Origin: Pseudomonadota bacterium
GTDB lineage: Bacteria > Pseudomonadota > Gammaproteobacteria > Steroidobacterales > GCA-2729495
DNA length: 64,000 nt
Direction of reading: 5' to 3'
Assembly: GCA_963204745.1 (NCBI GenBank)
Contig: CAUJHF010000063.1
Location: 49,287-113,286, forward strand
This document shows, one piece after another, positions 1-64,000 of the stretch; positions within the stretch are counted from its first letter, which is position 1; the number at the start of each line of letters is the position of its first letter. Made by a program: the position numbers and the translations under genes. Under the pieces are notes generated by a model that saw only the letters and a program-made list of their open reading frames with translations, did not search any database and was not told the origin of the DNA.

Positions 1-164
1 AAGGAGTCGTTGAGGATATTGATGATCAATGAGTGATGGCCGCTGACCGTCGGGTTGTCGATGCGGATATCGTTGTCCTGCAATCGGCCAACGGTATAAC
101 GTTCCTTGCTCATGTTGAATTCGGCAAGGACCTGTGAATCCAGGCTCAGAATCAGTCGTGCCAT
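1..164 (-). CDS. FHA domain protein (N-terminal part; gene continues beyond window start)
   Basis: Reverse strand reads MARLILSLDSQVLAEFNMSKERYTVGRLQDNDIRIDNPTVSGHHSLIINILNDS; FHA-like GR..N.I.I....VS..H pattern; adjacent to PP2C and Ser/Thr kinase. Confidence 0.75.
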   Translation of the reverse strand, partial: MARLILSLDSQVLAEFNMSKERYTVGRLQDNDIRIDNPTVSGHHSLIINILNDS

Positions 165-214
165 ATCAGTGTTGTCCTGTGGGCCGTGACATGAAAGCGT
201 GAGCCACGACAAGC

Positions 215-1039
215 CTAACTGAAGATGCTGCGGATCTGCTGGAGCAGACCGACCCGCGCCGGGAATGGTTCGACCACCTGTGCCAGTATGACTGAGACAT
301 TGTCCTTCCCCCCGTGGTCATTGCTGAGCCGGATCAGCTGTTGACCTGCCATTTCAAGATTAGCATTAAAAGTGCTGATCGTTAAGTGAATATCCTCGTC
401 TTCGACCATGTCGGGAAGACCGTCAGAGCAGAGCAGGTAAATGTCTTCGGGCTGCACTTCAGCCTCCTGAAGTTCGACCTGCACCGTCGGCTCCACACCA
501 AGTGCCCGGGTTACGTAGTTGCGGTTCGTGGAGCGGGCGGCTTCCTCCTGCGAGTAGAAGCCCCGGTCAACCAGTTCCTGCAGCAGGGAGTGGTCCATGG
601 TCAGTTGTTCAAACCGGTTCCGCCGGAAGCGATAGAGGCGTGAATCGCCGACATGCGCAATCGAAATCCGGTTGTCGTAGAAGAGGCAGGCAACGATGGT
701 GGTGCCCATGCCCTCACATTGCGGTTGCATCTTCGCGGTCTGATGTATCACCTTGTTGGCCCGGGCGATGGCATCGCGCAGGATGATCGTCTGCCGCATC
801 AGGCCGGTTTCGGGATCGGTGGCGTTGCGGGTCTCCCGCTCACAGGCTGCTGGCACGAGTTCCAGTACCGTGCGTACCGCGATACCGCTCGCGACCTCAC
901 CCGCGTTGTATCCGCCCATGCCATCAGCAAGCACCAGCAGGGCGATGTCCCTGTTGCTGCCAATGGCGTCTTCATTGTGCTCCCGTACCTTGCCGGTATC
1001 CGAAAGCTGGAGCGTATTGAATTTCGGGCGCAGGTTCAT
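215..1039 (-). CDS. PP2C-family serine/threonine protein phosphatase
   Basis: REHNEDA, VLADGMGGYNAGEVAS, GTTIVA, HVGDSRLYR, LCSDGLPDMVED, HGGKDNVSVI motifs; start MNLRPKF overlaps kinase stop (ATGA). Confidence 0.93.
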   Translation of the reverse strand: MNLRPKFNTLQLSDTGKVREHNEDAIGSNRDIALLVLADGMGGYNAGEVASGIAVRTVLELVPAACERETRNATDPETGLMRQTIILRDAIARANKVIHQTAKMQPQCEGMGTTIVACLFYDNRISIAHVGDSRLYRFRRNRFEQLTMDHSLLQELVDRGFYSQEEAARSTNRNYVTRALGVEPTVQVELQEAEVQPEDIYLLCSDGLPDMVEDEDIHLTISTFNANLEMAGQQLIRLSNDHGGKDNVSVILAQVVEPFPARVGLLQQIRSIFS

Positions 1040-3474
1040 ATGTGATCTGCCGCCAGATGGCTGGCGCATTCGCGCAGGGCATAGGCGAGGGCGCGACCAC
1101 TGGGAAAACGGTCAGCCGGGTCCTTCGCGAGCACCTGGTCGAGAATGCTGTCCGTACAGGGCGGAATATCATCGCGGATATCCGCTACCGGGCGATGCCG
1201 CTGCTTTACGATCTTGTCCATCAGGCGCGGGATCGAATCTGCCTGGAATGGCGGGGCTCCGGTAAGCAGGTGGTACATGGTTACCCCGAGTGAATACAGA
1301 TCCGACTGGCCGGTGACCTGACTGGCTGACAGCTGCTCCGGCGACATGTAGGACGGTGTACCGAGAATGATACCCGTCCGGGTCCGGCTTGAGTCGGTCA
1401 GTCTGGCGATACCGAAGTCGGTGATCTTCATGGTATCGGTAGCGGGATTGTAGAGAATATTTGCGGGCTTTACGTCCCGATGCACGACGTTCTGGGTGTG
1501 GGCATAGTGCAGTGCTTCCGCTGCCCGGGCCATCAGTTCGAATACGACTTTGGGCTGGAGCAGCCGGCCGACCTGCGCGTAGTGACTGAGCGAGCGCCCT
1601 TCGATGTACTCCATCGCGAGGTATGCGACCTGGTTGTCTTCGCCAGCATCGTAGATCGAAATGATATTGGGATGGCTGAGGCGTCCGGCTGATTCGGCTT
1701 CACGCTTGAAATTGGCCCGCGCTGTGGCGAGGTCGCTTTCTTCGAATTCCTCGGCGAGCGGCAGGGTCTTGATGGCGACGCGCCGGTTGATGGTGGGATC
1801 CCGCCCAAGATACACGGTGGCCATTGCCCCACGGCCGATCACCCGCTCCAGTTCGTAACGGCCAAGGTTGCGGGTGCCAGAGGAAGTAGCTGTCAGTACG
1901 GGTTCAGGTGCTGACGGAGTTACTGCCTGCGGAGCGCTTTTCTTTGCGACGGGTACACCACGGGCACCTGAGAGCTTCTCGAGCTTTGCGGCGACGTCGC
2001 GATATCCTGGGTCACGTGCGGCGAGATGGCGGAATACCCGCTCGGCCCGTGCGTAGTCGCGCTTGCGACCATGCTCCATGGCCAGGTCGTAGAGCTTCTC
2101 TTTGGTACGGTCCGTCGTCGGCTGTTGGCGGAGGACCGAAAAAGCCAGATCCAGTTCCTCACCCGGGCCCGCGCTGCTCACCGGACTATCGTCAGAACGG
2201 CTGCCGGCGAGTCCCAGGCCGCGCCCTGGCAGTTGGGTCAGTCCCTGAAGAATTGCCATCCCGGTAAGACAAAACAGCGCAAGACCTGCAAATTGCAGCC
2301 AGGTCCCCGCGAGCAGAAAGGCGAACTCGGCAAGGAGCAACGATGCGGCGCTGGCTGTTGCCAGCATCGCGGCATGGCTGAGAGACAGCCGGCCAAGGAG
2401 GCCGGCGCAGGCACCAATCAGCAGCGCGAGAGCAGCTTCTGCCCATGGTGCCCAGCCTGGACGAGTGATGTGCTCGCCGTCAGTGAGATTGGCAACCTCT
2501 GTGGCGAGTATGGCGGCGGGTCCCAGCTGCACATTGACCGATGCGGCAATGTTGCCCGTTGCTGCGCCCACGACTGCGATCTGATCCTTGATTGCGGTGA
2601 GTTCGGCGCCAGCAAGCACTTGCTCTGCAGAAATGACGCGGAAACCGGCGGCTTCCCCCCCTTTGTAATATCTGATCAAGCGGCCGTTATCCGGCGGAGC
2701 CCCAGTTGCGGAATCGCCAGCCATGAATGCTGCCATGCTGGCGGCCGGCAATATGCCGTGACGCGTTGACTGACTGCCGGGTGCCTGGCGCAGTACGCCA
2801 TCCCGGTCCGGGGTGGATTGCAAATGACCTATGGCCGCAGCGGCCTCGCACAGGGCGGGGTTGCCTGGTGCAATTACTGCCAGTCGGACTCCGGCGGCTG
2901 ATTCGCCATAGCGTGACGTGTCCGCTGCAAGGCGCTCTTCACAGGGCCCTTCAGGCTGTTCTCGTCCAGGTACCGGGTCGGTAGTGCCGAGGCCCAGAAT
3001 CACATTGGCGGTCGCGGCCACAGCGGCCACGCTTTTCTGCTGCTGGCCGAATCGCTGCTCGGCTTCCCGGAGTTGGCGCTCAAGTAGACCCGGTTGTGCT
3101 GAATTCTGCAGCGCGTCTGTGCGCTTTTCCAGTGCGATCAGCGCCTGCAGGCGGGCAATATCCTGTGCGGCAATCATCGCCGGTGGCGGTGATGCCGGCA
3201 GGATCAGCCTGGCCCCGGATGCCTTTGCCCGGAGGAGCAGTTCGTCGAAGCGGGGCGCGAGCCATGGATTGGCGTCGCTCTGGCCAGTATCGATGATGAG
3301 AACCGGCGCCGCAGCCGGGCTGGCCGTCAGTTGCTGGAATACATCGTAGTATCCGCGTTCGATGCCTATCAGGCGGTCGGCACCAGCCCAGAACAGCAGG
3401 GCCAGTGCCGTACACAGCAATACGCCTGCCGCCCGGTGCGGAAAACTGGATTCGCGACTGTCACTTGGATGCAT
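1036..3474 (-). CDS. Serine/threonine protein kinase with N-terminal CHASE2-like sensor, transmembrane helices and C-terminal kinase domain
   Basis: Kinase motifs VIGRGAMATVYLG, VAIKTL, VVHRDVKPANIL, ITDFGIARL, GTPSYMSPEQL; N-terminal extracytoplasmic region followed by hydrophobic helices. Confidence 0.93.
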   Translation of the reverse strand: MHPSDSRESSFPHRAAGVLLCTALALLFWAGADRLIGIERGYYDVFQQLTASPAAAPVLIIDTGQSDANPWLAPRFDELLLRAKASGARLILPASPPPAMIAAQDIARLQALIALEKRTDALQNSAQPGLLERQLREAEQRFGQQQKSVAAVAATANVILGLGTTDPVPGREQPEGPCEERLAADTSRYGESAAGVRLAVIAPGNPALCEAAAAIGHLQSTPDRDGVLRQAPGSQSTRHGILPAASMAAFMAGDSATGAPPDNGRLIRYYKGGEAAGFRVISAEQVLAGAELTAIKDQIAVVGAATGNIAASVNVQLGPAAILATEVANLTDGEHITRPGWAPWAEAALALLIGACAGLLGRLSLSHAAMLATASAASLLLAEFAFLLAGTWLQFAGLALFCLTGMAILQGLTQLPGRGLGLAGSRSDDSPVSSAGPGEELDLAFSVLRQQPTTDRTKEKLYDLAMEHGRKRDYARAERVFRHLAARDPGYRDVAAKLEKLSGARGVPVAKKSAPQAVTPSAPEPVLTATSSGTRNLGRYELERVIGRGAMATVYLGRDPTINRRVAIKTLPLAEEFEESDLATARANFKREAESAGRLSHPNIISIYDAGEDNQVAYLAMEYIEGRSLSHYAQVGRLLQPKVVFELMARAAEALHYAHTQNVVHRDVKPANILYNPATDTMKITDFGIARLTDSSRTRTGIILGTPSYMSPEQLSASQVTGQSDLYSLGVTMYHLLTGAPPFQADSIPRLMDKIVKQRHRPVADIRDDIPPCTDSILDQVLAKDPADRFPSGRALAYALRECASHLAADHI

Positions 3475-3587
3475 TCCAAAATAGTATGCGGATCACGTTC
3501 CGCAGGTTGAGACTTGGGTTGGGGTTTCGGCTGGCAGAAGCGGTTTTACATCCCGAAATCGGCAGCTTTCAGGAGCCGGAAGTCCCA

Positions 3588-4952
3588 ATGGCCAAAGCGC
3601 AGAAAGCCTATGTCTGTGGCGACTGTGGTGCGAGTACCACGAAGTGGCAGGGGCAGTGCCCGGCCTGTGCCGCGTGGAATTCTCTTGAACCGCGCATCGT
3701 GGAGGCTGGTCGCACGGTTGCCGCTCTGCCGGAAGTCAGCGTGCAACGGCTCGCGGATGTCGGCGGTGAGACCGTGCCGAGAATCCATACCGGGCTCAGC
3801 GAACTCGATCGTGCCCTGGGTGGGGGGCTCGTCCCGGGTTCGGCGGTTCTGATTGGTGGTGATCCCGGCATCGGCAAATCGACACTGCTGCTGCAGGCCG
3901 CGGCACGGCTTGAAACGGGTGGGTCCACACTCTACGCCAGCGGTGAAGAGTCCCTGCAGCAGGTCAGCCTGCGTGGCCATCGTCTGGGCCTGCCGCTCGA
4001 AAAGGTCATTGCTATCGCGACGACGCGTGTTGAAGATGTCCTGGCGGCGGTAGAGCAGACTCGTCCGGGCTGCGTTATCGTCGATTCAATCCAGACAATG
4101 ATGACCGACCTGTTGCCATCCGCGCCTGGCTCGCCCAATCAGTTGCGCACCTGCGCCAGCCTGCTGGTGAAGCTGGCGAAACAGACCGGAATCACCGTGA
4201 TTCTTGTCGGCCACGTGACCAAGGATGGCCAGATTGCCGGGCCGCGGCTGCTTGAGCACATGGTTGATGTGGTGCTCTACTTTGAAAGCGAGATCGCGAG
4301 CCGGTTCCGGATACTGCGCGCTGTGAAGAACCGCTTTGGTGCTGCAAACGAACTCGGGATTTTTGTCATGACCGAAGGCGGGATACGCGAGGTCAAGAAT
4401 CCCTCCGCGCTGTTTGTGTCGCAGCGTACGGATCCGGTTCCAGGCAGCGTGGTGACCGCTGTCCACCAGGGCAGTCGGCCGCTGCTCGTGGAAGTACAGG
4501 CGCTTGCGGATCAGGGTGGCAGCGGGCCGCCACGTCGTGTTGCGATCGGGCTTGAGGCAAACCGGCTGACTCTGCTGCTGGCGGTGATGCACAGGCATGC
4601 CGGGATCTCTACGCATGCCAGTGATGTGTTCGTGAATGTGGTCGGTGGCGTGCGCATTGCCGAGCCGGCAGCGGACCTCGCGGCGCTGCTTGCGACCATC
4701 TCGAGCGTACGTGACCGTCCCTTGCCGCGCGATCTGGTTGTGTTTGGCGAGGTCGGGCTGGCGGGTGAGGTGCGTCCGGTTGCCTATGGGGAAGAGCGAT
4801 TGCGCGAAGCGGCGAAGGTCGGTTTTCATCGGGCGCTGGTACCCAGGGCAAACCAGCCACGGCAGGCGATTGCGGGTATGGACGTTATTGCAGTCGACTG
4901 CCTGCACGACGTCATGCGGGTGCTGCCGGCCTTGCAGGCCGCTGCCGGCTGA
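3588..4952 (+). CDS. radA: DNA repair protein RadA
   Basis: CGDCG...CPAC zinc finger, Walker A GGDPGIGKST, VKNRFGAANELGIF motif, Lon-like C-terminus; start MAKAQKAYVCGDCG. Confidence 0.97.
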   Translation: MAKAQKAYVCGDCGASTTKWQGQCPACAAWNSLEPRIVEAGRTVAALPEVSVQRLADVGGETVPRIHTGLSELDRALGGGLVPGSAVLIGGDPGIGKSTLLLQAAARLETGGSTLYASGEESLQQVSLRGHRLGLPLEKVIAIATTRVEDVLAAVEQTRPGCVIVDSIQTMMTDLLPSAPGSPNQLRTCASLLVKLAKQTGITVILVGHVTKDGQIAGPRLLEHMVDVVLYFESEIASRFRILRAVKNRFGAANELGIFVMTEGGIREVKNPSALFVSQRTDPVPGSVVTAVHQGSRPLLVEVQALADQGGSGPPRRVAIGLEANRLTLLLAVMHRHAGISTHASDVFVNVVGGVRIAEPAADLAALLATISSVRDRPLPRDLVVFGEVGLAGEVRPVAYGEERLREAAKVGFHRALVPRANQPRQAIAGMDVIAVDCLHDVMRVLPALQAAAG

Positions 4953-4961
4953 GCGCGTTGC

Positions 4962-6242
4962 TCAGGTGCCGGAAATATCACCCGGAGGTGGCGGGCGAAT
5001 CCGTACGGTACGTATCACGTTGTCGCCGGTTTCGGTAACTTCGACCGGATAGCCGTTCAGTTTCAGGGTTGTGCCGCAGACCGGAAAGGTTTCGAGCTGT
5101 TCAAGAATCAGCCCGTTCAAGGTTGTGGGTCCGTCTGTAGGCAGATGCCAGTTCATCATGCGGTTCAGTGCCCGGACATTTATGCCGGCGCTGACGAGCC
5201 ATGCATCCGACTTTTCCTCGCGACGTACCTCCTCGGGCACCTCTTCACCGTTGCTGGAAAATTCACCAAGAATTTCTTCAAGCAGGTCTTCGATGGTCAC
5301 CTGTCCCTGTATGTCGCCATACTCATCCACGACAAAGGCAGTGCGCTGCCGGCTGCGTCTGAACTGGGCGAGCAGGCTGTGCAAGGAAGTGCCCTCAGGG
5401 ATGAAAAACGGTTCATCCATCGTCGACTCAATGGTTGCCTTGTCGAGCGTATCCGCACTCGCAAGCACCAGTTTGCGGATATAGAGGATACCGATCAGGT
5501 TTTCGATACTGCCCTGAAATACCGGCAGGCGGCTGTGGCGGCTGGTGCTGATCGTGGTGGCGATTTCGTGCCATTCGCCATCCAGATCAATGCCTACCAG
5601 TTCGTTGTCTGGAATCATGATCTCATCGACGGTCATGTCTTCCAGCTCCAGTATGGACATCAGCATGCGCTGGCGCCGGCGCGGCAGTTTTGTGCCGGCA
5701 TCCGTCACGAGGGTGCGCAGTTCTTCCAGGGTCAGATGATGCTGGTTGACGTGATCCGGGCGTACGCCGAACAGCCGTAACAAGGCATTGGAAATGGCAG
5801 TGATGAACCAGACGACCGGCAAGGTTGCCTTGAGCAGAAAGTAATACACGACAGCTGCCGGCAGGCCAAAGGCCTCGGAGCGAAGCGCGCCGAGCGTCTT
5901 GGGCATGACATCCGTGAAAACCATGATGACGAACGCCAGTCCGATGCTGGCGACAGCAACGCCCGCAGGTCCACCGATTCGCAGTGCCACGAGTGTTACC
6001 AGTGCGGTGGCCAGCGTGTTGGCAATATTGCTGCCGATGAGGATGAGCGAGATCAGGCGGTCGGGACGCGCCAGCAGGCGTTCAGCCAGCCGGGCGCCCA
6101 GATGCCCCTGTCGTGCCTTGTGCCGCAGCCGGTAACGGTTGAGCGTCAGGAGTGCTGTTTCAGAGCCCGAGAAGAAGGCTGAAATCAGGAGAAGCAGGAC
6201 AAGAAGCGCGATGAGCGTACCGGCAGACAGGTCGTCGCCCAA
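4962..6242 (-). CDS. CNNM/HlyC-CorC family protein (DUF21 + CBS domains)
   Basis: FSGSETALLTLNRYRLRHKA, SNIANTLATAL, CBS region and C-terminal CorC domain (VDEYGDIQGQVTIEDLLEEI). Confidence 0.93.
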   Translation of the reverse strand: MGDDLSAGTLIALLVLLLLISAFFSGSETALLTLNRYRLRHKARQGHLGARLAERLLARPDRLISLILIGSNIANTLATALVTLVALRIGGPAGVAVASIGLAFVIMVFTDVMPKTLGALRSEAFGLPAAVVYYFLLKATLPVVWFITAISNALLRLFGVRPDHVNQHHLTLEELRTLVTDAGTKLPRRRQRMLMSILELEDMTVDEIMIPDNELVGIDLDGEWHEIATTISTSRHSRLPVFQGSIENLIGILYIRKLVLASADTLDKATIESTMDEPFFIPEGTSLHSLLAQFRRSRQRTAFVVDEYGDIQGQVTIEDLLEEILGEFSSNGEEVPEEVRREEKSDAWLVSAGINVRALNRMMNWHLPTDGPTTLNGLILEQLETFPVCGTTLKLNGYPVEVTETGDNVIRTVRIRPPPPGDISGT

Positions 6243-6403
6243 TGAAGTGGACCTCTAGCGGCGATAAGCGGGTATGCATGGTGACTAATGCCTTGCAAGC
6301 ATGTCAAGGAATTGGAGTTACGCACATCGATCGACCTGAATTGCATACAATTGGCCGGTCGCGCCTCGCGCGGCGGATTTCAGCAATTTTCCGGGGCTAC
6401 AGC

Positions 6404-7750
6404 ATGTTTGCCAGTCTTAGCGAGCGGTTACGCGGCGTTCTCGACCAGGTGCGCGGGCGCGGCCGGCTGACAGAAGAGAATATCGAGGACGCAGTTCGTG
6501 ATGTGCGGCGTGCATTGATCGAGGCGGATGTGGCGCTGCCGGTGATACGCGACTTCGTGGCGAGCGTACGCGAACGCGCCGTCGGTGCGGAAGTGCTGCG
6601 CAGTCTCACGCCTGGACAGGCATTCATCAAGATCCTGCATGAACAGCTGACTGCAACCCTGGGTGAGGGTGTTGCAGAGCTCAACCTGCGTCATCAGCCG
6701 CCCGCGGTCATACTGCTTGCAGGCCTGCAGGGTGCCGGCAAGACCACGACGGCCGCCAAGCTGGCGTTATATATCCGCGACCGGCTTGGTAAACGGGCTG
6801 GCCTGGCCAGCACTGACACGCAGCGGCCGGCAGCTATGCTGCAGCTGGAGCGACTCGCCACATCGATCGATGTTCCGTACCTGAGTGCGGCACCCGCGCA
6901 GAGCCCGCTTGCAATTGCTGAACAGGCCCTCAAGGCGGCCCGACTGGCCCAGCTGGACGTCCTGATTCTGGATACCGCGGGTCGTAGCCGCCTCGACAGT
7001 GAGTTGCTGGACGAAGTGCGCGAGATGAGTCAGCGCACTGATCCCATCGAGACTCTCTTTGTGATCGACAGCATGGCCGGTCAGGATGCGGTGAATGCAG
7101 CCCAGGCTTTTGCTGCCGTGTTGCCGCTCACCGGGGTGATCCTGACCAAGACGGATGGGGATGCGCGAGGCGGAGCGGCGCTTTCAGTCAAGGCGGTAAC
7201 CGGAGTACCGATCAAGTTCCTGGGTACCGGCGAGGCGGTTGACGAACTGGAGCCCTTTCATCCCGACCGGATGGCCTCGCGCATACTCGGTATGGGTGAT
7301 GTGTTGGGCCTTGTTGAAGAGGTTCAGCGGAAGGCGGATCACGCGGCCGCGGCGCAACTTGCCGAGAAGATTTCCACCGGCAAGCAGTTTGATCTCAACG
7401 ATCTGCGTGCCCAGCTTGAGCAGATCAGCGGCCTGGGCGGGGTAGAGGGCATGCTGGACAAGCTGCCGCTGCCAGCGGGCATGTCGGCGGAAAAGCTTGC
7501 CGGTCAGGTGGATCCCCGTATGCTGCGTCGCCAGATCGCGATCATCAACTCGATGACGGCCCGGGAGCGTCGCCGGCCCGGGATTATCGACGGATCGCGT
7601 CGGAAGCGCATAGCGGCGGGTTCGGGTTTGCCGGTGCAGGCGGTTAACCAGCTCATGAAGCAGCATGCGCAGATGCAGAAAATGATGAAAAAGATGGGCC
7701 AGGGTGGTCTGCGCCGCATGATGCGCGGCTTTCCCCGGTTCGGGCGGTAG
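6404..7750 (+). CDS. ffh: Signal recognition particle protein Ffh
   Basis: MFASLSERLRGVLDQVRGRGRLTEENI; GLQGAGKTTTAAKLA; DTAGR; C-terminal Met-rich M domain. Confidence 0.97.
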   Translation: MFASLSERLRGVLDQVRGRGRLTEENIEDAVRDVRRALIEADVALPVIRDFVASVRERAVGAEVLRSLTPGQAFIKILHEQLTATLGEGVAELNLRHQPPAVILLAGLQGAGKTTTAAKLALYIRDRLGKRAGLASTDTQRPAAMLQLERLATSIDVPYLSAAPAQSPLAIAEQALKAARLAQLDVLILDTAGRSRLDSELLDEVREMSQRTDPIETLFVIDSMAGQDAVNAAQAFAAVLPLTGVILTKTDGDARGGAALSVKAVTGVPIKFLGTGEAVDELEPFHPDRMASRILGMGDVLGLVEEVQRKADHAAAAQLAEKISTGKQFDLNDLRAQLEQISGLGGVEGMLDKLPLPAGMSAEKLAGQVDPRMLRRQIAIINSMTARERRRPGIIDGSRRKRIAAGSGLPVQAVNQLMKQHAQMQKMMKKMGQGGLRRMMRGFPRFGR

Positions 7751-7849
7751 TCAAAGCCCCCCGGACCGGTGCTAATCGGTGGGATTTCAAGTAACATTCC
7801 CGGGTTACACGTTCCCGGCACTTTAGATTTAACAGGAATTTGCAGAACG

Positions 7850-8116
7850 ATGGTTACTATCCGTCTGTCCCGCGGAGGCGCCAAAGCGCGGCCGTTTTAC
7901 CATATCGTCGTGTGTGACTCGCGCCGTGCCAGAGATGGCCGGTATGTTGAGCGAGTTGGCTTTTTCAGCCCCATGGCGACGGCCAATGAAGAAAAGCTGC
8001 GTATTGATCTGGCGCGCGTCGATTACTGGATCGGCGTCGGCGCGCAGCTTTCCGATCGCGTTGCCTCGCTGTTGAAGGGTTTCCGGCGCCAGGCTGACGT
8101 CGCCAAGGCCGCCTGA
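7850..8116 (+). CDS. rpsP: 30S ribosomal protein S16
   Basis: [41 protein letters not shown]. Confidence 0.97.
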
Positions 8117-8186
8117 GCGTTTCCGGCCACCCTGGCCTCGACGCGCAGCTGCGGTGCTTGAGGCGCGCTTCGGAGTTCGGCAGCCA

Positions 8187-8699
8187 ATGACTGCGGCCAA
8201 CGATCGAAGGGTGGCGGTAGGCCGGATTGCTGGTTTATTTGGGGTTCGTGGCTGGCTAAAGGTTTATTCCTATACCGATCCCCGCGATAACGTCGTCAGC
8301 TACAGTCCCTGGTATCTGGTTCTTGATGGCCAGAGCCGGCAGGTGAAAGTGCTTTCGGGACGTGCCCACGGTGACACTGTCGTTGCCTTGATTGAGGGTG
8401 TCCAGGATAGGGACGCAGCGGCTGCGCTGGTCGGCTCTGAAATAGAAGTAGACCGGGCCGTATTCGGCAAGGCAGGCCGCGAGCAGTTTTTCTGGGCGGA
8501 CCTGCAGGGAATGAAGGTTCAGACCCTGGCAGGTGAGAGTCTCGGTGTGGTTGATCACCTGTTCGAGACCGGTGCGAATGATGTGATGGTTGTTGTCGGC
8601 GAGCGTCGGCATCTGGTGCCTTTCCTGTATGGCAGGGTGGTGACCGGGGTGGATGCAGAGCAGCGGCTGATTACGGTTGACTGGGACCCCGGCTTTTAG
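8187..8699 (+). CDS. rimM: Ribosome maturation factor RimM
   Basis: VGRIAGLFGVRGWLKVYSYTDPRDN...; operon context rpsP-rimM-trmD-rplS. Confidence 0.95.
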   Translation: MTAANDRRVAVGRIAGLFGVRGWLKVYSYTDPRDNVVSYSPWYLVLDGQSRQVKVLSGRAHGDTVVALIEGVQDRDAAAALVGSEIEVDRAVFGKAGREQFFWADLQGMKVQTLAGESLGVVDHLFETGANDVMVVVGERRHLVPFLYGRVVTGVDAEQRLITVDWDPGF

Positions 8700-8735
8700 C
8701 CAGGCCCCCGGGTTGACGACGAGGATGGGCTGAGC

Positions 8736-9506
8736 GTGGATATCGCGGTTGTATCGCTGTTTCCGGAGATGCTCGTGCCCTTTGCGGAGTTTGGAGTTGT
8801 CGGGCGGGCGGTACAGCGCAAGCTGGTGCGGATGGAGACTGTCGATCCGCGCCGCTACGCGACCGACGTGCACGGTACGGTGGATGATCGGCCCTATGGC
8901 GGTGGTCCAGGCATGCTGCTGCGGGTGGAGCCGTATGCGACCGCGATAGCGGCCGCACGGACCAGGGTTCCGGACGGGAGTCCGGTGATTTTCCTGACGC
9001 CCCAGGGGCAGGTCTTCGATCAGGCAGTGGCGCGACGGCTTGCTGCACTGCCGGGGATGATTCTGGTGGCTGGCCGCTATGAGGGGTTTGACGAACGACT
9101 CATTGAGATGGCCTGCGACGAGGAGTTGTCGCTTGGCGATTTTGTGTTGAGCGGTGGCGAGGTTGCGGCGATGGCCGTTATCGATGCCACGCTGAGATTG
9201 CTGCCGGGCGTGCTGGGCGATGAACAGTCTGCGGTAGAGGATTCGTTCTCGACGGGCCTGCTCGATCATCCGCACTACACGCGGCCGGAAGTAATACATG
9301 GCCGGGCTGTACCTGATGTTCTGCTGGCGGGTGATCACGAAGCCATCCGCCGCTGGCGCAGAAAGCAGGCTCTCGGCAGGACGAGTTTGCGCAGGCCGGA
9401 GTTGCTGCGGGGAGAGAACCTCGGCAGCGAGGATCGCAGACTGCTTGACGAGTTTCTCGAGGAACGGCAACCCGGGAATGAGGACGATAACCGCCCGCTG
9501 CACTAG
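8736..9506 (+). CDS. trmD: tRNA (guanine-N1)-methyltransferase TrmD
   Basis: [50 protein letters not shown]. Confidence 0.97.
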
Positions 9507-9568
9507 GCTGGAATCCGGCCGGTGTGGACGGGCTTGAACAGACGTTTGAACAGAGTTGGATCACGATC

Positions 9569-9913
9569 ATGCGAAACATCATCGAAACACTTGAATCCGA
9601 AGCCCTCAAGACCGGGATTCCTGACTTTGTGCCCGGCGACACCGTCGTGGTGCAGGTCCGGGTCAAGGAAGGTACCCGCGAGCGTCTGCAGGCCTATGAA
9701 GGTGTGGTGATTGCCCGCCGCAACCGGGGCCTGAACTCGTCATTTACCGTGCGCAAGGTATCGCATGGCGAAGGCGTGGAACGCGTTTTCCCATTGCACA
9801 GCCCGACGGTTGCCGATATCACGGTCAAGCGCCGTGGTGCGGTGCGCAGGGCCAAGCTCTACTACCTGCGTGATCGCAGCGGCAAGTCCGCACGTATTCG
9901 CGAAAAGGTCTGA
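9569..9913 (+). CDS. rplS: 50S ribosomal protein L19
   Basis: [59 protein letters not shown]. Confidence 0.97.
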
Positions 9914-9925
9914 TCGCCCGGGTTT

Positions 9926-10843
9926 TTGCCGGTGCCTGGTCTGCCACGGTATCGCGCTGGCCCGGACCCGTCCCGGTGGTTCTCGCCTGGCCTGCGCCAG
10001 GCAGTTGCTGCCACGCTGGTCGCCCTGCTGATGTCGGGCTGTGCCAGTATGGCGAAGTCGGCAGCAGCGGATTTCGCCGGCAATCTTTCTGTGGCCATCC
10101 TGAATCAGGATGATCCGGAACTCGTCCGCGACAGTCTGCCGGCCTACCTTCTCATTCTCGACTCGCTGGCCGCCTCGCCAGAAGCGACAGGCGATATACT
10201 CGGTGCGAGCGCCAGGCTTTATGCCGCATACGCTGTGGTGTTTGTTGCCGATCCGGACCGGTCAGCAAATCTTGCCGCACATGCCCGTGCCTACGGTACG
10301 CGTGCCCTGTGTGCTGATGGCAGGGGGCATAGCTGTGGTATCGACAGCTTGCCGTATACCGACCTTGATCTGCAGCTGGAAAAGACTGATTCCGGCGATG
10401 CATCCGTGCTGCTGAGCTATGTGGTCGCTTCACTGGCCTATATCAGAACCCATGGCGAAGACTGGCAGGCACTGGCTGAACTGCCGAGAATGGAACGTGT
10501 GCTGAACCGGCTGCTGGTGCTCAGTCCAGACAGCGATGGGGCGCAAGTGAATACCTATCTCGGTGTACTTAATACGCTGCGGCCCGCGGCACTCGGTGGG
10601 CATCCGGAGCGCGGACGGGTATATTTTGAACGCGCACTGGAACTGACCGGCCGGCGCGACCTTGGTGTACTGGTTGACTATGCAAGGGGCTATGCGCGCC
10701 TCGTCTATGATCGCGAGCTGCACGATCAGCTGCTCAATGAAGCGTTGCAGGCGGACCCCCGTCAACCAGGATATACGCTGTTCAATATACTGGCCCAGCG
10801 ACAGGCTGCCGAGCTGCTGGCCTCAGCTGATGATTACTTCTAG
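9926..10843 (+). CDS. TRAP transporter TatT-family lipoprotein component
   Basis: Lipobox LLMSGCAS, helical repeat protein; first gene of a DctP-DctQ-DctM cluster. Confidence 0.8.
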   Translation: MPVPGLPRYRAGPDPSRWFSPGLRQAVAATLVALLMSGCASMAKSAAADFAGNLSVAILNQDDPELVRDSLPAYLLILDSLAASPEATGDILGASARLYAAYAVVFVADPDRSANLAAHARAYGTRALCADGRGHSCGIDSLPYTDLDLQLEKTDSGDASVLLSYVVASLAYIRTHGEDWQALAELPRMERVLNRLLVLSPDSDGAQVNTYLGVLNTLRPAALGGHPERGRVYFERALELTGRRDLGVLVDYARGYARLVYDRELHDQLLNEALQADPRQPGYTLFNILAQRQAAELLASADDYF

Positions 10844-10858
10844 AGGCGCTTTGTACTG

Positions 10859-11908
10859 ATGCTTACCTGGCTGAAACGATTCATACCGATACTGTGTACG
10901 CTGACCATTCTGGCTGGCGTTTGCCTGCCGGGGCTGCTCCATGCCGCGGACCTGAAGATTGCGACGGTAGCGCCAGAGGGGTCTTCATGGATGAAAGACC
11001 TGCGTGCTGCAGGGCTGCAGATCCGGGAGCGGACATCCGGCCGCCTCAATCTGAAGTTCTATGGTGGTGGCATACAGGGCAGTGACCGCAAGGTCCTGCG
11101 CAAGATCCGCATCGGCCAGCTGCAGGGTGGCGTCTTTACATCCAACGGCCTGCAGGAGCGCTATCCGGATATCGTGATCTACGGTTCGCCGATGCTCTTT
11201 GACACGATTGACGAAGTGGATTTTGTACGCAAGCGCATGGACAAGCGGCTGGCTGCCGGGCTTGAACAGGCCGGCTTCGTGTCTTTCGGGTTCGCGGGCG
11301 GTGGTTTTGCCTACCTGATGTCCAACAAGCCCGTAACGGGCATTGCAGACCTGCGCGGGCAGAAGATATGGGTTCCGGAAGGTGATCCGACCAGCTATGC
11401 GGCGATGGAGTCACTGGAACTCTCGCCTGTAGCACTGCCGATTACTGACGTACTTACCGGCCTGCAGACCGGCCTGCTGAATATCGTCGCAACGCCGCCG
11501 GTGGGTGCGGTCGTCCTGCAGTGGTACACCAAGACAAAATACATCACGACGCAGCCACTCAGCTACACGATCGGTCTGCTCGCCATCGACAAGAACGCAC
11601 TCAGGAACGTCAGTGCCGCCGATCAGGCTGAGCTGCGCGAAGTAATGACGAAGCTCTATGAACACTTCGATGCACAGAACCGCATCGATAATGCCAAAGC
11701 AGAGGACGCGCTGCGGGCCAACGGTATGCAGTTCCTGCAGCTGGACCCCGCCGAAGTGCCGGTATGGCGTGAATCTACAGCCCGTGCAATGGACAAGCTC
11801 GCGGCCAAAGGGGACATCTCAGCTGATCTGCTGCGTGAAGCCCGTGGCTATGTTCAGGAATTTCGTGCAGCCCGGTCAGGCGGCAAGGCGGCTGGTTCGG
11901 GCCAGTGA
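10859..11908 (+). CDS. TRAP transporter substrate-binding protein (DctP family)
   Basis: Signal peptide then LKIATVAPEGSSWMKDLRAAGLQIRERTSGRLNLKFYGGG; KIWVPEGDPTSYAAMESL. Confidence 0.92.
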   Translation: MLTWLKRFIPILCTLTILAGVCLPGLLHAADLKIATVAPEGSSWMKDLRAAGLQIRERTSGRLNLKFYGGGIQGSDRKVLRKIRIGQLQGGVFTSNGLQERYPDIVIYGSPMLFDTIDEVDFVRKRMDKRLAAGLEQAGFVSFGFAGGGFAYLMSNKPVTGIADLRGQKIWVPEGDPTSYAAMESLELSPVALPITDVLTGLQTGLLNIVATPPVGAVVLQWYTKTKYITTQPLSYTIGLLAIDKNALRNVSAADQAELREVMTKLYEHFDAQNRIDNAKAEDALRANGMQFLQLDPAEVPVWRESTARAMDKLAAKGDISADLLREARGYVQEFRAARSGGKAAGSGQ

Positions 11909-12447
11909 GCTGGTCGCAACAATCGCCGGAGCAGTCAGGCGAACCCGGCGGATTTCTGCAGCGCGCGGGGCGAATCGGCCGCAGCCTGGAAAATCTCCTG
12001 CTCGCCATCATCCTGTTCGCGATGATCGGTCTGGCTGCTTACCAGGTCGCATTGCGCAATATCGCCGGCAGCGGCATCAGCTGGGCAGATGAGGCCCTGA
12101 GGCTGATGGTGCTGTGGGCGGCGATCGTGGGTGCCGTGGCTGCCAGTCGGGACAACGTGCATTTGCGTATTGACTTGCTGTCGCGGTTTCTTTCGCGAAC
12201 CGGACGCATGGCGACCGCAATCGTGGTGGATGTCTTTACCGTTGCCGTGGCGGGAATACTGGCCTGGTACTCCTGGGAGTTCGTGGCGGAGTCACGCGAG
12301 TTCGGTGACCAGATTTTCGGCGATCTGCCGTTGTGGCCGTTTCAGGCGGTGCTGCCCGCCGGTTTTGCGCTGATCGCATACCGGTACCTGATCGGTGCGG
12401 TCATTCAACTGCATACGCTGCTACGTAGCGGCGGGGCACGGCCTTGA
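11905..12447 (+). CDS. TRAP transporter small permease (DctQ family)
   Basis: Four hydrophobic segments; SGISWADEALRLMVLWAAIVGAVAASRDNVHLRID. Confidence 0.92.
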   Translation: MSWSQQSPEQSGEPGGFLQRAGRIGRSLENLLLAIILFAMIGLAAYQVALRNIAGSGISWADEALRLMVLWAAIVGAVAASRDNVHLRIDLLSRFLSRTGRMATAIVVDVFTVAVAGILAWYSWEFVAESREFGDQIFGDLPLWPFQAVLPAGFALIAYRYLIGAVIQLHTLLRSGGARP

Positions 12448-13703
12448 TACTGACCGGACTCCTGCTCATCCTGCTGGCCCTGATGGGTGCGCCGCTGTTT
12501 GCGGTCATCGGCGCCAGTGCGTTGCTCGGTTTTGCGCGCAGCGACATACCACTGACCGCAGTGCCGATCGAGATCTTCGGTATTGCAGAAACGCCCATCT
12601 TGCTGGCGATCCCACTGTTTACCTTTGCCGGGTACCTGTTGAGCGAAAGCCGGGCGGCCGCACGGCTGGTGCGCCTGAGTTCCGCCTTGCTTGGCTGGTT
12701 GCCGGGGGGGCTCGCGATGGTTGCGGTCGCGACCTGCTCGCTGTTTACCGCATTCACAGGCGGCTCGGGCGTAACGATCATCGCCATCGGCGCACTGCTG
12801 TACCCGGCTCTGGTGCAGTCCGGCTACAAGGAAGGATTTACGCTCGGGCTGGTGACCTCTTCAGGCAGCCTCGGCCTGCTGTTTGCGCCGTCGTTGCCGC
12901 TCATAATCTACGGAATCATCGCCGAGGTTTCGATAGACGAGCTGTTTATTGCCGGGATTCTGCCCGGTGTGCTGATGATGGTCGCTCTGGCGGCCTATTG
13001 CCTGTGGATGAACCGCGCAAACCGTCGTCCCATGTCGGAATTCTCCTGGCGTGAGGTCGGGCAGGCAGCCCGCGAATCGGTCTGGGAGCTGCCGCTGCCA
13101 GTTGTCGTGCTGGGCGGAATCTATAGCGGTCTGGTTGCGGTTTCGGAGGCCGCTGCCGTGACGGTCGTTTACGTGCTGGTTATAGAAACGTTGGTCTATC
13201 GCGAGATACCGCTACGCAAGCTGCCCGGCATCGTGCGCGATTCGATGGTCCTGGTCGGCGGCATTCTGCTGATCCTTGGCATTTCACTGGCATCGACCAA
13301 CTACATGATCGATGCGCAGGTGCCGCAGAAACTTATCGGTCTGGTTACCAGCTATATATCCAGTCAGACGAGCTTTTTGTTCCTGCTGATCGGCTTTCTG
13401 ATGGTCATCGGCTGTATCCTGCACATCTATTCGGCGCTGGTTCTGGTCGTGCCGCTGATATTGCCGGTAGCGGCCAAGTACGGGATCGACCCGGTTCACC
13501 TGGGAATCATTTTTGTTGCCACGATGGAACTCGGATATCTGTTGCCGCCCATCGGCCTGAACCTGTATATCTCCAGCTACCGGTTTGAGCAGCCGGTGCT
13601 GCGCGTCTGTGCGGCGACCTTTCCGTTTGTGCTGATACTGCTGGTCGCAGTACTGTTGATCACCTTTATCAGCCCGCTGTCACTGGCCCTGATCGGAAAG
13701 TGA
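12444..13703 (+). CDS. TRAP transporter large permease (DctM family)
   Basis: LLLLALMGAPLFAVIGASALLGF; PLFTFAGYLLSES; GSGVTIIAIGALLYPALVQSGY; multi-TM. Confidence 0.95.
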   Translation: MILTGLLLILLALMGAPLFAVIGASALLGFARSDIPLTAVPIEIFGIAETPILLAIPLFTFAGYLLSESRAAARLVRLSSALLGWLPGGLAMVAVATCSLFTAFTGGSGVTIIAIGALLYPALVQSGYKEGFTLGLVTSSGSLGLLFAPSLPLIIYGIIAEVSIDELFIAGILPGVLMMVALAAYCLWMNRANRRPMSEFSWREVGQAARESVWELPLPVVVLGGIYSGLVAVSEAAAVTVVYVLVIETLVYREIPLRKLPGIVRDSMVLVGGILLILGISLASTNYMIDAQVPQKLIGLVTSYISSQTSFLFLLIGFLMVIGCILHIYSALVLVVPLILPVAAKYGIDPVHLGIIFVATMELGYLLPPIGLNLYISSYRFEQPVLRVCAATFPFVLILLVAVLLITFISPLSLALIGK

Positions 13704-13749
13704 TATCGCGGTCCTGGCAGACAGCTCATCGGTTGCAGAGGGTACTTTA

Positions 13750-14868
13750 ATGAGCCATAGCTATCGGTCGTTCTGTTGTGCTGTACTGGCACTTCTCCTG
13801 TCCGGTGCTGAAGTGCGCGCCGGCGCCCCCGCCGAATTCCTGCGCGTGCCGCCCGGATTCAAGGCAGAGATCCTGATCGCTGATGTTCCGAAGGCCCGTT
13901 CAATGGCATTGGGTACTGCAGGAACCCTGTTTGTGGGTACGCAGTTCGGCGACGGGACCGTATATGCGATTCGCGATGCACTGGGTGAGCATCCGCAGGT
14001 CACAAAACTTGTTCAGGGCCTGAAGGTACCGAACGGGGTGGCCTTTCGTGACGGGGCCCTCTACGTAGCAGAGCCGCGGCGCATACTGAAGTTTCCGCGG
14101 GCCGAAGAAACCAGCGCTGAGCCGCGCGTACCCGAAGTCCTTGTCGCAGACCTGCCCTACAAGATTGCGCTGCATGCCTGGAGGTATCTGGCTTTCGGGC
14201 CGGATGGCAAGCTCTATGTGCCGGTCGGTGCGCCCTGCAACATCTGTGACGACAAAGAGTTTGGCCTGATCCTGCGCATGAACGCTGATGGCAGTGGACG
14301 GGAAGTCATTGCCCGAGGGGTACGCAATTCGCTGGGCATGAGCTGGCATCCACAGACCGGTGAGTTGTGGTTCACTGATAATGGTCGTGACATGCTTGGT
14401 GATGATGTGCCGGCGGATGAGCTGAACCGGATGCCGGTCGCAGGCCTGGATTTCGGTTTTCCGTATTGTCATGGTGGCGATCTGGTTGATCCCGAGTTCG
14501 GTACGCTGGGCAGCTGTGCAGATGCGCAGGCGCCGGTGCAAAAGCTCGGGCCGCATGTGGCCGCGCTGGGTGTCCGCTTTTATACCGGTGCCATGTTTCC
14601 TGCCGAATACCGCAATCAGGTGTTCATTGCCGAGCATGGCTCCTGGAACCGCAGCAAGGAAGTTGCCCGGACCGGCTACCGGATCACGCTGGTGCGTCTG
14701 AAAGGGAATGCTGCTGTTGCTTATGAGGCCTTTGCGGAGGGCTGGCTGGAGGGTGACAAGGTGGAGGGCAGACCCGTAGACCTGCTCGTCGCACCTGACG
14801 GCTCGCTGCTGGTCAGTGATGACGTGCGGGGCGCGATTTACCGTATCAGTTATCAACCGGGCGCCTGA
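13750..14868 (+). CDS. PQQ-dependent sugar/sorbosone dehydrogenase-like beta-propeller, exported
   Basis: Signal peptide; LPYKIALHAWRYLAFGPDGKLYVPVGAPCNICD; ARGVRNSLGMSWHPQTGELWFTDNGRDMLGDDVPADELN; FIAEHGSWNRS. Confidence 0.88.
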   Translation: MSHSYRSFCCAVLALLLSGAEVRAGAPAEFLRVPPGFKAEILIADVPKARSMALGTAGTLFVGTQFGDGTVYAIRDALGEHPQVTKLVQGLKVPNGVAFRDGALYVAEPRRILKFPRAEETSAEPRVPEVLVADLPYKIALHAWRYLAFGPDGKLYVPVGAPCNICDDKEFGLILRMNADGSGREVIARGVRNSLGMSWHPQTGELWFTDNGRDMLGDDVPADELNRMPVAGLDFGFPYCHGGDLVDPEFGTLGSCADAQAPVQKLGPHVAALGVRFYTGAMFPAEYRNQVFIAEHGSWNRSKEVARTGYRITLVRLKGNAAVAYEAFAEGWLEGDKVEGRPVDLLVAPDGSLLVSDDVRGAIYRISYQPGA

Positions 14869-14907
14869 CGGGGCGCGGTAACCGCAGGGATATACAGAGA
14901 GGTTTCA

Positions 14908-16773
14908 ATGTCTATTTCCGGATTCTTGGCGAAACTGGTACGGGCGATCTGGTACGGGCTCGATACCCTGCGCCGGGTACTGCATCTCATTATTCTGCTT
15001 GCCCTGTTTGTCGCGGTGCTGGCCGGGCTGGCTGGTGGTGTGGCGCCCGTTCCGTCGACCGCGGCGCTGATAGTCAATCCCGGCGGCGCGCTGGTCGAGC
15101 AGCTCGAGGGCAGCCCGCTCGATCGTGCGATCGCCCAGTTCAATAACCAGACTGAGCCACAGACGCTGGTGCGCGATATTACCGACAGTCTGGAATATGC
15201 CGTGAGCGATGACCGGATCAAGGTAATCGTCCTCAATCTCGACGGTCTGGAGTCAGGCGGGCTGGCCAAGTTGCAGACCATTGCACTGGCCGTTGACAAG
15301 CTGCGTGGCGCGGGCAAGAAGGTCATAGCCTTTGGTAACGGCTATACGCGAGATCAGTACTATCTCGCGTCGCGCGCCGATGAGGTGATCATGCATGACC
15401 TGGGCATGGTTTATCTGGAAGGCTACGAGTACTACCGGATGTTCTTCAAGAGCGCGCTCGACAAGCTCTTCATCGATGTCAATGTATTCAAAGTCGGTGA
15501 ATTCAAGTCGTTCGTCGAACCCTTTACCCGGAACGACATGTCGGCAGCAGACCGGGAGGCCAGTCAGCGATGGATTGGCTCGCTGTGGAGCTCGTGGGAA
15601 CGCGATGTTGCGGCAGCGCGCGGGATGGAAGTGAAAGCGCTCGATGACTACAGTAATGAATTTGCGGGCCACATCGAGAATGCCGGGGGGCATGCAGCGA
15701 AGGCCGCAATAGCCGCACACCTGGTGGACAGGCTCATGTCCCTGCCCGAGTTTGACGAGTACATCACCGGTATGGTCGGTCCGGACGATGCCGACGACGG
15801 CAGCTACAGCGCGATAGGTTTCAAGGAATATCTGGTGGCCACTGCGATCGAACGCAAGCTTGCGGAGCCGCACGAGCGCAATGTTGCAATTATCGTCGCA
15901 GCCGGTGAGATCGTGGATGGGGAGGCACCGCCCGGAACCGTGGGTGGGGATACGCTTGCATACCAGATCCGTGAAGCCAGACTGGATGACAGCATCGATG
16001 CCCTGGTGCTGCGGATCGACAGCCCGGGCGGCAGCATGTTTGCATCACAGGTCATCAGTGATGAGCTTGATGCGCTCAAGGCGGCTGGCAAGCCGCTGAT
16101 TGCGTCGATGAGTGCTGTTGCTGCATCGGGCGGTTACTACATCGCAATGCCGGCAGACGAGATATGGGCCAGCGATACCACGATCACCGGTTCCATCGGT
16201 GTAGGTGCGATTCTGCCAACCGTACAGCGCGGCCTGGAGCAACTTGGCGTCCATGTCGATGGCTTCGGTACTACGAAACTTGCCGGGCAGCTACGGCTTG
16301 ACCGGCCGCTGGGTGATGATGCGCGCCGCATCCTGACAGCCAGCGTTGAGGATGCCTACCGGATATTTGTCGACCACGTTGCCGCCGCACGTGACATGAC
16401 GCCCGAGCGCGCCGACAGCATCGCCCAAGGGCGCGTCTGGATAGGTGCTGATGGCAAGGAACTCGGGTTGGTCGACAGCATCGGTGGACTGGATGAGGCT
16501 GTGCAGGCGGCAGCCAGCCGCGCTGGACTTGATGCGAACAAGTATGGACGGCGTTACATCGAGCCCGAACTGTCATTCGGCCAGCGGCTGGCCGCTGAGC
16601 TGATCACACGGAGCGTCCGGGTCCTGACTGCGCTGGGCTTGCGTACACCCGAGACCGTTCCGTCCGGGCTGGTGCGTCAAGCGATGCGCGCCGTTGATCG
16701 GGAAGTGAAGGCACTGACAGCCCTCAACGACCCGCGTAGTCTCTACTATCACTGCTTCTGCAGCATCTACTAG
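14908..16773 (+). CDS. sppA: Signal peptide peptidase SppA, 67K type
   Basis: N-terminal TM; LRIDSPGGSMFASQVISDE; ASMSAVAASGGYYIAMPADEIWASDTTITGSIGV. Confidence 0.94.
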   Translation: MSISGFLAKLVRAIWYGLDTLRRVLHLIILLALFVAVLAGLAGGVAPVPSTAALIVNPGGALVEQLEGSPLDRAIAQFNNQTEPQTLVRDITDSLEYAVSDDRIKVIVLNLDGLESGGLAKLQTIALAVDKLRGAGKKVIAFGNGYTRDQYYLASRADEVIMHDLGMVYLEGYEYYRMFFKSALDKLFIDVNVFKVGEFKSFVEPFTRNDMSAADREASQRWIGSLWSSWERDVAAARGMEVKALDDYSNEFAGHIENAGGHAAKAAIAAHLVDRLMSLPEFDEYITGMVGPDDADDGSYSAIGFKEYLVATAIERKLAEPHERNVAIIVAAGEIVDGEAPPGTVGGDTLAYQIREARLDDSIDALVLRIDSPGGSMFASQVISDELDALKAAGKPLIASMSAVAASGGYYIAMPADEIWASDTTITGSIGVGAILPTVQRGLEQLGVHVDGFGTTKLAGQLRLDRPLGDDARRILTASVEDAYRIFVDHVAAARDMTPERADSIAQGRVWIGADGKELGLVDSIGGLDEAVQAAASRAGLDANKYGRRYIEPELSFGQRLAAELITRSVRVLTALGLRTPETVPSGLVRQAMRAVDREVKALTALNDPRSLYYHCFCSIY

Positions 16774-17264
16774 GACTTTTTCGGATAATCGAAGAGGTGC
16801 AGGCTGCCTGATGCAGTCGCAAGGGCTGCCCAGCTCTTGAGGTCGAGATCGATCACCGTCATGCCGCAGGTCGGAATATTGTCTATGCCGCGGCCGGTGA
16901 GCAGATTGGCTAGTTCGGTCAGGCCGGGGTTGTGCCCGCAGATGATGATGTCCCTGTATGAGTCAGGCTGGCGCGCAAGCACCGCAATGATCTGTTCCGG
17001 TGTAGCGAGATACAGTTCGGGCTCGCGCTGCAGGAATTCAGGCGGGTAGCCAAGTTCGCGGGCGATGATTTGCGCCGTGTGACGGGCGCGCACCGCGGAA
17101 CTGCAGAGGATCAGCGACGGTCTGGAGCCGCGTGCCAGCAGGCGGCGGCCCATCACTGGCGCATCCTGCTGACCGCGCTGGCTCAGCGGCCGGTCATGGT
17201 CGCTGGTGCCGGCTTCCTGCCAGGAAGACTTCGCGTGGCGAAGCAGGGTCAGCCGGCGGAGCAT
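16770..17264 (-). CDS. sixA: Phosphohistidine phosphatase SixA-like
   Basis: LTLLRHAKSSWQ..DHDRPLSQRGQQDAPVMGRRL; CGHNPGLTELANLL. Confidence 0.85.
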   Translation of the reverse strand: MLRRLTLLRHAKSSWQEAGTSDHDRPLSQRGQQDAPVMGRRLLARGSRPSLILCSSAVRARHTAQIIARELGYPPEFLQREPELYLATPEQIIAVLARQPDSYRDIIICGHNPGLTELANLLTGRGIDNIPTCGMTVIDLDLKSWAALATASGSLHLFDYPKKS

Positions 17265-17268
17265 TGAG

Positions 17269-17820
17269 TCAGTAAAGCCCTGTTTCCAGCCGCGCAGTCT
17301 CGGACATCATGTCCCGGTTCCATGGCGGATCGAAGACCAGTTCAACATTCACTTCGGCTACGGTCGGCAGCAGGCTGATCTTCTGTCGGGCTTCTTCGAG
17401 CAGGATTTCACCCATCCCGCAGCCTGGTGCGGTCACAGTCATCATGATGTTTACTACGCGATCGCCTGAGGGGCGTTTTTCGATCGAACAGCCGTAGACC
17501 AGCCCGAGGTCCACGACGTTGATCGGAATTTCCGGGTCGTAGATGGTCTTCAGCTGTTCCCAGGCGAGCGCTTCAAATTGCTCATCGGTGGCATTGTCCG
17601 GTAAAGACGGCGGGGCTGTCGGCTCCTTGCCAAGCGCATCAGCATCCGCGCCGGCCACGCGTATCAGATTGCCCTCAAAATACACGGTAAAGCTGCCACC
17701 CATCGCCTGGGTGATGTACGCCAGTGAGTCCTTGGGCAGGGTTACCGGAGTTCCGTTTGGCACCACGAGCCCTTCGACGTCGCGGCGGACGACTACCGGT
17801 TCGTTATCGATTCCGTTCAT
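17269..17820 (-). CDS. sufT: Fe-S assembly protein SufT
   Basis: DPEIPINVVDLGLVYG, MTVTAPGCGMGEIL, VELVFDPPWNRDMMSETARLETGLY; in suf operon. Confidence 0.92.
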   Translation of the reverse strand: MNGIDNEPVVVRRDVEGLVVPNGTPVTLPKDSLAYITQAMGGSFTVYFEGNLIRVAGADADALGKEPTAPPSLPDNATDEQFEALAWEQLKTIYDPEIPINVVDLGLVYGCSIEKRPSGDRVVNIMMTVTAPGCGMGEILLEEARQKISLLPTVAEVNVELVFDPPWNRDMMSETARLETGLY

Positions 17821-17829
17821 TGCTGTTTC

Positions 17830-18282
17830 TCATTCGGTGGTTACGGTCTCCTGAACCGCATCAAGTGCTGCGCACAGCGCCTGCCAGGGCAATGTCGCGC
17901 AGCGGATTCTAGACGGATAGTCACGCACGCCGCCGAGGGCGGCGAGTTCGCCTTCCAGCTTTCCGGTTTGCGGGCTGGACAGACCGGTAAGGAAATCATC
18001 AATGGACTGGCGCGTGGCCTCGACAGTCTTGCCGGTGACTGCATCGCTCATCATGGAGGCCGATGCCAGCGAGATGGCGCAGCCACTCGCCTCATACGCA
18101 ACGTCGGCCAGCACATCATCCTGCAGGCGCAGGTAGACATGAATTTTGTCGCCGCACAGGGCATTGTGGCCCTCAGCCTCGAGGTCATATACCTGGGGTC
18201 GCCGACGGTTGTGTGGATGACGGCTGTGACTGAGAACCGTCTGCCGGTAAAGATCCGTCAACGATGTGGCCGATCCGCTCAC
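17830..18282 (-). CDS. sufU: SufU-type Fe-S scaffold / sulfurtransferase
   Basis: LYRQTVLSHSRHPHNRR, NALCGDKI, ASGCAISLASASMM, RIRCATLPW. Confidence 0.93.
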   Translation of the reverse strand: MSGSATSLTDLYRQTVLSHSRHPHNRRRPQVYDLEAEGHNALCGDKIHVYLRLQDDVLADVAYEASGCAISLASASMMSDAVTGKTVEATRQSIDDFLTGLSSPQTGKLEGELAALGGVRDYPSRIRCATLPWQALCAALDAVQETVTTE

Positions 18283-19553
18283 GCGAACATCCGTATCGCC
18301 AGGCGCAGCGCATCGATCATCTGATCGATTTCGGCGCGCGTGTTGTAGAACGCGAAAGAAGCGCGCGCAGTCCCGGGAATGCCAAAACGTTCCATCACCG
18401 GCATCGCGCAGTGGTGGCCCGCGCGTATTGCCACGCCGTGCTGATCGAGGACTGTGCCCACATCGTGCGGGTGAATCCCGTCCACGTTGAACGACACGAC
18501 ACCGGCCTTGTGTGCGGCCGTGCCGACCAGCTGAAGGCCGGGCAGGGCACTGAGCGCATTGCTTGCGTAGGTCAGCAGCTCGGCCTCATGGCTGGCGATA
18601 TTGTCCATGCCGACCTGTCGCAGATAGTCTACGGCGGCGCCAAGACCGGCAGCACCGGCGATATGTGGTGTACCGGCTTCGAGACGGTAGGGCAGTTCAT
18701 TGTAGGTCGTGCCGCTGAAGCTGACGGTGAGGATCATGTCGCCGCCGCCCTGATACGGTGGTAGCGTTTCCAGCAGCGCCTCGCGACCATAGAGTGCACC
18801 GATGCCCGTTGGTCCACACATCTTGTGACTCGAGAATGCGTAGAAATCGCAGTCCAGCGCCTGTACGTCGACGCTCTGGTGGGCAATCGCCTGTGCGCCA
18901 TCGATGAGTACCGGTATGCCGTGGGCATGTGCGCTGGCGATGATCTCCCGGACCGGGTTCACGCTGCCGAGTGCATTTGATACGTGGGTGATGGCTACGA
19001 GGCGCGTGCGCTTGCCAAGCAGTTTCTCGAACTCGTCGAACAGCAGTTCGCCCTGGTCGTTGATCGGAGCCACGCGGAGAATGGTGCCCTTGCGTTCGCA
19101 AAGCATCTGCCACGGAACGATATTCGAGTGGTGTTCCATTGCGCTGATCAGGATTTCATCGCCGGCGGTCAGGCGCTGCCCCAGTGTCGCAGCGACAAGA
19201 TTGATGGCCTCGGTGGTGCCGCGGGTGAATACGATTTCACGCGTCGACCGGGCGTTGATAAAGCTCCGTACCGATTCCCGTGCACCTTCATAGATATCGG
19301 TGGCGCGGTGGCTCAGCGTGTGCACACCGCGATGCACGTTGGCGTGATCGTGCGTGTAGTAGCGGGAAATCGCATCGATCACCTGTATGGGCCGCTGCGT
19401 CGATGCGGCGCTGTCCAGGTAGGCCAGCGGGTAGCCGTTGATCTGCTGATGCAGGATCGGAAAGTCACGCCGGATCGCCTCGACATCAAAGCCGGGAGGA
19501 GACAGAAGCCTGCCGGTTTCGACAGTCGCCGGGTGATTTACGCTGCTGTTCAT
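18279..19553 (-). CDS. sufS: Cysteine desulfurase SufS
   Basis: YLDSAASTQRP, AMEHHSNIVPWQ, FSSHKMCGPTGIGALYG, AIRAGHHCAMPVM. Confidence 0.96.
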   Translation of the reverse strand: MNSSVNHPATVETGRLLSPPGFDVEAIRRDFPILHQQINGYPLAYLDSAASTQRPIQVIDAISRYYTHDHANVHRGVHTLSHRATDIYEGARESVRSFINARSTREIVFTRGTTEAINLVAATLGQRLTAGDEILISAMEHHSNIVPWQMLCERKGTILRVAPINDQGELLFDEFEKLLGKRTRLVAITHVSNALGSVNPVREIIASAHAHGIPVLIDGAQAIAHQSVDVQALDCDFYAFSSHKMCGPTGIGALYGREALLETLPPYQGGGDMILTVSFSGTTYNELPYRLEAGTPHIAGAAGLGAAVDYLRQVGMDNIASHEAELLTYASNALSALPGLQLVGTAAHKAGVVSFNVDGIHPHDVGTVLDQHGVAIRAGHHCAMPVMERFGIPGTARASFAFYNTRAEIDQMIDALRLAIRMFA

Positions 19554-20869
19554 CAGATCGCCGCTCCGTCGAGTGCTTCCAGGCGCGACTGAAGCCGGGC
19601 AGCCACGCGCACGCCGAGATCTTCCGGTGTGATGAGGGCCAGCGTGGCATGCAGAAAGGCCGTGATCAGGGCCTGTCGCGCTTCGTCCGGGCCGAGGCCG
19701 CGTGTGCGCAGGTAGAAAAGCGCATTCGCGTCGAGTTCGCCGGTGGTCGCACCGTGACTGCAGCGGACATCATCGGTAAAGATCTCAAGTTCGGGTTTGG
19801 TATCGATTTCGGCGGTCGTGGCCAGCAGCAGATTGCGACTGTTGAGGGCTGATGCCGTACGCACTGCGCCGGGCTGTACGACAATCCGGCCATTGAACAC
19901 TCCTCGGCCGTGGCCGGTTGCCAGGCCGTGAAACATCTCCCGACTGCCGGTGTCAGGGGCACGATGGTCGATCGTGGTGTGATTGTCGATATGCCGGTGG
20001 CCATCAACGACAAATGCGCCATTGATATTGGCCGTCGCACCGGCGCCGTTCAGTGCGACAGAAAGATCCTGGCGCACGAGCTGTCCGCCGAAATCGAGAC
20101 TGGTAGCAGAAAGCGTGGCATCCCGGTCCAGTTCGACATGCGTCGTCTCAGTCAGCAGGGCATCAGCCGGAAGATCCTGGATACGCAGCAGATCAAGGCG
20201 CGAACCGGCGCCGCAGCGGATTTGCGTGACGGCATTTGCAAGTGCGCCGGCTGCGCTTTGGTGTTCTATGATCAGGCTCAGCTGGCTACCGGGTGCCAAC
20301 TCGATGAGCAGGCGCGGTTGCGCCATCGCTGTACCGCTACTGGCCAGACGCAGGTGCAGAGGAGGGGGCGGAGTGTCGGCAGTTGCCGTGCTGCGCAGGT
20401 ATAAACCGTCGCTCAGCAGTGCCATATTGAGCGCCGCCAGTGGACGGGTATCGTCCGGTGTCTTGTGGCTGGCCAGCAGCCCGGTGGCACGGGCGCGCAA
20501 TTCAGGGCTGAGCTGGCGCAAGCTGAGTGCCTCGACGCCAGCCGGCAGCACACGAGCGCCGGAACCGGGTTCTTGCAGAAGGCCATCCAGCAATTCAAGG
20601 TGTGGCTGGCCTACGGTTTCCTCGACGGTCAGTGTGGCTGTCGCCGTATCGGCTGCCGTGACTTTGTCGGCGAGATAGGCAGCTCCGCGCTGCACATAGT
20701 CAGTGAGGCTTGTATAGCGCCATTCTTCCTGCGTGAGGTCTGGCAGCCCATGTTCAGCCAATACGCTGATTGCCGAGTCGCGCAGCTCCTTCAACCAGGC
20801 CAGTTGCGGAATGGCGTTTCTGCTGCGCTGACAGGCGTCGCGCCAGATCGGACTGAACCCGGTGTTCAT
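19553..20869 (-). CDS. sufD: Fe-S cluster assembly protein SufD
   Basis: EEWRYTSL; C-terminal FTDDVRCSHGATTGELDANALFYLRTRGLGPDEARQALITAF. Confidence 0.95.
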   Translation of the reverse strand: MNTGFSPIWRDACQRSRNAIPQLAWLKELRDSAISVLAEHGLPDLTQEEWRYTSLTDYVQRGAAYLADKVTAADTATATLTVEETVGQPHLELLDGLLQEPGSGARVLPAGVEALSLRQLSPELRARATGLLASHKTPDDTRPLAALNMALLSDGLYLRSTATADTPPPPLHLRLASSGTAMAQPRLLIELAPGSQLSLIIEHQSAAGALANAVTQIRCGAGSRLDLLRIQDLPADALLTETTHVELDRDATLSATSLDFGGQLVRQDLSVALNGAGATANINGAFVVDGHRHIDNHTTIDHRAPDTGSREMFHGLATGHGRGVFNGRIVVQPGAVRTASALNSRNLLLATTAEIDTKPELEIFTDDVRCSHGATTGELDANALFYLRTRGLGPDEARQALITAFLHATLALITPEDLGVRVAARLQSRLEALDGAAI

Positions 20870-21657
20870 CGCGCTGCTGTCTGTGTCTGGCTTTTCGCCG
20901 CCGCGACCGTCTGGTCGTAACCCTCAGCCTCGAGTTCCAGGGCCAGTGACCGGTCGCCGGTCCGGATGATCTGGCCACCGGCCAGCACATGCACGAAGTC
21001 GGGCCGGATGTAGTCCAGCAGGCGCTGATAGTGCGTTATGAGTACAAACGCGCGGTCCGGACCGCGCTGACTGTTCACGCCATTGGCCACCACCTTCAGC
21101 GCATCGATGTCGAGCCCTGAGTCGGTTTCATCGAGTATGCCGAGTACCGGGTCAAGTACCGCCATCTGGAATATCTCGTTGCGCTTTTTCTCGCCGCCCG
21201 AGAAACCTTCGTTGACGCCGCGATTCAGGAAGCTTTCGTTCATCTGCATCAGTTTGGCTTTCTCGCGCACCAGGCGAAGAAACTGTGCCGCGTCGATCTC
21301 CGCTTCACCACGTGCCTTGCGGCGGGCATTCAGGGCCGCTCGCAGCAGATAGACATTGCTGACACCCGGAACTTCTACCGGATACTGGAAGCCGAGAAAA
21401 AGGCCGGCCCGTGCCCTTTCTTCGGGCTCCATGGCCAGCAGGTCCTGATCGCGGAAACTCACGGAACCCGAGGTGATCGTATAGCCATCGCGTCCGGCGA
21501 GCACATGGGCGAGGGTGCTCTTGCCGGAGCCATTCGGTCCCATGATGGCGTGAACCTCGCCAGCGCGTACCACGAGGTTCATGCCGGTCAGGATTTCCTT
21601 GCCGGCGACGGTGACCCGCAGGTCAGTGATGGTCAGTAGTGGTGCTGATTGCTGCAA
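20866..21657 (-). CDS. sufC: Fe-S cluster assembly ATPase SufC (probable non-ATG start)
   Basis: MGPNGSGKSTLAHVLAG, FSGGEKKRNEIFQM, DETDSGLDIDALKVVA; the longer ORF to 21822 runs into sufB, so the start is likely TTG at 21657 or a CTG just downstream. Confidence 0.93.
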   Translation of the reverse strand: MQQSAPLLTITDLRVTVAGKEILTGMNLVVRAGEVHAIMGPNGSGKSTLAHVLAGRDGYTITSGSVSFRDQDLLAMEPEERARAGLFLGFQYPVEVPGVSNVYLLRAALNARRKARGEAEIDAAQFLRLVREKAKLMQMNESFLNRGVNEGFSGGEKKRNEIFQMAVLDPVLGILDETDSGLDIDALKVVANGVNSQRGPDRAFVLITHYQRLLDYIRPDFVHVLAGGQIIRTGDRSLALELEAEGYDQTVAAAKSQTQTAAR

Positions 21658-21674
21658 GCGATACGCGCGGCCGG

Positions 21675-23126
21675 TCAGCCGACTGCGCCCTCCAGGCTGA
21701 CGTTGAGAAGATTCTGTGCCTCTACGGCGAATTCCATCGGCAGTTCGCGGAACACCTGTTTGCAAAAGCCGTTTACGATCAGGTTGACCGCATCTTCCTG
21801 CGACAGCCCGCGCTGCCGGCAATAAAACAGCTGGTCGTCACCGATCTTCGAGGTAGTGGCTTCGTGTTCGACAATCGCGCCGGGGTTGCGTATTTCCATA
21901 TACGGATATGTATGTGCGGCAGAGCGACTGCCCATCAGCAGTGAATCGCACTGCGTGAAATTGCGCGCACCTTCGGCTGTCGGCAGCACCTTGACAAGGC
22001 CGCGATAGGCACTCTGCGAGCGTCCGGCCGCAATGCCCTTGGAAACGATGGTGCTGCGCGTATTGCGGCCGATATGGATCATCTTGGTGCCGGTGTCGGC
22101 TTGCTGCAGATTGTTGGTGACTGCAACAGAGTAAAATTCGCCGACGGAGTTGTCGCCGCGCAGAATGCAGCTCGGGTATTTCCAGGTGATGGCGGAACCG
22201 GCTTCGACCTGGGTCCATGAAATCTTCGAATTGGCCCCGCGGCAGTCACCGCGTTTGGTGACGAAATTGTAAATACCGCCGCGACCCTCCTCGTCGCCGG
22301 GGTACCAGTTTTGCACGGTGGAATACTTGATCGTTGCATCCTTGAGGGCGACCAGTTCGACGACCGCTGCATGCAGCTGGTTTTCGTCACGCTGCGGCGC
22401 TGTACAGCCCTCGAGATAGCTGACGTGACTGCCTTCCTCGGCGATGATCAGGGTGCGTTCAAACTGACCGGTCTTGGCCTGGTTGATCCGGAAATATGTG
22501 GACAGCTCCATCGGGCAGCGCACGCCCTTCGGGATATAGACGAAGGAGCCATCGGTGAACATTGCGGAGTTCAACGCGGCAAAATAGTTGTCGCGGTAGG
22601 GGACAACAGTACCGAGATATTGCCGGATCAGTTCGGGATGCTCCCGGGCTGCTTCGGAGAACGAGCAGAAGATCACGCCCGCAGCTGCGAGCTTGTCCCT
22701 GAAGGTGGTGGTGACCGAAACGCTGTCAAACACTGCATCTACAGCAACCCCGGCGAGCCGGGCGCGCTCGTGCAGGGGCACACCCAGTTTCTCGTAGGTG
22801 GCAAGAAGTTTCGGGTCTACCTCATCAATCGACTTGAGTCCCGGTGTCTTGCGCGGCGCCGAGAAATACGAGATGTCCTGGTAGTCGATCGGCGGGTAGT
22901 GCAGCCGGGCCCAGCCCGGTTCACGCATTGTCAGCCAGTGACGGTAGGCTTTCAGTCGCCACTCAAGCAAAAACGCCGGCTCATCTTTCTTCTGCGAGAT
23001 AAAGCGGATCACCTGCTCGCTGTGGCCAGGCGGTACCGTATCTGACTCGATGTCGGTGACAAAGCCATGCTGGTAGCGGCGGTTTACCAGTTCGTTGAGA
23101 CCAGGGTTCTGCAATTTACTGTCCAT
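21675..23126 (-). CDS. sufB: Fe-S cluster assembly protein SufB
   Basis: [52 protein letters not shown]-terminal [16 protein letters not shown]. Confidence 0.97.
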
Positions 23127-23144
23127 GCTTGATCTGCGGCCTGT

Positions 23145-23615
23145 TCAGCTCGACGAGCGGCGTTCCGGCGGCTTGCCGCGTCGTGCCGACAGGTCGTGCA
23201 AAGGAAATTCATGCGGCGGATGGGCGAGATCCGCCAGCGTTACGGTGTCCAGTGCGCTACGGATGGTGCGGTTGATCTTCTGCCATGCATCGCCGACCGG
23301 GCATCCATCCTCAAGCTCGCACTGGCTATCGGTCATGCTGCATTCGGTGATGCTTAGAGGGCCTTCCAGTACATCGACGATTTCTGCCGCACTGATGTCC
23401 TCCGGCGTACGGGACAATGCGTAGCCACCTTCAGCCCCGCGCAGCGAGCGCACCAGATCACCGCGCGCGAGGACCTTGAGCAGCTTCTGTACGGTAGGCA
23501 GCGCGATACGGGTGCCGTTCGCGACATCGTTGGCCGAGCAGACCTCGCTCGTCTGTGCGGCGAGGTACACGAGAATCATCGTGCCGTAGTCCGTCAATTT
23601 ACTGATGCGAAGCAT
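23145..23615 (-). CDS. Rrf2-family SUF Fe-S assembly regulator (IscR/SufR-like)
   Basis: MLRISKLTDYGTMILVYLA; LARGDLVRSLRGAEGGYALSR; Cys cluster C..(SMTDSQCELEDGCPVGDAW); adjacent to sufB. Confidence 0.93.
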   Translation of the reverse strand: MLRISKLTDYGTMILVYLAAQTSEVCSANDVANGTRIALPTVQKLLKVLARGDLVRSLRGAEGGYALSRTPEDISAAEIVDVLEGPLSITECSMTDSQCELEDGCPVGDAWQKINRTIRSALDTVTLADLAHPPHEFPLHDLSARRGKPPERRSSS

Positions 23616-23638
23616 ATGGGACCATCTTAGTCCAATAT
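23614..23638 (-). promoter_or_regulatory. Putative IscR type-1-like operator at the start codon of the suf regulator
   Basis: Minus strand ATATTGGACTAAGATGGTCCCATAT; resembles the E. coli IscR type 1 consensus ATASYYGACTRWWWYAGTCRRSTAT at core GACTA....GTC and outer ATA/TAT (by-eye alignment). Confidence 0.6.
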
Positions 23639-23787
23639 GCTTTTGAGGGGAATAGGGGGAAGCCTGCCGGCCCGGCCTGCAGCCGACATCCGGGCTCAGC
23701 CGCTGCGCAGAATTTGCTATCCTTGCGAACCTAAAAATAACGGGCTGCGGTCATTAGGCAGCTGGATCACAAGCGGAGGTTTATGTC

Positions 23788-24804
23788 ATGACTGCGCAGT
23801 CTCTGGCCGCTATCGCTCAGGCGATGGTGGCGCCAGGCAAGGGAATTCTTGCTGCTGACGAGAGCTCAGGCACTATCAAGAAGCGCTTTGACGCAATCAG
23901 GCTTGAGTCGACCGAGGAAAATCGTCGCGCCTATCGGGATCTGCTTTTCACCACGCCTGGTGCTGCAGAGTTCATCAGCGGCGTCATCCTGTATGACGAA
24001 ACCATCCGTCAGTCCACACGTGATGGTGTGCCCTTTGCGAAGTACCTCACGCAACAGGGCATTATCCCGGGCATCAAGGTCGATGCCGGTGCGAAGGCCC
24101 TGGCAGGGTTCCCGGGCGAGAAAATTACCGAGGGTCTCGACGGCTTGCGCGAGCGCCTGAAGGAGTACGCGGGTCTCGGTGCACGCTTTGCGAAGTGGCG
24201 GGCCGTCATCACGATCGGTTCCGGAATCCCATCCGCATGGTGCCTGCAGGCCAATGCCCATGCGCTGGCGCGCTACGCGGCGCTGTGTCAGGAAGCCGGT
24301 ATTGTTCCCATCGTCGAGCCGGAAGTGCTGATGGATGGTGACCATACACAGGCCCGCTGTGCGCAGGTGACCTGTGAAGCGCTGGAGAGAACCTTCATTG
24401 AGTTACGTCATCATCACGTTGATCTTTCAGGGATTGTTCTAAAGCCAAACATGATCGTGTCGGGTACGGACTGCAAGCAGCAGGCATCGGTCGCCGAGGT
24501 TGCCGAAGCGACCGTCCGCTGCCTCAAGTCGATGGTTCCAGCGACCGTGCCGGGTATCGCTTTTCTGTCGGGTGGGCAGAGTCCCGAACTGGCTACCGAG
24601 CACCTCAGTGCGATCAATGCGCTGGGTGGATTGCCCTGGCAGGTGACTTTCTCTTACGGCCGGGCGCTGCAGGCAACGGTGCTCAAGGCCTGGGGTGGCA
24701 AGGCTGACAGCGTGAAGGCAGGCCAGGCCGAGTTATACAAGCGGGCCCGCCTGAACAGCCTGGCTCATGGCGGTAAGTACAAACCTGCAATGGAAGCTGC
24801 GTGA
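23788..24804 (+). CDS. Class I fructose-bisphosphate aldolase
   Basis: MVAPGKGILAADESSGTIKKRF; FAKWRAVI; VLKPNMIVSG; FLSGGQSPELATEHLSAIN; WQVTFSYGRALQ. Confidence 0.95.
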   Translation: MTAQSLAAIAQAMVAPGKGILAADESSGTIKKRFDAIRLESTEENRRAYRDLLFTTPGAAEFISGVILYDETIRQSTRDGVPFAKYLTQQGIIPGIKVDAGAKALAGFPGEKITEGLDGLRERLKEYAGLGARFAKWRAVITIGSGIPSAWCLQANAHALARYAALCQEAGIVPIVEPEVLMDGDHTQARCAQVTCEALERTFIELRHHHVDLSGIVLKPNMIVSGTDCKQQASVAEVAEATVRCLKSMVPATVPGIAFLSGGQSPELATEHLSAINALGGLPWQVTFSYGRALQATVLKAWGGKADSVKAGQAELYKRARLNSLAHGGKYKPAMEAA

Positions 24805-25616
24805 AAGCCGCTTTGGCCGCTGACAACCTGATCGAGATCAGTGGCCTGCGCTTTTCGCGAGGCAGCCGCCTGATCTTTGATGGCCTGGAGCTTGCGATCC
24901 CCCGCGGCAGTATCACCGCGATCATGGGTCCCAGCGGTACCGGCAAGACGACGCTGCTCCGTATGTTCACGGGGCAGCTCAAGCCGGATGCAGGCAGCGT
25001 CCTGGTTGCGGGGCAGGAAGTGCCGCGCCTGTCCAGGTCCGATCTCTATGCGCTCCGCCGCCGGATGGGCATGCTGTTTCAGAACAGTGCATTGCTGACG
25101 GACTTCAGCGTTTTCGAGAACGTTGCCTTTCCGGTGCGTGAAAATACCGACCTGCCCGAACGCCTGCTTCGTAACCTGGTGCTGACCAAATTGCAGTCGG
25201 TTGGCTTGCGTGGCGCAGCGAACCTCATGCCCTCCGAGCTTTCCGGTGGCATGTCGCGGCGCGTGGCGATGGCCCGGGCCATGGTTCTGGATCCGGAGTT
25301 GCTGCTCTACGACGAACCATTCTCGGGGCTCGACCCCATCTCGCTCGGCGTAGTCCTGCGCCTGATCCGACTCAACAATGATGCGCTGGGGCTTACCAGT
25401 ATCGTGGTTTCGCATGATGTCGCAGAGATCTCGCATATCGCGGATCATTGTTTTGTTATATCGGAAGGCAAGGTGATCGCCAGCGGTCGGCCCGACGAAC
25501 TCGCAGACAGTGAGTCTGAACTGGTGCGCCAGTTCATGACCGGTGCGGTCGACGGGCCGGTACCCTTTCACTATCCTGCGCCCGACTATCGGCAGCAGTT
25601 ACTGGGCAGTTCGTGA
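24801..25616 (+). CDS. mlaF: MlaF, phospholipid transport ABC ATPase
   Basis: GPSGTGKTTLLRMFTG; FQNSALLTDFSVFENVAFPVRE; LSGGMSRRVAMARAM; LYDEPFSGLDPIS; GTGA overlap with upstream gene. Confidence 0.94.
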   Translation: MKAALAADNLIEISGLRFSRGSRLIFDGLELAIPRGSITAIMGPSGTGKTTLLRMFTGQLKPDAGSVLVAGQEVPRLSRSDLYALRRRMGMLFQNSALLTDFSVFENVAFPVRENTDLPERLLRNLVLTKLQSVGLRGAANLMPSELSGGMSRRVAMARAMVLDPELLLYDEPFSGLDPISLGVVLRLIRLNNDALGLTSIVVSHDVAEISHIADHCFVISEGKVIASGRPDELADSESELVRQFMTGAVDGPVPFHYPAPDYRQQLLGSS

Positions 25617-26383
25617 TGACGCTGTTCATGCAGTTGCAGGGCAGCCTGCTGGCTTCCATGCGCAAGCTTGGGGCCGTTGTGCTGTTTCTGGGTGAGATTC
25701 TTGCGCAATGCCCGGCGGCATTTACCCGGCCCAGGCTGATCTCGGCGCAGGTGCACAACGCCGGTGTGCTGTCGCTGGTGATCATCATGACCTCGGCGTT
25801 TTTTGTCGGCATGGTGATCGGTTTGCAGGGCTACGATTCGCTGGCCCGTCTCCGTCAGGAAGATATCCTAGGTGCGGGCGTCGCGCTGACGCTTATCAAG
25901 GAACTGGGGCCGGTCGTCACTGCGTTGCTGTTTGCCGGCCGTGCCGGCACCGCGCTCGCCTCTGAAATAGGCCTTATGCGCGCCACGGACCAGCTGGCTG
26001 CCATGGAAGTGATGGCTATCGACCCGATCAGGCGTATCGTTGCGCCGCGTTTTGTCGGTGGCGCCATATCGGTGCCGCTGCTGACGGCCGTATTCAACGC
26101 CATCGGCATTCTCGGTGCCTGGTTCATCGGCGTGTATATCATGGGCGTGGACGGTGGCGCTTTCTGGTCGCAGATGCAGGAGTACGTCGATCCGTCGGAT
26201 ATCGGCGAAGGCGTTTCCAAGAGCATTGTGTTCGGCATCGCCGCTAGCCTGATCGCCGTTTACGAAGGCTACAATTGTGCGCCCACGGCCGAGGGCGTCG
26301 GCATGGCGACTACGCGTACGGTAGTTACCACCTCGATCGCCGTTCTGATACTCGACTACATGATCACCGCATTTCTGATTTGA
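25613..26383 (+). CDS. mlaE: MlaE, phospholipid transport permease
   Basis: MVIGLQGYDSLARL, GPVVTALLFAGRAGTALASEIGLMRATDQLAAMEVMAIDP. Confidence 0.95.
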   Translation: MMTLFMQLQGSLLASMRKLGAVVLFLGEILAQCPAAFTRPRLISAQVHNAGVLSLVIIMTSAFFVGMVIGLQGYDSLARLRQEDILGAGVALTLIKELGPVVTALLFAGRAGTALASEIGLMRATDQLAAMEVMAIDPIRRIVAPRFVGGAISVPLLTAVFNAIGILGAWFIGVYIMGVDGGAFWSQMQEYVDPSDIGEGVSKSIVFGIAASLIAVYEGYNCAPTAEGVGMATTRTVVTTSIAVLILDYMITAFLI

Positions 26384-26395
26384 GGACGATACGGC

Positions 26396-26890
26396 ATGGA
26401 AAGCAGCAGACCACGTGAGCTCGGTACCGGGCTGTTCGTATTTCTGGGTTTTGCGGCCCTGCTATTTCTGGCGACCCAGACCACAGACCTCGATGAATAT
26501 GCCGGGGATGAGGGCTACAGGGTAACGGCGCGTTTTGAGGATGTAGCCGGCCTGAAGGTCCGTTCACAGGTGACGATGTCGGGTGTAAATATCGGCCGGG
26601 TCGAGAGCATCAAATTTGACAATGACCGGCTCGATGCCGTCGTTACGCTGCGTATTAACAGTCAGTTCAACCGCATCCCGGATGATTCTGACGCCAGCAT
26701 CCTGACGGCCGGTCTGCTGGGCAGCAAGTACGTTGGTATCGGGGCCGGTGGCGCCGATACCTATCTTGCTGAAGGCAGTGAACTGCAGATCACGCAATCA
26801 GCTGTGATACTCGAACAGCTGATCGGCAAGTTTCTGTTCAGCAAGGCTGAAGAGGGCGATTCCTCGGCATCGCCTGCGGCTACCGAATAG
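26396..26890 (+). CDS. mlaD: MlaD, MCE-domain protein
   Basis: YRVTARFEDVAGLKVRSQVTMSGVNIGRVESI; LLGSKYVGIGAGG. Confidence 0.95.
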   Translation: MESSRPRELGTGLFVFLGFAALLFLATQTTDLDEYAGDEGYRVTARFEDVAGLKVRSQVTMSGVNIGRVESIKFDNDRLDAVVTLRINSQFNRIPDDSDASILTAGLLGSKYVGIGAGGADTYLAEGSELQITQSAVILEQLIGKFLFSKAEEGDSSASPAATE

Positions 26891-26905
26891 GAGGATGATC
26901 GGTTC

Positions 26906-27562
26906 ATGAAGACTTTCGCGACGCTTGCTCTACTGCTTCTGTCTCTTGTTGTGCAGGCTGACAATCGCACGCCGGATCAGGTCGTGACCGAGACGGCTGA
27001 AACCCTGGCGAAGCATATCGAGGGCAAGCAGGCCTGGCTGGCAGCCAATCCAGCCGATCTCTACAAGCTGGTTGATGAAGTCTTTCTGCCGGTCTTTGAT
27101 ACTGACTATGCCGGCCGGTTGGTGCTTGGCAAAAACTGGCGCACTGCAACGCCGGAGCAGCGCAAGAAGTTCATAGATACTTTCTACGACTTTCTGCTGC
27201 ACAGCTATGCGCGTCACGTACTGCGTTTTGAGCGCGACAAGGTCCGGATACTGCCGGCCTCCAGTGCTGTACCCAATCCGAAGAATACTGTCGTAAGAAG
27301 CATCATGGAGCTGGAAGACGGCACCACTCTGCCGGTGAACTACAGCCTCCATCAGACCAAGGATGGCTGGCGTGCTTTTGATGTGCGCATCGAGGGTATT
27401 TCATACGTACAGAACTACCGTAACCAGTTCAACGCTGAGATCAGCGCCAAGGGTATCGATGCGGTCATTGCCCGCCTGGAGGCCGATGCAGCCAAGCTGG
27501 ATCCCTGCACCGGCACCAGCACGAGTACCAAACCTGCAGCACCGGGTGCCGTTGCCAAATGA
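26906..27562 (+). CDS. mlaC: MlaC, periplasmic phospholipid-binding protein
   Basis: Signal peptide; FDTDYAGRLVLGKNWRTATPEQRKKFIDTFYDFLLHSYA; DGWRAFDVRIEGISYVQNYRNQF. Confidence 0.94.
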   Translation: MKTFATLALLLLSLVVQADNRTPDQVVTETAETLAKHIEGKQAWLAANPADLYKLVDEVFLPVFDTDYAGRLVLGKNWRTATPEQRKKFIDTFYDFLLHSYARHVLRFERDKVRILPASSAVPNPKNTVVRSIMELEDGTTLPVNYSLHQTKDGWRAFDVRIEGISYVQNYRNQFNAEISAKGIDAVIARLEADAAKLDPCTGTSTSTKPAAPGAVAK

Positions 27563-27870
27563 CCACGACGCCTGAGCTGCGCTCCGTGGGGCCGGGTCAA
27601 TTGGGTCTCAGTGGACCGCTGGTCTTTGCGACTGCGGGTGAACTGCTGGATGTGAGCCGCAAGATGTTTGCCGGCGACTCCGGTATTTCAATTGATCTCG
27701 GTGGCGTAACCAAAGTGGACAGTGCTGGCCTTGCCTTGTTGCTGGAATGGCTGCGCTGGGGGCAGGCAGAGCGTCGCTCGGTCAGCTTCACCCACTTGCC
27801 AGACAGACTGCTGGCAATAGCGCGGCTAAGTGGCGTTGAGGAGATGCTGGTGACGGGTAACGACGGCTAG
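27559..27870 (+). CDS. mlaB: MlaB, STAS domain protein
   Basis: STAS-like ISIDLGGVTKVDSAGLALLLEWLRW; mla operon position. Confidence 0.9.
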   Translation: MTTTPELRSVGPGQLGLSGPLVFATAGELLDVSRKMFAGDSGISIDLGGVTKVDSAGLALLLEWLRWGQAERRSVSFTHLPDRLLAIARLSGVEEMLVTGNDG

Positions 27871-27871
27871 T

Positions 27872-28633
27872 CTAGTTGTCGTCCAAGTCGTCCAAGTCGT
27901 CCAAGTCGTCCATATAGCTGTCGTCAACCGGTACGTTGCCGTCATACATGCGATAACGCCGGTTTTGCAGATAAGCGTCGCGTACAAACAGATATGGGTC
28001 GTAAGCGTCAAAAATCTGCTGGTCAGCGTCCAGCAGGCGTGATCGCTTTTCCACCTGATGCACTGACCAGAGGGCCCAGCTGATATCGACGTTGTCGTTG
28101 CTGAGATCGATCAGCGGGGTCAATGGTGAATCCGCAACATCGCCGGTCAGGCTGCGCAGCGTGCGGGGACCAAACAAGGGCAACACGATGTATGGACCTT
28201 CGCCCACGCCCCATTTGCCCAGGGTCTGGCCAAAGTCCTCGTCATTTTCCTTGAGCCCGACCCGCGTTGCCGGGTCAAAAAAACCGAACAGGCCTACCGT
28301 GGTGTTCAGCAGGAAGCGACCCGTATCGCGACCACCATCGCGAAACTTTCCTTGCAGGAAATCATTCACGATAGTGATCGGGTACTTGAGGTTGCTGAAG
28401 AAATTCTGGATCCCGCCCCGCATCCGGGCCGGCAGTCCACGTTCATAACCAACGGCAACCGGTCGCAACAGGTACCGGTCGCCGATGTCGTTTACCTTGT
28501 ACATCGCCCGGTTAAAGGGTTGGATCGGGTCGTAGGCGTCCTGGTTTTCAGCAGCCCTGCTGCTGGCACAGCCGCTGCTGATAATGAAGACCAGCACCAC
28601 CAGGGCTGAGCGCGATTTATCCCAGGTATTCAT
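27872..28633 (-). CDS. mlaA: MlaA (VacJ) lipoprotein with acidic C-terminal repeat tail
   Basis: Lipobox SSGCAS; DPIQPFNRAMYKVNDIGDRYLLRPVAVGYERGLP; RFLLNTTVGLFGFFDPAT; GVGEGPYIVLPLFGPRTLR. Confidence 0.95.
   Translation of the reverse strand: MNTWDKSRSALVVLVFIISSGCASSRAAENQDAYDPIQPFNRAMYKVNDIGDRYLLRPVAVGYERGLPARMRGGIQNFFSNLKYPITIVNDFLQGKFRDGGRDTGRFLLNTTVGLFGFFDPATRVGLKENDEDFGQTLGKWGVGEGPYIVLPLFGPRTLRSLTGDVADSPLTPLIDLSNDNVDISWALWSVHQVEKRSRLLDADQQIFDAYDPYLFVRDAYLQNRRYRMYDGNVPVDDSYMDDLDDLDDLDDN
27878..27911. repeat. 9-bp tandem repeat (gtcgtccaa, about 3.8 copies) encoding the DDL repeats at the MlaA C-terminus
   Basis: gtcgtccaa gtcgtccaa gtcgtccaa gtcgtcc read directly. Confidence 0.95.
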
Positions 28634-30171
28634 TGTGCATTTCCGTTGTTTTGTCGCCGGGCTTTCTGTTCTCTATCTACCCATTCCTGGATCTGCTCAA
28701 GCCGCGCGTTGAAACGCGCCCTCTGCACGCTGTTCAGCCCGGGAATGGACAGGGCCAGCCGGAGCTGGTCGGCTGCCATCGTTGCATCACCCTTGATCAG
28801 GTGCAACTCCGCCATATAGTAATGCGCTTCCGCTGTGTCACCGGCAGCGCTTGCGGCCAGGGCAATCAAGCGTACCTGTTTGGCAGTCGGCGGAACATTG
28901 TTGAGCAGGTCCAGCAGAATGTGGTGGGCTTTCTTTGCATTTCCGTTCGCGAGCAGTGCTTCGGCGTAGTGCACTGTGAGCGGCACATTGCGCGGGAATA
29001 GCGCCGTCGCCTGGTCAAATATGGCAAACGCCTGGTCCCTGTTTCCAAGGGCGAGTTCTGCATTTGCCTGCCCGGTATGAAAGGGGATTATGCCCGGATG
29101 GGCTGCGCGCAGATTTCTGAACTGGTCGCATGCGATGTCGTATTGACTCAATTCCATACGCGCCAGCGCGATGCCGTAATCGGTGCCCAGATTGCCGATG
29201 CTCTTCGGATTCTGCTGTTCCCCGAGGAAAAATTCGAGTGCCTTTTCCGGCGTGGAGCTGGTCAGGACGCGAATCCTCGCCTTGGTCAGGGAATAGCCGG
29301 CAGCATCCTGGACTTCGGGACGCGGAAGCGAAGCGGCGCGTTCCCTCGTTTCCGCGATACGGTTTACGGTTACCGGATGCGTGCGCAGAAACTCGGGTGC
29401 CTGACTCGCGAGTGGTCCGGTCTGTCTGGCAAGAGTCTCGAAGAAGGCCGGCATGCCTTCCGGATCGAAGCCGGCCGCAGCCAGCACACCGACACCCACG
29501 CGGTCGGCTTCATATTCATTGGCGCGGGTGAAATTGATCTGCTGCTGTGCCGTTACGCCCTGTGCGGTAACAATTGCGCCCGTTATCGCATCGCTGCTTC
29601 CGCCTGCGGCGCCCAGCAGGATTGCACCGAGCATCGCGGCCATGCTGAGAATGCTGTTGCGCTGATTTGCATAGACTGCACGCGAGATATGCCGCTGTGT
29701 TACATGCGAGATTTCATGAGCCATGACACCGGCAAGTTCGCTCTCGCTGTTGCTTGCCAGAATCAGGCCGGAGTGAATACCGATATAGCCGCCGGGCAGC
29801 GCAAACGCATTAATTGCATTGTCGTTGACAATGAAGAAGTTGAACTGGAAATCGCCATCGTGGGCCTGGGTCGCCAGTTTCTGCCCGATGTCCTGAACAT
29901 ACTCCTGGATTTCCGGATCGCTCATGACGCGGTCGGTGTCGATCAGGCTGCGGTAGATGCTGCGACCTATCTGCACTTCGCGGTCGCGGGACAGAACCGA
30001 GTCGCCCGGGCTGCCAATATCGGGCAAATCGCTGTTTGTTGCCGGCAACGGCGGGATGATCAGGCAGGTCATCGCGACGGACAGGACGAGGTTTCGCAGG
30101 CATGGGCGGATCATGCGGGACCATGATCCATGCCGGGAGACGGGGTCTGTACTCGATATGGTATGGGGCAT
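28630..30171 (-). CDS. bepA: BepA-like M48 metalloprotease with TPR region
   Basis: HEISH motif in GVMAHEISHVTQRHISR; FALPGGYIGIHSGLI; NEYEADRVGVGVLAAAGFDPEGM. Confidence 0.92.
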   Translation of the reverse strand: MPHTISSTDPVSRHGSWSRMIRPCLRNLVLSVAMTCLIIPPLPATNSDLPDIGSPGDSVLSRDREVQIGRSIYRSLIDTDRVMSDPEIQEYVQDIGQKLATQAHDGDFQFNFFIVNDNAINAFALPGGYIGIHSGLILASNSESELAGVMAHEISHVTQRHISRAVYANQRNSILSMAAMLGAILLGAAGGSSDAITGAIVTAQGVTAQQQINFTRANEYEADRVGVGVLAAAGFDPEGMPAFFETLARQTGPLASQAPEFLRTHPVTVNRIAETRERAASLPRPEVQDAAGYSLTKARIRVLTSSTPEKALEFFLGEQQNPKSIGNLGTDYGIALARMELSQYDIACDQFRNLRAAHPGIIPFHTGQANAELALGNRDQAFAIFDQATALFPRNVPLTVHYAEALLANGNAKKAHHILLDLLNNVPPTAKQVRLIALAASAAGDTAEAHYYMAELHLIKGDATMAADQLRLALSIPGLNSVQRARFNARLEQIQEWVDREQKARRQNNGNAQ

Positions 30172-30190
30172 GCGCCTGTCTGCGGCGGTG

Positions 30191-30658
30191 TCAGTCTGTG
30201 CTGATCGCTTCCAGGACTTCTGCGGCGTGGCCCTTGACGCTGACCTTGCGCCACTCGCGTTGCAATCTGCCTTCGGTATCGATCAAAAAGGTGCTGCGCT
30301 CGATGCCAAGCACCTTCTTTCCATACATGTTCTTTTCGCGGATCACGTCAAACAACCGGCAGAGTTTTTCATCCGCGTCGGACAGCAGATCGAAAGGGAA
30401 CTCGAATTTTGCCTTGAATTTCTCGTGTGATGCGAGGGAGTCGCGTGATACGCCAAGGATCACAGTATGCTTTTTCCTGAATTTCTCCTGCAGGGTGCCA
30501 AAGTCACAGCTTTCGGTAGTGCAGCCCGGTGTGCTGTCCTTCGGATAGAAGTACACCACCACATTCCTGCCACGCAGATCCTTGAGTTCGATGTGCTGGT
30601 CGCCGGTAGCCGGCAGCCGGAAATTCGGTACGACCTTGCCAACTGTAACGGTACTCAT
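30191..30658 (-). CDS. bcp: Thioredoxin-dependent peroxiredoxin Bcp
   Basis: YFYPKDSTPGCTTESCDFGTLQEKF; ERSTFLIDTEGRLQREWRKV. Confidence 0.94.
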   Translation of the reverse strand: MSTVTVGKVVPNFRLPATGDQHIELKDLRGRNVVVYFYPKDSTPGCTTESCDFGTLQEKFRKKHTVILGVSRDSLASHEKFKAKFEFPFDLLSDADEKLCRLFDVIREKNMYGKKVLGIERSTFLIDTEGRLQREWRKVSVKGHAAEVLEAISTD

Positions 30659-30687
30659 GTGCTTTCCTGTCTGTCAGCCGGATTCGT

Positions 30688-31215
30688 TCAGCGCTGTGCC
30701 GGTTCCATCACCGCGTCCAGGTTCTGCTCGTCGCAGTACTCCATGAACTCCTCCCGCAGGGTCGCAACGTGCACTGTGCGCGGTATATTCACGGTCATCT
30801 GTACGCTGAACATCAGCGCACCGGTATGCGGTGCATTGTAGCGGCGGGTGTTGACCTCGGATATTTCGAGGTTGCGGGTGGCAAAAAAGTTCGACAAGCC
30901 GAAAACAATACCCTCATGATCGAGGGTAACCACGTCGATGGAGTAGGGAGCTGCGGCCTCGGCTGGTCGCGGCTGGGTTTCGCGCACGGTAACTGTCAGT
31001 TCGGATTGCTGCTGAAGCGCCAGCAGGCTGCTCTGCAGCTTGGCCACCGTGTGCCAGTTACCCGAGACCAGCATCATCACCGCGAATTCTGCGCCGAGAG
31101 CGATCATTCGGCTCTCGCGGATGCTGCCGCCAGCGGCATTGATGGCATGACTCAGATCGCGAACCACGCCGGCGCGATCCGGTCCTATTGCTGTGACCGC
31201 CAGAAGTTTTTCCAT
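30688..31215 (-). CDS. Glycine cleavage system transcriptional repressor-like (GcvR; two ACT domains)
   Basis: VTAIGPDRAGVVRDLSHAINAAGGSIRESRMIALGAEFAVMMLVSG; adjacent to bcp/dapA. Confidence 0.85.
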   Translation of the reverse strand: MEKLLAVTAIGPDRAGVVRDLSHAINAAGGSIRESRMIALGAEFAVMMLVSGNWHTVAKLQSSLLALQQQSELTVTVRETQPRPAEAAAPYSIDVVTLDHEGIVFGLSNFFATRNLEISEVNTRRYNAPHTGALMFSVQMTVNIPRTVHVATLREEFMEYCDEQNLDAVMEPAQR

Positions 31216-31360
31216 GGATAAAGGTGCAGAAGCCCTGAAAAATGAGCGGTCAGTGTACCGGTAAATAGACCTGCATCAAGGCATTGTCCGCGGTGCCCTT
31301 GCGACCCCGCAGCAGCCTCAGTACCATCGCTGCCTCTTCCCGGTCTCCGGTTCGCTCGCA

Positions 31361-32269
31361 ATGTTCTCAGGCAGCTTCGTCGCGCTGGTTACGCCCATGA
31401 AAGATGATGGGGCGCTCGATTTCGCCTGCCTCGAACGTCTGGTTGACTGGCATATCGGGCAGGGAACGGATGGGCTGGTAATCGCCGGCACCACCGGCGA
31501 GGCCAGTACCCTGACCAAGGCCGAGCACGTCGAAGTTATCCGTATCGCTGCCCATCGTGCTGCCGGGCGGATCCCGGTCATCGCCGGTACCGGATCCAAT
31601 TCCACAGCACAGACCATCGACCTGTCACGGACCGTCGGCGGGCTTCCGGTTGATGGTTACCTTGTCGTCACGCCGTACTACAACAAGCCGACCCAGGAGG
31701 GGCTATACCGGCACTTCGTCGCGATCGCCGATGCCCTGGAGTTGCCACTGATCCTCTATAACGTACCAGGCCGCACCGGCGTCGACATGCAGACGGCCAC
31801 CGTTGCCCGCCTGGCCGCGCATCCCGGCATCATCGGCATCAAGGAAGCGACCGGGGACCTGGGCCGCTTGCAGCCATTGCGCGAAGCCTGTGGCGAGGAT
31901 TTCCTGTTGTTCAGCGGCGACGACGCGACCGGCTGTGAGTTCATGCTGCAGGGCGGGCAGGGGGTTATCTCGGTGACTTCCAATGTAGCGCCTGCACTGA
32001 TGGCTGATATGTGCAAGGCTGCGCTGAAAGGCAATCGGACCCTGGCCATCGAACTCGACGGCCGGCTCGCAGGCCTCCATCAGGAGCTGTTTGTGGAGTC
32101 AAATCCGATTCCGGTGAAGTGGGCGGTGGAACGCCTGGGTCTGATTCCCGGTGGGATGCGTTTGCCGCTGACGGCGCTCAGTGCGGGCTATCGACCTGCT
32201 GTCGAAGCAGCCATGCGTCGCGCCGGCGTGCTTGATCAGCGATCCAGCCTGGCTGAAGGGGCACGCTGA
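31361..32269 (+). CDS. dapA: 4-hydroxy-tetrahydrodipicolinate synthase
   Basis: MFSGSFVALVTPMKDDGALDF; GTTGEASTLT; LYNVPGRTGVDM; GIKEATGDL. Confidence 0.97.
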   Translation: MFSGSFVALVTPMKDDGALDFACLERLVDWHIGQGTDGLVIAGTTGEASTLTKAEHVEVIRIAAHRAAGRIPVIAGTGSNSTAQTIDLSRTVGGLPVDGYLVVTPYYNKPTQEGLYRHFVAIADALELPLILYNVPGRTGVDMQTATVARLAAHPGIIGIKEATGDLGRLQPLREACGEDFLLFSGDDATGCEFMLQGGQGVISVTSNVAPALMADMCKAALKGNRTLAIELDGRLAGLHQELFVESNPIPVKWAVERLGLIPGGMRLPLTALSAGYRPAVEAAMRRAGVLDQRSSLAEGAR

Positions 32270-32279
32270 GTTGTCACCA

Positions 32280-32555
32280 ATGCTGTCAGCGAAGACGGGG
32301 TTCCTCGCACTGCTATCGATCGTCGTATTGACAGGTTGCTTTTCCTCGTCGCCGGACAAGCGCTGTGCCAAGCCGAAGGAGTATCAGCAGAGCACCAGCC
32401 TGCCCGACCTCAAGATCCCCGGGGGGTTGGAGGCACCAGACCGTTCCACGGCGATGGCCGTTCCGGCCGTGCCGCCCGGCGATCAGGCGGGCGTGATCAG
32501 CGACTGCCTGGATCGGCCACCCGACTACTTTCGCGAAGAGAAGGCGGCTGACTGA
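32280..32555 (+). CDS. Short lipoprotein resembling only the N-terminal segment of BamC
   Basis: Lipobox VLTGCFSS; SLPDLKIPGGLEAPDRSTAMAVPAVPPG; immediately downstream of dapA as bamC is in E. coli. Confidence 0.65.
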   Translation: MLSAKTGFLALLSIVVLTGCFSSSPDKRCAKPKEYQQSTSLPDLKIPGGLEAPDRSTAMAVPAVPPGDQAGVISDCLDRPPDYFREEKAAD

Positions 32556-32627
32556 TACAGCAGCGCATTGAAGCGCAAGCCGCAACGGGCTAATCTTGCC
32601 GCCCGTTTCCAGCCCAACAGACGATCC

Positions 32628-32718
32628 GGAGAGGTGGCCGAGTGGCTGAAGGCGCACGCTTGGAAAGCGTGTTTACGGTAACCCCGTAACGTGGGTTCGA
32701 ATCCCACCCTCTCCGCCA
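32628..32718 (+). tRNA. tRNA-Ser (anticodon GGA)
   Basis: GGAGAGG...CCTCTCC acceptor stem, anticodon loop TTGGAAA, long variable arm, GGGTTCGAATCCC T-arm, encoded CCA. Confidence 0.97.
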
Positions 32719-32729
32719 GCGAATGAACA

Positions 32730-32751
32730 GGGGCCCTCGTGGCCCCTTTTT
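32730..32751 (+). terminator. Rho-independent terminator after tRNA-Ser
   Basis: GGGGCC-ctcgt-GGCCCC followed by TTTTT. Confidence 0.8.
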
Positions 32752-32974
32752 CATTCATCAGAGTGAGGGGCCCCGGTGAGAACCCGCCGGATCGACAAAA
32801 CTGCAGAGCAGTTTTGCACAGCGTGCAGCACTGCCCCGAGGGCGAGGGGCCGTACCCGACACCGCAGCAGGCTGCATCGTTGCAAATTTGTCGACCTGAT
32901 TGTCAACCAAGTGACCAACCCGGGCGTTGATCAAGTAGATCGTGTTACCCAGCTTTCCAACGCAGGAGTCATTC

Positions 32975-33490
32975 ATGAAAGCGTCCATTTTCAAGACCGC
33001 CGTACTTGCCGCTGTCGCCAGTACTGCCATCGCCATGCTTGCCGTCAGCGTGCCTGGCACCTCCAGTGCTGCGGATCAGGATAAGGCCGGATCCGGGCCT
33101 CGTGATCACGGTCGTGGCCATGGCCGTGGCATGCGGGGGCCGTTTACAGGCGCTCTGCGCCAGCTTGACCTGAGCGCTGAGCAGAAACAGTCGATCAAGT
33201 CAGTCATGCAGGAGGCCGGGCAGCAGGCCGCGGTTGATTGGCAGGCGAATCAGGCCAATATGGCGATCCTCGCCAATCCGGGTGATCCAGGTTATGCAGC
33301 CGCTGTGGCGCAGGCCAAGGTGAGCGCTGCTGCCATGATTCAGCGGCGCAGTGATGTAGCCGTACAGATCTACGCCATGCTCAGTCCCGAGCAGCAGGCG
33401 AAGTTACCCGCCGTGATAAGTGACATGCAGGCCAACATGCAGCAGCGCCGCGGCAAGCATCGTCCGGACGCGCCACAGACGGCTGACTGA
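32975..33490 (+). CDS. Spy/CpxP-like periplasmic protein (LTxxQ-type)
   Basis: Signal peptide; RQLDLSAEQKQSIKSVMQEAG; YAMLSPEQQAKLPAVISDMQ; His/Gly/Arg-rich N-terminus. Confidence 0.8.
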   Translation: MKASIFKTAVLAAVASTAIAMLAVSVPGTSSAADQDKAGSGPRDHGRGHGRGMRGPFTGALRQLDLSAEQKQSIKSVMQEAGQQAAVDWQANQANMAILANPGDPGYAAAVAQAKVSAAAMIQRRSDVAVQIYAMLSPEQQAKLPAVISDMQANMQQRRGKHRPDAPQTAD

Positions 33491-33547
33491 CAGCTGTCTG
33501 TTTCGACCACAAGGATCGAGCCATCCATGCTGAATGGAGTCAGGTTT

Positions 33548-34114
33548 ATGCAGCGTCCATCCTCACTTTTCCTGGGCATCGTTCTCGCCGTGGTGACTCT
33601 GGGCGGTTGCGCGACGGCGCCGCCGCCACGCGTCAATCGCGAACCGGTGGTTGAAGCGCCGCGCCCACCGCCCGCTACGCAGGTCGTGTTCTATCCCAAC
33701 GCCGGGCAGTCGCCCGCGCAGCAGGATCGGGACCGATACGAGTGTTACCGATGGGCGGTGCAACAGACTGGCTTCGATCCGAGTGCGCCGTACGTGGCGC
33801 CGCATAAGCGCGTCGAGGTCGTTTCGACCACTCCCGCTGGCGCCAACATGGCTGCGGGTGCTGTGACCGGCGCGGTGCTTGGAGCTGCTGTGTCGCGACC
33901 GCGTGATGCGGGTGGCAACGCCATCGTTGGCGCGATCGCCGGTGCGGCGATCGGTGCGGCGGCCGACGCCAACAATCAGGCGCAGGTCGAACGCATACAG
34001 CAGCGTTACGACGAGCGTGAAGCAAGCCGCGAGGCCCAGCGTGATCAGCAGGCAGCGACATTTCGGCGCGCGATAAGCGCCTGTTTGGCCGGGCGGAATT
34101 ACACAGTTCGGTGA
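33548..34114 (+). CDS. Glycine-zipper lipoprotein
   Basis: Lipobox LGGCAT; glycine zipper AAGAVTGAVLGAAVSRPRDAGGNAIVGAIAGAAIGAAAD; YPNAGQSPAQQDRDRYECYRWAVQQTGFDP. Confidence 0.82.
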   Translation: MQRPSSLFLGIVLAVVTLGGCATAPPPRVNREPVVEAPRPPPATQVVFYPNAGQSPAQQDRDRYECYRWAVQQTGFDPSAPYVAPHKRVEVVSTTPAGANMAAGAVTGAVLGAAVSRPRDAGGNAIVGAIAGAAIGAAADANNQAQVERIQQRYDEREASREAQRDQQAATFRRAISACLAGRNYTVR

Positions 34115-34125
34115 GGAGAGTAGTC

Positions 34126-34869
34126 ATGAGCAAGCAGCCAGGAATCCAGTCGAAGCAGGCACGGTCGTTAGTGGCGGCAGGCGCATTCGTGATTGCTCTG
34201 ATGGTCGCCGGCATCGCGCTGTCGAACAGCGCGTTGGCTGACAATGACCGCCGCAACGGGGCCCGCAACGATTCAGCCCGAAACGACGCGGGCCACCGCG
34301 GTCAGGTGTACGACAGCCGCTATCAGCATAATCGCTATTACCCGGCACGTGGTCGGGCGGTGCCAGTGCTGCCGCGCGATTCAGTGGCCGTGCGCTATCG
34401 GGGAACGCCGTATTACATGCACGGCGGCAGCTGGTACCGGCCCTACGGCGCGCGCTTTGTGGTAATAGCGCCGCCGATCGGCTTGAGCGTGGGTTTTTTG
34501 CCGAGCTACTACAGTACGATCTGGTTTGGCAGCGTTCCTTACTACTACGCCGACGACGTCTATTACCGCTGGTACCCGGATCGGCGCAGCTATGTGGTGG
34601 TTGAGCCGCCGCCAGATTCGGCGCTGACCACGCAATCGCCGTCGTCACCGGTATCTGATGACCTGTTTGTCTACCCGATGAAGGGTCAGAGCGAGGAGCA
34701 GCAGGCTCAGGATCGCTACGAGTGCCATAGTTGGGCCGTGCAGCAGACGCACTACGATCCTACGCAGGCCGTCAGTAGTGTGGCGGATGCACAGTCCGAC
34801 GCGGCGCGCAGCGATTATTTTCGCGCGATGTCAGCCTGTCTCGACGCACGGGGTTATAGCGTGAAGTGA
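34126..34869 (+). CDS. DUF6515-like exported protein
   Basis: N-terminal signal/TM; Tyr/Arg-rich domain (YYMHGGSWYRPYGARFVVIAPPIGLSVGFLPSYYSTIWFGSVPYYYADDVYYRW); C-terminal domain shared with preceding gene. Confidence 0.7.
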   Translation: MSKQPGIQSKQARSLVAAGAFVIALMVAGIALSNSALADNDRRNGARNDSARNDAGHRGQVYDSRYQHNRYYPARGRAVPVLPRDSVAVRYRGTPYYMHGGSWYRPYGARFVVIAPPIGLSVGFLPSYYSTIWFGSVPYYYADDVYYRWYPDRRSYVVVEPPPDSALTTQSPSSPVSDDLFVYPMKGQSEEQQAQDRYECHSWAVQQTHYDPTQAVSSVADAQSDAARSDYFRAMSACLDARGYSVK

Positions 34870-34947
34870 AGCCTCAAACGGGTGGCGGAGCAGTTTTCAG
34901 GGCGACGCATGCCGTCTGTCACCCTGCCGGCCAAGTTGCAAAAAAGC

Positions 34948-36066
34948 CTACCCCGGATACTCCGCTACGCCGGCCAGGCCAAGCCGCGGTACCACGCCTT
35001 TCGGCGTGTCTTTCACGCCGGTACCGCTGTCGATCATGCCGAGTATCTCGCCTGTCTCCATGCATACCCTGGCCATCATGCCGGTGAAGAAGTTGGTGGT
35101 GACGAACGTTTTCTGGTCTGCGCCAGGCTGGATCATGGCCCAGCCGTAGGCGGGCAGCTGGTATTCGCGCAGCACTTCGCCCGATTCGCTGAGTACCTCG
35201 ACAGTTTCACCCCGGGTCAGCAGCAGGCGGCCGTCGCGCAGATAGGCAACCGCAATGGCCCAGACGCGATCCATCTCGAACGGCTTTGTCTCACCGGGGC
35301 AGACCTTCAGGTCCGGCATCTGCTCCCCGGTGCTGATGTTGAAGCGCATCACCCGTTTGCCGGTCTCGGTGGTGTAGGTCACATACTCTTCAGACGGGTG
35401 CAGGGTCATGTGCGTGATGCCCTTGAAGCCGAAGGGCTCGGGTGCTGTCTCAGGCGTCCACTCGTTGAGCAGTTTGCCGTCGGGGCTGAAGCGGTAGAGT
35501 TTGCCCTGGCCGATCAGCCCGCCAGTGTCCGGAATTGAACGTATGCAGGTGCCTGGTGGCGGTGTGTTGCCCTTGAAGTAGTCGGCCAGCAGGATGGTGC
35601 CGTCCGAAAGAAAACAGGGGCTCGCCAGGCCCACCTCAGCGAAACGTGTCTCAGGCAGCAGGGCGCCTGACGGCCTGACCTGCACGATGTGATGCCCCTG
35701 ACAATCGCAGCCCCACAGCGTGCCATCCGGGGCAAAGCGCAGGTGTACGATCAGGTGACTGGTAAAGCCGATCCAGAGCACACCCTTGTATTGCAGGTTC
35801 CGATCGTACTGAACGATACGCCCGACCCCGGCGTGATTGTCGTGCGGATTGTTCAGATAGGTGCAACTGAGAAAGATATCGCCTTTCTCGAACGGCCTGA
35901 TGGTCGAGGTGGTGGGCGGAGTTGGCAGAGTTTCACCGTCCCATCCCGCATAAATCCTTTCGCAGATGTCCTTCGGTACCGGCTTGATTGCCGCCATGAA
36001 CCTCGGCTGGCCGGTTTCAGCGCGGTCGCCTTTTACCGTTTCAATTTTTTTTGTGTCGCTGCTCAC
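34948..36066 (-). CDS. SMP-30/gluconolactonase-like beta-propeller protein
   Basis: VHLRFAPDGTLWGCDCQGHHIVQV; KLYRFSPDGKLLNEWTPE repeat-like propeller blades; no signal peptide. Confidence 0.6.
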   Translation of the reverse strand: MSSDTKKIETVKGDRAETGQPRFMAAIKPVPKDICERIYAGWDGETLPTPPTTSTIRPFEKGDIFLSCTYLNNPHDNHAGVGRIVQYDRNLQYKGVLWIGFTSHLIVHLRFAPDGTLWGCDCQGHHIVQVRPSGALLPETRFAEVGLASPCFLSDGTILLADYFKGNTPPPGTCIRSIPDTGGLIGQGKLYRFSPDGKLLNEWTPETAPEPFGFKGITHMTLHPSEEYVTYTTETGKRVMRFNISTGEQMPDLKVCPGETKPFEMDRVWAIAVAYLRDGRLLLTRGETVEVLSESGEVLREYQLPAYGWAMIQPGADQKTFVTTNFFTGMMARVCMETGEILGMIDSGTGVKDTPKGVVPRLGLAGVAEYPG

Positions 36067-36086
36067 TTGTCAGAACCCCCTGTATC

Positions 36087-36575
36087 TCAAACCACAAAAC
36101 CGAAGTAGTAGAGCGGAGGCGATGTGACGCCGGCCATGATCATGCAGATCATGCCGGCGCGGCCGAAGATACGGTGGGTTCTGCTGAATTTGTTCGGGTG
36201 CGGCGGGTTACCGAACTTGAACAGTGAAATGATGATCAGGAACACCCAGATGATCGAGGTCAGTATCGAGAAGAAGGTGTGGATGTAGATCGTCCAGTTG
36301 AGCAGGGCAGTCCCTTCATAGATGCTGCCCTTGGTGATCTCGAAAATTCCACCGGATACCCTGAGGTCATACTCGAAAATGCTTACCACGATGAACAGGC
36401 TGATGCCGAGGTAGAGCTGGATGCGACGATGGATGACGTAGTCCTTCCGGTTGCGCGCCATGCGCCAGGAAATGATCAGGATCGGGAGAATGACGATGAA
36501 GGACAGCGTCACGATGTCGATCAGGATATCTGCGCGTGAGCCGAGAAAGCCTGGTGGGAACATGACTGTAAGCAC
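36087..36575 (-). CDS. DUF420-like membrane protein
   Basis: Multiple TM helices; WRMARNRKDYVIHRRIQLYLGISLFIVV; HRIFGRAGMICMIMAGVTSPPLYYFGF. Confidence 0.65.
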   Translation of the reverse strand: MLTVMFPPGFLGSRADILIDIVTLSFIVILPILIISWRMARNRKDYVIHRRIQLYLGISLFIVVSIFEYDLRVSGGIFEITKGSIYEGTALLNWTIYIHTFFSILTSIIWVFLIIISLFKFGNPPHPNKFSRTHRIFGRAGMICMIMAGVTSPPLYYFGFVV

Positions 36576-36688
36576 CTCATTAAGCGTATAAATCGAACAA
36601 ACCAGTCCGAAGTAGAACCCGGAATCCGGGGGGTGTCAATCAGGTGAGCTGTTGTGAACGAATTCCATGCCCGGGTGCTTGAAAGAAA

Positions 36689-36706
36689 TAGGACTGATAT
36701 GTCCTA
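36689..36706. promoter_or_regulatory. Putative TetR-family operator
   Basis: TAGGAC-tgatat-GTCCTA perfect 6-bp half-sites, 11 bp upstream of the likely ATG (36718) of the TetR gene. Confidence 0.5.
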
Positions 36707-36717
36707 ATAGTCCTTCA

Positions 36718-37314
36718 ATGAAGGAGCAGCAGCGAAAACCCGCAGTGAGTGCGGTCAGTCCCGTCATCCGCCGCCGGGTCGCCAACACCAAGGCACGCGT
36801 CTGTGAGGTTGCGGCGAGGAAGTTCAATGAGGAGAGCTATGCCGCGGTGAGCGTCGATGCGATTGTCGAGGCGGCCGGAATTGCGCGCAGCAGCTTCTAC
36901 CGCTTCTTTCGCGACAAGGACGATCTGCTTCAGCAGATCATCGATCCCGTGTTCAATCTGGCGGTCACGGAGCTGGGCCGGATATCTGCCGATCAGCCCG
37001 AAAGCATCGTCGACGGCATAGCTGAAAGCTATCTGCAGGTATGGGCAAAGCATCGTGACGGACTGGTGCTGTCGATGAAGATCGGTGCGACCCTGTTTCC
37101 GCTGGTTCAGAAATCACACGACAAATATGTCGCCGCCATCCTGGTTTTAATGGAGCGCCTGCACGAAGTGCGGATGCTGCGCCATGATGATCCACGCATG
37201 GCTGCCCGCCTTCTGGCATTGACGACGGTGCCGGTGCTCCAGGTTTGCGAGCGGCATCCGCAGTTCAGGAACGTCTTTCGAAGCACGCTCCGCGGTCTGC
37301 TCTTGAAGTGGTAG
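36718..37314 (+). CDS. TetR/AcrR family transcriptional regulator
   Basis: HTH region AARKFNEESYAAVSVDAIVEAAGIARSSFYRFFRDKDDLLQQI. Confidence 0.93.
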   Translation: MKEQQRKPAVSAVSPVIRRRVANTKARVCEVAARKFNEESYAAVSVDAIVEAAGIARSSFYRFFRDKDDLLQQIIDPVFNLAVTELGRISADQPESIVDGIAESYLQVWAKHRDGLVLSMKIGATLFPLVQKSHDKYVAAILVLMERLHEVRMLRHDDPRMAARLLALTTVPVLQVCERHPQFRNVFRSTLRGLLLKW

Positions 37315-37321
37315 GTAGCTG

Positions 37322-38437
37322 ATGTTTATCAATTTCTGGTATCCGGCCGAGCAGGCCAGCGCGATCAGTAGCAAGCCGGTCAATGTCCGCATGCTGGGCC
37401 AGAATTTCGTGCTGTTCCGGGATGTGGCAGGCACCGTGCACTGTCTCAGCAATGTCTGTCTGCACCGCTGCGGTTCGCTGAGCGATGGCTGGGTACGCGA
37501 CGACCGGGTGGTCTGTCCTTACCATGGCTGGGAGTTCAGCGGCAGCGGTCAATGTGAGCGCATTCCGTCGCTGGGGCCTGTCCAGCCGCCGATGACTGCG
37601 CGTGCGCGGGTCGATGCCTATCCGGTACAGGAGAAGTACGGCCTGGTGTTCGTGTTTCTCGGTGACCTGCCAGAGGAGCAGCGTCCACCGGTCATGGAGA
37701 TTGCCGAGTGGGAAGATCCTGGCTGGCGCTGTACGACGCTGGGGTTCTCCCTGAAAGCAAACTATGCGCGGGTGGTGGAGAACGCGCTGGACCCGGCTCA
37801 TGCCGAGTTTGTGCATTTTGTGGGGCGCAAGGGGAGGGACCCCGACTATCAGATGCCCGACTACCAGACGCAGGAGAGCCAGTGGGGTGCGGGGATGGAA
37901 GTACGCTTCAAAACCCAGGCCGGCGGCCTGTTCAGGTATTTTCGCCCCGGCGATACGGAAACAGTTGCGGGCACAACCTTTCACGGGCCTGCGCAATTCG
38001 TAACACGTATCCGCATGAATGCACGGATGTCATCGTTTCAGTATGCCTTCGATACGCCGGTGGATGAGTACGAAACACGATCCTTTCTGATCAATGCGCG
38101 TAATTTCTTCAGGAGTCCACTGCTCGACGGTACGGCTGACAAGCGTAACCGGGCAATCATCGAGGAAGATCGGGCCATCATTGAAAAGATTGAACCCGTA
38201 GCACCGCCCCGTAGCACCACTTCTGACCTGTCGGTCAGGTCTGATGCCATTCAGCTGATCTACAGGCGTTATCTGCGCGAATGGGAGTCGCGCGGCTGGC
38301 GTATCGACAGCGAAGCGATATACCGTGAGCATCCGGCATCACGACTGCACATGATTCCGAGTCCCGGGCGGCGCGAGTCACGCAACTGGGTGTTTGATAC
38401 GGTTCCGCTGGTGCCGTCTGCGGATACACGGGACTGA
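37322..38437 (+). CDS. Rieske [2Fe-2S] oxygenase (aromatic ring-hydroxylating type)
   Basis: Rieske motif CLHRCGSLSDGWVRDDRVVCPYHGW; catalytic-iron motif ENALDPAHAEFVHF. Confidence 0.93.
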   Translation: MFINFWYPAEQASAISSKPVNVRMLGQNFVLFRDVAGTVHCLSNVCLHRCGSLSDGWVRDDRVVCPYHGWEFSGSGQCERIPSLGPVQPPMTARARVDAYPVQEKYGLVFVFLGDLPEEQRPPVMEIAEWEDPGWRCTTLGFSLKANYARVVENALDPAHAEFVHFVGRKGRDPDYQMPDYQTQESQWGAGMEVRFKTQAGGLFRYFRPGDTETVAGTTFHGPAQFVTRIRMNARMSSFQYAFDTPVDEYETRSFLINARNFFRSPLLDGTADKRNRAIIEEDRAIIEKIEPVAPPRSTTSDLSVRSDAIQLIYRRYLREWESRGWRIDSEAIYREHPASRLHMIPSPGRRESRNWVFDTVPLVPSADTRD

Positions 38438-38468
38438 AAGACTCGCAGCGCGCCCCGGGGTGCCGGTC

Positions 38469-38726
38469 TCAGATTCCAAGTTTGCCGAGTGCGTCAGCAA
38501 CCTGCCCGACGGTTGCGGCCAGGCGCGGATGTTCACTTTCGAAGCGCAGTACGACTTCCCGAAGGCGGCCTTCCATGCCGTCGGGCGGCTCAGGATGCTC
38601 CCCGATCCGGTCGACGTCCTGCAGCACTTTTTCGACCAGTGTGCGCGACTGCTGGTCCAGTGCCTGGGTCGCGCCCAGCTCCCGGTGCAGTTCCTTCAGC
38701 AGTTGTTGCAGCTTCTCGTTTGACAT
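38469..38726 (-). CDS. DUF4404 family protein
   Basis: MSNEKLQQLLKELHRELGATQALDQQSRTLVEKVLQDVDRIGE. Confidence 0.75.
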   Translation of the reverse strand: MSNEKLQQLLKELHRELGATQALDQQSRTLVEKVLQDVDRIGEHPEPPDGMEGRLREVVLRFESEHPRLAATVGQVADALGKLGI

Positions 38727-38779
38727 GACCGAAGTATAGCCTTCTGCTTGCTGAAAAGGAGTCCACCGCATACCCTGTG

Positions 38780-38893
38780 CCCGAGTCCGCGCTGGTCCCC
38801 TCGCGGCGGCTAGTCGTGAATCCCGTCAGGTCCGGAAGGAAGCAGCGGTAGCGGTGATGCCGGGCGCCGGGGTGTGGCTGGCGCGGGCTCACC
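38780..38893 (+). ncRNA. ffs: Signal recognition particle 4.5S RNA
   Basis: Conserved core GTCAGGTCCGGAAGGAAGCAGC; terminal arms GAGTCCGCGC / GCGCGGGCTC pair; upstream of dnaX. Confidence 0.93.
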
Positions 38894-38936
38894 GAGTTCG
38901 CTTTTCCCTGATCTCCAACCTGGTCCCACAGATTTC

Positions 38937-40553
38937 ATGAGCTATCTCGCGCTGGCCCGCAAGTGGCGTCCCAAGACCTTCGCTGATGTGGCGGGTCAGG
39001 GCCATGTGGTCCGGGCGCTCGAAAATGCCCTCAGCTCCGGCCGGTTGCATCATGCATTCCTGTTTACCGGTACCCGCGGCATTGGCAAGACCACGATAGC
39101 GCGTATCTTCGTAAAAGCCCTGAATTGCGAGCAGGGTGTCAGTGCGACACCCTGTGGCCAGTGTGGCAGTTGCATTGCGATCGATGCCGGGCGCTTTGTC
39201 GATTTCCTGGAAGTGGATGCCGCTTCGACGACCGGTATCGAAAATATGCGCGAGATACTGGAAAACGCGCAATACACGCCGGCCAGCGGTCGCTTCAAGG
39301 TGTATCTGATCGACGAGGTACACATGCTCTCGAAGAGTGCCTTTAATGGCCTGCTGAAGACGCTCGAAGAGCCGCCACCTCATATGAAGTTTTTGCTTGC
39401 GACGACCGATCCGCAGAAGATTCCGGCCACGGTTCTGTCCCGTTGCCTGCAATTCAATCTGAAACGTCTCCCGCAGGCCGGAATCGTCGAGCGCCTGACC
39501 AGTATCTGTGAGAGTGAAGGCGTGAGTGCCGAGGCTGGTGCACTTCAGCGCCTGGCACGGGCAGCTGCCGGCAGCGTGCGCGATGCCTTGAGTCTGCTCG
39601 ACCAGGCGCTGGCTTTCGGCAATGGCGCTGTCAGGGACAGGGAGGTGGCTGAGATGCTCGGCAGTCTGGATCGCCAGCGGCTCACCAGTCTGCTGGAAGC
39701 ACTGGTGCAAGGTGATGCCCCCGGGCTGATGAACCAGGTTCGCCAGCTCGACGAACTGGTTCCCGACTACGAAGATGTGCTGGCTGGTCTGGCAAGCTTG
39801 CTGCAGCAGATTGCCGTGATCCAGCTGGCCGGGGCAGATGCGGTAGAGGGGGATGAGGACAAGGAACTGCTGATGCGCCTGTCCGCACAGATGCCGGCCG
39901 AAACAGTACAGCTGATGTACCAGATCGCCGTATTGGGTCGCCGCGATCTCTATCTGGCGCCTGATCCGCGTACCGGATTTGAAATGACGCTGCTGCGCGT
40001 GCTGGCCTTCGACCAGCTGGAAAGCCCCGCCGCTGCAGTGACGGTATCGACCGCAGCAGTCAGGCCGCCTGGTGCAAAAGCACCCGCACCGCTTCAGAAG
40101 TCGCCACAGGTGCGAGCTTCGGGCGGCGTTAATGGTGGCGAGATCAGCGACTGGCCCGCCTTTGTCGCCACGCTGGAACTCGATGCTGCTGCACGCCAGC
40201 TGGCGGCCAACTGTGCATTGGCGGCACAGTCACCGACCGAACTGCGGCTCAGTATTGAAAGTCGCAATGCCCACCTGCTGACCGAGAGCCTGAAAGTACG
40301 CGTGACCGCTGCCGTCCAATCTGCTCTCGGTGACGGCCGCAAGCTGGATTTCTCGCTCGACAAGGCCGTGAGTGATACGGCAGCGGCACGACAGGCCCGC
40401 AGCGAAGACGAGCAGCAGCGCAAGGCCCGGGAGGCTATCGCTGCAGACAGCAATGTTCAGGCCATGGGCGAACTGTTCGGGGCAGAAGTTGTCGCCGGGT
40501 CTGTCCGTCCCTCGCCGGCAGCCAGTTCCGGAAAACCAGGCAACAAAAAGTGA
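38937..40553 (+). CDS. dnaX: DNA polymerase III subunit gamma/tau
   Basis: [77 protein letters not shown]. Confidence 0.97.
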
Positions 40554-40560
40554 GTGCGAT

Positions 40561-40884
40561 ATGAAAGCCGATCTCGGTCAGTTGATGAAGCAGGCCCAGC
40601 GGATGCAGGAGCAGATGCAGAAGGCCCAGGAAGAGCTTGCCGGCATTGAAGTCAGCGGTGAGGCTGGTGGCGGTCTGGTGAAGATCCGCATGAGCTGCAA
40701 ACATGAAGTACGCGGCATCACGCTCGATCCGGCACTCCTGGGAGAGGATCGAGAAATGCTGGAGGATGTGCTGGTCGCTGCCTTTAATGACGCCTTGCGC
40801 AAGGTCGAGCGTACGAGTCAGGAAAAGCTCGGCGGCATGACTTCGGGGCTCGGCCTGCCGTCGGGTTTCAAGCTGCCGTTCTGA
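40561..40884 (+). CDS. YbaB/EbfC family nucleoid-associated protein
   Basis: [42 protein letters not shown]. Confidence 0.96.
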
Positions 40885-40900
40885 GCGGGTTGCAGTTCGC

Positions 40901-41509
40901 ATGGCATTTACGCCGCTCCTCCAGGACCTGTTGACCGCGCTGCGCTGTCTGCCCGGCGTAGGGCCGAAGTCGTCACAGCGCATTGCTTTTCATCTGCTCG
41001 ACCGCGACCGCGATGGCGCAGGGCGAATCGTTTCGGCCCTGCAGGCAGCCCTGGACAAGGTAGGGCTCTGCGTACGCTGCCGCATGTTTGCCGAGGCCGA
41101 GCTGTGCATGATCTGTGGCGATCTGCGTCGCGACCATGGCCTCGTCTGCGTCGTCGAGACACCGGCTGACGTCGTGGCTGTCGAGGAGTCAGGCAGCTAT
41201 CGCGGCCGGTATTTTGTGCTGATGGGCAGGCTCTCGCCGCTGGATGGCATCGGTCCAGCAGAACTCGGCATCCCGCTGCTTGAGCAACAGCTTGCTGATG
41301 GCGCGACGCGCGAGCTGATTCTGGCCACCAGTGCCACGGTAGAGGGTGAGGCGACCGCCGGTTATCTGGCAGGCATCGCGCAGGAACGCCGGATTCGCGC
41401 CACGCGTATCGCCCACGGTGTGCCCATGGGCGGTGAACTCGAGTATGTGGATGCCGGCACCCTGTCCCACGCCATAGCGGCGCGCACGCGGATCGGCGCT
41501 GATCAGTAG
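40901..41509 (+). CDS. recR: Recombination protein RecR
   Basis: LLTALRCLPGVGPKSSQRIAFHLL; C4 zinc finger CVRCRMFAEAELCMIC; GGELEYVDAGTLSHA. Confidence 0.97.
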   Translation: MAFTPLLQDLLTALRCLPGVGPKSSQRIAFHLLDRDRDGAGRIVSALQAALDKVGLCVRCRMFAEAELCMICGDLRRDHGLVCVVETPADVVAVEESGSYRGRYFVLMGRLSPLDGIGPAELGIPLLEQQLADGATRELILATSATVEGEATAGYLAGIAQERRIRATRIAHGVPMGGELEYVDAGTLSHAIAARTRIGADQ

Positions 41510-42420
41510 GTCTGGCCAGCCGCCTGGTTGGCGAGGTTCATCAGCCGTCGATAGCTCTCGTAGCGTCGGCTGTCTATGAGGCCTTTCAGGGCTGCTTCGC
41601 TCACCGCACAGTCCGGCTCCCGCAGGTGACTGCAGTCCGCAAAGCGACAGTCGCGGCCGGTTGCGCCGATCTCGACGAAACCATGTGCGATGTCGCGCGG
41701 ATCGGGTATGGCTGGAACGAAGTCCCGTACGCCGGGCGTGTCGATTAGGCGACCACCGTTTTCCAGCCGGTACATGATCGAGGCAGTTGTCGTGTGGCGA
41801 CCTTCGTCGCTGGCGGCTGACAGTTGGCCGGTAGCGGTATCGGAACCGGGAACCAGGCGGTTCAGGAGCGAGGACTTGCCGACGCCGGACTGGCCGACGA
41901 GCAGGCCGACGCACTGACCAGACCAGCTCAGCAGCGCGTCAAGGCCTGAGCCTGTAACTGCTGATACCGGAAACAGCCGATAGCCGAGCCTGGAATAGAC
42001 GGCCAGTTCAGCCTCCGGCAGCGCGGCAAGATCGGCCTTGTTCCAGACGATGGCGGCCTGGACACCCATCAGATGTGCGGCGCACAGGTACCGGTCGGTG
42101 ATGAACAGGTCGGGAAGCGGGAGCGCGGCCATGACCACAATCAGATGACTGATATTGGCGGCGATCGTCTCCGGCTTGCTGCCCCTGGGGGGCTGCCGGC
42201 TGAGCTGATTCCTGCGCGGGGCAATGCCACTGATAACCACGGGATCACCGTCAGCAAACGCCTGCCAGTGCACATGGTCCCCGCAGCAGACCTGCAGATG
42301 GCGGCCGCGGACGATATAAGGCAGAGCACTGCCCCCAGCCGTTTCGAGCATGCCGCGCCGGCCATGTGCCGCGATCACGAGGCCGGTTTTGCTAGAATCC
42401 CGCGCGGCGTCAGTTGCCAT
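41503..42420 (-). CDS. rsgA: Ribosome small subunit-dependent GTPase RsgA
   Basis: [66 protein letters not shown]. Confidence 0.95.
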
Positions 42421-42445
42421 AGTTGTGTTGGGAGAATCCGGGCTG

Positions 42446-43006
42446 ATGAGTGCACCGATGCACAGACTGATCTGGATCGATCTGGAGATGACCGGTCTCG
42501 ATTGCCAGAATGATTCTATCATCGAGATCGCGACGGTCGTCACTGATGCAGATCTGTGCGTCATCGCCGAGGGACCAGTGCTGGCTATTCATCAGAGCGA
42601 CGCGGCGCTCGCGCGGATGGATGAGTGGAATACCCGGCAGCATGGCAGGTCCGGTCTGACCGACCGGGTGCGGTTGAGCGCGGTTACGGCTGCGCAGGCC
42701 GAGCAGCAGACACTGGCTTTTCTGGCTGAGCACCTGGCGCCGAAAACCTCGCCAATGTGTGGCAACAGCATCTGTCAGGATCGCCGCTTCATGGCGCGTG
42801 AGATGCCGACGCTGGAGGCCTTCTTTCATTACCGCAACCTGGATGTGTCCACGCTCAAGATCCTTGCCGGGTTGTGGGCGCCGGCGGCGCTGGAGGGTGT
42901 TGTCAAGAACACCGAGCATCTGGCGCTCGCCGACATTCACGAATCGATAGCGGAACTTCGACACTACCGGGCGCAGTTGCTGAAGCTGCCGATCGCAGCC
43001 AGCTGA
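42446..43006 (+). CDS. orn: Oligoribonuclease
   Basis: [53 protein letters not shown]. Confidence 0.97.
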
Positions 43007-43032
43007 AGGCAGGGTTGGTTGCCGGAGCTGTT

Positions 43033-43408
43033 TCAGGCTGCTGCGACGAACAGGCCGATGATGCAAACCAGACTTGCGACCCAGGCCAGCGAGCGCAGGG
43101 TAGCGCGGTCGGCGATATAGAAGATGCCATAGGGGATGCGCGCGGCAACGTAGCCGAGCGCCAGCATGTCGATGGTGGGCTGAGCTGCGCCAGCCAGATG
43201 CGCGATGATCACGCCGGCAGCAAAGGGTGGGAAGCTTTCGTAAGAGTTGGCTTGCGCCCAGTTGGCACGCTGCCGCCAGCCCTGCAGGCTGGCCAGATAA
43301 TCGCGCGGCCGGGCATTGTCGAAGTTCCTGGCCCCGCCTTTCGCAATACCGGCCCAGACGATCGGCATGAGTATTGACACGAGTACGCACCAGTATGCTG
43401 TGGTCATC
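43033..43408 (-). CDS. MAPEG-family membrane protein
   Basis: Four TM; RPRDYLASLQGWRQRANWAQANSYESFPPFAAGVIIAH. Confidence 0.8.
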
Positions 43409-43447
43409 TCCGGTCTCCCCATAGTCTCTGCAGCAGTGGACGAGACG

Positions 43448-45817
43448 CTATACGGTTTTCCCTGCCAGAAAAAGCCACGTCTCAATAACGGTATCCGGGT
43501 TCAGGGAAATGCTGCTGATGCCTTCCGTGATCAACCAGCGGGCGAAGTCCGGGTGATCGGATGGACCCTGTCCACAGATACCGATGTACTTGCCTTCCTG
43601 TTTGCAGGCATCGATGGCCATCTTGATCAGAATCCGGACCGATTCATCGCGTTCATCGAACAGGTCGGCGATCAGGCCTGAGTCGCGGTCCAATCCCAGC
43701 GTGAGCTGCGTGAGGTCGTTTGAGCCGATCGACATGCCGTCGAAGTACTGCAGATACTGGTGCGCCAGCAGCGCATTGGTCGGAAGCTCGCACATCATGA
43801 TCAGGCGCAGGCCGTTCTCACCGCGTCGCAACCCGTTCTCGGCCAGCAGCTCGGTGACGCGTCTGGCTTCGCTGACGCTGCGTACGAAGGGCACCATGAC
43901 TTCGACATTGGTCAGTCCCATGTCATTGCGTACACGGCGCAAGGCGCGGCATTCGAGTTCAAAGCAGGGCTTGAAGCTGTCGGATACATAACGTGAAGCG
44001 CCGCGAAAACCGAGCATCGGATTTTCTTCGTGGGGTTCGTACTGCTTGCCGCCGATCAGATTCGCGTACTCGTTCGACTTGAAGTCGGACAGGCGGACGA
44101 TCACCGGGTTGGGAGCGAAAGCGGCGGCGATGGTGCTGATGCCTTCCGTCAGGCGGGCGACGAAATACTCGACCGGATCGGCATAACCTGCCGAATGCTC
44201 CCGCACGATCTCCTTGAGGTCAGGCGGCAGGTGGGCATAGTCGAGAATGGCCTTAGGGTGTACGCCGATCATGCGGTTGACAATGAACTCAAGCCGCGCA
44301 AGACCGATGCCCTGGTTCGGGAGGCTGGAAAAATCGAAGGCGCAATCCGGATTGCCGACGTTCATCATGATCTTGACCGGCAGCTGTGGCAGGCTGGCAA
44401 GTTCGATCTTCTGCTGCTCGTAGTCGAGGATGCCATCGTAAACCAGGCCCTCGTCGCCTTCTGCGCAGGACACTGTCACCAGCGTGCCGTCCTTGATCAG
44501 GCTCGTGGCGTCGCCGCAGCCGACCACGGCGGGAATGCCGAGTTCGCGCGCAATGATCGCCGCATGACAGGTGCGTCCACCGCGGTTGGTGACGATGGCC
44601 GAGGCGCGCTTCATGACCGGTTCCCAGTCCGGATCCGTCATGTCGGCGACCAGCACGTCGCCATCCCGCACCAGGCCCATCTTTGCCGTACTCGAAATAA
44701 TGCGAGCCGGCCCGGCACCGATGCGCTGTCCGATGCTTCGTCCGCGGACGAGCACTTTTGAGTGGCCTTTCAGCCGGTAGCGCAGCAGCGTATTGCCGGA
44801 GCGACTCTGTACGGTTTCCGGGCGCGCCTGCAGCAGGTAGATCTGTCCGTCGCGTCCATCCTTGCCCCATTCGATATCCATCGGGCAGTTGTAGTGCGAT
44901 TCGATCACGAGCGCATAGCGGGCCAGCGTCTCGACGTCCTGGTCCGTGAGTGAGAAGCGGGCAGAGTCGGCCGGTGCCACGTCTTCCGTACGGACCGTTC
45001 GTCCCGGTTCCGGCTGGTCATTGAAGACCATGCGGACTTTCTTGGTACCGAGCTTGCGGCGCAGGATGGCCTGGTGGCCGCTTTTCAGCGCTGGTTTGTA
45101 GACATAGAACTCGTCGGGGTTTACCGCCCCCTGGACAACGGTCTCTCCGAGCCCCCACGCCGAGGTAATGAATACGACATCGCGGAAACCGGACTCGGTA
45201 TCAAGCGTGAACATGACGCCGCTGGAGCCAAGATCAGAGCGCACCATATGCTGTACACCGACCGAAAGCGCCACCAGCTTGTGGTCGAAGTTCTGGTGTA
45301 CGCGGTAGGCGATGGCGCGGTCGTTGTACAGCGACGCAAATACATGATGTACGGCTTCAATCAGCCTGGGCAGGCCACGGATGTTGAGAAACGTTTCTTG
45401 CTGGCCGGCAAAGGATGCCTCGGGCAGGTCTTCGGCCGTTGCCGACGAACGTACAGCAACGGCCATATCCGCCGCTTGCCCGCTGCTCATCGTCATCCAT
45501 GCGGATTCGATGGCGGTCAGCAGCGTCGGCGGCAGTGGTGTACCGAGTATCCAGTCACGAATGGTTTTCCCGCAGCGGGTCAGTTGTTCGATGTTGTCTA
45601 CATCGAGATCACTGAGCAGTTTGTCGATGCGCACATCAAGGCCGTCCTGGGCCAGGAATTCACGGTAGGCGTGTGCAGTCGTGGCAAACCCGCCAGGTAC
45701 ACGAACGTCCAGCGCCGATAGTTGGCCGATCATTTCGCCGAGCGAGGCGTTCTTGCCGCCGACACGATGGATGTCGGTGAGCCGCAGCGATTGCATGGGG
45801 ATTACGTACGGTTCCAT
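43448..45817 (-). CDS. ppsA: Phosphoenolpyruvate synthase
   Basis: [81 protein letters not shown]. Confidence 0.97.
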
Positions 45818-45878
45818 TTGCCTCCAATGTCCGGACCGTCCATGATCGGCCCACTACAGCCAACGATGTCAGTCCGTC

Positions 45879-46718
45879 ATGAACCAGAAAAGCATCAATC
45901 GACGCGTCGTATTTTTTCTGTCGGACCAGACCGGAGTGACCGCAGAAACCCTCGGCCGCAGCCTGTTGACGCAGTTCGAAGAATACGAATTCGACCAAGT
46001 GACTGTGCCATTTATCGATACTGTTGACAAGGCGGATGAAACGCTGCGGCGTATCAGCGCCGCAGTTAGCGAAACAGGCAACAGGCCTATCATTTTCAGC
46101 ACGCTGGTGCATGACCATGTCCGCGAGCGCTTCGCCGGAGTCAACGGATTGTTCCTCGATTTCTTTGCCACCTATTTGGGACCCATGGAGCGCGAGTTGC
46201 TGGTTCGTTCCTCGCATACTTCGGGTCGCGCCCATGGCATGAAAGATACCGGGAGTTACGACCGGCGCATGGAGGCCACCAACTTTGCGCTCAACAACGA
46301 TGACGGTGCGCGCACGAATGACTATGCGCGTGCAGATGTGGTCCTGCTGGGCGTCTCCCGCTCCGGCAAGACGCCGACCTGCCTGTATCTGGCGCTGACT
46401 TACGGTGTTTTTGCGGCCAACTATCCCCTGTCTGAAGACGAGTTTGAAACGGGGCGTCTGCCCAAGGTGCTCGAGCCATATCGTCACAAGCTGTTCGGGC
46501 TGAGCATCTCGCCGGAACGTCTGCAACAGATCCGTCGTGAGCGGCGTCCGGAGGGCCGTTATGCCTCATCCGAACAGGTGCGCTACGAACTTCGGGGTGC
46601 GGAGGCGTTGTACAGCCGTTATCAGATCGCCTGGGTAGATACCACCCAGTTTTCCATTGAGGAAATCGCCAGCCGGATTCTCAGCACGACGGGTATCGAG
46701 AGGCGGGCTGGTCGATAG
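45879..46718 (+). CDS. ppsR: PEP synthase regulatory kinase/phosphorylase (PSRP)
   Basis: VFFLSDQTGVTAETLGRSLLTQF; GVSRSGKTPTCLYLAL; divergent from ppsA. Confidence 0.95.
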   Translation: MNQKSINRRVVFFLSDQTGVTAETLGRSLLTQFEEYEFDQVTVPFIDTVDKADETLRRISAAVSETGNRPIIFSTLVHDHVRERFAGVNGLFLDFFATYLGPMERELLVRSSHTSGRAHGMKDTGSYDRRMEATNFALNNDDGARTNDYARADVVLLGVSRSGKTPTCLYLALTYGVFAANYPLSEDEFETGRLPKVLEPYRHKLFGLSISPERLQQIRRERRPEGRYASSEQVRYELRGAEALYSRYQIAWVDTTQFSIEEIASRILSTTGIERRAGR

Positions 46719-46732
46719 TCGGCCGCACGGCT

Positions 46733-48379
46733 TCAGATCTGGCCTGTGGGCGCGTCGAGTCCGGTGAAGTGGCTGATGCGTGCCAGTTCCGCCGCAAGCC
46801 GGCCAAGCGGTTGGAGGACCTTTGCCGACGCCTGGTCGATCGTTGCCTGGTCACGGACATGGTGTTCCAGGTAAACACGCAGCGTTGCGCCGGAGGTGCC
46901 GGTGCCGGACAAGCGGTAGACGATCCTTGCACCGTTATTGAACACCAGCCGGATGCCCTGATGGGCGGACTCGCTGCCGTCGACCGGATCGTGGTAATGG
47001 AAATCGTCGGCAGTTTCTATTTGCGCACTGCCGATCTTTTTGCCGGACAAGCCGGGTAATGTGTCGCGAAGCGCCTTGACCAGTGCGTTGGCAGCTGCCG
47101 TATCGGCCGTAAAGTAATCCTGGCGTTGAAAGTGATGGCGACCATAGTGGCGCCAGTGCTCGCTGGCAATTTCCTTCAGGCTGCGGTTCTGTGCAGCGAG
47201 CAGGTTGATCCAGACCAGCACGGCCCACAGACCATCCTTTTCGCGGACATGTGCCGAGCTGGTGCCGAAACTTTCTTCTCCGCAGAGCCCGATCAGTCCT
47301 GCTTCGAGCAGATTGCAGAAGAATCGCCAGCCGGTCGGCGTTTCGTAGCAGGGGATACCGAGTTCGGCCGCAACCACATCAAGAGCCCGGCTGGTCGGCA
47401 TCGAACGTGCCGCACCAGGCACGCCGCCCCGATAGCCCGGCAGGAGCGGTAATGATGCGAGCATCATTGCCACGCTGTCCCCCGGTGACAGGAAAAAGTC
47501 CGGGCCAAGAATCATGTTCCGGTCACCGTCGCCGTCCGAAGCGGCCAGCAGGTCCGCTGAATCCGGTCTCAAGGACTCGGCAACCAGCTCCGCCGCATCG
47601 ATCGGATTCGGGTCCGGATGCAGTCCACCGAAGTCTGGCAGGGGCTCTCCGCGCAGCACGCTGTCGGGTGGACAGCCGAGCAGATCGACGAAAATCCTGT
47701 GTGCATAAGGCCCTGTGACGCCGTGCATGGCGTCAAAGCGGATGCGATGCCCTGCCTTGAGCCATGCGCGGATCGCCCGGAAATCGAACAGGGTCTGCAT
47801 CAGCGTGGCATAGGCAGCAGTCGGGTCGATCACCTCGACGTGAATTCCGCACAGGTCTGTCACGCCGATACGGTTCAGATCGGTGGCGGCCAGGCTGGCG
47901 ATGCGGTACCCACTGAGTTGCTGACTGGCCCTGAATACTGCTTCAGTCACCTGTTCAGTTGCCTGTCCGCCGGTCGGTGTATTGAACTTCAGGCCAAAGT
48001 CACCGTCCGGCCCGCCGGGGTTGTGGCTGGCGGTCAGAATGAATCCGGCCGCTGCCGAATACTTCCTGATCACCAGCGATGCCGCCGGGGTCGACAGCAG
48101 ACCGTTCTGTCCAACGATCACTTCCCGGATGCCATTGGCAGCGGCGATGCGGATGATGGTCTGTATCGCGTCGTAGTTGTGGTATCTCCCGTCACCGCCG
48201 ATTACCAGACGCGACCCATCCGGCAGCTTCAGCGTATCGAAGATGGCCTGCACGAAGCACTCAAGATAGTGCGGCTGACTGAACACGCTGACCTTTTTGC
48301 GCAGGCCGGCGGTCCCGGGCCGCTGATCCTGAAAAGGCGCGCAGCTGATATGCGTGATGTCAAGCGTGGACACGATCAC
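46733..48379 (-). CDS. pgm: Alpha-D-glucose phosphate-specific phosphoglucomutase
   Basis: RPGTAGLRKKV; ILTASHNPGGPDGDFGLKFN; SDGDGDRNMI; CGEESFGTSSAHVREKDGLWAVL; probable GTG start. Confidence 0.94.
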   Translation of the reverse strand: MIVSTLDITHISCAPFQDQRPGTAGLRKKVSVFSQPHYLECFVQAIFDTLKLPDGSRLVIGGDGRYHNYDAIQTIIRIAAANGIREVIVGQNGLLSTPAASLVIRKYSAAAGFILTASHNPGGPDGDFGLKFNTPTGGQATEQVTEAVFRASQQLSGYRIASLAATDLNRIGVTDLCGIHVEVIDPTAAYATLMQTLFDFRAIRAWLKAGHRIRFDAMHGVTGPYAHRIFVDLLGCPPDSVLRGEPLPDFGGLHPDPNPIDAAELVAESLRPDSADLLAASDGDGDRNMILGPDFFLSPGDSVAMMLASLPLLPGYRGGVPGAARSMPTSRALDVVAAELGIPCYETPTGWRFFCNLLEAGLIGLCGEESFGTSSAHVREKDGLWAVLVWINLLAAQNRSLKEIASEHWRHYGRHHFQRQDYFTADTAAANALVKALRDTLPGLSGKKIGSAQIETADDFHYHDPVDGSESAHQGIRLVFNNGARIVYRLSGTGTSGATLRVYLEHHVRDQATIDQASAKVLQPLGRLAAELARISHFTGLDAPTGQI

Positions 48380-48408
48380 AGACCCCGTTGAAATTTGCTT
48401 TAGTGTTG

Positions 48409-48942
48409 GACATGTATCCTGAAAAAAGTGTGCATGAACCACCGTGCTATAGTCAAAACGTGATTACGGACAGCTACATCGTTCCACAATGTATCGTTGC
48501 GCCACGTAGCCTCGGCGCACTGATGGCCTTGTATGAAGGCAACTTCATCAAGCTGGCCGGGCTCGTGCCCGTGCTCCCCCCGGATCGGCCAGCCGTCGCA
48601 TGCACGGCGGTGTCTACATCCGTTCATGATCTGGATCTGCACCTCAGCGTCGATGCCGCAACCCGTTATACGCTGGATCTGCGTCTCAGTTACCGCTTTG
48701 ATGATCCGGGTGGTTGCGTGGCTGATCCGGATCTGCGCATGCGGGTCTATCTTGATGCGCGCATGGTTGAAGTGCTGGGCTGGATCAATGCGCCGCGACA
48801 CGAAGCGCTGCGGCAGTTGATGAAGGACAGTTCCGGTGAGCTCGACCGTCGCTGGTCGAAGAACATCATGCTCGGCAAATGGCTGGACTACCTGCACGAG
48901 ATGGGGCACCGGTTCCGGGCCTCAGCATCCGTCGCAGCTTGA
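48409..48942 (+). CDS. DUF1249 (YqiB-like) family protein
   Basis: SLGALMALYEGNFIKLAGLVP; DLRMRVYLDARMVEVLGW; start uncertain. Confidence 0.75.
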   Translation, partial: DMYPEKSVHEPPCYSQNVITDSYIVPQCIVAPRSLGALMALYEGNFIKLAGLVPVLPPDRPAVACTAVSTSVHDLDLHLSVDAATRYTLDLRLSYRFDDPGGCVADPDLRMRVYLDARMVEVLGWINAPRHEALRQLMKDSSGELDRRWSKNIMLGKWLDYLHEMGHRFRASASVAA

Positions 48943-49021
48943 GAAACTGTCGATTGCTTCACCGTCGCTACGCGCGGACTTGGTTAAATTTGAGCGTGGA
49001 TCTTCAGGTCTGCAGCGTCGA

Positions 49022-50068
49022 ATGGCATCCATTGCCCAGCAACTGCTTTTGCGCCGAAAGCCCGCCGAGGACGAGCGGCTCCTGCAGCTGTTCTGGAATC
49101 GCGCCGAGCTGAAGCGTGAATTCGCCCGCTTGCAGCGCGATCGGGACTGCCTTGCCGATCAACTGCGCCAGCAAGAAGGCTCTACCCTGCGGTGGCAGCA
49201 GCGTCTGGAGCAGCTTGAAGGTCTGCTGGCCGACCCGGAGCGAGCTGCCAACGCGGCCGTTTTTTTTCAGCTGCGTGGCGTCTGGCAGTACTGCCGGCGG
49301 CGCCTTGCCCGCCTCGCGCGAGACCTCGGGGCGCGTCAGCAGGACGCTGAACTGCGGCGGGAGACGGCACGTTTTGAAGAGCATCGCAAGATCGCCCTGG
49401 CATCCATCGAGCAGCGTCTGGTGCCGCTGATTGAACGGCGTATCTCAATTGAGGCCGAGCTGCATGGTATGCGGCTGCAACTGGTGAAACTGACCAGTTT
49501 CTGGAAGCTGCTGGCTCGTCGCCGTTGTGAGCACGCGCAGTCGGTGCTGGAGTCGGCGCTGGCCGGCGTCCAGTCGCAGATCGATCGCTATGAAAAAGCC
49601 CGACACGAGAAGCTCAACGAGTCCGTGACCCAGGCAGCTACCATCGGCACGGACAGCAAGCGGATTGTGAATCTCTCTGTTATCGCGCTGGCCCAGGAGC
49701 TGGTCGTGCAGCTGACCACCCACAACGTCGCCCAGATGGCGCGCGATGCATCGCTGCGCCAGGTCGGCGATATGCGGTATGGCGACCTGCCTGCCTGTCA
49801 CCAGACGGGGCAGCTGGTCGCAAAGGTTCTGCAGCGCCTTGATGAACTTGACGACCTGCCAGTATTCGTGCGGGCGCGGGCAGAGTACCTGCGGCGGCAG
49901 GCGGAATATTTGCGTGATGCAGATACTGTGCCGATCGCTGCCTCCTGTGCGGAGATCCCGCTGCAGCTGACAGCAGGCGACAGCCCGGCACCAGCCAGTG
50001 ATCGCAGGCTGTCAGTCAACGTGCTCGGCGAGGAGTATTGGGAGATCTATTCGGTGCTCCTGCATTAG
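49022..50068 (+). CDS. Coiled-coil protein of unknown function
   Basis: Long ORF rich in R/E/Q/L heptad-like patterns (RRKPAEDERLLQLFWNRAELKREFARLQRDRDCLADQLRQQE); start uncertain. Confidence 0.7.
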   Translation: MASIAQQLLLRRKPAEDERLLQLFWNRAELKREFARLQRDRDCLADQLRQQEGSTLRWQQRLEQLEGLLADPERAANAAVFFQLRGVWQYCRRRLARLARDLGARQQDAELRRETARFEEHRKIALASIEQRLVPLIERRISIEAELHGMRLQLVKLTSFWKLLARRRCEHAQSVLESALAGVQSQIDRYEKARHEKLNESVTQAATIGTDSKRIVNLSVIALAQELVVQLTTHNVAQMARDASLRQVGDMRYGDLPACHQTGQLVAKVLQRLDELDDLPVFVRARAEYLRRQAEYLRDADTVPIAASCAEIPLQLTAGDSPAPASDRRLSVNVLGEEYWEIYSVLLH

Positions 50069-52188
50069 GGTCCTGCCCGCGGCGTCGTGCCACCCCCCGA
50101 AGACTGGGTCAGCAGACCCTGGCTGGTGCTGCTGATCCGTGAATATTCAGATGCCACTCGTGCCGCAGTCTGCAACAGTACATCGGGTTGCTCTTCCGGC
50201 TTGATCTCGTCGAGCGACGCGACCGGCGGCAGACCCTGAGCCGAACGGCGGGTATTTTCACGGACCAGTTGCACGCGTTGTTCGCTTTCGCGTTCATTTT
50301 TCCGCGCCATCAGGTTTAGCGAGATCATTTTGCGCGCTCGCAGCTGATCGATGTCCTTGATGCTTGCCTCGAGATGGCGCATATCCGGGTCGCCGGCAAG
50401 TTCCGTGTTTTCGTAGCGGGTGAGTTCTGCGATTGCGGCATCCAGGGGCTGACTGGTCTGGAAGCGCGTCGCGGCGATCTGATCCCAGGGTAGCGCACGA
50501 TCGCGGCTGCTTTCGCCGATAGTCTCGGCATCGATTGCCGAGGGCAGGACGATGTCGGGGATTACGCCGCGATTCTGGGTGCTGCCCCCGTTGACGCGGT
50601 AGAACTTGCCGATAGTCAGCGTGAGCTGGCCGAGTCCGCGATCTGATCTGCTGTGTGAGTACTGGTCCAGTTCGTAGAGATTTTGTACGGTTCCCTTGCC
50701 GAAGGTCTGCTGGCCCATGACGATGCCGCGCCGGTAGTCCTGGATGGCAGCGGCAAAGATCTCGGACGCCGAGGCGCTGAACCGGTCGACCAGCACGACG
50801 AGCGGGCCGTTGTAGGTGACCGTGGATTCCGGATCGTCCAGAACCTCGATACGGCCGTTGGTATCGCGCAGCTGGACGACCGGCCCCTGGTTGATGAACA
50901 GGCCGGTCAGCGCCGTGGCCTCGGTCAGATGTCCGCCGCCGTTGCCGCGCAGGTCGAGTACCAGGCTGACAATCTTGTCCTTGCGCAGTTCACCGATCAG
51001 ACGTCGCACATCGCGTGTGGTGCTCACATAGTCCTTGTCGCCACGATTGCGTGCTTCAAAATCCTGATAGAAGCTGGGCACGGTGATCACGCCGACATTG
51101 ACCGGTTCACCGTCATGCTCCAGCTTGATGACCTGCTTCTTGGCTGCCTGTTCCTCCAGCTTGATCTTGTCGCGGGTCAGTTCCAGGACATATTCGGTGG
51201 CGCCTGGCGCTGCGCCGCCTGGCAGGATCTGCAGGCGAACCTTGCTGCCGCGCGGGCCACGGATTTTTTGCACGACATCGTCGAGTTCCCAGCCAACTAC
51301 ATCGATCATTTCCTTGCTGCTTTCCTGGCCGACGGCGGTGATGCGGTCGTTAGCCTTGAGTCGGCCATCTGCGGCTGCGGGGCCGCCGGGTATCACATTC
51401 ATCACCTGCACGAACTCGTCATCGAGTTGCAGGGATGCGCCGATACCTTCATAGGAAAGGCTCATCTGGATCTTGTATTCTTCGGACTGACGCGGTGACA
51501 GGTAGTTGGAGTGCGGGTCGAGCGTCATGGCAAAGGCATTCATGAAGGTCTCGAAGACATCGTCGCTGTCGAGCTTGTTTATTCGCTCGAGTACCCGTGT
51601 GTAGCGCTTGCGCAGCACTTCAGTGGTTTCTTTCCATGACTTGTCCGCAAGCATGAGGCCGAGCGCATCGTTTTTGACGCGCCGGCGCCAGAGGTCCTGC
51701 ATTTCGGCTGGCGTGGAGATCCAGGGAAGGTCTTTGCGGTCAAAGACGTAGTCTTCATTCACGCTGAAGTCCGGTTCATTCTCCAACACAGTCAGTGCAT
51801 AGGTCAGGTTCTGCTGGGTGCGCAGCCGGTACAGCCGGAATATATCGAAGACCGGGTCCATGTCACCGGAACGCAGCGAGTCATCCAGTGAGTTCCGGTA
51901 GCGGGCAAAGTAGGCGATGTCCGACTGCAAAAAATAATGACGATTGCCGTCGAGCGTTTCGAGGTATGTTTTCAGCGTCGCTTCGGACAGGGAGTCGTCG
52001 AGCGGCAGCCGCGCATAGTGAGCCCGCTCCACAAAGCGGGTGACCATGCGCGCGACCTGCCGCTCACGCGGTGTGGTGTCGAGTACCGCAGGACCTGGCG
52101 GAAGCTCTGGTTTTGCCATGCCCGGGACAGCCGGCCCCAGCAGTGCCGCGAGGCAGGTGACGAGGGCGTATTTCCAGCTATTGTTCAT
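50065..52188 (-). CDS. prc: Tail-specific carboxy-terminal protease Prc
   Basis: PDZ region; SLVLDLRGNGGGHLTEATALTGLFI; VDRFSASASEIFAAAIQDYRRGIVMGQQTFGKGTVQ. Confidence 0.95.
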   Translation of the reverse strand: MNNSWKYALVTCLAALLGPAVPGMAKPELPPGPAVLDTTPRERQVARMVTRFVERAHYARLPLDDSLSEATLKTYLETLDGNRHYFLQSDIAYFARYRNSLDDSLRSGDMDPVFDIFRLYRLRTQQNLTYALTVLENEPDFSVNEDYVFDRKDLPWISTPAEMQDLWRRRVKNDALGLMLADKSWKETTEVLRKRYTRVLERINKLDSDDVFETFMNAFAMTLDPHSNYLSPRQSEEYKIQMSLSYEGIGASLQLDDEFVQVMNVIPGGPAAADGRLKANDRITAVGQESSKEMIDVVGWELDDVVQKIRGPRGSKVRLQILPGGAAPGATEYVLELTRDKIKLEEQAAKKQVIKLEHDGEPVNVGVITVPSFYQDFEARNRGDKDYVSTTRDVRRLIGELRKDKIVSLVLDLRGNGGGHLTEATALTGLFINQGPVVQLRDTNGRIEVLDDPESTVTYNGPLVVLVDRFSASASEIFAAAIQDYRRGIVMGQQTFGKGTVQNLYELDQYSHSRSDRGLGQLTLTIGKFYRVNGGSTQNRGVIPDIVLPSAIDAETIGESSRDRALPWDQIAATRFQTSQPLDAAIAELTRYENTELAGDPDMRHLEASIKDIDQLRARKMISLNLMARKNERESEQRVQLVRENTRRSAQGLPPVASLDEIKPEEQPDVLLQTAARVASEYSRISSTSQGLLTQSSGGGTTPRAGP

Positions 52189-52319
52189 GCGTGACGCTTT
52201 GCAGGGTGATCTCATTGAAGGACAAGGTTCAAATGGCTCCGCTAGGCTAGACTTGGACCGTGTGTGAGGCAAGCGAATGGCCCGGAAACCGGCAAATGAC
52301 GCAATCCAGGGTGTGATCC

Positions 52320-52607
52320 ATGCAACCTTTGACCATCATTCTGGGTATCGTGTTCGGCAGCGTCGTCTCCGTGGCTTTCAGTCTGGCTATCGTTCTGCTG
52401 GTATTCGGCCTGCGCAACGCCGAAGATTCACGCTATCTGCTTGAAATCCCGGAACTGTGGCGGGCGGTGGCAATGTTCAGCTTGACCGCTGTCGCCGCTG
52501 GCCTGGCTTTCCTGGGGTCACTGCGTGTTGCGCCGTGGCGCTGGTGGTCGATGGCAGCCCTGTCTGTCGCACTGACCGGCATCGGCTTTTATTACTGGCC
52601 GAACTAG
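52320..52607 (+). CDS. Small membrane protein of unknown function
   Basis: Three hydrophobic segments in 95 aa. Confidence 0.6.
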   Translation: MQPLTIILGIVFGSVVSVAFSLAIVLLVFGLRNAEDSRYLLEIPELWRAVAMFSLTAVAAGLAFLGSLRVAPWRWWSMAALSVALTGIGFYYWPN

Positions 52608-52636
52608 GGCTGCTGACTGAAAAAAGCCGCGGTCAC

Positions 52637-52921
52637 TCATCCGGCTGCTGTGAACAGTCGGCGCTGCAAACGCAGGATCAGGTACCAGACGAGCCAGACG
52701 AGTGCTGGCGACAGCAGGATCAGCCAGGCCAGTACTTCACCGCGGCTGGCGGCAGCATAGATGCTGTCCGCATAATCGATGAAGCCCAGCTTGCCCTCAT
52801 AGGTGCCGATCAGGCGCTTGCCGGCGACGTATGCAACTGCGGGGACCAGCAGTGCACCGGCCAGAACGAGTACGGTGAACAACAGCAGCCAGCGAAGGAT
52901 CGTCGTGAGCAGTTTGCGCAT
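52637..52921 (-). CDS. Small membrane protein of unknown function
   Basis: MRKLLTTILRWLLLFTVLVLAGALLVPAVAYV and C-terminal TM. Confidence 0.55.
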   Translation of the reverse strand: MRKLLTTILRWLLLFTVLVLAGALLVPAVAYVAGKRLIGTYEGKLGFIDYADSIYAAASRGEVLAWLILLSPALVWLVWYLILRLQRRLFTAAG

Positions 52922-52950
52922 GGCGCATTGTCCCACTTATGCGTGATCTG

Positions 52951-53301
52951 TCATAACCCGGCTGGTGATCTGGTTATCGCGGTTCCGGACGGGCGCTGTG
53001 CCCGGATCCGGCGCAAGCGGGCGTGCCGGCGACGCCGCCGCAACACCATCAACCATATGCCGCCATGCAGGCAGATTGCGCTGATTAGCAGCAGGTAGCT
53101 GATGATCCAGCCCGGGTCGGGGATATAGATGCCCGAGGCCAGGGCACCGGCACCGAGCAGCAGATAAAGGAAGGGCAGGGCCGCATAGAGCGTTCCGGGG
53201 AGCCACAGGCGCCGCGAGAGGAAGCGCCGCAGGGGTCCTTTCGGAGATGACTGCCGGAGTGTTGCTGGTCTGTTCCGCATGCTGCCGCCTGACCAGTACA
53301 A
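52951..53301 (-). CDS. Small membrane protein of unknown function
   Basis: Three hydrophobic segments and Arg-rich C-terminus. Confidence 0.5.
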   Translation of the reverse strand: MYWSGGSMRNRPATLRQSSPKGPLRRFLSRRLWLPGTLYAALPFLYLLLGAGALASGIYIPDPGWIISYLLLISAICLHGGIWLMVLRRRRRHARLRRIRAQRPSGTAITRSPAGL

Positions 53302-53354
53302 GTATTGCTGGCAGGCAGATTTCTGTCTGTGTGCAGACTCACACGACAGACGGC

Positions 53355-54623
53355 TCAGTCAAAGCCGGGTACGGCGGCAGGAGCGAGTGAGCGTGGTGCG
53401 TGGCCGATAAGTAGCTGCGCCCGGCCGCGCAGGCTCCGCAGCTCAGCCAGGTTCCCTCCGGATTTCAGTTCACGAATCAGGCCGGCCAGGCCGGTCCGGT
53501 TGTCAGTGGCTCGGCGCAATTCCTCATCGAGGTCATGAAAAATGGTCACGCCGCGTGCGCTGACTGGTCCGGTAGAGGCTGTCGTGCGCAGGCTTGTCAC
53601 CCCGGCGCCCCATTTCCGCAGGCTGCCGATGGTTTGTACATAACGTGCCTCCGGAATCGTGCCCGAATCGAGCAGCGCGCGGAGTGAAAAGTATTCCGCG
53701 AGACCTTCATCGATCCAGTCCTGGTCGGCGGGAGTCTCGAGGTCGGCAAGCAGTACATGCACCATCTCATGCACGATCGTACTGGTGCCGTTCTCGCTGA
53801 TCAGTGGCCGGCGAGCGTTGACGAAAATGGAATTCGGCGCGGACAGCGCGCCGAGCCACATGGGTTCGCCCGTAGCGACAATATTCAGGTAGGCGGGTGG
53901 CTTGCCGAGCGCGGAAGTGAGCTGTGGCAGCGTCCAGCGCAGCAGGGCCAGCATGGCGATCCGCTCCATGCGAATCCCGCGCGGTGCCGATACCGTGATT
54001 TCCGTGCCTGCGATCACATCGCGTCGCGTGCCGATGTCGCCGGCGATGATCCAGCCGAGCGGGCGGGCTCGGCGGTTGCCGGGGTTACTGATCCGCATCT
54101 GTCCAGCTGAATCGGGCAGATAGGGTGTCACGACTGACCAGCTTTCCGGAGCGCTTACTGCCAGCTCGCCCTGCAGTACGCTGCCTTTCTTGATCCGCCA
54201 GCTGCTGACCGGAAATGCTTTCTCTCCGCGGAATATTGCCAGTTTTCTGCCGACCCAGGCATCGTGGCTGGATGCATCCCGCGCCGAGCGGCGATGTGTG
54301 ATCCGGACCTGGTAGCGAAGTTCGCCGCCGTTCGCCGGGGGATTCCAGATCAGCTTGCCGGCGCTGAGCCTGATGCGTCCGTCACCATCGGGTTTGCCCA
54401 GCATCGCGTCGGCAGACAGTTGCAGCTCACGCAGTTCTCCTTTGTCCTGGCCGAGGACGATACGAGCCCTGGCGCTGGCGGTATCGGCGGCAAGCTGCAG
54501 CTGATAATGCATGTTGATCGCGGCCGCTTGCGCGGCAAGCGCAGGCAGCGAGCAGCCCAGCAGAAGGAGGAGGGCCGCAGCGAGACCGGCACGTGAGCGG
54601 TGGAAAACCGCCGCCGGGATCAG
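53355..54623 (-). CDS. Peptidase MA-like zinc metalloprotease, exported; probable CTG start
   Basis: STIVHEMVHVLLADLETPADQDWIDEGLAEYFS (HEMVH + downstream Glu); in-frame upstream signal peptide GLAAALLLLLGCSLPALAAQA preceded by GGAGGA-6nt-CTG; the ATG-initiated ORF is 53355..54512. Confidence 0.75.
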   Translation of the reverse strand: MIPAAVFHRSRAGLAAALLLLLGCSLPALAAQAAAINMHYQLQLAADTASARARIVLGQDKGELRELQLSADAMLGKPDGDGRIRLSAGKLIWNPPANGGELRYQVRITHRRSARDASSHDAWVGRKLAIFRGEKAFPVSSWRIKKGSVLQGELAVSAPESWSVVTPYLPDSAGQMRISNPGNRRARPLGWIIAGDIGTRRDVIAGTEITVSAPRGIRMERIAMLALLRWTLPQLTSALGKPPAYLNIVATGEPMWLGALSAPNSIFVNARRPLISENGTSTIVHEMVHVLLADLETPADQDWIDEGLAEYFSLRALLDSGTIPEARYVQTIGSLRKWGAGVTSLRTTASTGPVSARGVTIFHDLDEELRRATDNRTGLAGLIRELKSGGNLAELRSLRGRAQLLIGHAPRSLAPAAVPGFD

Positions 54624-55387
54624 GACAGGTCCTCCTGGACTATAAACTCGCGCAGCTCACCTGCCAGTTCCTTGCAGGCAGCCGTCTCGGTGCGTGCAAT
54701 GAACGGCAGTGGTAGGATCAGCGCGGGCATCATCGAGCTGCCATGGACATCGGCACTTACTTTGCCTGCAGAGCTTGAGGCCTTCAGGTCCCATACTCTG
54801 GCAGTGTAGGTGCCGTCGTCCTCCCACCAGACCAGACCGAAGCAACCGCCACCGGCCGCGCTGGCTGCGCAGCTCATGCCACCGCCATCCGAAGTCTTCT
54901 TTGTGCTGCCATTGACCCAGACCAGATAACGCACGCCGCTGGCGCTGATCCGTTCACTGACACCTGGCCGGGCCAGTAGTTCCGGCAGATCCTTGATCTC
55001 CTGCGGCATGGTGCGCGGTTCGAGCCAGGGAAAGAGTTCGTCGAGAAATTTCTCGCGCGGGTAGACCTTAAGCGCCTTTGCGCCCCCATCCAGCTCTTCG
55101 TCCATGCACTCAAGAAAATCCGCTTCGGTGCGATTGCCCTTGTGATAACTGGCGGGAATGACCACGACCGATTCGTTTGTCGCGATGCCGGTTGCAGCGT
55201 TTTTCAGTCCTTCTACGCGGCTGGTGACGCAGCCGGCACAGATGCCGAACACCAGGGGCAACATCGGCAGGAGCCGGTTGACGGTCTGTCTAGTTGCTTG
55301 CGTCGGTGCTGGCATCGGATTGCTCCTGCAGCAGTTTGTCGATTCCGGGTTGAACGGCGAACTCAAGGCTGATGGCAGCCGCCGCAT
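54620..55387 (-). CDS. Lipoprotein of unknown function
   Basis: Signal and lipobox FGICAGC; likely start near 55315 (MPAPTQATRQTV). Confidence 0.6.
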   Translation of the reverse strand: MRRLPSALSSPFNPESTNCCRSNPMPAPTQATRQTVNRLLPMLPLVFGICAGCVTSRVEGLKNAATGIATNESVVVIPASYHKGNRTEADFLECMDEELDGGAKALKVYPREKFLDELFPWLEPRTMPQEIKDLPELLARPGVSERISASGVRYLVWVNGSTKKTSDGGGMSCAASAAGGGCFGLVWWEDDGTYTARVWDLKASSSAGKVSADVHGSSMMPALILPLPFIARTETAACKELAGELREFIVQEDLS

Positions 55388-55913
55388 CGCGCATGGCGAG
55401 GACAGTCGCCTGTTCCATCGAGCGAGCCGGTTTCAGAGTGCGCTCGCCGGCTTCGCCATAGCCACTGAGACTCCAGGCGGTGACCAGTTCACCATCGGGC
55501 CCGTACACCCTGAGAGTGTAGCGGATCCAGACTGCATACTGATCCGATGCCGAGTTTTTTGGCAAGGAAAACTCAAAGGCATCGATGACCGGTTCAATGA
55601 TGATATCGACCGCAGCCGGATTGCCAGCCGTTGGCAATCTGGCGACTTGCGCTGTATCGCGAAACATGCGAGTACCGAGCCGGTTGAAGAGACCCACATT
55701 GGCCGCTCCGAGTTCGACATCCCAGGCGGCCTGTCCCTTCTCGTGTTCGGTGTAGTGATAAGAGGAGAAGGCCGGGGTGAAATAGAGGCCGGCGCGCAGC
55801 GGCAGGGCCTGTACCAGGGGCTCCGGAATGCGGTCCGGAATGGTCAGCGACTGGCTGCAGCCCGCTGCCAACAGGAGGAAGAGAGTGGCCGCAACAATAC
55901 GACCGGTGCACAT
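55290..55913 (-). CDS. Lipoprotein of unknown function
   Basis: MCTGRIVAATLFLLLAAGCSQ lipobox. Confidence 0.7.
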   Translation of the reverse strand: MCTGRIVAATLFLLLAAGCSQSLTIPDRIPEPLVQALPLRAGLYFTPAFSSYHYTEHEKGQAAWDVELGAANVGLFNRLGTRMFRDTAQVARLPTAGNPAAVDIIIEPVIDAFEFSLPKNSASDQYAVWIRYTLRVYGPDGELVTAWSLSGYGEAGERTLKPARSMEQATVLAMRDAAAAISLEFAVQPGIDKLLQEQSDASTDASN

Positions 55914-55922
55914 GATGCTTTG

Positions 55923-56894
55923 CTAGCCGCCGGACCTGGCGAGGATTGCCGCCGGTTTCTCAAAGTTGTCGCGCCGTTCTGCGAAACCCAGCGGGTCAGG
56001 GTGGATGATGATCTCGCAGTCGGGAAACACCTTCCAGATTTCGGCTTCCACCTGATCGAGTATCTCGTGCGTTTCATGGAGCGAGGTGCCGGCATCAAGT
56101 TCCAGGTGGAATTGCACGATGTAGCCGGAGCCGCTGAACCTGGTACGCAGGTCGTGAAAACCAAGTACTTCAGGATGCGCTTTCGCGATATCGCGAATCC
56201 GGCGACGATCGACTTCGGGAATCTCCTTGTCCAGCAGTACGTCGAGAGAATGCATGGCGATTCCCCACGCGCCAGATACCAGGTAGAGGGCAACGGCCCC
56301 GCCAACCAGTGGGTCCAGCCAGCGCAGCCCGGTCATCGCCGTACCAGCCACCGCACCGGCTACGACCACATTGACCAGCACGTCTGTCTTGTAGTGCATT
56401 GCGTCGGCGGTGATAGCCAGTGAGCCCGTCTTGTTCTTCACGAAGTGCTGGTAGAACACAAGTCCGACGGTCGCCAGGGTTGAAACTGCCAGCACCGCTA
56501 TGCCTGCGCCAGCCTGGGCGATCGGTGCCGGGGCCAAAAGGCGCTGTATGGCTTCATAGCAGACAAATACGCCGGAGCCGCTGATGATCAGCGCCTGCAA
56601 CAGGGCAGCGAGTCCTTCCGACTTGCCATGTCCAAACCGGTGCTCGCGGTCAGGCGGTTCCAGCGAATAGCGGATGGCCCAGAAAGTCAGCAGCGAAGCC
56701 AGTACATCGAGAACCGAGTCGGCGAGGGAACTCAATATGGAGACCGAATCCGTGGCCTGCCATGCCCAGACCTTGCCGACGACCAGACTGCAGGCGACCA
56801 ACACCGACGCATAGGTTGCCGACTTGAGCAGCCAGGCGCGCTCGGCCTTGCTGAGGCGGGTTGGTGCGTCAGTGTTTTTCGAAGTGCGGGCCAC
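55923..56894 (-). CDS. Cation diffusion facilitator family transporter
   Basis: SILSSLADSVLDVLAS; FRFGHGKSEGLAALLQA-like (HRFGHGKSEGLAALLQA); ITADAMHYKTDVLVN. Confidence 0.94.
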   Translation of the reverse strand: MARTSKNTDAPTRLSKAERAWLLKSATYASVLVACSLVVGKVWAWQATDSVSILSSLADSVLDVLASLLTFWAIRYSLEPPDREHRFGHGKSEGLAALLQALIISGSGVFVCYEAIQRLLAPAPIAQAGAGIAVLAVSTLATVGLVFYQHFVKNKTGSLAITADAMHYKTDVLVNVVVAGAVAGTAMTGLRWLDPLVGGAVALYLVSGAWGIAMHSLDVLLDKEIPEVDRRRIRDIAKAHPEVLGFHDLRTRFSGSGYIVQFHLELDAGTSLHETHEILDQVEAEIWKVFPDCEIIIHPDPLGFAERRDNFEKPAAILARSGG

Positions 56895-57040
56895 AGCTCA
56901 TCCGGAACAGTGAAGCGGTGCCGCCATGTTTCATGTTGGCGACGACTGTGGTCATTATGCCATGCATCGCCGCTTCGATCATGGCTCGCCGATCCGCAAC
57001 CGGCTAATATCGCCACGCCTCCCCACTGGCTGCGCGCGGC

Positions 57041-57913
57041 ATGTCGCCCACTGAACTCCTGCAGATCATCCTGATGGCTGCCGCCTGGGGCGGGTCTTTC
57101 CTGTTTCTGCGCATGACCGTCGGAGAGTTCGGTGCGGTGCCGCTGATTGCGATGCGCGTGACCATCGCTGCCCTGGTGCTGCTGCCCGGAATCCTGCTCA
57201 ATCCGGTATGGCGGGAACAGTTCAGACGGAATGTTTTGAAACTGCTGCTGCTTGGCGCATTCAACGCCGCATTGCCATTTTCGCTGTTTGCGCATGCAAC
57301 CTTGTATGTCACCGCGGGCTTTGCCTCGATCATCAATGCGACAGCACCATTGTTTACGGCATTTCTGGCCTGGTTATGGCTGCGGGAGCGTCCGACGCTG
57401 CTTCGCGTTGCCGGCCTGGTTACCGGATTTTCGGGTGTCGTATTGCTGGTCGGTGGAGTGCCCTCCACGCAGAGTGGTGCCTTGCTCGCAACTGCAGGCG
57501 CTTTTCTGGCCAGTTTTTGCTATGGGGTGGCGGCCAATTTCGTCAAGACGCAGCTGTCCGGGGTACATGCCTGGGTGACAACGGGTGGCAGCCTTGTCTT
57601 TGCAGCACTGCTGCTGTTGCCGCTGTCAGTGTGGCAGTGGCCCGAGCGAATGCCCTCAGTGCACTCATGGCTGGCGGTTGTGCTGCTCGCCGTGCTGTGT
57701 ACGAGCATCCCGAATATCTACTACTTCCGGCTGGTGATCAGTGCCGGTCCGACCCGGGCCATGGCGGTTGCTTTTCTGATCCCGGTATTCGGCATGCTGT
57801 GGGGTGCGCTCATACTTGATGAGGCCGTTACACTCGCGATGCTCGGCGGCTGCAGCGTGATTCTGCTGGGTACCGCTCTGGTGGGCGGATTTACCAGCCG
57901 GCGTCTGCGCTAG
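57041..57913 (+). CDS. EamA/DMT family transporter
   Basis: Ten hydrophobic segments; AAWGGSFLFLRMTVGEF; NATAPLFTAFLAWLWLRERP. Confidence 0.92.
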   Translation: MSPTELLQIILMAAAWGGSFLFLRMTVGEFGAVPLIAMRVTIAALVLLPGILLNPVWREQFRRNVLKLLLLGAFNAALPFSLFAHATLYVTAGFASIINATAPLFTAFLAWLWLRERPTLLRVAGLVTGFSGVVLLVGGVPSTQSGALLATAGAFLASFCYGVAANFVKTQLSGVHAWVTTGGSLVFAALLLLPLSVWQWPERMPSVHSWLAVVLLAVLCTSIPNIYYFRLVISAGPTRAMAVAFLIPVFGMLWGALILDEAVTLAMLGGCSVILLGTALVGGFTSRRLR

Positions 57914-57943
57914 GCGCGAAGTTCCGCGGGAGGGTGTATTTAT

Positions 57944-58993
57944 ATGTATGACATCGTCAAGGATTACTACGGCAAGCAGCTGCAGGGTTCCGCCGATCTC
58001 AAGACCACGGCCTGCTGCGATACGAGTCAGGTGCCAGGTTGGCTGAAGCCGCTGCTGGCACGTATCCATCCTGAGGTGCTGAATCGCTATTACGGTTGCG
58101 GTCTGGTTTGTCCGCCGCTACTCGCCGGTTGCCGGATTCTCGACCTGGGCTGTGGTTCCGGGCGCGATGTTTATGCGCTGGCGCAGCTGGCCGGACCGAC
58201 AGGCAGTGTCGTTGGCGTGGACATGACTGCCGAGCAGCTGGCGATTGCTGAAGGTCATCGCGGCTGGCACGCGGAACAGTTTGGCTTTGACAACGTGCGT
58301 TTTCTGAACGGCTATATCGAGCGCCTGCACGAACTGGATCTAGGGCCCGAGAGCTTTGACGTCATCGTTTCCAACTGCGTGGTCAATCTTTCGCCCGACA
58401 AACCTGCAGTACTCGCCGGGGTGCATCGCCTGCTCAAGCCGGGCGGGGAGTTCTATTTCTCCGATGTCTACGCCGACCGCCGTGTTCCTGAAGCGGTACG
58501 CAATGATCCTGTGCTCTACGGTGAGTGCCTCGGTGGTGCCTTGTACTGGAATGATTTCCTGCGCCTGTCGCGGCAGGCCGGCTTTGCCGACCCGCGCCTG
58601 CTCACCGATCAACCGCTGGCGGTCACTGATGCGGAACTCGCCGCACGGGTGGGTAGCATCCGCTTCTGGTCGGCTACTTATCGGCTGTTCAGGATCGACG
58701 CACTGGAAGATGCCTGCGAGGATCATGGGCAGGCCGTGATCTATCGCGGAACCGTCTCCGATCAGCCCCTGCGTTTTGATCTCGACAAACATCACGCGAT
58801 CGCGACTGGTCGCGTGTTCCCGGTCTGTGGCAACACCTTCCGCATGCTGCACGATAGCCGTTTCGCACCGCACTTCGATTTCATCGGCGACGGCAGTCGT
58901 CACTTTGGCCTGTTTACCGGCTGTGGCGGTTCAGTGCCCTTTGATACCGGACCAGCAGTGGTGGCGCCAGCTGCATCCGGCGGCTGTTGCTGA
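57944..58993 (+). CDS. arsM: Arsenite methyltransferase (AS3MT/ArsM family)
   Basis: YYGCGLVCPPLLAGCRILDLGCGSGRDVYALAQL, FLNGYIERL, SNCVVNLSPDKPAVL, YFSDVYADRRVPE, GECLGGALYW; conserved cysteines in TACC, YYGCG, SNC and GEC. Confidence 0.9.
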   Translation: MYDIVKDYYGKQLQGSADLKTTACCDTSQVPGWLKPLLARIHPEVLNRYYGCGLVCPPLLAGCRILDLGCGSGRDVYALAQLAGPTGSVVGVDMTAEQLAIAEGHRGWHAEQFGFDNVRFLNGYIERLHELDLGPESFDVIVSNCVVNLSPDKPAVLAGVHRLLKPGGEFYFSDVYADRRVPEAVRNDPVLYGECLGGALYWNDFLRLSRQAGFADPRLLTDQPLAVTDAELAARVGSIRFWSATYRLFRIDALEDACEDHGQAVIYRGTVSDQPLRFDLDKHHAIATGRVFPVCGNTFRMLHDSRFAPHFDFIGDGSRHFGLFTGCGGSVPFDTGPAVVAPAASGGCC

Positions 58994-59035
58994 TAACGGC
59001 GATCCGATGAGTTCACTGGTCTTCAAGCGCACGCT
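58955..59035 (+). repeat. Direct repeat copy A (arsM 3' end + dehalogenase-like 5' fragment)
   Basis: Ungapped match to 61870..61950; 62 of 81 positions identical by eye. Confidence 0.85.
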
Positions 59036-59187
59036 TGTTCCGCCCGGGTCGGGACTGAACTGCACTAGTTTAGGACGAATTGACGAAAGCACAGGACTTC
59101 TATAGTTTCTAGGCTTGACCTGAGCGCCACTGATGTGGCAGCAGGTCACACAGTCTTGATTCATTCAGGGTTGAGGGGGGCTTCGAT

Positions 59188-61727
59188 ATGTTGAACGCAA
59201 CACGAGCCGTCGTGCCGTGCGCGGGCCTGACGGTGCTCGCACTGTTTGCTACTGGCGCCACCATAATGATGACCAGCCAGTCGGCCGCTGCCGATGATAT
59301 TATAGAGAGATCATCGTTACAGTCCGCCAGCGCGCAGAGTCGATCCAGGATGTTCCTGGTTCCGTGTCGGCTTTCTCATCCGCGCAAATCGAATCCCTGG
59401 GAATTCATCGGCCCGAAGATTTCATTGGCCAGACGCCGGGCGTATCGATCGTGAACTCTGCTGAAGCTGGCGACACCCAGGTAAATATCCGCGGCATCAA
59501 TGGCACTCGCGATGCCGAAACTAACTACGCGTTGATCATTGACGGCATCCTGATGACCAACCCGGCGGCCCTGAACCGGGAATACACCAACCTTCAGCAG
59601 ATCGAAGTGCTCAAAGGCCCGCAGGGCGCCGTTTACGGCCGCAACGCGGCTGCCGGTGCCATCATCATCACTACCAAGAAGCCGGCTAGTCAATGGGGTG
59701 GCGACATGAAGGCCACATTCGCCCAGGATTCAACGTATTCCCTGTCCGGTCTCGTGGGCGGCCCGGTCAGCGACACCCTGGGGGTGAGCGTCGGAGCCAA
59801 CTACCAGGATACCGACGGTTTTTATCGGAACCGGTACTACGGTGGCAGCGCTGACGTCGATTTTTTCAAGAGCTGGGATGTGAACGCACGGGCCGTGTGG
59901 GAGCCGTCGGCCAACCTGACCGTCGACAGCAAGCTGCGCGTCGGCTCGGTGGATGCCGCTTCGATCAGCTTCAACTCCGTGTTTCAGATTCCGAGTCTGG
60001 TGGGTTTCCTGGAGAACGCCTTTGGCTACACCCCTGCGGACGCAGCCTTCGCCTACGAGAATGTCAACGGCCACAAGTTTGAGTTTGACAACAACATCAA
60101 GCCCTACAATAACCAGGATTCGCTGGAAGCCTCAGTCAAGATCGACTATGACCTGAAATGGGCCGACCTCACGGCCTGGGGACTCTATAGCGACATCGAA
60201 AACGATCTCGGCGCCGACGGCACCAGTGGCGCCTTTGGTTTCTTCTTCAATGACCAGCAATGTATTGATACGACCGCAGAGCTCAATGCGGAGCAGTACA
60301 AGCTGATCCCGCCACAGATGATCGGCCCCACACCTGGCTTCTCGCTGTTCGGTGGCTACACCGCCACCGCCTGCGACGGCACGCAATACCAGAAGCGTGA
60401 TCAGAAGGATTACTCGCTGGAGGTCCGTCTCGCATCGAAAGGTGATCAGCGGCTCCGCTGGCTTACCGGCCTGTACTACCTGAATCTGGAGCGCGAGGTG
60501 GGCGTAAACACCGGCATCGATCGCGGCTACGGCGCGTTCAGGACGCTGTATACCGATGATCCGCGCAATCCCACGGAACAACTGGTCCATGACGAATTCA
60601 ACACGGATGTCTACGCCATTTTCGGCCAGTTGGCCTACGACATTACCGACACGATCGAGGCCTCGATCGCGCTGCGCTATGACCGCGAAGAGCGCGAGGT
60701 AACGAGCCGCGTGCCAGTGGACGCCACTGACCTGTATATCGATACCTGCGGCGACGGGCGCGCGAGTAACCCGATCAACCCCGGCCTCTGCGCGACGGGC
60801 AGTATCCCTGGCCAGAGCAAGACTTTTGACGAGTTGGAACCGAAGCTGTCGCTGACGTGGGACGTCACGGAGGCCACAACCCTGTATGGCACCGCTGGCG
60901 TCGGCTTCAAGAGCGGCGGCTTCAATAACCAGGGTTCCGCGGCCACGATTGACTTGTTCATCAATCAACCGTTGCTGGGACCTGGTGGGCCATTCGAGGG
61001 CAGCGGCTACGCTCCAGTCATCATCCAGGATTCCTACGACAAGGAAACCTCATGGGCCTACGAGATCGGATTGAAGTCGCGCGGCCTGGATGACCGACTG
61101 AGATACGAGTTGGCCGCTTATTATCTTGACGTCGACGACATGCAGTTCTTCGAGTTCTTTGTCGGCGGTTTCGGCCTGCTGCGCGTCGTGTCGAACATCG
61201 ACAGTGTCGACATCAAGGGTATCGAAGCCTCAGTCAGCCTCACCGCCACCGACTGGCTGACGCTGTATGCCGGCGCCAACATGAATGATACGGAGATCAA
61301 GAAGAACAGCGCGCGACCGGACAGCGTGGGTAACAAATCACCCTACACCCCGGATTACACCGCCAATGCCGGCGCGCAGGTTACCTATCCGCTGTCAGCC
61401 CGCTTTGACTTTGTTGGCAGTATCGACGTTTCCTGGGTGGGTCAAACCTGGTTCCATGTGATCCAGAACAATAGCCGGCCCACATACTTTTCACAGTTTT
61501 TCCCGCTGGATGCGGCCAACTACTCAATCACCCAACGCGATGCCTACTCGGTGGTCAATCTCCGGGCCGGTATTTCCGGCGACCGCTGGTCCCTGGTCGG
61601 CTTCATAAATAATGCACTCGATGAGGACTGGCTGCAGGAAGTCATCCCGGCTCCTGAATTCGGTGGTTCCTTCATTCATCCGGGCACAGAGCGTCGCCTT
61701 GGTGTGGAGGCTACGCTGAAGTTCTGA
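59188..61727 (+). CDS. TonB-dependent receptor, frameshifted near the signal peptide/TonB box (about 59305-59310)
   Basis: Frame 1: MLNATRAVVPCAGLTVLALFATGATIMMTSQSAAADDII; frame 3: EIIVTVRQRAESIQDVPGSVSAFSSAQIESLGIHRPEDFIGQTPGVSIVN...; plug NIRGINGTRDAETNYALIIDGILM, KGPQGAVYGRNAAAGAI; C-terminal RRLGVEATLKF. Long frame is 59364..61727. Confidence 0.88.
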
Positions 61728-61749
61728 TTCAATCAGATTCTGACGACTT

Positions 61750-61778
61750 GAACGCCGGCTTTCGCCGGCGTTCTTTTT
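61750..61778 (+). terminator. Rho-independent terminator after the TonB-dependent receptor
   Basis: GAACGCCGGC-tttc-GCCGGCGTTC perfect 10-bp stem followed by TTTTT. Confidence 0.92.
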
Positions 61779-61869
61779 GAAGCGTGGAGACAGCATGGCC
61801 TTGTACGACAAGAACAGATCTTATGCCGGGCCAATCAGGCTTGAGCCGGGTCCATTGCTGCCCATTCGT

Positions 61870-61950
61870 GCAGTGATGGGTCCAGCTGCATCTGCCACCT
61901 GTTTTCGATTGCGATGATCCGATGCGTTCACTAATCGTCAAGCGCACGCC
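61870..61950 (+). repeat. Direct repeat copy B (arsM-like 3' remnant + dehalogenase 5' end)
   Basis: Matches 58955..59035; encodes AVMGPAASATC (cf. AVVAPAASGGC) then MRSLIVKRT (cf. MSSLVFKRT). Confidence 0.85.
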
Positions 61951-62836
61951 TGACAGGCGCTTTGATAATCTGCCTGAATACGCCTTCATGCCACGATATT
62001 GTCAGTTGCCGGACGCATGCTTCGGTCGTCTGCGCATGCACTATCTGGATGAAGGGCCGGTCGACGCGCCTGTGGTGTTGCTGATGCACGGGCAGGGCAC
62101 ATGGTCATACATGTACCGAAAGATGATCCCGCTGCTCGTCGCTGGAGGTTACCGGGTGGTGGCACCGGACTACATCGGCTTCGGCCGTTCCGACAAGCTG
62201 CCGGAAACGGAGGACTACAGCTTTCAGAAACACGTGGACTGGTTGGTGTGTTTTCTCGATATGCTGCAGATCCGGGATGCGACCGCCTATCTGTTCGATT
62301 GGGGTGGCTACTTCGGGCTGCGTATCGCGGCGCTGCGTCCGGAGTTTTTCGGCCGACTCGTGTTGAGCAATACCATGTTGCCGCAAGGGCAGGGCGGCAG
62401 CGGGCGGGAATGGTTTCTGAACTGGCGTGAGCAGCAGTTCGCACTGCCGAAGTTTCCGCAGGGCGAGATGGTCAATACAGGTGTCGTCGAGAAGCTCAGG
62501 CCCGAGATCATCGCTGCCTACGACGCGCCTTACCCGGACCAGAGCTTCAAGACCGGTCCACGACGCTGCCCCATGATCCTGCCGATCTGGCCCGACGATC
62601 CGGCCAGTATTGCCAATAGAGAAGCGTGGCAGAAGTTGGCGGGCTGGACGAAGCCGGTACTCACGCTCTTCAGTGCCAGTCTCGGTGCCGGCAGTCTGGG
62701 GCCGGATGCGATCAAGGCGCATATCCCCGGGGCCAGGGGGCAGCCGCATGCGCTGCTGGATCCGGCCGGGTTCTATATCGTTGAGGACCGGTATCGGGAG
62801 ATTGCGACGCGGATTGCCGAGTTCGCCGCCTATTAG
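61922..62836 (+). CDS. Haloalkane dehalogenase-like alpha/beta hydrolase, catalytic triad degenerate
   Basis: HGQGTWSYMYRKMIPLLVAGGYRVVAPDYIGFGRSDK, LFDWGGYFGLRIAALRPEFFGRLVLSNTMLP, PDDPASIANREAW, IPGARGQPHALLDPAGFYIVED. Confidence 0.9.
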   Translation: MRSLIVKRTPDRRFDNLPEYAFMPRYCQLPDACFGRLRMHYLDEGPVDAPVVLLMHGQGTWSYMYRKMIPLLVAGGYRVVAPDYIGFGRSDKLPETEDYSFQKHVDWLVCFLDMLQIRDATAYLFDWGGYFGLRIAALRPEFFGRLVLSNTMLPQGQGGSGREWFLNWREQQFALPKFPQGEMVNTGVVEKLRPEIIAAYDAPYPDQSFKTGPRRCPMILPIWPDDPASIANREAWQKLAGWTKPVLTLFSASLGAGSLGPDAIKAHIPGARGQPHALLDPAGFYIVEDRYREIATRIAEFAAY

Positions 62837-62870
62837 CACCGTATTTCGTGGCGCCTATAGACAGTCGTGG

Positions 62871-63746
62871 CTACCTGGTACCGGCGCGCTCGCGCAGATA
62901 CTCGGTGTCTTCAAACATGAATTCTTTCCAGTTTTTCGTGTCGAGTATCTCTGGCACGAAGCGGCGTACACCGGCCATCACGTCTGCAGGCAGGGCATCA
63001 AGGCTGGAGATCTTGGTGCCGAAGCCACGCGCGACTGTTCCGCCCGGGCGATCCCCCATGCCCATCCACGGCTGCCAGCGGTTCTTGTTCTGCAGTTGGG
63101 CATGTATGGGTGCGGAGTTGACCTGGGGATTAGCGACGTCTGTGAACAGGGCCGAGATGGTCATGAATGAATTCACATAGTTGGTCTCTCCGGGCCGCAC
63201 CATGTCGGGCATTTTCTCGATGGACTGCGTGGCGAGAAATATACGGTCACCGATCAACTCGAGCGGCAGCGCCTTCGGCGTGTAGCCCATCGCGGTAATG
63301 CCCTCCGGCGTGTAAATGCGCGGTACAGGGCCGAGCCGGAAGTGATGGATATTGTGCCGCTTTCCGGTCAGCGGATTGTCGAAGTATTCAAGTGGTTCAT
63401 GGCTGTCGATCTTCGTGTAAAAACCCACCTCGTACTTGCGCATTTCGTATCGGTCGTCGCCCTTCGCTTCCCAGTAGTCGACCAGGATATTGTTCATCGT
63501 GAACAGCGGCACGAAGTTGCCTGTGCCCATGTCGCCATAGAGATTTAGCCGGAAGAAACTGTGTACGGTCTCCGTGCCCAGACTGCCGACCATCTTGACG
63601 TGAGTGCGTAATGCGGTCAGCGGATCAGCCAGATTGAAGTCTTGCGGGACGCCAGCCGCAGCCTTCTGTGCGACTGCCGGAGCCAGGGCCAGTGTGCCGA
63701 GACTTGCGACGCCGCCAAGTGCAGTTCGCCGTGTCATTGAGTGCAT
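62871..63746 (-). CDS. DUF1838 family protein with Tat-like signal
   Basis: MTRRTALGGVASLGTLALAPAVAQ; body GDMGTGNFVPLFTMNNILVDYWEAKGDDRYEMRKYEVGFYTKIDSHEPLEYFDNPLTGK typical of DUF1838 as I recall it. Confidence 0.75.
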   Translation of the reverse strand: MHSMTRRTALGGVASLGTLALAPAVAQKAAAGVPQDFNLADPLTALRTHVKMVGSLGTETVHSFFRLNLYGDMGTGNFVPLFTMNNILVDYWEAKGDDRYEMRKYEVGFYTKIDSHEPLEYFDNPLTGKRHNIHHFRLGPVPRIYTPEGITAMGYTPKALPLELIGDRIFLATQSIEKMPDMVRPGETNYVNSFMTISALFTDVANPQVNSAPIHAQLQNKNRWQPWMGMGDRPGGTVARGFGTKISSLDALPADVMAGVRRFVPEILDTKNWKEFMFEDTEYLRERAGTR

Positions 63747-63888
63747 GCGAGTCTCCTCTGCCGCGGTCTATAAAGTGCTCATCGTGCCCGGGCCGGGTTG
63801 TGTTGTTTGCACCAGACCTGATTGTTCAACGTCGCGTACGAAAGACCGGCTTACCGGCACGGGGGTGCGGACAGAACCTTGGACTGGT

Positions 63889-64000
63889 TTAGGTTGCATA
63901 TCCGAGGTTCGCGCGGTACTCCATTGGACTGCGTGAACCCAGTGAGATTTTGATCCGCTCTTCGTTGTACCAGCGAATGTACGAGTCAACCTCAGCGATG
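63889..64000 (-). mobile_element. IS3-family transposase, C-terminal fragment (continues past window end)
   Basis: Reverse strand IAEVDSYIRWYNEERIKISLGSRSPMEYRANLGYAT*; WYN.ERI....G..SP.EYR..LG pattern. Confidence 0.85.

Follow-up and report, generated by a model that had tools for sequence, protein, structure and literature searches.

The window, a 64,000-nucleotide stretch of gammaproteobacterial DNA, carries an intact gene for a homologue of the subfamily I haloalkane dehalogenases (HLD-I). The fold, whole-length homology, aspartate nucleophile and pair of halide-binding tryptophans of HLD-I are retained, but the histidine base is replaced by phenylalanine, the catalytic acid by leucine and Glu56 (DhlA numbering) by glutamine. 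This observation, first made for a single gene, was confirmed and reaches beyond the window gene to an entire clade. The best reading is a natural HaloTag-like active site, in which the SN2 half of the dehalogenase reaction may be competent while the hydrolytic half is not.

The active site of the window protein

The HLD-I-like alpha/beta hydrolase gene without catalytic histidine (positions 61922-62836, + strand) was identified from its ORF, the NCBIfam match, its PDB homologues and the match of its model to PDB structures. It starts with ATG and encodes 304 amino acids followed by a stop codon, with zero internal stops. The protein scored 341.5 bits against the NCBIfam model PRK00870 'haloalkane dehalogenase' (cut-off 265 bits). 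In a PDB search, its best solved relatives were HLD-I and HLD-II scored far lower; DmrA ranked first (4mj3, 305.7 bits), DpcA (6f9o), DccA (5esr), DppA (2xt0) and DhlA (1b6g) were also recovered, and the homology to solved HLD-I extended over the whole length (305 to 155 bits). An AlphaFold2 model built from seven sequences (mean pLDDT 70, pTM 0.79) had a good core, and Foldseek placed it nearest to DmrA, DpcA and DccA (E 1e-26 to 1e-30, TM 0.73-0.74). The model supports an alpha/beta hydrolase fold with a helical cap, the cap being of low confidence: the region of about residues 152-221 was mostly below pLDDT 50 and unreliable, and the model is too weak for pocket geometry.

Residue equivalence was read from alignments to DmrA, DpcA, DccA, DppA and DhlA. 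The nucleophile is kept as D126 in the motif FDWGG (codon 62297-62299, + strand, as for all codons below; DhlA D124), followed by the halide-binding W127 (62300-62302; DhlA W125). The second halide-binding tryptophan, W168 in the cap (62423-62425; DhlA W175), was located in a phmmer alignment. By contrast, the catalytic base position (DhlA H289) is occupied by F284 (62771-62773), the catalytic acid position (DhlA D260) by L254 (62681-62683) and the position of DhlA Glu56 by Q58 (62093-62095), within the motif HGQGTWS. The residue preceding the nucleophile, glutamine in HLD-I, is phenylalanine or leucine in the histidine-less clade. The preliminary description had reported an intact 304-residue ORF close to HLD-I with the FDWGG nucleophile in place, phenylalanine aligned with the catalytic histidine, the acid aspartate gone and HGEPTWS changed to HGQGTWS; each of these points was borne out for the window protein, and the retention of both halide-binding tryptophans is added here. 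As the base histidine and the acid aspartate, two defining residues of the catalytic pentad, are both replaced, classifying the window gene as a haloalkane dehalogenase would be inappropriate in catalytic terms. The EC 3.8.1.5 activity, hydrolytic dehalogenation, is predicted to be absent or very slow, and the protein may act like the first half of a haloalkane dehalogenase.

A histidine-less clade in one family

The window protein was used to search 60 related genomes and 40 genomes of the window's family. These family genomes harbour 33 HLD-I-like genes, and the histidine position is phenylalanine in every one of them, a truncated copy included. The remaining 32 are intact or nearly so (L062 is cut by a contig end) and were aligned; all match PRK00870 at E <= 1e-30. 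D126, W127, W168, F284 and Q58 are invariant in the 32. At E <= 1e-40 the family yielded no further HLD-I-like genes. The clade profile readily detects histidine-bearing HLD-I from elsewhere (DmrA, 364 bits), and canonical HLD-I consequently appears to be absent from the family. Outside the family, histidine was present in all 11 comparison sequences (four PDB HLD-I and seven homologues from other families of the order) and in ten of ten more PRK00870 members taken from 130 genomes of the phylum, that is, in 21/21 sampled homologues. The 11 compared HLD-I all carry glutamate at the Glu56 position; Q58 alone is not diagnostic, because the histidine-bearing homologue L116 also has HGQ.

The DNA pattern [FL]DWGG[YF]F, which takes in subclades A and B (see below) and not C, occurred in 22 of 396 genomes of the order, every one of them in the window's family, and no second true case was found among 399 genomes of the phylum; matches in L104 (a helicase region) and L105 were attributed to chance. 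Viral contigs contained no clade member, and the three distant HLD-like genes found there all have the histidine. Within the genomes sampled, the histidine-less clade is limited to one gammaproteobacterial family. Searches of the open PMC library returned no report of natural HLDs lacking the base histidine. A mirror image of the window case was observed in another gammaproteobacterial family, where a histidine-bearing PRK00870 member (L111 in genome G465, about 1519-2379, - strand) has asparagine at the nucleophile position (QNWGS).

Sequencing error at the histidine codon was considered and excluded, since identical substitutions recur in 32/32 intact homologues while the synonymous codons beneath them vary (F284, TTC in 21 and TTT in 11; Q58, CAG in 28 and CAA in 4; D126, GAC in 30 and GAT in 2).

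Probable single origin and purifying selection

A maximum-likelihood tree was computed from 42 sequences (31 histidine-less and 11 histidine-bearing rows); it has no outgroup, and the root was assumed to lie between the two sides. One branch (support 100/99) parts the 31 from the 11. The histidine-less sequences fall into three subclades, each a single group: A, which includes the window gene (16 rows, 99/95), B (11 rows, 100/100) and C (4 rows, 100/100). The tree is most simply read as one loss with duplication afterwards. Subclades A and B occur together in six genomes (G012, G019, G020, G021, G026 and G030) and B and C in two (G029 and G033), a coexistence that fits kept, distinct functions. 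Two near-identical subclade C copies in one genome (L025 and L063 in G024) suggest a recent duplication.

The acid position is hydrophobic throughout subclades A and B (F, L, I or M). In subclade C, the ungapped alignment from strand beta 7 gives D, D, D and E at this position, so that the acid may have outlived the histidine; this order is tentative because the automatic alignment puts gaps in the acid loop of subclade C.

Selection was estimated as pairwise dN/dS. The window gene gave 0.06-0.10 against an orthologue of 86-88% identity and other close pairs gave 0.08-0.19; one deeper pair reached 0.23 and several pairs were saturated, and the range of about 0.06-0.19 quoted here refers to close orthologues with usable dS. 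The replaced residues stay replaced under purifying selection. The preliminary description had listed a decaying gene among its options, that is, the remnant of a former dehalogenase. The distribution is indeed patchy (24 of the 40 family genomes; three of eight in the window's genus, one of these truncated), and the truncated copy (G007, L055 3196-3675, - strand) lacks ~135 N-terminal residues and with them the nucleophile, so that some lineages evidently tolerate loss of the gene. However, 32 intact ORFs, low dN/dS, identical substitutions of single origin and later diversification by duplication into three subfamilies reject decay for the clade, and a dN/dS near 1 was not seen for the window copy alone. 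We regard decay as scarcely credible.

Conserved residues around the pocket

Nine residues discussed here are invariant in the 32 aligned members (Q58, D126, W127, F131, W164, W168, R169, F284 and E288), as are H40 and H276. Q58, F131, W164, R169 and F284 depart from the usual residue of histidine-bearing HLD-I. Residues new and specific to the clade (F125, F131, W164, R169, P213 and R215) suggest an altered pocket, and the substrate therefore need not be a haloalkane.

These residues also bear on whether a relocated or unrecognised base might activate water and allow the protein to turn over as an active hydrolase, as the preliminary description had proposed under the name of a relocated triad. 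Purifying selection would be compatible with such an enzyme, and the invariant H40, H276 and E288 are available in principle; all three, however, are common to most or all histidine-bearing HLD-I, and relative to these no new invariant histidine or acid was found among the 32 aligned members. The alternative acid position known from rescue mutants, DhlA N148 after strand 6 (PMC6100074), is N, T or S in the clade, and neither D nor E. A relocated triad is disfavoured because the clade has gained no conserved histidine or acid, a conclusion that rests on conservation, and we consider a turning-over hydrolase improbable.

Genomic context

About 195 bp upstream of the window gene lies a TonB-dependent receptor gene, and the window gene is convergent with a gene of the DUF1838 family, an arrangement that is not conserved across the homologue loci. 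The receptor gene (59188-61727, + strand) is split over two frames, with the signal peptide in one (from 59188) and the TonB-box and plug (VTVRQRAESIQDVPGSVSAFSS...) in another, pointing to a frameshift or an assembly error near 59300. DUF1838 (PF08894) had nine matches in the window's 2.7 Mb genome (G000) and none in 14 control genomes: it is an expanded uncharacterised family in this genome. With nine matches present, adjacency is weak evidence, and DUF1838 was not retained as a functional partner. The contig ends within an integrase-core transposase (63892-64000, - strand; PF13333, E 7e-9), which probably explains the contig break.

Elsewhere in subclade A, the gene immediately upstream encodes a cytochrome c in the same orientation at 8 loci; it overlaps the HLD-like gene or is separated from it by a gap of <= 98 bp, and has two CXXCH motifs where complete. 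A membrane-anchored, mostly GTSLG-type serine hydrolase gene is found nearby on the same strand at 9 loci. L050 and L051 have the contiguous order hydrolase, cytochrome c', diheme cytochrome c and HLD-like gene. This arrangement suggests that hydrolase, cytochrome and HLD-like protein form a functional unit in some clade members, and names no substrate.

The shared neighbourhood of these other genomes would also suit a ligand-binding pseudoenzyme, in which fold and pocket accommodate a small-molecule ligand or a protein partner, catalysis has been lost and Asp126 serves as a structural residue or ligand contact. The combined loss of base, acid and Glu56 is in keeping with this, and the HG motif of the oxyanion loop is altered in part of subclade A (TPTQG, YPSQG, STQG). 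Against it, the nucleophile and both halide-binding tryptophans are kept exactly in 32/32 members and across three subfamilies, which exceeds a binder's needs. We therefore treat a pseudoenzyme as possible but somewhat doubtful.

The proposed half-reaction

In the first step of DhlA catalysis, Asp124 attacks the substrate, with the barrier lowered by Trp125, Trp175 and Phe172 (PMC8197811); the second step requires His289 as base (PMC6100074). In HaloTag7, the change of histidine to asparagine abolishes ester hydrolysis and the covalent adduct remains (PMC8388125). The explanation we favour, with about an even chance of being right, is that the window gene belongs to an old, single-origin HLD-I offshoot in which the second half-reaction is switched off. 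The residues of the SN2 half are kept: the Asp126 nucleophile, the Trp127/Trp168 halide cradle and, in the window's subclade, Phe165 (at the DhlA Phe172 position; valine in subclade B). The water-activating residues, histidine and its partner acid, have been replaced, as has Glu56, the loss having probably occurred once and been maintained thereafter. Asp126 would attack an electrophilic carbon in a natural substrate, giving an alkyl ester that no histidine-activated water would hydrolyse. The adduct might then persist, as in a scavenger or sensor, or be resolved by a water-independent route such as elimination or transfer. Two such paralogues are maintained in several genomes. This SN2-competent offshoot is supported by the residue mapping, the invariance of the active-site residues, the strongly supported clade, the low dN/dS, the coexisting subfamilies and the published work on DhlA and HaloTag7. 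On the other hand, DWGG could be kept for folding, the gene is patchy and the pocket looks changed.

The trap or sensor suggested in the preliminary description is viable, being consistent with SN2 machinery kept and hydrolytic machinery lost. Its strictest form is rather unlikely in our judgement: a natural clade of self-labelling suicide proteins in which Asp126 becomes permanently esterified by a reactive electrophile, such as a halogenated or strained metabolite, the protein acting as a one-shot scavenger or a covalent chemical sensor.

Like HaloTag and other histidine-mutant dehalogenases, the clade combines the aspartate nucleophile with the absence of a functional base (D126 with F284 in the window protein), and a stop at the alkyl ester is predicted. 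HaloTag, however, derives from the HLD-II enzyme DhaA by an engineered mutation (H272N in HaloTag7), while the clade is natural, belongs to subfamily I and has histidine, acid and glutamate all replaced and fixed. The HLD-III-like beta-lactone decarboxylase OleB offers a precedent, being a relative of the HLDs that serves mainly for something other than hydrolytic dehalogenation (PMC10503415). It differs in belonging to another subfamily; the HLD-III members described keep the full pentad (PMC10503415).

Implications for the family

Descriptions of the HLD subfamilies build on a complete catalytic pentad, and mining of the EnzymeMiner type drops candidates without essential residues (PMC13355053), so that the histidine-less clade would be discarded systematically. 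The NCBI family model meanwhile labels its members haloalkane dehalogenase. Contrary to this label, clade members may act as single-use chemical traps, as sensors or as enzymes of a non-hydrolytic kind. If Asp126 is reactive, the clade would be nature's HLD-I equivalent of HaloTag, arrested as a family at the covalent intermediate. If Asp126 is unreactive, it would be a clean, selected pseudoenzyme lineage that shows a hydrolase fold acquiring a new job.
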